Source of the DNA: an uncultured Clostridia bacterium
GTDB taxonomy: Bacteria; Bacillota; Clostridia; Oscillospirales; Ruminococcaceae
Direction: 5' to 3'
Assembly (NCBI GenBank): GCA_947600065.1
Contig: CANQFZ010000019.1
Coordinates: 1 to 36,679 of the forward strand
Length of the DNA stretch: 36,679 nt
The translations under genes and the position numbers were made by a program. The notes under the pieces were generated by a model. The model was given only the letters and a program-made list of their open reading frames with translations. It was not told the origin of the DNA and searched no databases. Position 1 is the stretch's first letter, and every line of letters begins with the position of its first letter. This document shows positions 1 to 36,679 of this stretch, piece by piece.

Positions 1-5
1 TCCAT

Positions 6-68
6 AGTGGTTGAGTTCCTTTCTGTTATTTTTGTGTGACAACTTTATTATAACAGATCTCAACCACT
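6..68 (-). promoter_or_regulatory. possible leftward promoter with flanking inverted repeat
   Basis: On the minus strand a TATAAT lies at 52-47 and an ATG at 5-3 is preceded by AAAGGA, so a leftward gene may begin just as the window starts. The 10-bp arms AGTGGTTGAG (6-15) and CTCAACCACT (59-68) form a perfect inverted repeat bracketing the TATAAT. That arrangement fits an operator or a 5' UTR hairpin. No good -35 is visible and only the first bases of any gene lie in the window, so this remains tentative. Confidence 0.3.
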
Positions 69-137
69 TTTTCTATATCTTTTGTCTCACATCTATTGTA
101 ACATAACAGATTTTTTCTTTTTAATCACCAAAACTAC

Positions 138-166
138 TTGACAAATCGTTTCTTTACGTGTATAAT
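138..166 (+). promoter_or_regulatory. promoter of the tRNA-Ser gene
   Basis: A perfect consensus promoter: TTGACA at 138-143, a 17-bp spacer, and TATAAT at 161-166. Transcription would start about 172-174, roughly 16 nt before the mature tRNA. This is as expected for a strongly and constitutively expressed stable RNA. Confidence 0.9.
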
Positions 167-189
167 ATTATTGTTGATTTTTCTTACAC

Positions 190-278
190 GGAAGCGTATC
201 GAAGTGGTCATAACGGGACTGACTCGAAATCAGTTGTACGGCAACGTACCGTGGGTTCGAATCCCACCGCTTCCGCCA
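190..278 (+). tRNA. tRNA-Ser, anticodon CGA
   Basis: This is a class II tRNA. Acceptor stem GGAAGCG (190-196) pairs with CGCTTCC (268-274), followed by discriminator G275 and an encoded CCA (276-278). The anticodon stem ACTGA/TCAGT (218-222/230-234) encloses loop CTCGAAA with anticodon CGA at 225-227, which reads UCG. A long variable arm (GTACG-GCAA-CGTAC) identifies a serine acceptor. The T arm GTGGG-TTCGAAT-CCCAC is intact. The tRNA stands alone behind its own promoter and is followed directly by a heptad-repeat element. Confidence 0.97.
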
Positions 279-279
279 T

Positions 280-417
280 TTAGAGGTTAGAAGTTAGAGG
301 TAAGAGGTTAGAGTTTTAGTTCTAACCTCTTTCTTCTTTTTTATGCGTTTTATTAAGTAAACAACCTTTTGATTTAAATTCTTACCTCTTACTTCTTACA
401 TCTTACCTCTAAAAGCG
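280..417. repeat. heptad-repeat intergenic element, copy 1
   Basis: The left arm (280-313) is a run of 7-bp units: TTAGAGG, TTAGAAG, TTAGAGG, TAAGAGG, TTAGAGT. The right arm (376-417) is the same heptad series on the opposite strand, ending in AAAAGCG. An inner hairpin is formed by CTAACCTCTT near 322. The result is a long imperfect inverted repeat. A 43-nt stretch (375-417) is identical to 631-673 in copy 2. No coding potential was found. The adjoining 418-484 holds nothing recognisable. Confidence 0.8.
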
Positions 418-484
418 TTAAAATGCGCTACTTCCCGAAAAGAGGTTTTGAATTATAACTTGCCAAAATCTTTTTTGTAAAGGT

Positions 485-673
485 TAGACATTTAGAAGTT
501 AGAGTGTTAGCGCATTATGCGCTTCGCGCATAACGCTGTAAGAGGTTAGAATTTGTGCCGAACGGTTGTTAGCCATTTCTAACCTCTTATTTCTTTTTAT
601 ACGTTAAATTCAGCAAATAACCTTTCGGCTTAAATTCTTACCTCTTACTTCTTACATCTTACCTCTAAAAGCG
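485..673. repeat. heptad-repeat intergenic element, copy 2 (overlaps a kinase 3' end)
   Basis: A second copy of the element, with degenerate heptads near 485-508 and 540-552 and an opposite-strand arm at 631-673 identical to copy 1. A hairpin (AGCGCATTATGCGC paired with GCGCATAACGCT, about 509-534) interrupts the left arm. The right arm reads into the kinase gene on the minus strand. It supplies that gene's stop codon (647-645) and its last eight or so codons, so the element seems to have replaced the original gene end. Confidence 0.8.
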
Positions 674-1541
674 CAACGTTTATCATAAGCCTGTTTTCGG
701 AGTATTCTGCGGTTATGCTGCCGCCCGACCGCTCGACAAGCGTTTTCGCAATGGATAACCCCAACCCCGTGGAATTTCGCGCGGCTTCAACCGTATAAAA
801 GCGGTCAAACAGACGCTCGACCTCAACGGAGGACAGTGCCTTTGCGGTATTGGAGAAAGTAACAATTCCCTCGTCCGACAGCGTTATATGCAAATCTCCG
901 TCGCTGTATTTAATCGCGTTATTCAAAAGATTTGAGAACACGCGCGACAGCTCGGCGCGGTTAAGAGTTCTCACAATTTCCCTTTCTGTTATCTGCACAT
1001 TCGGAGTAATTCCCTTTTCGGTTAGCGCCGCGTAATATCCCATAATGCTGTCCTCAAGCACACGATTTACGCAGAGCTCTTCCTTTTCGGAATTACCGTC
1101 AGACGACAGTATAACGGAATACCCGAAAAGCTCCTCCGTCAGCTGTTTCATCAGCTCCGCGCGGTCGGCTATAATATCAAGGTAATTGCATATTTTTTCG
1201 GGTAATTCCATGCTTTTCATCATATCCAGATAGCCGCAGATCGCCGTAAGCGGAGTGCGCAGATCGTGAGAAATGTTCGTCACGGCGGACTTCAGCTCTT
1301 TGTCGCCCTGTGTATAGCGGTGATGCTCGCGGCGGAGAATTTTAAGCTCGCGGTTTATGCTGTCAGCAAGAGCGCACATTTTTTTGTCACGGCTTGAAAT
1401 GTCGATAAGCGTATTGGTATCGGTTTTCAGTCTGTCAGCAAACGCCTCGGCTATCTCAACGGCAGCTTTTCTCATAAGAAAGATCTTAATACTTAGCGCG
1501 ATAATGACGATAATTGCAATACACAACAAACCGTAAACCAT
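645..1541 (-). CDS. sensor histidine kinase, short intramembrane-sensing type
   Basis: A 298-residue two-component sensor kinase that phosphorylates the neighbouring response regulator. It has one N-terminal membrane segment (about residues 3-24) and no sizeable extracytoplasmic domain. The dimerisation/phosphoacceptor helix contains SHDLRTPL with H92. The HATPase domain follows, with N box FSNLLNNAIKYS, F box LFDRFY and G2 box GLGLSIAK. The canonical DxGxG G1 box is replaced by a FSNTA-type sequence, as in other small kinases paired with ABC transporters. It lies 12 nt downstream of the permease, last in an operon with the BcrAB-like transporter. That suggests sensing through the transporter, as in antimicrobial-peptide resistance modules. 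The last residues (LLEVRCKK) are encoded by the right arm of a heptad-repeat element, so the native C-terminus appears altered. Confidence 0.93.
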   Translation of the reverse strand: MVYGLLCIAIIVIIALSIKIFLMRKAAVEIAEAFADRLKTDTNTLIDISSRDKKMCALADSINRELKILRREHHRYTQGDKELKSAVTNISHDLRTPLTAICGYLDMMKSMELPEKICNYLDIIADRAELMKQLTEELFGYSVILSSDGNSEKEELCVNRVLEDSIMGYYAALTEKGITPNVQITEREIVRTLNRAELSRVFSNLLNNAIKYSDGDLHITLSDEGIVTFSNTAKALSSVEVERLFDRFYTVEAARNSTGLGLSIAKTLVERSGGSITAEYSENRLMINVALLEVRCKK

Positions 1542-1553
1542 TTAAGTACCTCT

Positions 1554-2402
1554 TTATTTTAAGTCTTTTTTGCGAAAACAAAGAAACGCCGCGGCTGAAA
1601 ACAGTGTCATTGCTGCAAATGAATATATGGGCGCGGTTTTCAGATCCTCCAGATATTTTTCATTCGGCTCGCGGTCGTTCCAGAGCTCCGACAGCGCATA
1701 TTGATAATCGTTCAGCTGCCCGCACGGCATAAGATAATATACCGCATGAATAACGGCATATTCGGCGCTGTCGGGAGGGATATATTCGGGATTTATTTCG
1801 TCCTCGGCGACCATGTTCCCGTTTTCGTCCGCGACATACACGGTGTTATATTCCCGCTCGTTTAGCTTTAGGTGCAGCTCCGAAACGGTAAACATCATCA
1901 CAATCACCGGAATGATATTCACGACTGCCGCGATCGCCGAATTGTACGGAATAAAAAAGCAGACCGCCGTGCATATCGCGGCAAAGGCGAGGTGCATAAG
2001 CCATGCTCCGAAAATAACCTGTGCTATCTCCCCTGTTTCAAGCTTTTCAAACCTACTTAAATTGAACAAAACGAATGCTCCGTAATGCGCTATGAACAAA
2101 ACGGTTGTGGAAGTCAGCGAAAGCAGAAGTTCTGATAAGAACACCTTGCCCTTGCTGTGACCTGCGATAAGCTTGTTGCGGAAAGCGCCGTTAGTAAATT
2201 CTGCGCCGATTATCAGAGATATCTGAATAGCCGCTGCCAAAAACATTCCGAACAAATAGGTGGCGTTAAGTTGTGAGCTCGAATCGGCTATCGCTCCCGT
2301 GATTGCCCCTAAAATAAGAGCCGTCAAAAGCATTACCCGGAATACGGCGGATTTTCTATAGCGGTAAATTCCCGCTGATAAAAGACTACTCATTTTTCTC
2401 AC
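1554..2402 (-). CDS. ABC-2-type permease (BcrB-like)
   Basis: A 282-residue multi-pass membrane protein with about six hydrophobic segments (around residues 19-40, 50-70, 95-118, 128-150, 155-175 and 260-276). A hydrophilic loop lies before the last segment, roughly 180-255. Size, topology and position after a BcrA-like ATPase match the ABC-2 permeases of bacitracin/lantibiotic-immunity exporters. Its start overlaps the end of the ATPase gene by 17 nt, so the two are probably translationally coupled and form one transporter. The likely job is removal or sensing of a peptide antibiotic at the membrane; the substrate cannot be read from sequence. Confidence 0.85.
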   Translation of the reverse strand: MRKMSSLLSAGIYRYRKSAVFRVMLLTALILGAITGAIADSSSQLNATYLFGMFLAAAIQISLIIGAEFTNGAFRNKLIAGHSKGKVFLSELLLSLTSTTVLFIAHYGAFVLFNLSRFEKLETGEIAQVIFGAWLMHLAFAAICTAVCFFIPYNSAIAAVVNIIPVIVMMFTVSELHLKLNEREYNTVYVADENGNMVAEDEINPEYIPPDSAEYAVIHAVYYLMPCGQLNDYQYALSELWNDREPNEKYLEDLKTAPIYSFAAMTLFSAAAFLCFRKKDLK

Positions 2403-3300
2403 CTCTCACCAGATTGATGTAAAAGCTTTCAAGGCTTTCGTCATGCTCCTCTATTGAAATTACCTCGCAGCCTTCGTCTGCGAGAGCGAGCGTAAGGCGA
2501 GTTATATTCGGCTTTCCGTAAACATTGGCAAGATTATCGGAAAGTATCTTGTACTCTATGCCCATTCCGTCAAGCACACGAGCAAGCGCTTTCGTGTCCG
2601 AAACATTCAGCTTTGAACACTTTCTGCAGGCGGCTTCAAGCTCCTCTGCGCTCATTTCCCTGATAATTCTTCCGCCGTCGATAAACCCGTAATGCGTGGC
2701 AAGTTTAGACAGTTCGTCGAGTATGTGACTTGAAATAAGAACGGTTATCTGCTGTTCGCGGTTGAGTTTCAGAATAAGTTCGCGGATCTCAATTATACCC
2801 TGCGGGTCAAGTCCGTTTATCGGTTCGTCAAGTACAAGAAAATCGGGATTTCCGCATAACGCCATGGCAATTCCCAAACGCTGCCGCATACCGAGTGAAA
2901 AATTCCTCGCCTTTTTTCTTCCCGTATTATAAAGTCCGACAAGCTCTAAAATTTCCCGTAAGCCGTCAAAGCTCGGCAGTCCGAGAATAAGATACTGCTG
3001 TTTTAAATTATCCTCCGCTGTCATATCAAGATATATCGACGGAGTTTCAACGACAGCGCCCATTCTTCTGCGGGATCTGTAAACAGCCTTGTCCTTAGAC
3101 TTCACGCCGTACAGCTCAAATTCTCCGCTTGCAGGTGTTTGCAGTCCGCAGATAAGGCGGATAAGCGTTGTCTTTCCTGCGCCGTTCTTTCCGACAAAGC
3201 CGTATATTGCGCCTTTGGGAACATTCATTGTAAGCCCGTTCAGAGCCTTGAAGCGGCGATAGTTCTTGCATAAATTATCGGTTTTCAGAACATAGTCCAT
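2386..3300 (-). CDS. ABC transporter ATPase (BcrA-like)
   Basis: A 304-residue nucleotide-binding subunit. Walker A is GKNGAGKTT (about 37-45), the signature is FSLGMRQRLG, Walker B is FLVLDEPINGLDP and the switch His is in SSHIL. A C-terminal extension of about 90 residues after the ATPase core is typical of BcrA/NodI-like subunits of antibiotic exporters. A strong ribosome site (AGAGGAGG) lies about 6 nt upstream of the ATG. It is the first gene of the ATPase-permease-kinase operon. The operon is read from a promoter at 3456-3461 that has the tandem TTGAC operator, with a structured 129-bp element in the 5' UTR. Confidence 0.92.
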   Translation of the reverse strand: MDYVLKTDNLCKNYRRFKALNGLTMNVPKGAIYGFVGKNGAGKTTLIRLICGLQTPASGEFELYGVKSKDKAVYRSRRRMGAVVETPSIYLDMTAEDNLKQQYLILGLPSFDGLREILELVGLYNTGRKKARNFSLGMRQRLGIAMALCGNPDFLVLDEPINGLDPQGIIEIRELILKLNREQQITVLISSHILDELSKLATHYGFIDGGRIIREMSAEELEAACRKCSKLNVSDTKALARVLDGMGIEYKILSDNLANVYGKPNITRLTLALADEGCEVISIEEHDESLESFYINLVRGEKNE

Positions 3301-3321
3301 AAAATCGACCTCCTCTTTTAT

Positions 3322-3450
3322 CAGACTGTATATAAAGCCCCATCTGCGTTGTCAGAAGCCCTGCGGCAGGCACAAAGCCTAGCCGCAGGACTTCTTCAGC
3401 GTTGTACGCGTAGCGTTCAATGCGGTATCTGGGACTTTCTATACAGTCTG
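3322..3450. repeat. CAGACTG inverted-repeat element, copy 1
   Basis: A 129-bp MITE-like element bounded by CAGACTGTATATAAAG and its near-complement CTTTCTATACAGTCTG (19 of 21 terminal positions pair). Inside, CCTGCGGC (3360-3367) pairs with GCCGCAGG (3382-3389), closing an apical AGGC-ACAAA-GCCT hairpin at 3368-3380. A related element lies at 21216-21369 with compensatory changes in both the terminal and apical stems. It begins a few bases after the -10 of the ABC/kinase operon, so it would form most of that transcript's 5' UTR. Flanks TCTTTTAT and TCTTTATT are similar, a possible imperfect target duplication. Confidence 0.8.
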
Positions 3451-3455
3451 TCTTT

Positions 3456-3515
3456 ATTATATCACATAGCAGCCAAGAAGTAAATAAAGAAAAGGTCAAT
3501 ATTTCGTCAAGATTT
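3456..3515 (-). promoter_or_regulatory. response-regulator operator and promoter of the ABC/kinase operon
   Basis: On the minus strand, two TTGAC half-sites 6 nt apart (11-bp period) lie within 3494-3515, overlapping the stop codon of the response-regulator gene. TATAAT lies at 3461-3456, exactly 32 nt downstream. The hexamer 17 nt upstream of the -10 is a poor -35, as expected for an activator-dependent promoter. The same 22-bp operator with the same 32-nt spacing occurs at 4329-4388. Tandem pentamers with a 6-nt gap are the usual target layout of OmpR-type regulators in lantibiotic-type systems. Confidence 0.8.
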
Positions 3516-4157
3516 CATCTTAAAGCCGATACCGTAAACTGCTTCAATATAGTCTTCTCCGTTTACCGACTGCAATTTTTTGCGGATATTGCTGATATGC
3601 TGTTTAAGAGAACGCTCGGTGCAGTCGGGAGTGTCAGCGCTTATTTTCTCAAGCATTGCGGATTTTCCTACGGGTTTAAGAGGATCCTGCATAAGCAGTT
3701 TTAAAATTGCCCATTCCGTTCCGGTAAGGCGGGTTTCGGTGTTGTTGACTTTAACGGTAAGAGCGTCGGCATATAAAGTAAGATCGCGGAATGTAAGCTC
3801 GTTTTTGTCGTTTTTTCGGAGCTGAACGGCAATTCTTGCGAGCAGCTCGCGCATATCAAACGGCTTTGTAACATAATCTGCCGCTCCTCCCAACAACAAG
3901 TCCACCTTGTTTGAAACGTCGATCTTCGCACTTATTACGATCACGGGAATATCCTTGATTTTCGGCAGTAATTCCTCTCCGCTAAGTTCGGGAAGCATTA
4001 AGTCAAGCAATATTAAATCGGGCTTTTCCTTTGACAGTATCTCTAAAGCTTCCGTTCCCGTAAACGCCCGCGATACGCTGTAATCGGCGCTTTTGAGTGT
4101 CTCCTCCAAAAGATCGCCTATATACGGATCGTCATCTATTATCAGAATGTGAAACAT
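3507..4157 (-). CDS. OmpR/PhoB-family response regulator
   Basis: A 216-residue two-component regulator. The receiver domain (1-115) has acidic pocket D8-D10, phosphoacceptor D52 in LLDLMLPE and the conserved Lys in DYVTKPFD. A winged-helix DNA-binding domain of OmpR type follows, with a typical C-terminus (IEAVYGIGFKM). It is the partner of the kinase at 645-1541 and the probable binder of the twin TTGAC operators. It is read from its own near-consensus promoter (4291-4319) through a heptad-repeat element. The ABC/kinase operon starts from a separate regulated promoter at its 3' end. The ribosome site is AGGGGTGA, about 9 nt before the ATG. Confidence 0.95.
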   Translation of the reverse strand: MFHILIIDDDPYIGDLLEETLKSADYSVSRAFTGTEALEILSKEKPDLILLDLMLPELSGEELLPKIKDIPVIVISAKIDVSNKVDLLLGGAADYVTKPFDMRELLARIAVQLRKNDKNELTFRDLTLYADALTVKVNNTETRLTGTEWAILKLLMQDPLKPVGKSAMLEKISADTPDCTERSLKQHISNIRKKLQSVNGEDYIEAVYGIGFKMKS

Positions 4158-4175
4158 ATCATAAAGTCACCCCTT

Positions 4176-4292
4176 CTAGAAGCTGGAGATTTAGAGGCTG
4201 GAGGCTAGAGTTTATACCAAGATATAATTTCCTTTTCAAACCTTATTTTGACTTAAATTCTATCCTCTAGCCTCTAAATCTCCAGCTTCTAG
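4176..4292. repeat. heptad-repeat inverted element, copy 3
   Basis: A 117-bp element whose outer arms, beginning CTAGAAGCTGGAGATTTAG, are perfect inverted repeats for about 24 bp. The left arm has one more 7-bp unit (CTGGAGG) than the right. The core is about 55 nt and A/T rich. It lies entirely in the predicted 5' UTR of the response-regulator gene, directly after that promoter's -10. In RNA it would form a long hairpin ending about 20 nt before the start codon. Confidence 0.85.
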
Positions 4293-4319
4293 TATAGCTC
4301 AATTTTTCGGCAAAGTCAA
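4291..4319 (-). promoter_or_regulatory. promoter of the response-regulator gene
   Basis: On the minus strand, TTGACT (4319-4314), a 17-bp spacer and TATACT (4296-4291). It is close to consensus and has no TTGAC tandem operator, so basal expression of the regulator is probably constitutive. The -10 abuts the outer end of the heptad inverted repeat. Confidence 0.75.
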
Positions 4320-4328
4320 GGCTGTAGA

Positions 4329-4388
4329 AAATCTTGACGAAATATTGACCCTTTTTTTGCGCTGTTTTTGATTTTGTTGTGCTATAAT
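4329..4388 (+). promoter_or_regulatory. response-regulator operator and promoter of the 4412 gene
   Basis: TTGAC at 4334-4338 and again at 4345-4349 (6-nt gap), 32 nt before TATAAT at 4383-4388. The hexamer 17 nt upstream of the -10 does not resemble TTGACA. The 22-bp operator is identical to the one in front of the ABC/kinase operon and in the same spacing, so both promoters should respond to the same phosphorylated regulator. Confidence 0.8.
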
Positions 4389-4411
4389 GAAAGCCGAAAG
4401 GAGGTGATCTT

Positions 4412-4912
4412 ATGAACAAAACCGCTAAGATACTTGTCATAGCGTTGGCGGCAATCGTCCTCGCGGGCGCGGTAACGTTCGCTATTCTCTACGTCAATTA
4501 TAATGCCATAAGCTTTGATCATGTAAGCCGACAAAGTCATCTCGGAAATTCATACCTCAATATCCCTGTTTTCGGCAATAAGCTCACGCTTTCAGAGGGC
4601 GGAAACTTCTCCGCGCCGTTTAATTTGGGAATGAAAAACCTCGATGTTTACGACGCCGTAAACTCACCCATATACGCATACGCAGTCTTTATGGCAGGAA
4701 AATACAAAGACGGCGTACAGCTCAGTGACTATGAGGTAGACAACGACGGAGAAAAAACGCTGACGGTAACGCTAAAAGGCACTGCCGCCGGCGGCGGGCA
4801 AACCGTACAGATAGAAAAGGTGTTCATTTTCGATATTGAAAACGCAAGCCTCGACAGTCTTCCCACCTGGACAAACCGCACCGAAGAAGACAAGGAGTTT
4901 TATCCCATATAA
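4412..4912 (+). CDS. membrane-anchored or secreted protein of unknown function
   Basis: A 166-residue protein I do not recognise. It has a short basic N-terminus and one hydrophobic segment (about residues 7-28), then about 135 residues predicted to be outside the cell, rich in Gly, Asn and aromatics, ending in YPI. There is no Cys lipobox, so it is probably a membrane-anchored protein or carries a cleavable signal. AAAGGAGGTGAT precedes the ATG. It stands alone, divergent from the two-component module, and ends before a rho-independent terminator. It shares the twin TTGAC operator with the ABC/kinase operon. This suggests an accessory sensor, immunity or ligand-binding protein of that stress response, which is inference from regulation only. 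Confidence 0.8.
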   Translation: MNKTAKILVIALAAIVLAGAVTFAILYVNYNAISFDHVSRQSHLGNSYLNIPVFGNKLTLSEGGNFSAPFNLGMKNLDVYDAVNSPIYAYAVFMAGKYKDGVQLSDYEVDNDGEKTLTVTLKGTAAGGGQTVQIEKVFIFDIENASLDSLPTWTNRTEEDKEFYPI

Positions 4913-4981
4913 GAGAGTTAGATTGTAACCGAGAATACTTGTTGTTACAAAGTGAAGTAAAGCAATAACCGAATATTCATT

Positions 4982-5012
4982 AAAGACCGCTTTTCAAAGG
5001 CGGTCTTTTTCG
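4982..5012 (+). terminator. rho-independent terminator
   Basis: A 9-bp stem AAAGACCGC/GCGGTCTTT (4982-4990/5000-5008) followed by TT and CGG closes the 4412 transcription unit. Upstream, TTGTAAC (4923-4929) and GTTACAA (4944-4950) form a small inverted repeat of unknown use. Confidence 0.85.
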
Positions 5013-5119
5013 GTGTAAATCCCTAGTCAAAGAACATCTTGTAATTTTCTTTTTCAATTAGTTGTAATAAATGCACAAATAATTTCTAAAATTTAAGCGT
5101 TTTTTGTGCTTTCAGTATA

Positions 5120-5148
5120 TTGTAATATATAGTACCTTGTGATATAAT
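5120..5148 (+). promoter_or_regulatory. promoter of the 5196 ABC operon
   Basis: TTGTAA (5120-5125), a 17-bp spacer and TATAAT (5143-5148). Copies of TTGTAAT start at 5039, 5062 and 5120. The first two are 23 bp apart, about two helical turns, which could be a regulator site. The rest of 5013-5195 is A/T-rich with no other visible signal. Confidence 0.65.
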
Positions 5149-5195
5149 GAAACTACTCCAATTAAGTATTATTTTCAGCAAAAGGAGGTTATTTA

Positions 5196-6299
5196 ATGTT
5201 TATCAAGTACATTTTAAAAAATCTGAAGCACGGTGTTTTGGGCTATCTTTTTATTGCCCTGTCGGAAATTATAATTATGTGTGTAATTATGGCGGCAAAC
5301 GGTATTATAGTCAATACAGTCGTTGAAAATGACAAATCGGTGTACTGGTCAAAAACGTTTTCGTTTCTTGTCGAAAGCACAAAATTGTCCGATATTGAGG
5401 ACAATGTAAACGAATTTGCGCAAAGAATCCCATACAGGTTTCACGTTATAAATATGACTTTAAGTCCGAGCAAAGAGCTGTACAACGGCGGTTTGTACTT
5501 GTTTTATGATTATGACGCCTTTAAAAATCATATGCAGAATGAGTTCAATGTCTCGGAGGATCAGCTTCCCACAAAAGAAGAATTTGACAACAAGGAAAAA
5601 GTCGTTATGGTCGGAAGCGCAAATCCCGGCTCAAATAACTATACGTCGGCAGTTGAAGCCGTGTCGGACGGTTATCTTGATATAATGGGCGAAAAATACA
5701 AGGTTTCGGGATATTACGGCGGGGTAGGTATTTACATGCTCTGGGGTACGCAGCCCGACAATATTAACGTAGGTCTGATTGAAATTCAGATGGAAGATGT
5801 TGTGACTGACGAACAGGCGGAAGAAATACTCGCGCTTTATAACGAGTGTTTTGATATGCCCATAGGCTGGCAGTCTGTACCGAAGGAATCCGACCTGCTT
5901 GAAAAGCGCGCAAACGAGGCGAATATCGTTACATCTGTTCTGATGATAATAATCTCGGTTTTCAATACTTTGCTTGTGTTCAAATATATGCTGTCGGCAA
6001 GAAAGCACAGCTTTGCCGTGTTCAGGCTTTGCGGTTTTAAAAGATCCGTATGTGTTTTATACAGCGGTATGGAGTTTTTGCTTTTGTCGGCAGGAGCGGC
6101 AGTGATTGCCTGCGTTGTATTCGACTTGCTTATAAAGCCCGCTATGGCAGGATATTACGGCATTTTCAATATTATTTTCGATTTCAATTATTATCTTGTA
6201 ATGTTCTTGGGTTATGTCGGTATCTCGCTTATAATGTTTTTTATTTACATTGCGCCGTTTTATACCAGGTCAATTACAAGAGAATTAGCGGAAATGTGA
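5196..6299 (+). CDS. FtsX/MacB-type ABC permease
   Basis: A 367-residue permease with a membrane segment near residues 14-38. An extracytoplasmic region of about 200 residues follows, then three segments near 240-265, 285-312 and 332-357. That 1+3 layout is the FtsX/MacB permease fold, which moves or senses substrates at the outer membrane face and does not form a classical channel. AAAGGAGG lies 8 nt upstream of the ATG. It is followed 12 nt later by a second permease of equal length and then by an ATPase, which suggests a heterodimeric FtsX-type transporter. The substrate is unknown. Confidence 0.82.
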   Translation: MFIKYILKNLKHGVLGYLFIALSEIIIMCVIMAANGIIVNTVVENDKSVYWSKTFSFLVESTKLSDIEDNVNEFAQRIPYRFHVINMTLSPSKELYNGGLYLFYDYDAFKNHMQNEFNVSEDQLPTKEEFDNKEKVVMVGSANPGSNNYTSAVEAVSDGYLDIMGEKYKVSGYYGGVGIYMLWGTQPDNINVGLIEIQMEDVVTDEQAEEILALYNECFDMPIGWQSVPKESDLLEKRANEANIVTSVLMIIISVFNTLLVFKYMLSARKHSFAVFRLCGFKRSVCVLYSGMEFLLLSAGAAVIACVVFDLLIKPAMAGYYGIFNIIFDFNYYLVMFLGYVGISLIMFFIYIAPFYTRSITRELAEM

Positions 6300-6311
6300 G
6301 GGAGGAACGAT

Positions 6312-7415
6312 ATGAATTCATTGAAACTTTTTTTAACGTCATTCAGAAAAGATTTCTTTTCATATATTTTGGTTGCTCTGGAAATTGCCGCGCTGATATT
6401 GACTGAAAATTACATATTTTCGATACTGAAAGAACGCGAAATATTAAATGTTCCGTTTACTCCGCTTCTTAACGACAACTCCGTTTATTTTTACGACATG
6501 AATAAACTGTATGCAGTCGGTTCGCGGGAGGAGCTTTCACAAAACGTTTCGGGAGAGTACAAGGTTTATGACATAAAAAGCTGTTCGGTAAACAGCGTTG
6601 TTGTCATATCCGTAAGTGATGAAATATATGACAAACTTTCGCTTCCGCTGAAATTTGGAAATTACGCAAAAGCTGTTGCAAGCGAAAGGATTAGCAAAGG
6701 CGAAAACAACATACAATTTTCGGACGGTCAGACATTGACGCTCAACGTCAGCGGAACGCTCACCGAGATGACCTATCTTCCCTCAATGGAAAGTTTCAGC
6801 ACCGATATGACAACAAGCGATTTTTATATAAACTCCGCAAATACGCAAGATGTTATAATCACAAACCGTTCTTCGATAAATGGCTATGAAAAGTACTTTA
6901 TAAATTCAACAGGGTTTATTATTGAGTTCAACGAAAACGCAGAAGAGAATATTTCCCGCCTGAGAAACAGCAGGGCGATTGTTATTGACTCAGATCTTAT
7001 TATTAAAAACTCCGAAAAAGCATTGAATTATGACCGCGAAAGATTTCTTCCGATAATAATTACCGTCACGCTTATTGTGCTTGTCGGAACGATCTGTATT
7101 TCGGTGATAACATTTAAGGAAAACGAACTTAAAAACGGAATAATGTGGCTGTGCGGATATTCGCGGGCGGGAATTATCGGTATGCATATCACGAACATTT
7201 CTTTAATATCCTTGTTCTCCGTCATAATTTCGGCTGTTGCATTTCTTATACTTAAATTGTCAGAAAATGAGTTTGTAAAAGGACTTAATTTATCGCTAGG
7301 AAACCTTATACTCACGGCAATCACCGTATTGCTTTTGATAGGTATATCTACTGTTATCCCCGCAATAAAGAGCAAAAACACCTCGCCTGTTGAATATCTG
7401 AGGAGGGCGAAATAA
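6312..7415 (+). CDS. FtsX/MacB-type ABC permease
   Basis: A 367-residue partner of the preceding permease with the same layout. Membrane segments lie near residues 14-35, 245-268, 285-310 and 330-356, with an extracytoplasmic domain between the first two. The C-terminal segment ends in a short basic tail (SPVEYLRRAK), where FtsX proteins typically have PVEALR. GAGGGAGG precedes the ATG. Together with 5196 and the ATPase at 7586 it would make a complete MacB-like transporter. Confidence 0.82.
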   Translation: MNSLKLFLTSFRKDFFSYILVALEIAALILTENYIFSILKEREILNVPFTPLLNDNSVYFYDMNKLYAVGSREELSQNVSGEYKVYDIKSCSVNSVVVISVSDEIYDKLSLPLKFGNYAKAVASERISKGENNIQFSDGQTLTLNVSGTLTEMTYLPSMESFSTDMTTSDFYINSANTQDVIITNRSSINGYEKYFINSTGFIIEFNENAEENISRLRNSRAIVIDSDLIIKNSEKALNYDRERFLPIIITVTLIVLVGTICISVITFKENELKNGIMWLCGYSRAGIIGMHITNISLISLFSVIISAVAFLILKLSENEFVKGLNLSLGNLILTAITVLLLIGISTVIPAIKSKNTSPVEYLRRAK

Positions 7416-7529
7416 GTATACAGTTGACAATGTACAGTAAACAGCAAAGGTATCTGCGATGATATTTAGATTGTTTTGGAAAAAATGAACGCAAACCGTT
7501 CGGCGGCTTATGTTGATTTAATCTAAAAA

Positions 7530-7575
7530 CGATCTATATCTAGCATCTAGCTTCTAAAATTTCCAGCTTCTAGGA
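7530..7575. repeat. partial heptad-repeat arm (copy 4)
   Basis: Units CTAGCATCTAGCTTC and CCAGCTTCTAG match the right arm of the element at 4176-4292, but no opposing arm is seen nearby. The end of the repeat runs into the AGGAGGG ribosome site of the 7586 ATPase, so the repeat forms the immediate 5' leader of that gene. The stretch 7416-7529 has a TTGACAATGTACAG motif and nothing else recognisable. Confidence 0.6.
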
Positions 7576-7585
7576 GGGCTAAATA

Positions 7586-8248
7586 ATGATTGATCTAAGG
7601 AACATAACAAAGGTCTACAATCCCAAAAAGCACAATGAATTTACGGCGCTTGACGACGTAACATTGAAGATAAGCGACGGGGAATTCTGCGCTGTTATAG
7701 GAAAATCGGGTTCGGGAAAATCTACGCTTCTTCACATAATAGCATTGCTCGATAAATTTTCTTTCGGCGATTATTTCCTAAACGGAAAGGACGTTGCGAA
7801 AACTCCCGAAGGCGCCGCGGCAAAATACCGCGCGAAAAACATCGGCTTTGTAAAGCAGGATTTCGCGCTTATTGAGGACTACACCGCGCTCGACAATGTA
7901 ATGCTCCCACTTTATCCGATAAAAGCAAAGGACAAAAAGAAAAAGGCGCTTGCGGCACTGAAGAAAATGGGCATAGAAAGGCTTTCGGAAAAGGAAACGC
8001 GGAAGCTCTCGGGCGGCGAAAAACAGCGCGTTGCCATTGCGAGGGCAATCGTAAACGAGCCGAGCATTATCCTCGCGGACGAGCCGACGGGTTCACTTGA
8101 CAGCAAGACCGCCGCGGAAATTATGAACGTATTTAAACAACTTAATGCCGAAGGAAAAACCGTTGTTATCGTAACGCACGACCAAGGTATCGCAAAGCAA
8201 TGCAACAGGATAATTGAAATCTCGGACGGGAAGATAATTTCGGCGTGA
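7586..8248 (+). CDS. ABC transporter ATPase, LolD/MacB family
   Basis: A 220-residue ATPase. Walker A is GKSGSGKST, the Q-loop is in FVKQDF, the signature is LSGGEKQRVAIARA, Walker B is IILADEPTGSLD and the switch His is in VTHDQ. The family powers FtsX-type permeases such as the two genes before it. AGGAGGG lies 7 nt upstream of the ATG. Its last 36 or so nucleotides (to the TGA) are identical to the 3' end of the ATPase at 14206 although the proteins are only about half identical elsewhere, a sign of gene conversion or duplication. Confidence 0.93.
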   Translation: MIDLRNITKVYNPKKHNEFTALDDVTLKISDGEFCAVIGKSGSGKSTLLHIIALLDKFSFGDYFLNGKDVAKTPEGAAAKYRAKNIGFVKQDFALIEDYTALDNVMLPLYPIKAKDKKKKALAALKKMGIERLSEKETRKLSGGEKQRVAIARAIVNEPSIILADEPTGSLDSKTAAEIMNVFKQLNAEGKTVVIVTHDQGIAKQCNRIIEISDGKIISA

Positions 8249-8288
8249 ACAGAATTAAAAACGTGCAAACAACAAAAAGGAGAAAACA

Positions 8289-9146
8289 ATGAACGCTACG
8301 TTTAAACAGGCAATACTCAACAAGTACAACATTATAGCTTTTTTGTTTGTCCCTATTGTGAGCTTTTTTAGCTGGGCGCTAACTTGCGACCTGTTTAACA
8401 TTTTAAAGTTTTCAAAAACAATGGAGGAATATCGGGGAGTACCCGCTTGGGAATATATCAGAACCGTCACGGGTTTCTTTTCTTATGCCGTTTGGGGATT
8501 TTCTTTCATGCAGATTTTGATACCGCTTTTGGCGTCGTTTGTTACTCTTCCTTTTCTGCGTGAAAAAAGAATGTTCAATTTCTCATACGCACGAGAGGAA
8601 AGCTATAAGAAAGCTGTTTTAAAGCCGATGCTGAGACAGCTTATTATAGGCTGTACGGTATTGTTTCTCGGCTATATGGTCTTTCTGACTGCGGGTCTTA
8701 TATGGGGAATAGATCCCGAATCATCAGGCGGTCGTGTGTTTATGCCCGAGATCTTCGGAAGTGATTTTGTACATGATAATATGTTTATGTTCTTTGTGGT
8801 AGACGGATTCTGGAAATATTTTGTATTCTGCTTTGTGTACGGACTGTTTTCAATTTGTATATCCTTTTACACAAAGAAAAACTTTTTGTGCCTTATAATC
8901 CCGACCGTTTATTATCTTGTCTTCAATATAATTCTTTCGGGCATAGGAGAAATAAAACTTTTTGGCGGAATGACTATTGATCTTGCTCTATTTGCACCGA
9001 GCTATCCTATAATGTCGGGGGCGCGCAATTGGGTGTCTATCCCGCAGGTCATTATCCCGCTGCTGCCGCCGCTGATATTCAGCCTGATCACTCTTTACAG
9101 GGAATTTTCCGTAAAGCAAAAACGAAATGACGTCTATGCCGTTTAA
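8289..9146 (+). CDS. multi-pass membrane protein, ABC-2-like permease
   Basis: A 285-residue integral membrane protein with about six hydrophobic segments (near 16-36, 62-92, 113-137, 170-195, 200-222 and 250-272). I do not recognise a named family. The topology and its place ahead of another membrane protein and an ATPase indicate an ABC exporter permease. AAAGGAG lies about 6 nt before the ATG. It follows the 7586 ATPase by 40 nt, so it may be read on the same transcript. Confidence 0.75.
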   Translation: MNATFKQAILNKYNIIAFLFVPIVSFFSWALTCDLFNILKFSKTMEEYRGVPAWEYIRTVTGFFSYAVWGFSFMQILIPLLASFVTLPFLREKRMFNFSYAREESYKKAVLKPMLRQLIIGCTVLFLGYMVFLTAGLIWGIDPESSGGRVFMPEIFGSDFVHDNMFMFFVVDGFWKYFVFCFVYGLFSICISFYTKKNFLCLIIPTVYYLVFNIILSGIGEIKLFGGMTIDLALFAPSYPIMSGARNWVSIPQVIIPLLPPLIFSLITLYREFSVKQKRNDVYAV

Positions 9147-9170
9147 TAATTTCGGCGGAGGTTTATTGCT

Positions 9171-9899
9171 TTGATAAAGGACAACAAGAATATGCTTAGC
9201 TTGATAATACTGTATATACTTCTTTGCGCAGTTTCGGTCTTTTTGCTCAACGGCTCGGGGATACTGCAATTTACCGACGCGGGTTTCTTTGACTATCTGA
9301 ACATATTATTTTTCAATTCGGAAAAGTTCTCTCAATATAACATAAAATGGAACATCATAAGCGCAATGCACTTTTTTCTGCTGTTGTTTTTCGGAGTTAT
9401 TTACTGCTCGTCCTCTGCAAGGAACTATTGTGCGGGAATGAACCAAATGGAGCTTATCCGTTATGAAAAATATGAAAAATATTTCTTTTCCTGCAACTTC
9501 AAAAACGCTTTGAACGCGCTGAAATTTGTCTTAATGACCGCGCTCCTGCCGCTGAGCATAGTATTTGTAAACTCAAAGGCATTGACAAGTTTTGATTCGG
9601 TCATAGGCGAAACGTTGGCAGAAAACATTTTTAACACAGCGATTTTTTTAGTAAAGATATTCGTGCTTTTGATGCTTATTGAGCTTGTCTTTCTGATAAT
9701 GATACGAAAGCGCGGCTATCAGTTCTCGCTTTCGATAATGGCTGCGGCGACGGCTGTTATAGTATTTTCCGACAGCCTTTTGAAAACGGGAGCTGTTACT
9801 ATGGGAAACATTGTAGATCAACTTATCGCAGCAGGCGTTTACATTGCGTTATATTTAGTGCTTTATTTTATATTCAGACGTGAACCCAGATCACTTTGA
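9171..9899 (+). CDS. multi-pass membrane protein, ABC permease partner
   Basis: A 242-residue membrane protein with about six segments (near 8-27, 62-80, 118-137, 158-182, 186-205 and 213-236). The TTG start is chosen because GGCGGAGG lies 9-10 nt upstream; an in-frame ATG at codon 8 is the alternative. It sits between the 8289 permease and the 9912 ATPase with short gaps, so the three probably form one ABC-2-type exporter. The substrate is unknown. Confidence 0.72.
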   Translation: MIKDNKNMLSLIILYILLCAVSVFLLNGSGILQFTDAGFFDYLNILFFNSEKFSQYNIKWNIISAMHFFLLLFFGVIYCSSSARNYCAGMNQMELIRYEKYEKYFFSCNFKNALNALKFVLMTALLPLSIVFVNSKALTSFDSVIGETLAENIFNTAIFLVKIFVLLMLIELVFLIMIRKRGYQFSLSIMAAATAVIVFSDSLLKTGAVTMGNIVDQLIAAGVYIALYLVLYFIFRREPRSL

Positions 9900-9911
9900 C
9901 AGGAGAATAAT

Positions 9912-10553
9912 ATGGAAAATATCATCACACTCGAAAATGTAAGCAAAAAATACAAGGACAGGACGATTTTAGAGAATTTGGATTTCGCCTTTGAAAAGGA
10001 GAAATGCTATGGAATTATCGGAAGGAACGGCAGCGGAAAAAGCGTTCTGTTAAAGCTTATCGCGGGCTTTGCTTATCCCGACAGCGGCAATATAACCATA
10101 CGCGGCAAGCAACTGAAAAAGGACATTGATTTCGCTGACGACGCGGGAGTTATCATAAACTCGCCCGAATTTATAAACAGTATGTCGGGGCTTAATAACC
10201 TGCTCTACCTCGCCGATATAAGAAAGAAAATCAGCAAAGAAAAAATAATAGAAGTTCTTAGAGAGCTTGGTCTTGAAAATGCGATGAAAAAACGTGTTTC
10301 TACCTATTCGCTGGGTATGAAACAGCGGCTCAGACTTGCTCAGGCAATAATGGAAGAACCTAGTCTGCTTATTCTCGACGAGCCTATGAACGCCCTTGAC
10401 GACGACGGCGTAAGCGAGATAAGAGAGCTGCTTTTGTCGCTGAAAAAAGAAGGCAAAACCATAATCCTCACATCGCACAACTCCGACGATATAAACATTC
10501 TGTGCGACAGCGTCTGCTCAATCAGCAAGGGGAAGTTTGAAAAAATAAGATGA
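9912..10553 (+). CDS. ABC transporter ATPase, CcmA/ABC-2 type
   Basis: A 213-residue ATPase. Walker A is GRNGSGKS, the signature is YSLGMKQRLRLAQA, Walker B is LLILDEPMNALDD and the switch His is in LTSHN. The LGMKQR signature is typical of ABC-2 exporters, unlike the LSGG of the two LolD-type ATPases nearby, which fits pairing with the two membrane proteins just upstream. CAGGAG precedes the ATG. Its stop directly abuts a decayed fragment of another ATPase gene. Confidence 0.92.
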   Translation: MENIITLENVSKKYKDRTILENLDFAFEKEKCYGIIGRNGSGKSVLLKLIAGFAYPDSGNITIRGKQLKKDIDFADDAGVIINSPEFINSMSGLNNLLYLADIRKKISKEKIIEVLRELGLENAMKKRVSTYSLGMKQRLRLAQAIMEEPSLLILDEPMNALDDDGVSEIRELLLSLKKEGKTIILTSHNSDDINILCDSVCSISKGKFEKIR

Positions 10554-10697
10554 GCGGGAAATGAAGCCATGGACTTGCTCGCAAAAATGAACCGCGAGCA
10601 GCACAAAACTATCGTCATAATAATACACAATCCCGAAATTGCTGAAAAGTGTTCGAGGACTGTTGAAATTTCGGACGGAAAGATAATTTCTGCATGA
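10554..10697 (+). pseudogene. 3' fragment of a LolD/MacB-type ATPase gene
   Basis: This 144-nt stretch begins right after the 9912 stop. It reads in frame as the last 46 or so residues of an ATPase (MDLLAKMNREQHKTIV, then EISDGKIISA and TGA). It aligns without gaps to the 3' end of the gene at 14206-14862 (14721-14862). The switch-His region reads IIIHNPE where the intact gene has IITHNPE. No Walker A, signature or Walker B remains, so it cannot work as an ATPase. The 29 or so nt after its stop also match the spacer after the 7586 gene, so the fragment and spacer came from a duplicated module. Confidence 0.85.
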
Positions 10698-10724
10698 ACA
10701 GAATTAAAAACGTGTAAACAACAA

Positions 10725-10753
10725 TTGACAAATCAATATAACGGTGCTATAAT
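10725..10753 (+). promoter_or_regulatory. promoter of the lipoprotein-permease-ATPase operon
   Basis: Perfect TTGACA (10725-10730), a 17-bp spacer and perfect TATAAT (10748-10753), 42 nt ahead of the lipoprotein gene. It lies just downstream of the ATPase gene fragment. Confidence 0.85.
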
Positions 10754-10794
10754 ATAACTAAGATTTAACTATACAAAGGAGCAAACGTTATACT

Positions 10795-11472
10795 ATGATA
10801 TTATCAAAACACCTGAAAAAGCACATCAAAAGCGCACTGTCTTTGATTTTGGCGGCGTGTATTCTGTCAGCCTGCTCTGAAATGACCGATATAGACTGGG
10901 ATATCAACGGAGATTACTTATCATTTTTTTCTTTTCAGTATGAGGTTTTTGAAACGCCAAAGGAACTTGCAGACATGGCGGATATGGTCTTTATCGGAAA
11001 AGTCAAGTCTTTGTCGTTTGAAATACTTGATTTTCGTACAGGACTTCCTCCGACAGAACAAACAGATGAAGATGATAAAATTTTGTATACAAATTATACG
11101 GTCGAAGTTCTGACATCGTATAAAGGCAACGCTTCGGGCACTTTTACCTTTAAAGAATACGGCGGAGTAAGAGACAGGTATATTGACGAGCAAATTAAAG
11201 CGCTTACGGCGATAAAAGAACATCCGACCATAAGCGATATTCCTGTTTGCGAATATGATAATTACATAATCGAAGAAGGACATACATATTTGTTTTCACT
11301 GGATAAGCTTAACAGCGGTTTCTTTTCTTTATTGAATCCCGACAAACAAAGCGCTTTTCCGATTGAAAACGTTGAAGAAAAAGATCAGTACGGATATCTT
11401 TCGGTTAAAGATGTTATCTCATATTTCGGAGAAGATAAGTGGAACGAATTTAAAACAGGATATGTTGACTGA
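10795..11472 (+). CDS. lipoprotein of unknown function beside an FtsX transporter
   Basis: A 225-residue predicted lipoprotein. It has a basic N-terminus, a hydrophobic stretch and lipobox LSAC with C27, then an acidic extracytoplasmic domain with no family I recognise. It contains a segment, PDKQSAFPIEN, that reappears in a gene fossil at 14863-14916. The signal sequence (KKHIKSAL and following) closely resembles the N-terminus of the permease gene that follows (KKHVKSAL). The GGAG ribosome site is 13 nt from the ATG, unusually far. The next gene has almost the same leader with a normal gap, so a small insertion is likely. It probably binds or presents substrate for the transporter. Confidence 0.8.
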   Translation: MILSKHLKKHIKSALSLILAACILSACSEMTDIDWDINGDYLSFFSFQYEVFETPKELADMADMVFIGKVKSLSFEILDFRTGLPPTEQTDEDDKILYTNYTVEVLTSYKGNASGTFTFKEYGGVRDRYIDEQIKALTAIKEHPTISDIPVCEYDNYIIEEGHTYLFSLDKLNSGFFSLLNPDKQSAFPIENVEEKDQYGYLSVKDVISYFGEDKWNEFKTGYVD

Positions 11473-11512
11473 AAAGCTAAGGAATATATTTAAGTCATAA
11501 TAAGGAGCAAAT

Positions 11513-14209
11513 ATGACATTATACATACTGTTAAAATACTGGAAAAAACATGTAAAAAGTGCCCTTGCAATGCTCTTTGCAGGGGTGCTGCTTGCGGCTA
11601 TCGTTTTCATAGGACTTGCCGCTGTAAGGGAAAACAGGGCAAGCAGTTTTCATGTGCTGTTTAATAATGACGTGTACGGACACGCCGAAATAATTGCAGC
11701 CGACTCAAATGACGAAATATTCCAAAAGGTCACCGAGGGAAAGTCGGGATATAATTACTGCGTTATCAATGTTTACGGCAAATTCGAAAACGGCTTTTCC
11801 TACGGCACTATTGAAGATGAACAAAACGTCTGGCATATCCCGCTTACAGAAGGCAGAATGCCCGAAACAGCGGACGAGATAGCCGCAGACAGAGGCGCGC
11901 TTAACAAGCTTTTCTGGGCAGGAAAATGCGGAGATACCATTACTATTGATGGGAAAACCTATACTGTTACGGGAATTATTGATGAATATTACGGCACCCA
12001 CAGGGAAGGCGCGGAGCTTAACGATAAATGCGTCGTCGCATGGAGTAATCTCCCGCAGACGATCCCGCTTATATTTGTCGGGAAATGCGACGGCGAACCG
12101 CTTTACCGCGTAGATATGTTCAACGGCTTAATTGATCCCAACATAGGAGAAGAGGCTTATGAAAATGAACTTGAAAAATATAACGGCATCTTAAGAGAAC
12201 TGAAAAACGATGGTAAAATCGGCTGGTTTTTAACAATTTCGGAATGGGGCAGGGCGACTAATCAAACCCGCGAACCGGAGGCTGCGTTCTTTTTGTGGAT
12301 AGCCTTCATAGGTGCAATTATTTCGGCATTGTCGGTGTTTTCCATACTTCGCAGTATTTTTTCCGAGCGAAAAAGCAGGATAGAAATATTAAAGCGAATA
12401 GGCATGAGCAAGCGCAGAATTGCAATGATGTACGCAGTTGAATGTGCGGTGTTTGCCTTTATACAAATAACGCTCGGCATTATATTCGGATTTTCGGCTT
12501 ATGAGGGAATTTTTAAATTAAGGACAGAAGTTATCGGAGAAAAAGTGTATAGCGGCTTGACGGATATGTGGCTTGTCACACATTTTACACCAAATCCGTT
12601 CTTATTTTCCGCAATTATTTCGGCAACGGTAATTATTATTGCATATATCCTCTGTATTCTGACGGATAAAATTCAGCGCAAAGCCCCCGACAAAAACGCC
12701 GAACCCCGTCCGCTTTCAAAATGCTTTAAACAGATATTTAGTCAAAAATCGGTTTCGGCAACGCAGATCGCAGCGCTTACTCTTATCTGCTTTTCCGTTA
12801 TCTCAGGGTATCTGTACTATACGGATAACGGTAAATATTCTATCGATTTGGTTTCGTATTTCCGGCCGTCTTCAAATTATTACATAAACGGTTTAAATAT
12901 GGAGGAGGACAATATCGCCGAGTATTATTCAAGCGCCGCTCCGACTGTAAATTATATCGGAGAAAAAGAACCCCTTTTCCCTTTTGTTGTTGATAATTTC
13001 AGCGCGGGAATAGACGATAATACGGCGAATACTTTGCCCGAATACACATTTTCTTTCGGAAGTCTCCCGCAGACTTTAATTTCAAGCGAAAAGCGAAAAT
13101 TTCGTTATATAAACGAAATTGACACCGCGTCCGAATCCTTCAGGCAAGGACTGCTTGCATTAAGCGATGAGGAGCATCAGAACTTTTTTGACGAAGGGCA
13201 GCTTGGTTCAGAATATCTGTACAAAACGGAAACAAGGCTTACAACTTCGAAGGTTATCGAAAGCCTTTCGGGAAATGTGACAGAGGGAGAACTGAACATT
13301 GAAAAGCTGAACAGCGGAGAAGAAATTATTGTCGCTTATCAAACCATCAGACCGCCTTTTGAAATAGGCGAGACCATTTCTCTCAATTCAATTTCCGCAG
13401 GTGCGACAGGTTACGGAGTGGGAGAAATTTCCTCGGCTGAAGTGAAAATATCTGCATTGGTGAAAATAAATCCCGAAGAAGATAAAGTTATAAATTCCGT
13501 TGTCCGCAATAAAGAAGATTACAACCTTCTGACAACGGCAACAGGCGCTGAAAATATGGGTTTCCCCTGCGCAAAATATACGGGTATTTACGCATTAGAG
13601 CCTATGGACGGCGGACTTATCCCAAGCTCGGCACAGATGAAAATGAAGTCTTTGGCGATGATGCAGCACGATTATCTTGTCAATCAGTTGATAAAATACA
13701 GCAGTTCAATTGCAATTTTACTTGTTATGTCATTGCTGGGCTTTGCGGCTTATTTCAACGGCATAGGAATGAAGATAAGGCAGAAGAAATACGAGATCTC
13801 AGTGTTAAGGGCAGTCGGGACAAATCTTAAAGAGCTGAAGAAAAAACTGCTTTTGGAAAGCATGAAGATTCCCCTTATTTCAACAATTGCGGCGTATGTT
13901 CTGGTAAAATTATTTCAACTAATGAACTGGCTATGCTGGTTAATAGAGGTCTGGTTTGCTCATACTTATTATATCAATAATACAGCGCCTCCTCCCGATT
14001 ACATAGACGCAATTTTTGATGTTTTTATGGACATTGCAAATAATGTTTTCTTTGAGGAAGGACTTATGTGGCAAGCTAATGCGGAGATACCTATGCTTAT
14101 CTTATTTGCGGTGATATGCGCAGTGACATTCCTGCTGACAATAATCGCTCTTAGAAAGTTCAAAAACAATATTGCGGGCGATTTGAATGAGGGGAGGACA
14201 AGACAATGA
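11513..14209 (+). CDS. large FtsX/MacB-type ABC permease
   Basis: An 898-residue permease. One membrane segment (about 18-38) is followed by an extracytoplasmic MacB-like periplasmic-core region (about 40-245). Three segments follow near 258-282, 308-333 and 358-383, then a second half with one segment near 420-440, another extracytoplasmic domain, and three segments near 733-757, 812-840 and 866-890. This duplicated four-segment plan (two FtsX domains) is seen in YxdM/BceB-like and related permeases of peptide-responsive transporters. AAGGAG lies 6 nt before the ATG. It overlaps the ATPase gene by 4 nt (ATGA), so the two are coupled. Confidence 0.88.
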   Translation: MTLYILLKYWKKHVKSALAMLFAGVLLAAIVFIGLAAVRENRASSFHVLFNNDVYGHAEIIAADSNDEIFQKVTEGKSGYNYCVINVYGKFENGFSYGTIEDEQNVWHIPLTEGRMPETADEIAADRGALNKLFWAGKCGDTITIDGKTYTVTGIIDEYYGTHREGAELNDKCVVAWSNLPQTIPLIFVGKCDGEPLYRVDMFNGLIDPNIGEEAYENELEKYNGILRELKNDGKIGWFLTISEWGRATNQTREPEAAFFLWIAFIGAIISALSVFSILRSIFSERKSRIEILKRIGMSKRRIAMMYAVECAVFAFIQITLGIIFGFSAYEGIFKLRTEVIGEKVYSGLTDMWLVTHFTPNPFLFSAIISATVIIIAYILCILTDKIQRKAPDKNAEPRPLSKCFKQIFSQKSVSATQIAALTLICFSVISGYLYYTDNGKYSIDLVSYFRPSSNYYINGLNMEEDNIAEYYSSAAPTVNYIGEKEPLFPFVVDNFSAGIDDNTANTLPEYTFSFGSLPQTLISSEKRKFRYINEIDTASESFRQGLLALSDEEHQNFFDEGQLGSEYLYKTETRLTTSKVIESLSGNVTEGELNIEKLNSGEEIIVAYQTIRPPFEIGETISLNSISAGATGYGVGEISSAEVKISALVKINPEEDKVINSVVRNKEDYNLLTTATGAENMGFPCAKYTGIYALEPMDGGLIPSSAQMKMKSLAMMQHDYLVNQLIKYSSSIAILLVMSLLGFAAYFNGIGMKIRQKKYEISVLRAVGTNLKELKKKLLLESMKIPLISTIAAYVLVKLFQLMNWLCWLIEVWFAHTYYINNTAPPPDYIDAIFDVFMDIANNVFFEEGLMWQANAEIPMLILFAVICAVTFLLTIIALRKFKNNIAGDLNEGRTRQ

Positions 14210-14862
14210 TAAAACTTGAGAACTTATGCAAGACTTACGGCAAGGACGAAAGTGCGGTCGCGGCGGTCAATAACGTGAATTTAACGGTAAATGACGGAGA
14301 GCTTGTTGCAATAATCGGAAAGTCGGGCAGCGGCAAGACAACGCTATTAAACCTTATCGGTCTGCTTGACAAAGCTGACGAGGGGAAAATAATCTGCAAC
14401 GATAATGAAATTACCTCGTTTGACGACAACAAAGCCTCGGATTTTCGACTTAACCACATCGGCTTTGTGTTTCAGTTTTTCGACTTGCTGCCCGAACTTA
14501 CGGCGGCTGAAAACATTCTGCTCCCCTCAAGGCTTGCGAAGAAGAAAGCTGAAAATTACAAAGAGATAACCGAAAGTCTGGGATTGTCGGAACGCTTAAA
14601 CCACTATCCCTCTCAGCTTTCGGGCGGTCAGCAGCAAAGAGTTGCGATTGCGAGGGCGATGATTAACGATCCCGAAATATTGCTTTGCGACGAGCCGACG
14701 GGAAATCTTGACGAGAAGTCGGGAAATGAAGTAATGGACTTGCTCGTAAAAATGAACCGCAAACAGCACAAAACGATCGTCATAATCACGCACAACCCCG
14801 AAATTGCCGAAAGGTGTTCAAGAACGGTTGAAATCTCGGACGGGAAGATAATTTCGGCGTGA
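14206..14862 (+). CDS. ABC transporter ATPase, LolD/MacB family
   Basis: A 218-residue ATPase. Walker A is GKSGSGKTT, the Q-loop is in FVFQFF, the signature is LSGGQQQRVAIARA, Walker B is ILLCDEPTGNLD and the switch His is in ITHNPE. It starts within the stop of the 898-residue permease, its obvious partner. A decayed relative of its 3' end lies at 10554-10697, and its final 36 or so nt are identical to those of the 7586 ATPase gene. Confidence 0.94.
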   Translation: MIKLENLCKTYGKDESAVAAVNNVNLTVNDGELVAIIGKSGSGKTTLLNLIGLLDKADEGKIICNDNEITSFDDNKASDFRLNHIGFVFQFFDLLPELTAAENILLPSRLAKKKAENYKEITESLGLSERLNHYPSQLSGGQQQRVAIARAMINDPEILLCDEPTGNLDEKSGNEVMDLLVKMNRKQHKTIVIITHNPEIAERCSRTVEISDGKIISA

Positions 14863-14916
14863 ATTGAATTTACTCCCGACAAACAGAGCGCTTTCCCTGT
14901 TATTGACAATTTATAA
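14863..14916 (+). pseudogene. 3' fragment of a lipoprotein gene like 10795-11472
   Basis: Directly after the ATPase stop, one frame reads PDKQSAFPVIDNL and stop, matching PDKQSAFPIEN inside the lipoprotein at 10795-11472. At DNA level ATTGAAT, a 5-nt insertion and CCCGACAAACA continue the match. Nothing else of the gene remains. The fragment carries the TTGACA of the rmuC promoter (14903-14908), so leftover coding DNA now acts as regulatory sequence. The match is short and therefore less certain than the ATPase fragment. Confidence 0.55.
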
Positions 14917-14931
14917 AAGATGTGATACAAT
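14903..14931 (+). promoter_or_regulatory. rmuC promoter
   Basis: TTGACA (14903-14908), a 17-bp spacer and TACAAT (14926-14931). It is near consensus and lies partly inside the lipoprotein gene fossil. Confidence 0.8.
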
Positions 14932-14997
14932 ATATAGAGCAAGAAGTTTTTGAGAAGATTATTGCGCATTATCAAAGATAGGGAAAGGAAATCGTCT

Positions 14998-16635
14998 ATG
15001 GAAACCGTAGAAATACTCGCGCTGGTTTGTTCGGGGATAAATGTCGTTCTGCTGATAATTATGCTTGTATTGCAAAGCAAAAGGAAAACCGACAGCCGAC
15101 AGGAAAAAATTGAAGAAGAGATAAGCGAGCTGTCTCAGGGCATTGAAGCTTTAAAACAGCAGTCCGAATTAAACTCCAAAACGCTTATGGACGAGGTGAG
15201 CAGAGTAAATAACTCTGTTGTCAATAATATTTCAATGCTCGGCGACAATCTTCGCGGCTCTCAGGAATTGCAGCAGAAAAACGCAAACGAAAAGCTCTCG
15301 CGGCTTGAAAGCGAGTTTTCAAAAATAAGCGGCGATATATCCGCATCTCTTGAACAGATAAGAAGATCAAATACCGAAAGCATGGACAAGCTTCGCGGCG
15401 AAAATCAGCAGAGCCTTGACAGGATAAACAACAACGTAAACGAAAAGCTTTTGAAGCTTGAAAATGACTTTAACAAAATCCGCGAGGATATACTTGCTTC
15501 TCTCGAAAGCTCCAGAAAGCAAAACTCTGCAGATACGGAAAAGCAACGTGACGAAAACCGCCAGAGCCTTGACAGGATAAACAACAACGTAAACGAAAAG
15601 CTTTTAAAACTTGAAAATGACTTTAACAAGATACGCGAGGAAATTCTTGCTTCGCTTGAAAGCGTCCGCAGATCCAACAGTGAGAGCATTGAAAAGCTCC
15701 GCACCGAAAACCGTCAGAGCCTTGACAAGATAAACGACACGGTAAACGAAAAGCTCCAGAAAACGCTAAACGACAGGCTCACCCAGTCGTTCTCGGCGGT
15801 TAACGAGCGTCTTGAACAGGTACATAAGGGGCTTGGCGAGATGAAGAGTGTTGCGTCGGGAGTTTCAGACCTCAAAAATGTTCTCTCAAATGTAAAGACA
15901 AGAGGCAATCTGGGAGAGATACAGCTCGGCGCTATACTGGATCAGATACTTGCTCCCGAACAGTTCTGCTCACAGCAGGCTGTTGTTCCAAACGGCAGCG
16001 AAAAGGTAGACTATGCGGTAAAGCTTCCAAGCTCGGACAAGAACGATTTTATGTATCTGCCTATAGACTCCAAATTCCCACAGGACAGATATTCGGATCT
16101 CCTTGAGGCATATGAAAGCGGAGAGCCCAACGCCGTAAAGGAAAAGCGAGCGGCTCTAGAAGCGGAGATAAAGCGCGAAGCAAAGAGTATTCACGACAAG
16201 TATATAGCTCCGCCCTACACAACGGATTTCGCGCTTATGTTCCTGCCGTCGGAGGGACTTTATGCCGAAGTGATAAAAATGGGGCTTGTGGAAGCTTTGC
16301 AGAACAATTATAGAGTTAATGTCTGCGGTCCGTCTACAATGGCGGCAATGCTGAACAGCCTGCAGATGTGTTTCCGAGCCGTAGCTATTCAGAAGAAAAG
16401 CGGCGAGGTGTGGAAAATTCTCGAAGCGACAAAGAAAGAATTTGCGTCGTTCGGAAAAGTGCTTGATTCTGCGAGAAACCGTTTGAGACAAGCGGACGAC
16501 GACCTTGAAAAACTTATCGGGACGCGTTCGCGCGCTATTGCGAGAAGTCTTAGAAGCGTTGAACAGCTTGAGGGCGACGACAGCAACATTTTGAAGCTTG
16601 AAGATGACGGCATTTCGGACAGTGACGACGAATAA
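14998..16635 (+). CDS. rmuC: RmuC-family DNA recombination protein
   Basis: A 545-residue RmuC homologue, a family linked to limiting inversions and rearrangements at inverted repeats and carrying a PD-(D/E)XK-like nuclease fold. One N-terminal membrane segment (about 6-24) is followed by a long coiled coil (about 30-290) and the conserved RmuC domain (about 300-500: KTRGNLGEIQLGAIL, PIDSKFP, LMFLPSEGLYAEV). The ATG at 14998 is preferred over an upstream in-frame TTG because AAAGGAA lies 7-8 nt before it and the membrane segment follows directly. The coiled coil contains 51-residue repeats: DRINN at 141, DRINN at 192 and DKIND at 243, with a weaker unit before. The surplus length over typical RmuC proteins is due to this expansion. 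Confidence 0.93.
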   Translation: METVEILALVCSGINVVLLIIMLVLQSKRKTDSRQEKIEEEISELSQGIEALKQQSELNSKTLMDEVSRVNNSVVNNISMLGDNLRGSQELQQKNANEKLSRLESEFSKISGDISASLEQIRRSNTESMDKLRGENQQSLDRINNNVNEKLLKLENDFNKIREDILASLESSRKQNSADTEKQRDENRQSLDRINNNVNEKLLKLENDFNKIREEILASLESVRRSNSESIEKLRTENRQSLDKINDTVNEKLQKTLNDRLTQSFSAVNERLEQVHKGLGEMKSVASGVSDLKNVLSNVKTRGNLGEIQLGAILDQILAPEQFCSQQAVVPNGSEKVDYAVKLPSSDKNDFMYLPIDSKFPQDRYSDLLEAYESGEPNAVKEKRAALEAEIKREAKSIHDKYIAPPYTTDFALMFLPSEGLYAEVIKMGLVEALQNNYRVNVCGPSTMAAMLNSLQMCFRAVAIQKKSGEVWKILEATKKEFASFGKVLDSARNRLRQADDDLEKLIGTRSRAIARSLRSVEQLEGDDSNILKLEDDGISDSDDE

Positions 16636-16647
16636 CACGGCGGGATA

Positions 16648-16676
16648 TTGACAAGTGGAATGTTGTCCAAAATAAT
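16648..16676 (+). promoter_or_regulatory. probable hsp20 promoter
   Basis: TTGACA (16648-16653), 17 bp, AATAAT (16671-16676). This puts the start site about 10 nt before the CIRCE operator, the usual arrangement for HrcA control. A second, weaker start further downstream cannot be excluded. Confidence 0.6.
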
Positions 16677-16692
16677 TTGCAAATACAACTTT

Positions 16693-16719
16693 TTAGCACT
16701 CTCAAAACGAGAGTGCTAA
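16693..16719. promoter_or_regulatory. CIRCE operator (HrcA binding site)
   Basis: TTAGCACTC (16693-16701), a 9-nt spacer and GAGTGCTAA (16711-16719): a perfect match to the CIRCE consensus. The HrcA repressor binds here and releases on heat or misfolding stress. It places hsp20 in the class I heat-shock regulon, which usually contains groESL and dnaK. The hrcA gene is not in this window. Confidence 0.97.
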
Positions 16720-16808
16720 TTTTCATCTTATTTTCACAAAACCGTGACACAGTTTTAACAAATGAGACTTAGAATATATTCAGAAAGAAAAAGAAAGGAC
16801 TGATTCCG

Positions 16809-16883
16809 ATGAATTTAAAGAGGACAACGGCAAATAATACTACAGTAAAGAATATATTTTTAGGAGGTATGTTTTATGTTTGA
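16809..16883 (+). CDS. small leader ORF overlapping hsp20
   Basis: A 24-codon ORF (MNLKRTTANNTTVKNIFLGG and four more residues) with AAAGGA about 9 nt before its ATG. Its stop (TGA, 16881-16883) overlaps the first codons of hsp20, and the hsp20 ribosome site lies inside it. The arrangement would allow translational coupling of hsp20 to a leader peptide. It is very short and could be chance. Confidence 0.35.
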   Translation: MNLKRTTANNTTVKNIFLGGMFYV

Positions 16884-17325
16884 TCTTAGACCTTATCGCA
16901 GAATGAACGACGCTTTGTACAACCCGTTCAATGAAATGGAAGAATTTGAAAGAAAGTTCTTTGGAGACTCACCGTTTTTCCGCAGCGGCGATATTGCGGA
17001 ATTTAAGACGGACATCACCGACGAGGGCGACCATTTTGTGCTTGAAGCGGATCTGCCGGGATTTGACAAGAAGGACATTCATCTTGACATCACCGACAAC
17101 ACGCTGACTATAAACGCCGAGCGCCACTCGGAGCATGAGCAGAAGGACAAGAAGGACAAATACGTCCGTATCGAGAGGTCATACGGAAAGTACAGCAGGC
17201 AGTTTGATATTTCGGGGATTGAAGCCGACGGTATCAAGGCGAAGTATGACAACGGCGTATTGACGCTTAATTTGCCGAAAAAGCAGGAGAAAGCTCCCGA
17301 AGCAAGACATCTTGAAATCGAATGA
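16876..17325 (+). CDS. small heat-shock protein, Hsp20/alpha-crystallin family
   Basis: A 149-residue ATP-independent holdase chaperone that binds unfolding proteins in the cytoplasm. A short N-terminal arm (MFDLRPYRRMNDALYNPF) is typical of clostridial Hsp20. The alpha-crystallin domain spans about 40-135 (FVLEADLPGF, LTINAERHSE, YGKYSRQFDI, YDNGVLTLNLPKK). The usual I-x-I C-terminal motif is weak or absent here (ARHLEIE). AGGAGG lies 7-8 nt before the ATG. Expression is controlled by the perfect CIRCE operator upstream, so it should rise on heat stress. Confidence 0.96.
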   Translation: MFDLRPYRRMNDALYNPFNEMEEFERKFFGDSPFFRSGDIAEFKTDITDEGDHFVLEADLPGFDKKDIHLDITDNTLTINAERHSEHEQKDKKDKYVRIERSYGKYSRQFDISGIEADGIKAKYDNGVLTLNLPKKQEKAPEARHLEIE

Positions 17326-17330
17326 CGACC

Positions 17331-17364
17331 AAGGGGTAAACCTTTTGAAAAAGGTTTACCCCTT
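17331..17364. terminator. strong hairpin after hsp20
   Basis: AAGGGGTAAACCTTT pairs with AAAGGTTTACCCCTT (about 15 bp, loop TGAA). It begins 6 nt after the hsp20 stop. There is no T-tract after it, so it may stabilise the mRNA 3' end or terminate inefficiently. Confidence 0.6.
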
Positions 17365-17370
17365 GAACTA

Positions 17371-17770
17371 TTAGAGGTTAGAGATTAGAAGTAAGAGGTA
17401 AGAATTTGTTTTGAGCGGCGAGGTGCTTATCCTTTTTAAACCACCTTACGGGCGGGCGCACGAAAGTTTTTTGAAAAGGGTTTCCAAAGGGAAAAAATTT
17501 TTTTCAAAAAATTTTTTCCCTTTGGTCGCGGCAAAGCCGCGAAATATCGCAAATTAGCGCATCAGATTAAATGCCTGCGGCATTGAATCCGGGGTGCGGG
17601 GAAAACAAGAGTTTTCCTGCTAGAGGTAAGAGGTTAGAGATAAGAGGTAAGAAATTCAAGGAGCTTTTTAGAGTGAAAGTTTTTTGGCTTTCAGAAAAAG
17701 AGGCTAGAGGCTAGAATTTGAGTGGAAAAGTCGTTTTCTGCTTATAACAAATTCTAGCCTCTTGCCTCTT
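17371..17770. repeat. heptad repeats and hairpins in a 531-bp gene-free stretch
   Basis: Heptad units TTAGAGG/TTAGAGA/TTAGAAG/TAAGAGG occur at 17371-17404 and again at 17621-17652. GAGGCTAGAGGCTAGAATTTG at 17700-17720 is opposed by AAATTCTAGCCTCTTGCCTC (from 17749), forming an inverted repeat. Between them, 17484-17525 is a perfect 20-bp hairpin, and 17526-17620 holds short GC-rich palindromes (CGCGGCAAAGCCGCG). No ORF is convincing. The arrangement looks like several intergenic elements stacked between two operons. Confidence 0.7.
17484..17525. terminator. perfect 20-bp stem hairpin
   Basis: CCAAAGGG-AAAAAA-TTTTTT pairs perfectly with AAAAAATTTTTTCCCTTTGG around a 2-nt TC spacer. Hairpins of this A/T-cored form are common between clostridial genes and can act as bidirectional terminators. 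Function here is inferred. Confidence 0.5.
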
Positions 17771-17788
17771 CTTTTTTAAATTTTCATA

Positions 17789-17817
17789 TAGACTTTTACT
17801 CACTAGTGTGGTATAAT
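17789..17817 (+). promoter_or_regulatory. promoter of the SWIM-MoxR-vWA operon
   Basis: TAGACT (17789-17794, 4 of 6 matches to consensus), a 17-bp spacer and TATAAT (17812-17817), 40 nt before the first start codon. It is the only good -10 ahead of the operon. Confidence 0.65.
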
Positions 17818-17856
17818 GTATATTAAGGTAATTTTTGAAAATTTAAAAAAGGAGTT

Positions 17857-19326
17857 ATGATGATGAAGAATATCACCGAACAGCTTATTCTGTCGCTTGC
17901 GCCAAATTCTGCCGCGGCGGCAAACGGGAAAAAGATCTCGTCGGGCGGCGGGTTTATAAACCGCTTTCGCTCGGAGGACGGAACGTTCTTTATGGGCGAA
18001 TGTAAGGGCAGCGGGAAAAATCCTTATGTCACTTCCGCCGACTACATAGACGAAAACCACCCCGTTTTTCGCTGTTCTTGTCCGAGCAGGCAGTTTCCGT
18101 GTAAACATTCGCTGGCGCTTATGTATGAGATGATGACGGACAAGGAGTTCAGCATGTGCGAAATACCCGAGGATATTCTCTCAAAGCGCGCGAAACTTGC
18201 GGCAAAAGCGGCTAAAGCAGAAAACGCCGAAACAGCAGAAGCTGAACAAACCGAAAAGAAAAAAGCCGCCGCAAAGAAAACGGCAAGCTCCGCAAAAAAG
18301 AAAAAGTTCAAAAAACAGCTCGAAGGTCTCGAGCTTTGCGAAAAGGCAATAAAGGAGCTTATTTCGGCAGGTCTCGGAACAATGGGCGGCGCGTCACTGT
18401 CAAACTATCAAGAGCTTTCCAAACAGTTCGGCGACTATTATCTTATCGGCATTCAGCGACTGTTCAACCGACTTATAATAGAAATAACCGAGTATCAGAA
18501 GGATAATCTCGAAAGTCATTATGACGCGGCAATTGACACTCTTGAAAAATTAAATTCACTTATCAAGAAGTCGAGAAAGTATATCACAGAAAAAATCGAT
18601 AACGACGATCCCGCGCTCGACGATACGGCGCTTTATGAAGAGCTCGGCGGGAATTGGAAACTCACCGAGCTTGAAGCTATAGGCAAATGCGTGAAGAACG
18701 CGAGAATGGTACAGCTTTCTTTTTGGGTAAACTTTGACGACGCGAGAAAGGAATACATAGAAACAGGCGCTTGGATCGAGCTTAACAGCGGAAAGATCTA
18801 TCTCACAAAGAACTTCCGCCCGCTTAAATCTCTGAAACATATTAAAGCGGACGATTCCGTTTTCGGCGCGGCGGATATCCCCGTTATGGCGGTTTATCCC
18901 GGAGAGGGCAATGTCAGAGCGCGCTGGGACAACGCAAGTTTTTCGGAACTTAGCGCTGAAGATTTCAGCAAATTGCGCTCGTATGCTTCGACTTCTGTTA
19001 AAGCGGAAATAAAAAGCATTAAGAACTTTTTGCAGAACGCAATGTCAAGGCCCGTTATCTATAAGCTTATCGCTTTTTCGGAAGTAGATAAAGTCGGCGA
19101 AAAAACAGTTCTGAAAGCAAAAGGCGACGACACGGTTGAGCTAAAGGATTTTGACGAATACGAAACCATGACGGACCGTCTGAAAATGCTCCCCGACAAA
19201 AAACTTCTTGAAAACGGCGTTATGCTTTGCGGATTTCACTATGACAATGCCGAAAACAGAATTTGCGCACAGCCGATGTGCATTATTCCCGACAGCGAAA
19301 ACGCTGTAGTAAGACTGCTTTATTGA
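17857..19326 (+). CDS. SWIM zinc-finger protein
   Basis: A 489-residue cytoplasmic protein with a SWIM zinc finger, C73-x-C75-x6-C82-x-H84 (RCSCPSRQFPCKH), a fold that binds nucleic acid or protein. A conserved-looking N-terminus (ITEQLILSLAP, GRGF-like GGGF) precedes it. After it comes a low-complexity Ala/Lys/Glu linker (about 113-155), then a mostly helical region of unknown fold. Three consecutive ATGs start the frame; the third (17863) has the best spacing to GGAG. It is the first gene of a five-gene operon with a MoxR ATPase and a vWA protein, in which it is the likely target-recognition subunit. From memory E. coli YehQ plays the same positional role; the function of the whole group is not established. 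Confidence 0.87.
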   Translation: MMMKNITEQLILSLAPNSAAAANGKKISSGGGFINRFRSEDGTFFMGECKGSGKNPYVTSADYIDENHPVFRCSCPSRQFPCKHSLALMYEMMTDKEFSMCEIPEDILSKRAKLAAKAAKAENAETAEAEQTEKKKAAAKKTASSAKKKKFKKQLEGLELCEKAIKELISAGLGTMGGASLSNYQELSKQFGDYYLIGIQRLFNRLIIEITEYQKDNLESHYDAAIDTLEKLNSLIKKSRKYITEKIDNDDPALDDTALYEELGGNWKLTELEAIGKCVKNARMVQLSFWVNFDDARKEYIETGAWIELNSGKIYLTKNFRPLKSLKHIKADDSVFGAADIPVMAVYPGEGNVRARWDNASFSELSAEDFSKLRSYASTSVKAEIKSIKNFLQNAMSRPVIYKLIAFSEVDKVGEKTVLKAKGDDTVELKDFDEYETMTDRLKMLPDKKLLENGVMLCGFHYDNAENRICAQPMCIIPDSENAVVRLLY

Positions 19327-19338
19327 CGGAGGTAATTT

Positions 19339-21189
19339 ATGGATATAACTGCTATTTCGGAGCTTCGCGCACAGCTTCGCTCTGCGGCAATTTCGGGCGC
19401 TTCTCTGCTGTCGGAGAATTTCAGACTTAAAAGAGCGGTAGGCTCATTCGCGCCGCTAAAAGACACTTCTCCTGTTTTCGGGAAGATATACGAGCTTTCG
19501 AGCTCGCTTGTTTCGGAAAATTGCATTGACCCTGCGGGAACGCTCCTTGACGCGCTGTCGCTGACTGATTCGGTAATGACAACGCTTGCAAAAGTCGATG
19601 TTGAGGGAGAAGCCGAAAAGCTCCCTGTTTTTGAAGTTCCCTCAAAGATAACAAACGCGCCGTATTCGAGCCTGTCAAAGCTTATAAACGCGCTTACGGG
19701 CACGGGAAACGGTAACTATAAAATAATAACGGACGCTTTGCAAGAAGAACCCGAATTGTTCGAGGACTACCGCGTAAAGCCCGCGCTAGTCGAATGTCTG
19801 GGCGCGTCTTACAGCGAACAGTCGGTTCTTGCGTTCAATACCGTAAAGAGCATGGGAAAGACAATGCTCCCGCTTTTAAAATACAGCTTTGACCCGAAAG
19901 GCAAAAAAGGAAACGTAAGGCGCATTTTGCTTATTGACGAGTTTGGGGGAGCGGATGAAAACGACTTTTATCTGGAAAACATTCCGCTTACGGAAAAAGA
20001 CGTGAAAAAGCTTCTTGTCCGCGCTTTGAGGCATGACGCAAGCAACGCCGACAAGCTTATTGAACTTACACAAACCGAAAAAGGCGCGATAAAAGAACAG
20101 GCTTTCCACACGCTTGCAAGCCTTGACTGCGACAAGGCGCGGGAATTCTTTGAAGAAATGGAGAAGAAAAAACCGCAGGAAACCCTTACATACCTGACGT
20201 ACAGCCGTACCCCGTGGGCAAGCAGGCTTGCCGCGAAAATAGGCAACCGCCTTTTCGACAACAATGACGGCGGAAAGTACAAGATGAACGGCTTGGGGCT
20301 TGTGGACATTGATTATTATGCGTTTCAGGGGAAACTCGGAAAGGACGTTGTAGAATTTTTCAGAAAAGCCGCCGCCCCCGAAGACGCGGATAAGAAAGTT
20401 CTCCGCTCCCGCATAAGAGAGCTTATAAACAACCCCATTGCGGCAACTGTCGCAACAACGGGCGACCCCGATATGTGCGCCCTTGCTCTGGAGTTTGAGA
20501 AGAAATATCCAAAGCAGTTTGAAGAAAGCGCGTTTTTCGCGCATATTTTAGGCACTGACGACTGCACCGACTATTTCAAAAAGAAAATCCTCGAAGCAAA
20601 GGAACGCGCTCAGACTCAAAGCAACAAGGGCGTGTTCTACACTTCCGCGATGTCCTGCGTTCAACGTATAAAGTGCATTGACGGGAAGTATTACGTTCAG
20701 TTTAAAGTGTTTGACAGCCATACGGTCGCTGCGGAAGTGTACGAAACCTACACCGTTCCCATTTGCCAGCCCGTAAAGGAAAAATGGTTCGATATGTTTT
20801 TAAGCTGCGACTGGTATATGCCCGAGTATTTTGCAAGCGAACTGTACGACAGGAACGACAAAGAAATGCGCGAGAAGCTGAAACAGCATTTCTTTAATCG
20901 GGTAGTTTACAGCGAGGACTCTCTAAACTATCTTTTAATTCTGAAAGGTATGGGCTATACAAATATCGAGGGGCTTGTATTTGAATATTTCAAGGAAAAC
21001 CACATGAAGTTTAAGGACAAATACAGAGACGCGTTTAAATTCCTGCGGTTTGTTCCGAGCGATTATGAATACCTTTGCAAGGAAATTGACGATCTCGAAA
21101 ACTATGCCAAGGCTAACAACATAACGCTGAACCTTGATTTAGAGGATCTAAGGGAAGATATATATCATTACTGGGCACCTCAACACTAA
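19339..21189 (+). CDS. helical-repeat-like protein of the MoxR/vWA operon
   Basis: A 616-residue soluble protein, mostly helical, with regions reminiscent of HEAT-type repeats (for example LLKYSFDPKGKKGNVRRIL and ALRHDASNADKLIELT, about 170-260). No catalytic motif or membrane segment is seen. GGAGG lies 7 nt before the ATG, 12 nt after the SWIM gene stop. Proteins with helical repeats accompany SWIM, MoxR and DUF5682 genes in similar operons, so a scaffold or adaptor role is likely. The exact family assignment (for example DUF5691-like) needs a profile search. A CAGACTG element begins one base after its stop codon. Confidence 0.75.
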   Translation: MDITAISELRAQLRSAAISGASLLSENFRLKRAVGSFAPLKDTSPVFGKIYELSSSLVSENCIDPAGTLLDALSLTDSVMTTLAKVDVEGEAEKLPVFEVPSKITNAPYSSLSKLINALTGTGNGNYKIITDALQEEPELFEDYRVKPALVECLGASYSEQSVLAFNTVKSMGKTMLPLLKYSFDPKGKKGNVRRILLIDEFGGADENDFYLENIPLTEKDVKKLLVRALRHDASNADKLIELTQTEKGAIKEQAFHTLASLDCDKAREFFEEMEKKKPQETLTYLTYSRTPWASRLAAKIGNRLFDNNDGGKYKMNGLGLVDIDYYAFQGKLGKDVVEFFRKAAAPEDADKKVLRSRIRELINNPIAATVATTGDPDMCALALEFEKKYPKQFEESAFFAHILGTDDCTDYFKKKILEAKERAQTQSNKGVFYTSAMSCVQRIKCIDGKYYVQFKVFDSHTVAAEVYETYTVPICQPVKEKWFDMFLSCDWYMPEYFASELYDRNDKEMREKLKQHFFNRVVYSEDSLNYLLILKGMGYTNIEGLVFEYFKENHMKFKDKYRDAFKFLRFVPSDYEYLCKEIDDLENYAKANNITLNLDLEDLREDIYHYWAPQH

Positions 21190-21190
21190 A

Positions 21191-21369
21191 CAGACTGCCG
21201 ATAAAGCCCCATTAACAGACTGTCGATAAAACCCCATCTACTTCGTCAGCAGCAATAGCGTTTTCCGCGAAGCGGATAATGCGAACAGCCACAAAGGCTA
21301 GTTGCATTACTGCTTCAGCGTTGCATGCGAAGCGTTCAATGCGGTATCTGGGGCTTTCTCGACAGTCTG
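21191..21369. repeat. CAGACTG inverted-repeat element, copy 2, with an extra left end
   Basis: The full element spans 21216-21369. Its ends CAGACTGTCGATAAAA and CTTTCTCGACAGTCTG are complementary at 19 of 21 positions. An additional left end (CAGACTGCCGATAAAG) precedes it at 21191, giving a 25-bp tandem. The right 60 or so nt closely match copy 1 (3322-3450). The apical hairpin AGCC-ACAAA-GGCT (21287-21299) keeps the same loop as copy 1 but with a swapped base pair. It also holds a second small hairpin, TCCGC-GAA-GCGGA. It separates the second and third genes of the MoxR operon; a TATAAT just after it (21389-21394) might drive the downstream genes. Confidence 0.8.
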
Positions 21370-21409
21370 TAAGTTGATTTATTTACAGTATAATTTAAAG
21401 GAGAAAATT

Positions 21410-22492
21410 ATGGACAATTCGATTTTAAGGCTTCCCGCCGAACAGCTATTTGAAGATGAATTGAACGCCCTAATAAAAGCGGAGACAGACCCCGTTCCCG
21501 AGGGCTGGAGAATGTCGCCGAGGTCTGTTAAAACCTACATCTGCGGCGGCAAGGTCGGGAAAACCGTAATTACGCCGAAATATATCGGACATGAGCGTTT
21601 AGTTGAAATCGCAATAGCAACGCTCGTCACCGACCGCGCGTTATTGCTTATAGGCGAACCCGGAACGGCGAAGAGCTGGCTCTCCGAACATCTGACGGCG
21701 GCGATAAACGGAAACTCCTCCCGCGTTATACAAGGCACTGCAGGCACGACCGAGGAGCAAATTCGCTATTCGTGGAACTATGCCATGCTGATAGCAAACG
21801 GACCGTCCGAGCAGGCAATGCTCAAAAGCCCCGTCTTTACGGCAATGGAGGAAGGAGCTATCGCGCGTGTCGAAGAAATTTCAAGGTGCGCGTCCGAAGT
21901 TCAAGACACGCTTATCTCCCTGCTTTCCGAAAAGCGGATAAGCGTACCCGAACTGTCGCTCGAAGTTCCCGCTAAAAAGGGATTTTCGATAATCGCCACA
22001 GCGAACACCCGCGACAAGGGCGTAAACGATATGTCCGCGGCGCTTAAAAGGCGTTTCAATATCGTAGTCCTGCCCGCGCCCGAAACTCTCGAAGAAGAAA
22101 TGCACATTGTAAAAACGCGCGTAGAACAGCTTTCGGGAAGTCTTGACCTCAATGCCGCGCTGCCTAAAGACAAGGTTATAGAAAAGATCTGCACCATATT
22201 CCGTGAACTGCGCGGCGGCGAAACGCTTGACAAAAAGCAGAAAATAAAAGCGCCCGCGGGCGTGCTTTCTACCGCCGAGGCAATTTCGCTTTTGTGCAAC
22301 AGCATGGCGCTCGCGGGAAGTTTCGGAAACGGCGACATATCCGACGACGACATAGCCGCGGGGCTTCAAGGCGCGGTAGTAAAGGACGACAAGGACACCG
22401 TCGCATGGAAGGAATATCTCGAAAACATAATGAAAAAGCGCGGCTCGGAATGGAGCGGGCTTTACAGAGCCTGCAGGGAGCTTAACGAATGA
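21410..22492 (+). CDS. MoxR-type AAA+ ATPase (YehL-like)
   Basis: A 360-residue AAA+ ATPase of the MoxR branch, a family that acts as a chaperone or remodelling motor with vWA proteins. Walker A is G82-EPGTAK-S89, with Ala in place of the usual Gly before Lys. The Walker B region reads ARVEEISR, with Glu155 where Asp is usual. Sensor 1 is ATANTRDKG and an arginine finger is in LKRRFN. The ATG at 21410 is preferred because AAAGGAG lies 7 nt upstream; an upstream in-frame start would fall inside the repeat element. It overlaps the next gene by 4 nt (ATGA). The context with a vWA protein and DUF5682 supports a motor role. Confidence 0.9.
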   Translation: MDNSILRLPAEQLFEDELNALIKAETDPVPEGWRMSPRSVKTYICGGKVGKTVITPKYIGHERLVEIAIATLVTDRALLLIGEPGTAKSWLSEHLTAAINGNSSRVIQGTAGTTEEQIRYSWNYAMLIANGPSEQAMLKSPVFTAMEEGAIARVEEISRCASEVQDTLISLLSEKRISVPELSLEVPAKKGFSIIATANTRDKGVNDMSAALKRRFNIVVLPAPETLEEEMHIVKTRVEQLSGSLDLNAALPKDKVIEKICTIFRELRGGETLDKKQKIKAPAGVLSTAEAISLLCNSMALAGSFGNGDISDDDIAAGLQGAVVKDDKDTVAWKEYLENIMKKRGSEWSGLYRACRELNE

Positions 22493-24795
22493 GCGGCGTA
22501 AACTTTTTCGGCATACGCCACCTCTCCCCTGCGGGAGCGTTTTTCCTGCGGGAATTTCTCTGTGAAACAAAACCCGAGCTTGTCATAATCGAAGCGCCTA
22601 TGGATTTTGAAGATACCGTTTCGGACATTGTGCGCAGTGAAACTAAGCCGCCGTTTGCAATTCTCGCTTATACGCAGAGCGTTCCCATAAGGACGATACT
22701 CTATCCCTTTGCGGAATATTCTCCCGAATATCAGGCGATAAAGTGGTGCTATGAAAATAATGTAAAGCTGAAGTTTATGGACTTGCCGTCCGAAACTTTT
22801 CTTGCGCTTTCCGATGAAAGGATAAGAGAAGCAGAGCAGGACGCTGACGAGAATAATGAACAAGACGACAGCCCAAATGAACATAACGCCGAAACGACAC
22901 CCGACCAAAAGCCCGATGTTTACGAGCTTCTTTCGGAAAAAAGCGAGGACGGCTCGCACGAAACGTTCTGGGAGCGAACGCTCGAACACTGTGAAAATGC
23001 CGAGGCCTATCACCCGGGCGCAAACCTTTTCGGCGCAAATATCCGCGAATTGTCCGAAAAAAACGGTATTGACGAAAAGGAGACCGCCCTGCGCGAAAGC
23101 TGTATGCGAAGCGTGATAAGAAACGCGGTAAATAGCGGTATTTCTCCCGAAAAGATAGTTGTAGTAACGGGCGCATATCATGTCGAGGGGCTGAAAACGT
23201 GGGAAACAGATGAAGAAATGCCGACGTTTCCGAAACTGCAGTCGCTGCATACGCTAATGCCTTATTCATATTACAGGCTCTCAACGCGGTCGGGATACGG
23301 CGCGGGAAACAAAGCTCCCGCATATTATGAGCTTATATGGAACGGTCTTTGCCAAAACGACCGTTTTTATGCGGCGAACGCCTATCTTTCAAAGATCGCG
23401 GAGAAAATGCGCGAAAGCGGAAACGCCGCTTCTTCCGCGCAGGTCATCGAAGCGCTGAGACTATCAAAAACGCTTGCACAGCTCCACGGCGGAAATATAC
23501 CGACCCTTAGGGATATACGCGACGCGGCGACGACTTGTATAGGAGAAGGAAGTTTTGCCGCGATAAGCACGGCGGTCGCCGATACGGAGATAGGAACGCG
23601 CCTTGGAGAGATACCCGAAGGCGTTTCAAGAACCAGCATACAGGACGACTTTTACCGCCTGCTTAAAGAACTAAAGCTCGAAAAATACCGCTCCGTGACC
23701 GCGCAGGAACTGAAACTCGACTTACGCGAAAATTTAAGAGCAAGCTCGGAAAAGTCGGCGTTTCTCGACCTCAACCGCTCGTATTTTCTCCACAAACTGC
23801 GCGTTCTGGGAATTAACTTTGCGCAGCTTATCCCGTCAAAACAGGACAACGCCACATGGGCTGAAACATGGCAGATACAATGGACGACCGAATGTGAGAT
23901 AGTTCTTGTTGAAAGCGCGCTCAAAGGCGACACCATAGAGCTTGCGGCAGGGTTTGAGCTTAAAGAGAGCGTAGAAAACAAAGAGGATATTTCGATAATA
24001 GCAAAGGCAGTAGAAGACGCGTTCTGCTGTGGAATGTCAAATGCGGCGAGCTATGCGGTAAACGCGCTCCAAGCTGCGGCGGCGGACAATATCCCTTTCG
24101 AAGAAACAGCAAAGACCATGTTCAGCCTGTCAAACGTCATAAGCTACGGCGACATACGAAAAGCGGACTGCTCGGCGGTAGAGCCGATATTAAAACAGCT
24201 TTACTACCGCGCCTGCCTTATCATGAGTTCTTCGTGCATTTGTGACGACAACGCGGCAAAGGAAACGGCAAACGCGATAAATATGATAAACTCCGTGGAA
24301 CTCGCGCAGGGTTTTCTTGAAACGGAAAAATGGACAAAAGCGCTTTCGGAGGTATCGTTCCGCGACGACCTCAACACCGTGCTTTCTGGACTTTGCGCGG
24401 CAATTCTCCTCGAACGCAACAAGATGACGAACGACGAGCTGAAAACGGAAGTGTCAAGAAGGCTGTCAAAAGGCGTTCCCGCAGACCTCGGCGCAGGCTG
24501 GTTTGAGGGGCTGGCTATGAAAAACCGAAACGGACTTATTGCGAGGCTGTCGCTTTGGGAAAGTCTGGACGATTATCTTAAAGAGCTTGACGACGAGGAA
24601 TTTAAACGCGCGCTCGTGTTTTTACGCAGAGCGTTCGCGGATTTTTCTTCGGGCGAAAAGGACGCAATAGCCGAAAACCTAGGAGAGATCTGGGGACTTA
24701 ACAGCGAAGAAGTGAGCGAAGCGCTCAATGCCCCTCTTGACGCGGCTTCACAACAGGCTATAGACGACCTTTCAGGCTTTGATTTTGATTTGTAA
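22489..24795 (+). CDS. DUF5682-like protein of the MoxR/vWA operon
   Basis: A 768-residue soluble protein opening with FFGIRHLSPAGA (H11), then PELVIIEAP (E35) and, further on, VVVTGAYHVEGL (H231). This spacing of Gly-x-x-His, an acidic residue after a hydrophobic strand and a second His motif matches what I recall of the DUF5682 family. It resembles the EreA/ChaN/TraB-like fold, so an enzymatic N-terminal domain is possible. An acidic low-complexity insert lies at about 118-152, and the C-terminal 500 residues are helical. Its start overlaps the ATPase stop (ATGA). Size and place match E. coli YehM from memory. The reaction is unknown. Confidence 0.8.
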   Translation: MSGVNFFGIRHLSPAGAFFLREFLCETKPELVIIEAPMDFEDTVSDIVRSETKPPFAILAYTQSVPIRTILYPFAEYSPEYQAIKWCYENNVKLKFMDLPSETFLALSDERIREAEQDADENNEQDDSPNEHNAETTPDQKPDVYELLSEKSEDGSHETFWERTLEHCENAEAYHPGANLFGANIRELSEKNGIDEKETALRESCMRSVIRNAVNSGISPEKIVVVTGAYHVEGLKTWETDEEMPTFPKLQSLHTLMPYSYYRLSTRSGYGAGNKAPAYYELIWNGLCQNDRFYAANAYLSKIAEKMRESGNAASSAQVIEALRLSKTLAQLHGGNIPTLRDIRDAATTCIGEGSFAAISTAVADTEIGTRLGEIPEGVSRTSIQDDFYRLLKELKLEKYRSVTAQELKLDLRENLRASSEKSAFLDLNRSYFLHKLRVLGINFAQLIPSKQDNATWAETWQIQWTTECEIVLVESALKGDTIELAAGFELKESVENKEDISIIAKAVEDAFCCGMSNAASYAVNALQAAAADNIPFEETAKTMFSLSNVISYGDIRKADCSAVEPILKQLYYRACLIMSSSCICDDNAAKETANAINMINSVELAQGFLETEKWTKALSEVSFRDDLNTVLSGLCAAILLERNKMTNDELKTEVSRRLSKGVPADLGAGWFEGLAMKNRNGLIARLSLWESLDDYLKELDDEEFKRALVFLRRAFADFSSGEKDAIAENLGEIWGLNSEEVSEALNAPLDAASQQAIDDLSGFDFDL

Positions 24796-24810
24796 TCAAT
24801 AGGTGAACAT

Positions 24811-25986
24811 ATGGATAAAACGGTACAAATGCAGCGCTGGCGGCTGATACTCGGGCAGGAGAGCAAAAATCGCTTTGAAAAAATGGATATGCCCGCGCTT
24901 TCGGAAGAACAATTGCTTATGGACAGCGCCCTTGCTTCAATTTACAACAAAAGCGGTGAGGGTGGATTTGGAACGGGCGGCGGAAAAGGTCCGTCAAATC
25001 CGCAGATATCCCGCTGGCTCGGCGACGTAAGAACGCTTTTTGACAAGGAAATCGTAAAGGTCATTCAGAATGACGCGATGACAAGATGCGGACTGAAACA
25101 GCTAATTTTTGAGCCCGAGATACTCGAAAATGTAGAGCCGGATATTTCCCTTGCGTCCGCTATACTTACGCTGAAAGAAATGATACCCGACCGCTCAAAG
25201 GAAAGCGTAAGAGCGTTTATAAAGAAAATAGTCGACGACATAAATAAACTGCTTGAACAGGACATAAAGCGAGCCGTCACCGCCGCAGTAAATAAGCGCG
25301 AACACTCTCCCATACCGTCAGCGTCCGCGCTCGACTATAAAATGACTATCCGCAGAAATTTAAAGCACTATTCGCCCGAGCTTAAAACGATAGTTCCCGA
25401 GCATTTTTATTTCTTTGAGCGCGCCGCTTCTTCCGCCGCAAAAAAATGGACGATAATTTTAGACATCGACCAGAGCGGCTCTATGGGCGAAAGCGTTATT
25501 TTTTCATCAGTCGTAAGCTGTATTTTAGCGAGTATGAACGCGCTTAAAACAAGAGTTGTCGCGTTTGATACAAATGTAGTAGACCTTACGGACAAATGCT
25601 CCGATCCCGTAGACCTGCTCTACGGTTTTCAGCTCGGCGGCGGCACGGACATTGACAAGTCGGTGGCATACTGCGAGCAGTTTATTGACGACCCGAAAAA
25701 GACGCTGTTTTTCCTGATTTCCGACCTTTACGAGGGAGGAAACCGCGCCGCGCTTATAAGGCGAATAGAAGGAATGAAAGCGTCGGGAGTTACGGTAGTA
25801 TCGCTTCTTGCCATAGCCGACGGAGGAGCGCCGTTTTATGACGAAAGCGTCGCTAACAAGCTCGCAAAGCTAGGTATTCCCTGCTTTGCCTGCAATCCGC
25901 AAAAGCTCCCCGAATTGCTCGGGCTTGTGCTTAAAGGGCGGGATATTGCCGAATTTTCAAAAACCGCGTATAATGCGGGAAAATAG
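24811..25986 (+). CDS. vWA-domain protein with intact MIDAS (YehP-like)
   Basis: A 391-residue protein. An N-terminal helical region includes a Gly-rich linker (about 49-60, GEGGFGTGGGKG). A von Willebrand factor A domain at about 212-391 carries a complete metal-ion-dependent adhesion site: D220-x-S222-x-S224 (DQSGS), T279-D280 and D305 (ISDLYEGG). MoxR ATPases commonly pair with such vWA proteins, which bridge motor and target. AGGTG lies about 7 nt before the ATG, 15 nt after the DUF5682 gene. It is the last gene of the operon and meets a convergent gene 6 nt later, with no terminator seen between them. Confidence 0.92.
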   Translation: MDKTVQMQRWRLILGQESKNRFEKMDMPALSEEQLLMDSALASIYNKSGEGGFGTGGGKGPSNPQISRWLGDVRTLFDKEIVKVIQNDAMTRCGLKQLIFEPEILENVEPDISLASAILTLKEMIPDRSKESVRAFIKKIVDDINKLLEQDIKRAVTAAVNKREHSPIPSASALDYKMTIRRNLKHYSPELKTIVPEHFYFFERAASSAAKKWTIILDIDQSGSMGESVIFSSVVSCILASMNALKTRVVAFDTNVVDLTDKCSDPVDLLYGFQLGGGTDIDKSVAYCEQFIDDPKKTLFFLISDLYEGGNRAALIRRIEGMKASGVTVVSLLAIADGGAPFYDESVANKLAKLGIPCFACNPQKLPELLGLVLKGRDIAEFSKTAYNAGK

Positions 25987-25992
25987 GCGCGG

Positions 25993-26637
25993 TCAATTTT
26001 CTCTTTTCTTGTACAGTGCAATTGACAATACCCATGACAGCGCGTAAATTCCCGCTCCGACAAGGACGACCGCCGCAATTATCCCGAAGTTTCCGAGCTT
26101 TTCTATAAAATGCGATATAATTTCGTTGTCCCAAGTTGCAATATATAAAACGGTAAACGGTAGCACTATAATAAGCCTTAAAATAATTCCGTAGGTTCTT
26201 CCTTTTTCAACTCCCAGCCTGAATGAAACAAGAAGATCGACCGCTGAAATCAACATCCCGACAAAGAATAAAACCGCAAGGACCGCGTATTTTTCAAACT
26301 GCATTTCGTGAGTTATCAAGCCTTTTATTAGGTTCACCGATACTATAATGACATACATCGCAAGCTGTGAAAAAAGCCCGATGAGATATTTTGACGAAAC
26401 GATTTGTGATTTTTTATACGGGAGCGCGCCGCTGTATCTGTCCCAGCGGCTTTTCTCGTCGTCGGAAAGCAGATTTATGGGTATATTCGCCGTACTGCAC
26501 GCCACAACCAACATTATAAAATCCGTGATGTCATTGAAAAAAATCGACGCCGCTATAAAAAGCACATCTGTAATCAATATGATTTTATAAGATCTTATCG
26601 TCACATAATAATCCTTTAACAACAAGCCTTTCATCAT
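25993..26637 (-). CDS. ABC-2-type transporter permease
   Basis: A 214-residue membrane protein with about six hydrophobic segments (near 16-45, 75-100, 107-130, 135-150, 155-172 and 180-205). It begins MKGLLLKDYYVTIRSYK, the usual opening of small ABC-2 permeases of the YtrC/YhcI sort. It overlaps the ATPase gene by 4 nt (ATGA), so it is translated with it. The complex probably exports or responds to a cell-envelope-active compound, judging from the YtrA-type regulator; the substrate is unknown. Confidence 0.85.
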   Translation of the reverse strand: MMKGLLLKDYYVTIRSYKIILITDVLFIAASIFFNDITDFIMLVVACSTANIPINLLSDDEKSRWDRYSGALPYKKSQIVSSKYLIGLFSQLAMYVIIVSVNLIKGLITHEMQFEKYAVLAVLFFVGMLISAVDLLVSFRLGVEKGRTYGIILRLIIVLPFTVLYIATWDNEIISHFIEKLGNFGIIAAVVLVGAGIYALSWVLSIALYKKREN

Positions 26638-27482
26638 TTCTCCCCCTTTACCGTAAACAAAAACAGCTCTTCAATGCTTATGGGGCTTATGTTTATCCCC
26701 GCGCCTGCCTTATCCCTGCAAACCATTGCCTCGACCCCGTAAGGGGTTTCTTTTTTATACCTTATCGCGCTCTCATTTAGCGTTTTGAACTGTTCGGCTG
26801 TACAGCGGACAATGCCGTAGCGCGACAGAAGCACGTCTTTTTCCTCGCACAAAATGAGCTTTCCTTTGTGCAAAAACGCGATGTAATCGCAAAGCTTTTC
26901 AAGGTCGCTTATGATATGCGACGAAATAAGTATCGAGCAGTTTTCGTCTCTCGTGAAATCAATAAGCATATCCACAACTTCATCTCTCACAACGGGGTCA
27001 AGTCCCGACGTCGGCTCGTCAAGAATAAGCAGCTTTGCGTTATGCGAAAGGGCAACAGCTATACCGAGCTTCATTTCCATTCCGCGCGAAAAAGTTCCAA
27101 AGCGCTTTTTTTCGGGCAGCGAAAACTTTTCCGAAAGCGAATAGAACTTTTCGCTGTTCCAGTTTTCAAATGTTCCGCGCATAACCATATCAATTTCCTT
27201 TAAGGTCAGGCATTTGGGAATACCGATAACGTCCGTCACCACGCCGATTTCCTGTTTTATCAGCTCAAGGTTTTTGGAGTTGTCATTCCCGAAAATTTTT
27301 ACAGAGCCGCCGTCCTTATTTAGCATACCTAAAATGAGCTTTATGGTCGTGCTTTTTCCCGCGCCGTTTTCTCCGACAAGTCCCATAATACAGCCGCTCG
27401 GCAAATTAAAACTAACATCGGACAGCTCGAAGCCCTTGAATTTTTTTGACAGGTTTTTAATTTCAATAGCGTTTTGTGTCAT
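26634..27482 (-). CDS. ABC transporter ATPase (YtrB-like)
   Basis: A 282-residue ATPase. Walker A is GENGAGKST, the signature is FSRGMEMKLGIAVAL, Walker B is LLILDEPTSGLDP and the switch His is in SSHI. About 80 residues follow the core. The start codon overlaps the regulator stop (TAATG). The signature (SRGM) is usual for YtrB-like ATPases that accompany GntR regulators. Confidence 0.92.
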   Translation of the reverse strand: MTQNAIEIKNLSKKFKGFELSDVSFNLPSGCIMGLVGENGAGKSTTIKLILGMLNKDGGSVKIFGNDNSKNLELIKQEIGVVTDVIGIPKCLTLKEIDMVMRGTFENWNSEKFYSLSEKFSLPEKKRFGTFSRGMEMKLGIAVALSHNAKLLILDEPTSGLDPVVRDEVVDMLIDFTRDENCSILISSHIISDLEKLCDYIAFLHKGKLILCEEKDVLLSRYGIVRCTAEQFKTLNESAIRYKKETPYGVEAMVCRDKAGAGINISPISIEELFLFTVKGEK

Positions 27483-27856
27483 TATTTATCCTCCATACTG
27501 AAATTTATCATTTCGATTATTTCTTCTTTGCTTATATTTCCGCACGCGCAAAGCTCGGTTATGCGTGAGATAAGCTCCTCTATTTTTCTTAGATTTTCCT
27601 CACGGATAAGCTCGGCGTTCCTTGCCGCAACATAACAGCCCTTTCCCTGAACGGTGTAGATAAACCCCTCTTTTTCGAGCTCGTCATAAGCGTGCTTGGT
27701 TGTCAGAAAGCTGATACGAAGGTCTTTCGCAAGCCCGCGTATCGACGGCAGAGGCTCGTTTTCTTTAAGCTCGCCGCTTATTATCTGACCCTTTATCTGG
27801 GAATAGATCTGGTTATAAATCGGTTCGCCGTTTTTGTTGTCAATAAATATGTTCAT
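27482..27856 (-). CDS. GntR-family repressor, YtrA subfamily
   Basis: A 124-residue regulator. The N-terminal winged helix-turn-helix (about 11-75: PIYNQIYSQIKGQIISGEL, LPSIRGLAKDL, THAYDELEKEGF-like) is followed by only a short helical tail (about 80-124), which defines the YtrA group. The ATG at 27856 is chosen because GAAAGG lies about 8 nt upstream and the protein then begins MNIFIDNKNGEPIY as in relatives; the longer frame has no ribosome site. It is first in an operon with the ATPase and permease it probably represses, using the repeat in its own promoter. Confidence 0.93.
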   Translation of the reverse strand: MNIFIDNKNGEPIYNQIYSQIKGQIISGELKENEPLPSIRGLAKDLRISFLTTKHAYDELEKEGFIYTVQGKGCYVAARNAELIREENLRKIEELISRITELCACGNISKEEIIEMINFSMEDK

Positions 27857-27869
27857 AGTTATGACCTTT

Positions 27870-27920
27870 CTGTTATATCTGTTATAAATGTATAATATCA
27901 CAACATAACAGTTTTGTCAA
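27870..27920 (-). promoter_or_regulatory. promoter and probable YtrA operator
   Basis: On the minus strand, TTGACA (27920-27915), a 17-bp spacer and TATTAT (27897-27892). The region is bracketed by CTGTTAT (27870-27876) and ATAACAG (27905-27911), with another TGTTAT between (27880-27885). These TGTTAT/ATAACA half-sites overlap the promoter and suit a dimeric GntR repressor. Confidence 0.7.
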
Positions 27921-28190
27921 TAGCTTTTTTAAATTTCAAAAATATTTTTAAATAAGCAACAACGTGTGGCATAACTATCCGAAATTGCCACAAATAAAAA
28001 ATATTTTTATAAAAAATGTGTATATTTTAAGAAAATTTAAAAGTTTATATTTCTTTTTTCAAAAAAATATGTTATAATGAAATTGTATTTTAAAAAGTAA
28101 GCTGTCTTATGCTTTTTCATTTTTCAGTTGAATATGAACAAGCATTTAGAAATCTTCTTTGCTATAAAAATTAAACGAAAGGAATTTTTA
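27921..28190. other. A/T-rich intergenic stretch with the foldase promoter
   Basis: This divergent intergenic region is strongly A/T rich. TATAAT at 28073-28078 is preceded by TG one base upstream (extended -10, TGTTATAAT); no good -35 is seen. It should drive the lipoprotein gene at 28191. Nothing else recognisable was found. Confidence 0.5.
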
Positions 28191-29426
28191 ATGAAACTGA
28201 AGAAAATTATTGTATTTGTATGTATCTTTTTATGCGCGGCGATTCTGTCGGGGTGTGAAGTAAAATTCGGCACAAACCCAAAGGTCGACCCGAAGCAAGT
28301 TGTTGCAAAGCCCACAAGGCTTTGTTTTACGGGAGAACTCGACGTAACCTTTGAAGAATTTAACAAGCAATATTTGTTCTATTTATACGCAAACGACCTC
28401 GACGAGGAGACCGAAGACGCGGATCTTTGCAAGGAGCTTCGCGAGTCTATCATAAACAATATTATCTATGACAAGATAATGGTCCTAAAGGCAAAGGAGT
28501 TCGGCTGTTATACACTCACCGAAGAAGAAGCTAAAGAAGTTCAAGAAGAATATGACAATGAAATTGAAACCGAGATAACGACATTTGGAGAAAACGCCGA
28601 CTACAGCGACCTTCCCGAAGGCACGGAAATTACCGACGAAATGAAAAAAGAGCGCGGCGAGCAGGAGTTCAACAAAATGCTCGAAGACAGCGGTATGACG
28701 CGCGATGACTTTTACGAGCTGATAAAGAATTATTACATCTCGCAGAAGATGATAAACTACTATGTAGATAAAGTCGACAAAAGCGAATCGGAAGAAATGC
28801 TAAATGAATATGTCGATCAAATAAAGACTATCTACGAAACAGATCCCGCGACTTATGAACAGGGAGGTTATTCGAGCTTCTGGATACCCGAAGGCTCGCG
28901 CTATATAAAGCACGTTCTGCTCGGATTTGACGACGAGACACAGGCGGCTATAAAGAAATACCGCGACGAGGATAACGACGAAGCCGCCGACCAACTTAGA
29001 GAAGAAAAAGCCGCAGAGCTTGCCGACAAACAGGCGGAAGTGGAAAAAGCTCTCGACGACGGCGAGAAATGGGAAGATATTCTTCTCGAATACAGCGCAG
29101 ACGCTACGGGAAGTTCGGCATACCCCGACGGTTATCTTGTAGTACCAAACGGACAGTCTTATGTAGCAGAATTTCAGGAGGCGGCGTTCGTTCCCGAAAA
29201 TGTCGGAGACAGAACGGTCTGCATTTCGGACTATGGCGTTCACATTATGATCTATGCGTCAAAAGCAGAGGTAACAGAAGAAAACAGAAACGATATAATC
29301 GAATATCTTTCATACAATATTGCTCAGAACACTTTAGCGGAAGAAATGAGCAAATGGAATGAAGAATATGCATTTGATATCGACAAAGAAGCGCTTAGGA
29401 TACAAACAGCGGATAGCTCAAACTGA
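28191..29426 (+). CDS. PrsA/SurA-like foldase lipoprotein
   Basis: A 411-residue predicted lipoprotein. The signal peptide ends in lipobox LSGC with C22. It has an N-terminal SurA-like helical region (about 45-220, rich in Glu/Asp) and then a parvulin-type peptidyl-prolyl isomerase region (about 230-370: YIKHVLLGFD, PNGQSYVAEFQEAAF, YGVHIMIY). Such proteins fold secreted proteins on the outer face of the membrane. The ATG at 28191 is chosen over one 63 nt upstream because GAAAGGA precedes it and the signal peptide then begins MKLKK. It lies 17 nt before the decarboxylase-family gene. Confidence 0.85.
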   Translation: MKLKKIIVFVCIFLCAAILSGCEVKFGTNPKVDPKQVVAKPTRLCFTGELDVTFEEFNKQYLFYLYANDLDEETEDADLCKELRESIINNIIYDKIMVLKAKEFGCYTLTEEEAKEVQEEYDNEIETEITTFGENADYSDLPEGTEITDEMKKERGEQEFNKMLEDSGMTRDDFYELIKNYYISQKMINYYVDKVDKSESEEMLNEYVDQIKTIYETDPATYEQGGYSSFWIPEGSRYIKHVLLGFDDETQAAIKKYRDEDNDEAADQLREEKAAELADKQAEVEKALDDGEKWEDILLEYSADATGSSAYPDGYLVVPNGQSYVAEFQEAAFVPENVGDRTVCISDYGVHIMIYASKAEVTEENRNDIIEYLSYNIAQNTLAEEMSKWNEEYAFDIDKEALRIQTADSSN

Positions 29427-29443
29427 TCTGACGGAGTTGAATT

Positions 29444-30736
29444 ATGAACACACCAATTTGTAATTTTCTGGAAAGGTATGAAAACGAAGGGCGTTTAAGA
29501 CTTCACACCCCGGGACACAACGGCACAGTCCCCAACGACATAACCGAGATATACGGCGCGGACAGCCTATATCATTCGGACAAATCGGGCGGAATAATCT
29601 CCACGAGCGAGGCTCTCGCGGCGGGAGTTTTCGGAGCAAAGAAAACCTGCTATTCCTGCGAGGGAAGCACCCTCGCGATACAGACGGCTCTCGCGATATT
29701 AAAAGCTCGCGGCTGTCAGACAATTGCCGCGTCAAGATATTCCCACCGCTCGCTTGTATCGGCGGCGGCACTTTTGAGGCTTGATATAAAGTGGCTTTAT
29801 CCCGACGAGTTTTTGAGCGCGGACGTTCCGTATAATGTAGATGGACTTTGCGGGACAGACGCTGTTTTTGTGACGAACATCGACTACTATGGCGGGACAT
29901 GGAAGTTTGTCCGCCCGAATATCCCCGTTGTTATAGACAATGCCCACGGAGCATATCTGCGCTTTGTCGATAAGCGCAGATTTGGGACGGAATATCTCCA
30001 CCCGCTCGAGCTCGGATTTCCGCTTATTTGCGCGGACTCCGCGCATAAGACTTTGCCTGTTCTCACGGGAGGAGCATATCTTCATTTTGCTCAAGGAGAA
30101 GACCCCTCAAACGCAAAAGAATTTATGGCAATGTTCGGCTCGACAAGCCCGTCTTATCTGATACTTGAAAGTCTAGACCGCTTTAACGCTACTATAGCGG
30201 ACAACATACAGCTTATAAACAACGCCTGCGACGCGGTAGCCGACCTCAAGGACAGGCTCGAAAGAAACGGTATTCCTCTGAAGAAAAGCGACCCTCTGAG
30301 AGTTACAATAAACGCGAGAGAATACGGGCTCAGCGGTTTTGAGTTTGCGTCTTATCTAAGAACAAACGGCGTTGAGTGTGAAATGGCTGACGAAAACTAT
30401 GTGGTGCTTATGTTCTCGGCTACATCTACCGTTGAGGACTGCGAACGCGCGGAAATGGGAATACTGCTTGTTCCTGCGGCAGCTCCAAAGCCTTTTGTTC
30501 AGTATGCCCACATAAAGCCCGTCGTTGAAATGCCCGTATATGAGGCGATATTTAAACCTCGCAGGATTATTCCTCTCGAAGCCGCGGCAGGAGAAATTTG
30601 TGCGGGGCTTGACTGTCCGTGTCCTCCCGGAGTTCCGCTTATAATGCCCGGCGAAGTTTTCGACCACAATGTTATAAACGCGCTGAAAATGCACGGCATA
30701 AAGAATGTTTCTGTAGTGTCAAAGGAAATTCTTTGA
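29444..30736 (+). CDS. Orn/Lys/Arg decarboxylase-family PLP enzyme
   Basis: A 430-residue fold-type I PLP enzyme of the Orn/Lys/Arg decarboxylase group (YaaO-like). Evidence includes LHTPGHNG at the start, substrate/cofactor loops CEGSTLAIQ and VVIDNAHGAY, and the Schiff-base lysine K202 in DSAHKTLP. The C-terminal domain (about 350-430: PPGVPLIMPGE) is also typical. It is shorter than the 700-residue inducible decarboxylases, as in Gram-positive forms making cadaverine, agmatine or putrescine. Substrate cannot be decided from sequence. GACGGAG precedes the ATG. Confidence 0.88.
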   Translation: MNTPICNFLERYENEGRLRLHTPGHNGTVPNDITEIYGADSLYHSDKSGGIISTSEALAAGVFGAKKTCYSCEGSTLAIQTALAILKARGCQTIAASRYSHRSLVSAAALLRLDIKWLYPDEFLSADVPYNVDGLCGTDAVFVTNIDYYGGTWKFVRPNIPVVIDNAHGAYLRFVDKRRFGTEYLHPLELGFPLICADSAHKTLPVLTGGAYLHFAQGEDPSNAKEFMAMFGSTSPSYLILESLDRFNATIADNIQLINNACDAVADLKDRLERNGIPLKKSDPLRVTINAREYGLSGFEFASYLRTNGVECEMADENYVVLMFSATSTVEDCERAEMGILLVPAAAPKPFVQYAHIKPVVEMPVYEAIFKPRRIIPLEAAAGEICAGLDCPCPPGVPLIMPGEVFDHNVINALKMHGIKNVSVVSKEIL

Positions 30737-30752
30737 TACAGATATTACTTAT

Positions 30753-31952
30753 TCAGCAGCGTGCTCTTTTTAGCGGGAGCTGACGTGCGCGAAAGCTTTT
30801 TCTGCCGACGATAAACGCTTTATAGTCGCAAAGGCGCGCAGCGCGCTGGAAAATATTCTGCGAAAGCGCAAAGCCGCGCGATATTTCAAGCGGAAAGAAA
30901 ACGGAATAAAGAGCTGTTCCGCGTCTGAAAGAAAGCTTTATACGGACATCTCCGAACGAGCTTTCGGCGTTTTTCACCAAAGCAATTCCGCAGACCGTTG
31001 TATAACCGCTCGAAAATACGGCGCAGTAAAGCACGGTCTTTAAGATCTGCGCCTCGTTTAAGTTAAGGTAATAAAACACAAAAAGCAATACCGAGGAAAT
31101 TATAAATGTCCAAAACGGAACGGTTATGTGCCCGAAAATCTTGCTTGTCGGCGTTTTAAGAAGCGCTGCGTCTTCATTCGGTATTCCGAAAAAGCGCTCG
31201 GAAATTTTCGCGAATGTTCTTTCGGACGCGGCGGGAAATATCATATCAGCTCCGTAATAAACGGGAAAACGTTTTATAAACATACATACCGTGGTTTTTC
31301 GCAAAAGCAGGGCGTTTGTATTTTGTACAAGCGTGGTTTCATATAATGTGATAACTCCGCTTTTCACAAAAACGAACTTTCCGCTTTTTGAAAGGCAATA
31401 TCCCGAAAGCCGAATGAGCTTTGAGAGAAAAGCGAAGACCCACGAAAAAGTCGCAAAAGCCGCCGCAAAAGCCGCAATGCGCGGAACGGCTATATGGATC
31501 ATCAAAAGCGTTTCCGAAAGCTTTTCGGCGGTAGTCATAAGCGCGGAAATTATCTCGTCAAAATAGCTCCCGCCGACAATACTTCCGATTTTTTGCAGCA
31601 TGGCGGCAAAAAAGACTATGCCCGCAAGAGCGCGGGTGTCGATGAAAGCTCCGAACAGTATCTCAAAAAAGCGCGGTCTTATGCAATGTTCGGGCATTTT
31701 AGGAAGAAACGGCGGCTGTTCGCTGTTATTAAGGAAAAATTCTATTTTGCCGTTTAAAGTGTAAACGGTCACTTCTCTTGCGCGGAATATTCGCATAATG
31801 GGAGAAGTTCTGGTGACTGTCTTTATTATCGCGGACAAGGGAATTACCGCAGTTTTTTCGATGACTATACGTTTTGTGAGCGTGAATTTTTCGTCGGTGT
31901 ATTCGAGCCTTACGAAAAATCTGCGCAGGATGTAAAATAATAAAAATTTCAT
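30753..31952 (-). CDS. bacterial PH-domain membrane protein (YdbT-like)
   Basis: A 399-residue membrane protein. An N-terminal domain (about 15-90: YTDEKFTLTKRIVIEKTAVIP and ITRTSPI-like strands) looks like bPH2, and a related stretch recurs at about 180-240. About four membrane segments lie near 100-120, 150-180, 270-295 and 300-325, matching YdbS/YdbT-type proteins. In Bacillus these are linked to resistance to some lantibiotic-like toxins; the role here is not known. Convergent with the decarboxylase-family gene (16 nt gap) and divergent from glmU. Confidence 0.72.
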   Translation of the reverse strand: MKFLLFYILRRFFVRLEYTDEKFTLTKRIVIEKTAVIPLSAIIKTVTRTSPIMRIFRAREVTVYTLNGKIEFFLNNSEQPPFLPKMPEHCIRPRFFEILFGAFIDTRALAGIVFFAAMLQKIGSIVGGSYFDEIISALMTTAEKLSETLLMIHIAVPRIAAFAAAFATFSWVFAFLSKLIRLSGYCLSKSGKFVFVKSGVITLYETTLVQNTNALLLRKTTVCMFIKRFPVYYGADMIFPAASERTFAKISERFFGIPNEDAALLKTPTSKIFGHITVPFWTFIISSVLLFVFYYLNLNEAQILKTVLYCAVFSSGYTTVCGIALVKNAESSFGDVRIKLSFRRGTALYSVFFPLEISRGFALSQNIFQRAARLCDYKAFIVGRKSFRARQLPLKRARC

Positions 31953-31969
31953 AACAAATAAACAATAAC

Positions 31970-32010
31970 CAGACTGTAGATAAAGTAAATCTTCAGACTG
32001 TATATAACTT
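31970..32010. repeat. tandem left ends of the CAGACTG element
   Basis: CAGACTGTAGATAAAG (31970) and CAGACTGTATATAACT (31994) are two direct copies of the element's left terminus, 24 bp apart, without the rest of the element. The same tandem (25 bp apart) occurs at the start of copy 2 at 21191. They lie in the divergent gap between the PH-domain gene and glmU, just ahead of the glmU ribosome site. Confidence 0.7.
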
Positions 32011-32023
32011 TGGGGGGTTAAAT

Positions 32024-33391
32024 ATGACGACAGGCTGTATTATCCTCGCGGGCGGAGCGGGCAAAAGAATGAAGTCCGAAAAGCCGAAGGTTTTATGTGA
32101 TGTATTGAAAAAGCCTATGCTCGCATGGGTTTTGGACTGTGCAAAAGAGTTCGGGTTTGACAGGATAGGCGTTGTTTCGGGCAACAAGCGCGAAATGACC
32201 GAAAGCTTTATAAGCGAAAACTATGAGGGTATCCCGACTTATTTTCAGGACGAGCAGAAAGGCACGGGCGACGCCGTTTCGCGCGCGGAGGAGCTAATAA
32301 AATCGGTGGACAGAGTGTGCGTACTTTGCGGAGACGCGCCGTTTATAGACGTTGACACGCTTAAAAACGCCCTCGCGCTTCATGAAAACTCTAACGCGGG
32401 AGTTACGGTCATCACGGCTGCTCTCGACGACCCAAAAGGCTATGGGCGAATTATCCGCGACAAAAGCGGAAAATTTACCGAAATACGAGAACAAAAGGAT
32501 TGTTCCCCCGAAGAGGCTGAAATATGCGAGATAAACAGCGGCGCTTATTGGTTTTCGTCAAAAGACCTGCTTGAAGCGCTGCCTAAGCTTAAAAACAACA
32601 ATGCTTCGGGCGAATACTATCTCACGGACTGCGTAGAGCTTATAGGAAATGCCGAAGCATATACGAGTGAAAATCCCGTTATAGCATATGGAGCGAACAC
32701 AAAGAGCGATCTTTACGAACTGAACTCTATCGCCCGCCTTGGCGTTTTGTCAAAACTTATGGAAAACGGAGTTTGCTTTATTACGCTCGACGGCATTATA
32801 ATCGGAAAAGACGTTGCCATAGGCGAGGACACGCTTATTCTTCCGAACACCATTATACTTGGAAAAACCGTTATCGGCAAAAACTGCGAGATAGGCGCAA
32901 ACTCCTGTATCAAGGACTGTGTGATAGGAGATAATGTTATTCTCGATAATGTAAAAGCGACGTCGTCGGTCGTAGAAGATGATGTAAAGATAGGTCCTTT
33001 TGCTCAGCTTCGCCCGGGAACAGTGATAAGAAAGGGCGTAAAGATAGGCGATTTTGTGGAGATAAAAAACAGCGATATCGGAGAAAAGACCGCCGTTGCA
33101 CATCTTACATATCTCGGCGACAGCACCGTAGGACGCGGAGTTAATTTTGGATGCGGGTGTGTTACGGCAAATTATGACGGCATAAACAAATATCGGACGG
33201 AAATAGGCGACGACGCTTTTATCGGCTGCAACACGAACCTTATTGCTCCCGTAAAGATAGGAAACAATGCCACAACTGCCGCAGGCTCTACAATAACAAA
33301 AGATGTACCCGAAAATTCGCTTGCCGTAGAGCGCGGAAAAACGCGCATAATCGAAAATTGGGAAAAGAACTTCCTTAGAAAAAAGAAATAG
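32024..33391 (+). CDS. glmU: bifunctional UDP-GlcNAc pyrophosphorylase / GlcN-1-P acetyltransferase
   Basis: A 455-residue GlmU, which acetylates glucosamine-1-phosphate and couples it to UTP to give UDP-GlcNAc for peptidoglycan and wall polymers. The N-terminal uridylyltransferase domain starts LAGGAGKRMKSEKPKVL and includes QKGTGDAV, CGDAPFI and EINSGAYWF. The C-terminal left-handed beta helix (about 250-455) has many I/V-G-x-x hexapeptides and the acetyltransferase stretch HLTYLGDSTVGRGVNFGCG. A run of G (TTTGGGGGG) acts as ribosome site. It is full length, so both activities are expected. Confidence 0.97.
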   Translation: MTTGCIILAGGAGKRMKSEKPKVLCDVLKKPMLAWVLDCAKEFGFDRIGVVSGNKREMTESFISENYEGIPTYFQDEQKGTGDAVSRAEELIKSVDRVCVLCGDAPFIDVDTLKNALALHENSNAGVTVITAALDDPKGYGRIIRDKSGKFTEIREQKDCSPEEAEICEINSGAYWFSSKDLLEALPKLKNNNASGEYYLTDCVELIGNAEAYTSENPVIAYGANTKSDLYELNSIARLGVLSKLMENGVCFITLDGIIIGKDVAIGEDTLILPNTIILGKTVIGKNCEIGANSCIKDCVIGDNVILDNVKATSSVVEDDVKIGPFAQLRPGTVIRKGVKIGDFVEIKNSDIGEKTAVAHLTYLGDSTVGRGVNFGCGCVTANYDGINKYRTEIGDDAFIGCNTNLIAPVKIGNNATTAAGSTITKDVPENSLAVERGKTRIIENWEKNFLRKKK

Positions 33392-33421
33392 AGTTAACTT
33401 TCCGAAAAAGGAGGCGGGCAT

Positions 33422-34660
33422 TTGACGAGAAAAGAAATTGAAGAACGCTGTCATAAGTTGAGCGCTTCCGAAAGCAAATGCTCGTTTACAAGCGGCGATA
33501 TACTGGGGTTTATAGATACTTCTCCTCTGCGTGACGGCTCAAGAGGAATAGCCTTTTATGAAAATTCAATGACGATAAAGACAGGCAGTTCTTCCGACGT
33601 CATTGCTTATGACAATATTCGCTCGGTCGATATATGTGAGAGCTTTGAAAACAGCTTTGCGGACGAGCTTATTATTTCGGCAGATGAAAACGAAATAAGG
33701 ATATCCGACTATTCTCTCGACAAGTCCGAGCTTAAAATTTTGATAGACAAGCTTTGCAAAAAGGACAATATCCCGCAGAACATTCCTGCGTTTGAAAAGC
33801 TTTTTTCAATAGAAAAAGATGATAATGAAACAAGGATAATTCCCACAAGACAGGCTGAAAATTCGGAAAGTGCCGCTGACAGAAATCTATTAAATGAAAA
33901 TAACGATGTTATCGAAAACGATCTTCAAAATGCTGTTTCAGAAAATAAAGAAGATATTTCGGAGATTACAGAAAACGACAAAATTTCCGATGTTTCAGTA
34001 AATGAAGAAATTTCTGAAATTGCAAAAGTTGACGAAAATTTTTTTGCGGCTATTGCTGTCGAAAATAAAAATGTCGTTTCGGAAAATGACGAAAAAGATT
34101 TTGACGAACAAGAGGAGCTTGAACGCATAAGCTCAATGTCACATGAACAGACGGTGAGCTATCTCGCAAGCGCTTTTGAAGAGCTGAACAGTACGAACAA
34201 CACGAGCAGTCCGCAAGTTTCCGAGAAAGAAAACAATGTGAAAAGGTCGGAGCTTTCCGAAGAGCCTGCCAATGAGGACATTTATATAAAAGCAAGCCGA
34301 AAGCTGAGAGAGTTTTGCGAAGAAGAAAAGCTGTCTATGGAAATGATCGAAGATGAACTCCGCAAAAATCTTATATCTTCTGCGGAGGTTTTTGCAGAGA
34401 TAATTGAAAACAACTCGGAAATACCAAGCGGGCTTTCCGAAAAAATAAATGAACTGAAAAATGCGGCAAACGATTTGGACAAGTATTTTTCATACGGCGA
34501 GGATATAGGCATAAGAACAATGTTTTTTATGCTGTTTCAGATGCTTTCTTATTCTGACAGGATAATTGAAGATCCGAATACAAAGGAAAAGCTGAATGAT
34601 TTTTTCAGAAAATTCGGGTCGGCGGGTATCATACTTTCAATGCTGGATATGAGGATATAA
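33422..34660 (+). CDS. unknown cytoplasmic protein with acidic linker
   Basis: A 412-residue protein I do not recognise. The N-terminal 110 residues form beta-like strands (GIAFYENSMTIK, AYDNIRSVDI, ELIISADENEIRISDY) reminiscent of a PH-like or YokE-type domain. Residues about 125-250 are a low-complexity acidic linker of repeated EN/SE/DI units. The last 125 residues are helical (YIKASRKLREFCEEEKL to GIILSMLDMRI). There is no signal or membrane segment. A TTG start with AAAGGAGG 7-8 nt upstream is the only start with a good ribosome site. It lies between glmU and guaA with short gaps, so it is probably cotranscribed with them. Confidence 0.7.
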   Translation: MTRKEIEERCHKLSASESKCSFTSGDILGFIDTSPLRDGSRGIAFYENSMTIKTGSSSDVIAYDNIRSVDICESFENSFADELIISADENEIRISDYSLDKSELKILIDKLCKKDNIPQNIPAFEKLFSIEKDDNETRIIPTRQAENSESAADRNLLNENNDVIENDLQNAVSENKEDISEITENDKISDVSVNEEISEIAKVDENFFAAIAVENKNVVSENDEKDFDEQEELERISSMSHEQTVSYLASAFEELNSTNNTSSPQVSEKENNVKRSELSEEPANEDIYIKASRKLREFCEEEKLSMEMIEDELRKNLISSAEVFAEIIENNSEIPSGLSEKINELKNAANDLDKYFSYGEDIGIRTMFFMLFQMLSYSDRIIEDPNTKEKLNDFFRKFGSAGIILSMLDMRI

Positions 34661-34702
34661 ACTGCCTCTTTAATAAAAACAAACGAAAGGGTCATAGAAT
34701 CT

Positions 34703-36244
34703 ATGTTTAATGAAACGGTGCTTGTAATTGATTTTGGAGGACAATACAACCAGCTTATTGCCCGCAGAGTGCGCGAGCATAACATTTACTGCGAGGTAAT
34801 TTCCTACAAGACTTCCATTGAGGAAATAAAAGCCAAATCTCCAAAGGGAATTATTTTTACGGGAGGACCGAACTCGGTCTATCTTGACGACTCCCCGAGA
34901 ATGACGGAAGATATTTTTAAACTCGGCGTGCCGATACTCGGAATATGCTATGGCGCACAATTTATGGTATACGGTCTAGGCGGAAAGATAGGAAAAGCAA
35001 ACGAAAGCGCTGCGGCAGAATTTGGCAGGACGGAATGCGAGTTTGACACAAGCTCTAAGCTTATGAAAGGGCTGAAGGAAAGCTCAATTGTCTGGATGAG
35101 CCACAACGACTACATAGAGGAGCTTCCCGAAGGCTTCCGCGCTATAGGTCACAGCGCGAAATGTCCGTATGGAGCGATAGAAGATCCCGAGCGCAAATTC
35201 TACGGAACGCAATTCCACCCCGAAGTAAACCACACCGAGCAGGGCTTTGATATGCTGGGAAATTTCCTGTACAATGTCTGCGAATGTAAGGGCGACTGGA
35301 CAATGGAAAGTTATGCGGAAACGGCTATACGTGAAATTCGCGAAAAGGTCGGAGACGGAAAAGCGCTGCTTGCGCTTTCGGGCGGCGTCGACAGCTCAGT
35401 TGCTTGCAAGCTCATGGCAAAAGCGATTGGCTCACAACTGACGTGCATATTTGTAGACCACGGGCTTATGCGTAAAAACGAAGGCGACGAGGTTGAAAAT
35501 GCGTTTAAGGACAGCGGTATAAACTTCGTAAGAGTAAATGCGGGCGAAAGATTTCTGACGAAGCTTGCGGGGGTGTCCGAGCCCGAAAAGAAGCGCAAGA
35601 TAATCGGCGAGGAATTTATTCGTGTATTTGAAGAAGAAGCGAAGAAGATAGGAAAAGTGGACTATCTTGTACAGGGAACTATCTATCCCGACGTTATAGA
35701 AAGCGGGACAGGCGACGCGGCGGTTATAAAATCTCACCACAATGTCGGCGGGCTGCCCGATTATGTTGATTTTAAAGAGATAATTGAACCCCTGCGTTTG
35801 CTGTTTAAGGACGAAGTAAGAAAGCTCGGCACAACGCTCGGCCTGGACAGCAAGCTGGTATGGCGTCAGCCGTTCCCGGGACCGGGACTTGCGATACGCA
35901 TAATAGGCGATATTACTCCCGAAAAGGTAAAGATACTTCAGGACGCTGACGCAATTTTCCGTGAAGAAATAGCAAACGCGGGACTTGAGCGCAGTATAAA
36001 TCAATATTTTGCCGTGCTTACAAATATGCGCTCGGTAGGCGTTATGGGCGACGGCAGGACATATGATTATACGCTCGCGTTGCGTGGCGTTTCCACAAGC
36101 GACTTTATGACCGCCGATTTTTCACGCATCCCCTATGACGTTCTCGAAAAAGTTTCAGTGCGCGTCGTAAACGAGGTCGGAAATATAAACAGAGTCGTTT
36201 ACGATATAACGAGCAAACCACCGGCGACGATTGAGTGGGAGTAG
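34703..36244 (+). CDS. guaA: GMP synthase (glutamine-hydrolysing)
   Basis: A 513-residue GuaA, which aminates XMP to GMP using glutamine and ATP. The N-terminal class I glutamine amidotransferase (about 1-190) has catalytic Cys in GICYGAQF and His/Glu in [10 protein letters not shown]. The ATP pyrophosphatase domain has the P-loop LSGGVDSSV, and the C-terminal dimerisation domain ends KPPATIEWE. It is full length. ACGAAAGGG is the ribosome site. The 3' end of guaA is a known integration site for mobile elements, and an antisense ORF here (36199-36357) supports past use of that site. Confidence 0.98.
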
Positions 36245-36357
36245 ACCGTCTCGTCCGAAATTCCGCATTGTAGAGCCATTTGTCGAGTGCCGTTTGAGCT
36301 TTTGACCGCACTTTGACCGCATTTGTCATTTACAGGGAGAGTAGGAAACAATTTCAT
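36199..36357 (-). pseudogene. probable tail of an integrase gene at the guaA 3' end
   Basis: A 52-codon frame on the minus strand includes KCGQSAVK and then [18 protein letters not shown]. Its last part is simply the antisense of the guaA 3' end. I recall YSHSIVAGG-type endings from tyrosine recombinases of elements inserted in guaA, where the integrase gene runs antisense into guaA. No integrase catalytic domain lies upstream: the region before it is a terminator and an unrelated gene. So this would be a leftover from an excised or decayed element. TTTGACCGCA occurs twice (36301, 36312) within it. Confidence 0.5.
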
Positions 36358-36363
36358 AAAAAC

Positions 36364-36391
36364 AGAGCCGTTGCAGTCGCAGCGGCTCTTT
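36364..36391. terminator. bidirectional rho-independent terminator
   Basis: AGAGCCGTTGC (36364-36374) pairs with GCAGCGGCTCT (36379-36389), loop AGTC, with one T-G wobble. Rightward it is followed by TTTC. Leftward, a TGTTTTTAT tract follows the stem, a better terminator for the gene at 36395. It probably serves both that gene and guaA. Confidence 0.75.
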
Positions 36392-36394
36392 CGG

Positions 36395-36679
36395 TTATTC
36401 GTCGTTCAAATGCTGTTTTACCCATTCGATGTGTTTCTTTTGGCGTTCCTCGCGGGAAAGCGCGGGGAAATCCTTTTTTGTCAGAGGCTTGTCGTAATAG
36501 TTTTTAACCTTTTCCTTTTCAGTTTCGTAGGTTTCGGCAGATATGGAATATGACTCCAAATCGCTGATGTTATCGGCTATCTGCCGTATACCTTTGCAGA
36601 AATCGGCGTTTTGCGGGTTTTCGCTGTCGTTGCCGTAAACCGTCATCTGCACAAACCACCTGTTTTCGGGAGTTTCAAT
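36395..36679 (-). CDS. unrecognised protein, 5' end beyond the window
   Basis: The frame is open to the window edge and ends with TGA-side sequence HIEWVKQHLNDE. About 95 residues are visible, including NRWFVQMTVYGND and a helical acidic-basic tail (AETYETEKEKVKNYYDKPL). A GTG at 36652 and an ATG at 36646 lie inside the frame, but the in-frame residues ETPENRWFV upstream suggest the real start is outside. It is probably cytoplasmic. No family recognised. Confidence 0.65.
   Translation of the reverse strand: METPENRWFVQMTVYGNDSENPQNADFCKGIRQIADNISDLESYSISAETYETEKEKVKNYYDKPLTKKDFPALSREERQKKHIEWVKQHLNDE

Follow-up and report, generated by a model that had tools for sequence, protein, structure and literature searches.

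The five genes described here lie on the forward strand in the DNA of a gut bacterium, an uncultured member of the Clostridia, within a window (the whole stretch of DNA analysed) of 36,679 nucleotides. They are listed in Table 1 together with a promoter-like site ahead of them. The first-pass annotation had placed five rightward genes at 17857..25986, and its only correction concerns the MoxR gene, which most likely starts at the ATG at 21410, with GGAG before it, rather than at the TTG at 21302 given in the ORF list. In order, the genes are joined by a 12 bp gap, a 220 bp gap, a 4 bp overlap and a 15 bp gap.

Table 1. Coordinates of the operon and its promoter-like site in the window
Feature	Position	Strand	Description
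Promoter-like TAGACT-17-TATAAT ahead of the operon	17789..17817	+	read by eye; similar -35/-10 elements in several relatives
SWIM zinc-finger protein	17857..19326	+	489 aa; ddrT position; ORF call, Pfam, alignment
Fast-evolving helical-repeat-like protein (gene 2)	19339..21189	+	616 aa; ddrU position; not recognisable as DUF5691
MoxR-type AAA+ ATPase, YehL kind	21410..22492	+	360 aa; ddrV / yehL
DUF5682 protein	22489..24795	+	768 aa; ddrW / yehM; predicted alpha/beta N-terminal part and all-helical C-terminal part
CoxE-like vWA protein, MIDAS complete	24811..25986	+	391 aa; ddrX / yehP

Profile searches upheld the family assignments first proposed for four of the proteins, with Pfam matches to SWIM (8.5e-5), AAA_5 (8.9e-38, for the MoxR protein), DUF5682 (1.3e-147) and VWA_CoxE (5.8e-42), but left gene 2 without a clear family. 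Its only match was to HEAT_2, weak (E 0.032) and below the Pfam cut-off, and DUF5691 was not matched in Pfam up to an E value of 1. A profile comparison of gene 2 with DUF5691 gave 6% probability over 57 columns, and the two otherwise share the same slot and a hint of helical structure. The SWIM finger, the P-loop and the full MIDAS that had been read from the letters alone were borne out by alignment. The SWIM ligands C73, C75, C82 and H84 were invariant in 48 rows. In the MoxR protein the Walker A residues G82, P84-T86 and K88, the Walker B residues E155-E156 and R214-R215 (the R-R of an LxRRF stretch) were invariant in 110 rows, while the MIDAS residues D220, S222, S224 and D305 of the vWA protein were invariant in 99 rows and T279 was present in 97 of them; the MoxR and vWA alignments both include some near-duplicate rows. 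The usual Walker B form of MoxR proteins is D-E rather than E-E, and in this family it read R-x-E-E-[IL]-[ST]-R in every one of the 110 rows, the window protein (21410-22492) included.

Upstream of the operon, an Hsp20 gene (16876-17325) is preceded by a perfect CIRCE-like repeat at 16693-16719, TTAGCACTC-N9-GAGTGCTAA, as read against the CIRCE consensus, and because of this repeat the Hsp20 gene is probably controlled by HrcA. A gene of the RmuC family (14950-16635; Pfam 2.1e-70) lies two genes upstream of the operon and adjoins the operon region in three close relatives as well (L046, L048 and L049). By eye, the intergenic stretches 17326-17790 and 21190-21409 are rich in repeats; the latter, between genes 2 and 3, contains an apparent inverted repeat and is perhaps an inserted element.

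Distribution and gene order of the operon family

Scanning 84,980 species genomes confirmed at least 563 relatives among at least 594 candidates, and the best 80 were kept. Long flanks were available for 59 of these 80, and all five gene kinds were found together in 58 of the 59, where the fifth kind, besides MoxR, vWA, SWIM and DUF5682, was counted as a HEAT-type, DUF5691 or DUF4132 gene. The question raised by the first-pass annotation, whether the five occur together beyond close relatives, is thereby answered in the affirmative, and since at least eight phyla carry the set, for the most part with its gene order unchanged, the association goes far beyond chance. The sole exception among the 59 was a locus of Paenibacillus sp. 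32O-W (L107), in which a SWIM or helical gene was not detected and DUF5682 and vWA form one open frame (7887-11450). Because the two are joined in this frame, the locus hints that the DUF5682 and vWA proteins may touch.

Two layouts were distinguished. Type A has the order SWIM, helical protein, MoxR, DUF5682, vWA, with the first two genes swapped in L085 and L200, and type B has the order DUF4132, MoxR, DUF5682, vWA, SWIM, or one near to it. Of 60 loci from the Bacilli, 39 were type A, and every one of the 39 had all five genes. Among the 21 type B loci all five genes were present in four and MoxR-DUF5682-vWA in the other 17, in which the fetched stretch ends soon after the vWA gene. A DUF5682 tree of 54 rows placed the 13 type B rows in one group (support 99/95) and grouped the window with Lachnospiraceae and its own genus. 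Some Paenibacillales carry both types in one genome, and both were seen together in G617, G685, G681, G571 and G063. In several relatives other genes are inserted between DUF5682 and vWA, namely those for an RtcB RNA ligase and HSDR_N proteins in one (L033:1965-4398), an HSDR_N gene in another (L044:4327-5529), and GyrI-like, LMWPc, methyltransferase, hydrolase, SUKH or PEBP genes elsewhere.

Near copies of the window operon came from uncultured Clostridia bins labelled 'Lapin', which we read as rabbit. The window's genus is represented by 37 genomes, the window's own among them and several incomplete, and DUF5682 was present in 24. Elsewhere in the order it was found in one genome of 24, a patchy distribution. 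Among Bacillales, 8 of 397 genomes were above the cut-off, while for Paenibacillales the count was 167 of 296. Plasmid records matched in 36 of 72,556 cases, several of them megabase replicons, and among 50,697 phage records there was one match, an unverified phage-labelled faecal scaffold with MoxR-DUF5682-vWA. Viral contigs scanned by pattern gave 18 candidates, none of which was confirmed as a relative. The yehLMPQ genes were matched in 5301 of 5426 E. coli genomes, in 5162 of these at a cover of at least 80%.

Relatives in Deinococcus and Escherichia coli

The locus had been put forward as the best candidate for an undescribed system, and this it is not, for the set already has a name in the radiation-resistant Deinococcus. 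In the available text of PMC5552922 the ddrTUVWX genes of D. deserti (Deide_18730-18690) are described as five genes of unknown function that are radiation-induced, dependent on IrrE and under the DdrO repressor, and by our own reading of Table 4 of that source the DdrO motif (RDRM) stands at ddrTUVWX in D. deserti, D. gobiensis, D. maricopensis and D. peraridilitoris. As far as the text of PMC8072749 was available, the five genes are still listed with unknown function. According to the accessible part of PMC9510100, D. taeanensis has a gene of 78 residues between ddrV and ddrW, and we found the same 78-aa gene at that locus between MoxR and DUF5682; since its position fixes the mapping, ddrT to ddrX correspond to SWIM, DUF5691, MoxR, DUF5682 and vWA. 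The window shares with ddrTUVWX the gene order, the single strand and the families at slots 1, 3, 4 and 5, whereas slot 2 is DUF5691 in Deinococcus and an unrecognised helical protein in the window, and DdrO is a regulator known for the Deinococcus set and not for the window operon.

The likeness to E. coli yehL/yehM/yehP/yehQ that the first-pass annotation had pointed out is real. The E. coli set (with yehI and yehH) keeps the order of the MoxR-DUF5682-vWA core and also includes a SWIM protein, but the SWIM gene stands at the end, DUF4132-type genes upstream replace gene 2, and the E. coli DUF5682 falls in the separate tree group described above. E. coli molR we take to be the yehH region, beside yehLMPQ. 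MolR is described in the portion of PMC8533742 available as a member of the LexA regulon. In the accessible text of PMC3893208 seven MoxR subfamilies are distinguished, YehL being one, and E. coli K-12 has two MoxR proteins, of which YehL is again one. The features of this subfamily are present in the window, namely a MoxR gene followed by DUF5682 and CoxE-like vWA genes, and the E-E Walker B. YehL is a recognised subfamily, yet within the literature covered by our search a role for yehLMPQ was not found, nor was a function or mutant phenotype of the five-gene set. The term DUF5682 occurs in none of 5.39 million papers searched, and two papers name at least two of yehL, yehM, yehP and yehQ.

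More distant likenesses are to NorQ-NorD, CoxD-CoxE and RavA-ViaA, in which a MoxR ATPase is likewise paired with a vWA protein that has a MIDAS, but which differ from the window family in its E-E Walker B; we know of no SWIM, DUF5682 or DUF5691/DUF4132 partners in those systems. A MoxR and vWA core is also shared with the MoxR-vWA ternary conflict systems, as these are presented in the part of PMC7159879 available, and a VMAP, beta-propeller or iSTAND third component was not seen among the Pfam matches of the five window proteins up to an E value of 1.

LexA-type boxes upstream of the operon

In Bacillus and Priestia, AGAACATTTGTTCG-like boxes lie upstream of the operon near the promoter. The box test covered 60 Bacilli loci, eight from Bacillales (all those above the cut-off) and 52 from Paenibacillales, hand-picked from the 167 positive genomes. 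With gene starts taken as longest-ORF starts and control ORFs that may include spurious ones, the exact GAACN4GTTC motif stood upstream of 11 of the 60 first genes, against 1 of 182 control ORFs and 16 of 2400 random windows; when up to one core mismatch was allowed the counts were 35 of 60, 13 of 182 and 227 of 2400. We also scored promoters for boxes of LexA, the SOS repressor, with a matrix trained on lexA promoters only. These came from 27 genomes, most of which were in the test as well, though at a different gene; all 27 promoters were boxed with at most one core mismatch, 23 of them exactly. After two loci with short upstream DNA (L172 and L178) were dropped, 13 of the 37 type A loci of Bacillales and Paenibacillales and 17 of the 21 of type B reached at least 8 bits ahead of their first gene. 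Among control ORFs 2 of 179 did so, and among genes inside the operons 1 of 212; 24 of the 37 type A promoters scored below 8 bits. Many of these loci are related, and when counted as clusters at 70% identity a box was present in three of seven for type A and nine of ten for type B. The upstream neighbour lay on the same strand in 24 of the 30 boxed operons, so that few of the boxes belong to a divergent gene. A LexA box at the promoter is present, then, in part of the Bacilli members and in both operon types.

Two further sequences were searched for in 12 genomes. RGAACATAYGATCT was rare, with 11 places in 10 of the 12, two of them (L210 and L211) away from the fetched operon loci. CAAACATGTGATCT was likewise rare, with eight places, once in each of eight genomes; it is conserved near the -10 region of Paenibacillales type A promoters (for example L151, L152 and L170), and as a LexA box it was rejected, having two core mismatches and a score of 1.5.

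Outside the Bacilli the picture was different. A GAACN4GTTC-type box was not found at the window or at 17 relatives of the same genus, the best matrix score being 4.1 for the window and 7.9 for its genus (L049). In that genus the LexA domain was matched weakly in a 130-aa frame of one genome (G000) and not matched in two others (G017 and G034), and SOS control therefore does not extend to the window; judged from these genomes, the genus may lack LexA. A good LexA box was not seen in Clostridia, Lachnospiraceae, cyanobacterial or burkholderial members, and the exact CTGTN8ACAG box was not found in a 20-kb stretch of the E. coli yeh locus. A score of 12.0 in Methylosinus (L025) was taken as chance, because the LexA box of that host differs from the one scored. 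LexA control of the operon seems to be unreported, in that only PMC5552922 combined LexA, SWIM and vWA among the papers listed. What is new here is this regulatory evidence, LexA-type boxes at the operon in lineages far from Deinococcus.

Function of the operon

The reading we favour, with a probability of about 0.47, is that the operon represents the ddrTUVWX/YehLMPQ family in Clostridia and encodes a multi-subunit, ATP-driven MoxR-vWA remodelling machine made upon DNA damage. In such a machine the MoxR ring would power remodelling and the vWA protein would couple that ring, through Mg2+ at the MIDAS, to the DUF5682 and helical proteins; these two would hold the client, and the SWIM protein may guide the whole to nucleic acid or to a partner in repair. 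The proposals of the first-pass annotation that the SWIM protein would choose the targets and that DUF5682 would be an effector enzyme are guesses. In the genus of the window the damage-response role is one that we infer, and damage regulation does not prove a role in repair. The operon family itself is real, conserved and already named, so that the locus is ordinary as a sighting and the regulatory convergence is the more interesting part. The window, Deinococcus, E. coli and Bacilli sets are linked as one family, and with damage-type boxes found far from Deinococcus its role becomes testable in E. coli K-12 or in a Bacillus relative.

A different use of the same parts would be the maturation of an enzyme by a chaperone that inserts a metal or cofactor, as NorQ-NorD, CoxD-CoxE and RavA-ViaA do. 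The CoxE type of the vWA protein and the MoxR type of the ATPase fit this, such a role is known for MoxR-vWA pairs in the available text of PMC9976466, PMC13036017 and PMC3893208, and MolR has been tied to molybdate use in the sources as far as available. We consider it somewhat unlikely, as damage-type control in Deinococcus and Bacilli would not be expected of such a chaperone and a metalloenzyme did not stand out among 100 flanking genes, whose Pfam matches were mixed (the first 25 of 122 families being those listed). The heat-stress counterpart, a general proteostasis module tied to the neighbouring Hsp20 gene through its CIRCE-like element, we hold to be very improbable: besides the window, Hsp20 was seen to adjoin the operon in 3 of 20 mapped same-order loci (again L046, L048 and L049, some others being too short upstream), and a separate promoter-like site lies between the Hsp20 gene and the operon.

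A role in conflict, against phages or otherwise, like that of the MoxR-vWA ternary systems would be in keeping with the match of the MoxR protein to bpMoxR (2.4e-8, above its cut-off), and with its weak matches to MadB_ATPase (5.1e-11, far below cut-off and the best of the NCBIfam and PADLOC matches) and to PADLOC mad8 (0.0038). The fast evolution of the helical gene and its duplication, the RtcB or HSDR_N genes within the operon of some relatives, the patchiness in the window's order, the mad2 and mad3 matches of flanking proteins and the single phage-labelled scaffold also point in this direction. Against it, none of the other four proteins was matched by PADLOC. The first-pass annotation had asked whether the genes cluster with defence genes, and there was little sign of it: among the 100 flanking proteins compared with defence models at 1e-10, mad2 and mad3 matched two each and mad5 and restriction-modification models matched single members, these being raw counts from the first 25 of 105 families and without a random-gene baseline. 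The near-universal presence of yehLMPQ in E. coli and the failure of the viral-contig scan to confirm a relative argue against anti-phage defence, and with a single match among the phage records we regard a conflict system as distinctly improbable.

The remodelling machine made upon DNA damage can also be drawn more widely, although in this form we think it rather unlikely to hold. It would then serve bacteria in general as a damage-response machine, which evolution has brought under the control of unrelated damage repressors (DdrO for Deinococcus and LexA for both Bacilli types), with DUF5682 as a catalytic or client-processing subunit that has a TraB-like alpha/beta active site (R10-H11, E35, E80, D98, R202-E203 and H231), and with the fast-evolving, duplicated helical protein as an exchangeable client adaptor. 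A profile comparison of DUF5682 with TraB scored barely above unrelated controls, and fold searches with the whole DUF5682 model, which is predicted to consist of an alpha/beta part followed by helical repeats, returned results filled by the helical repeats. The fast-evolving helical gene has been duplicated up to three times in some relatives.
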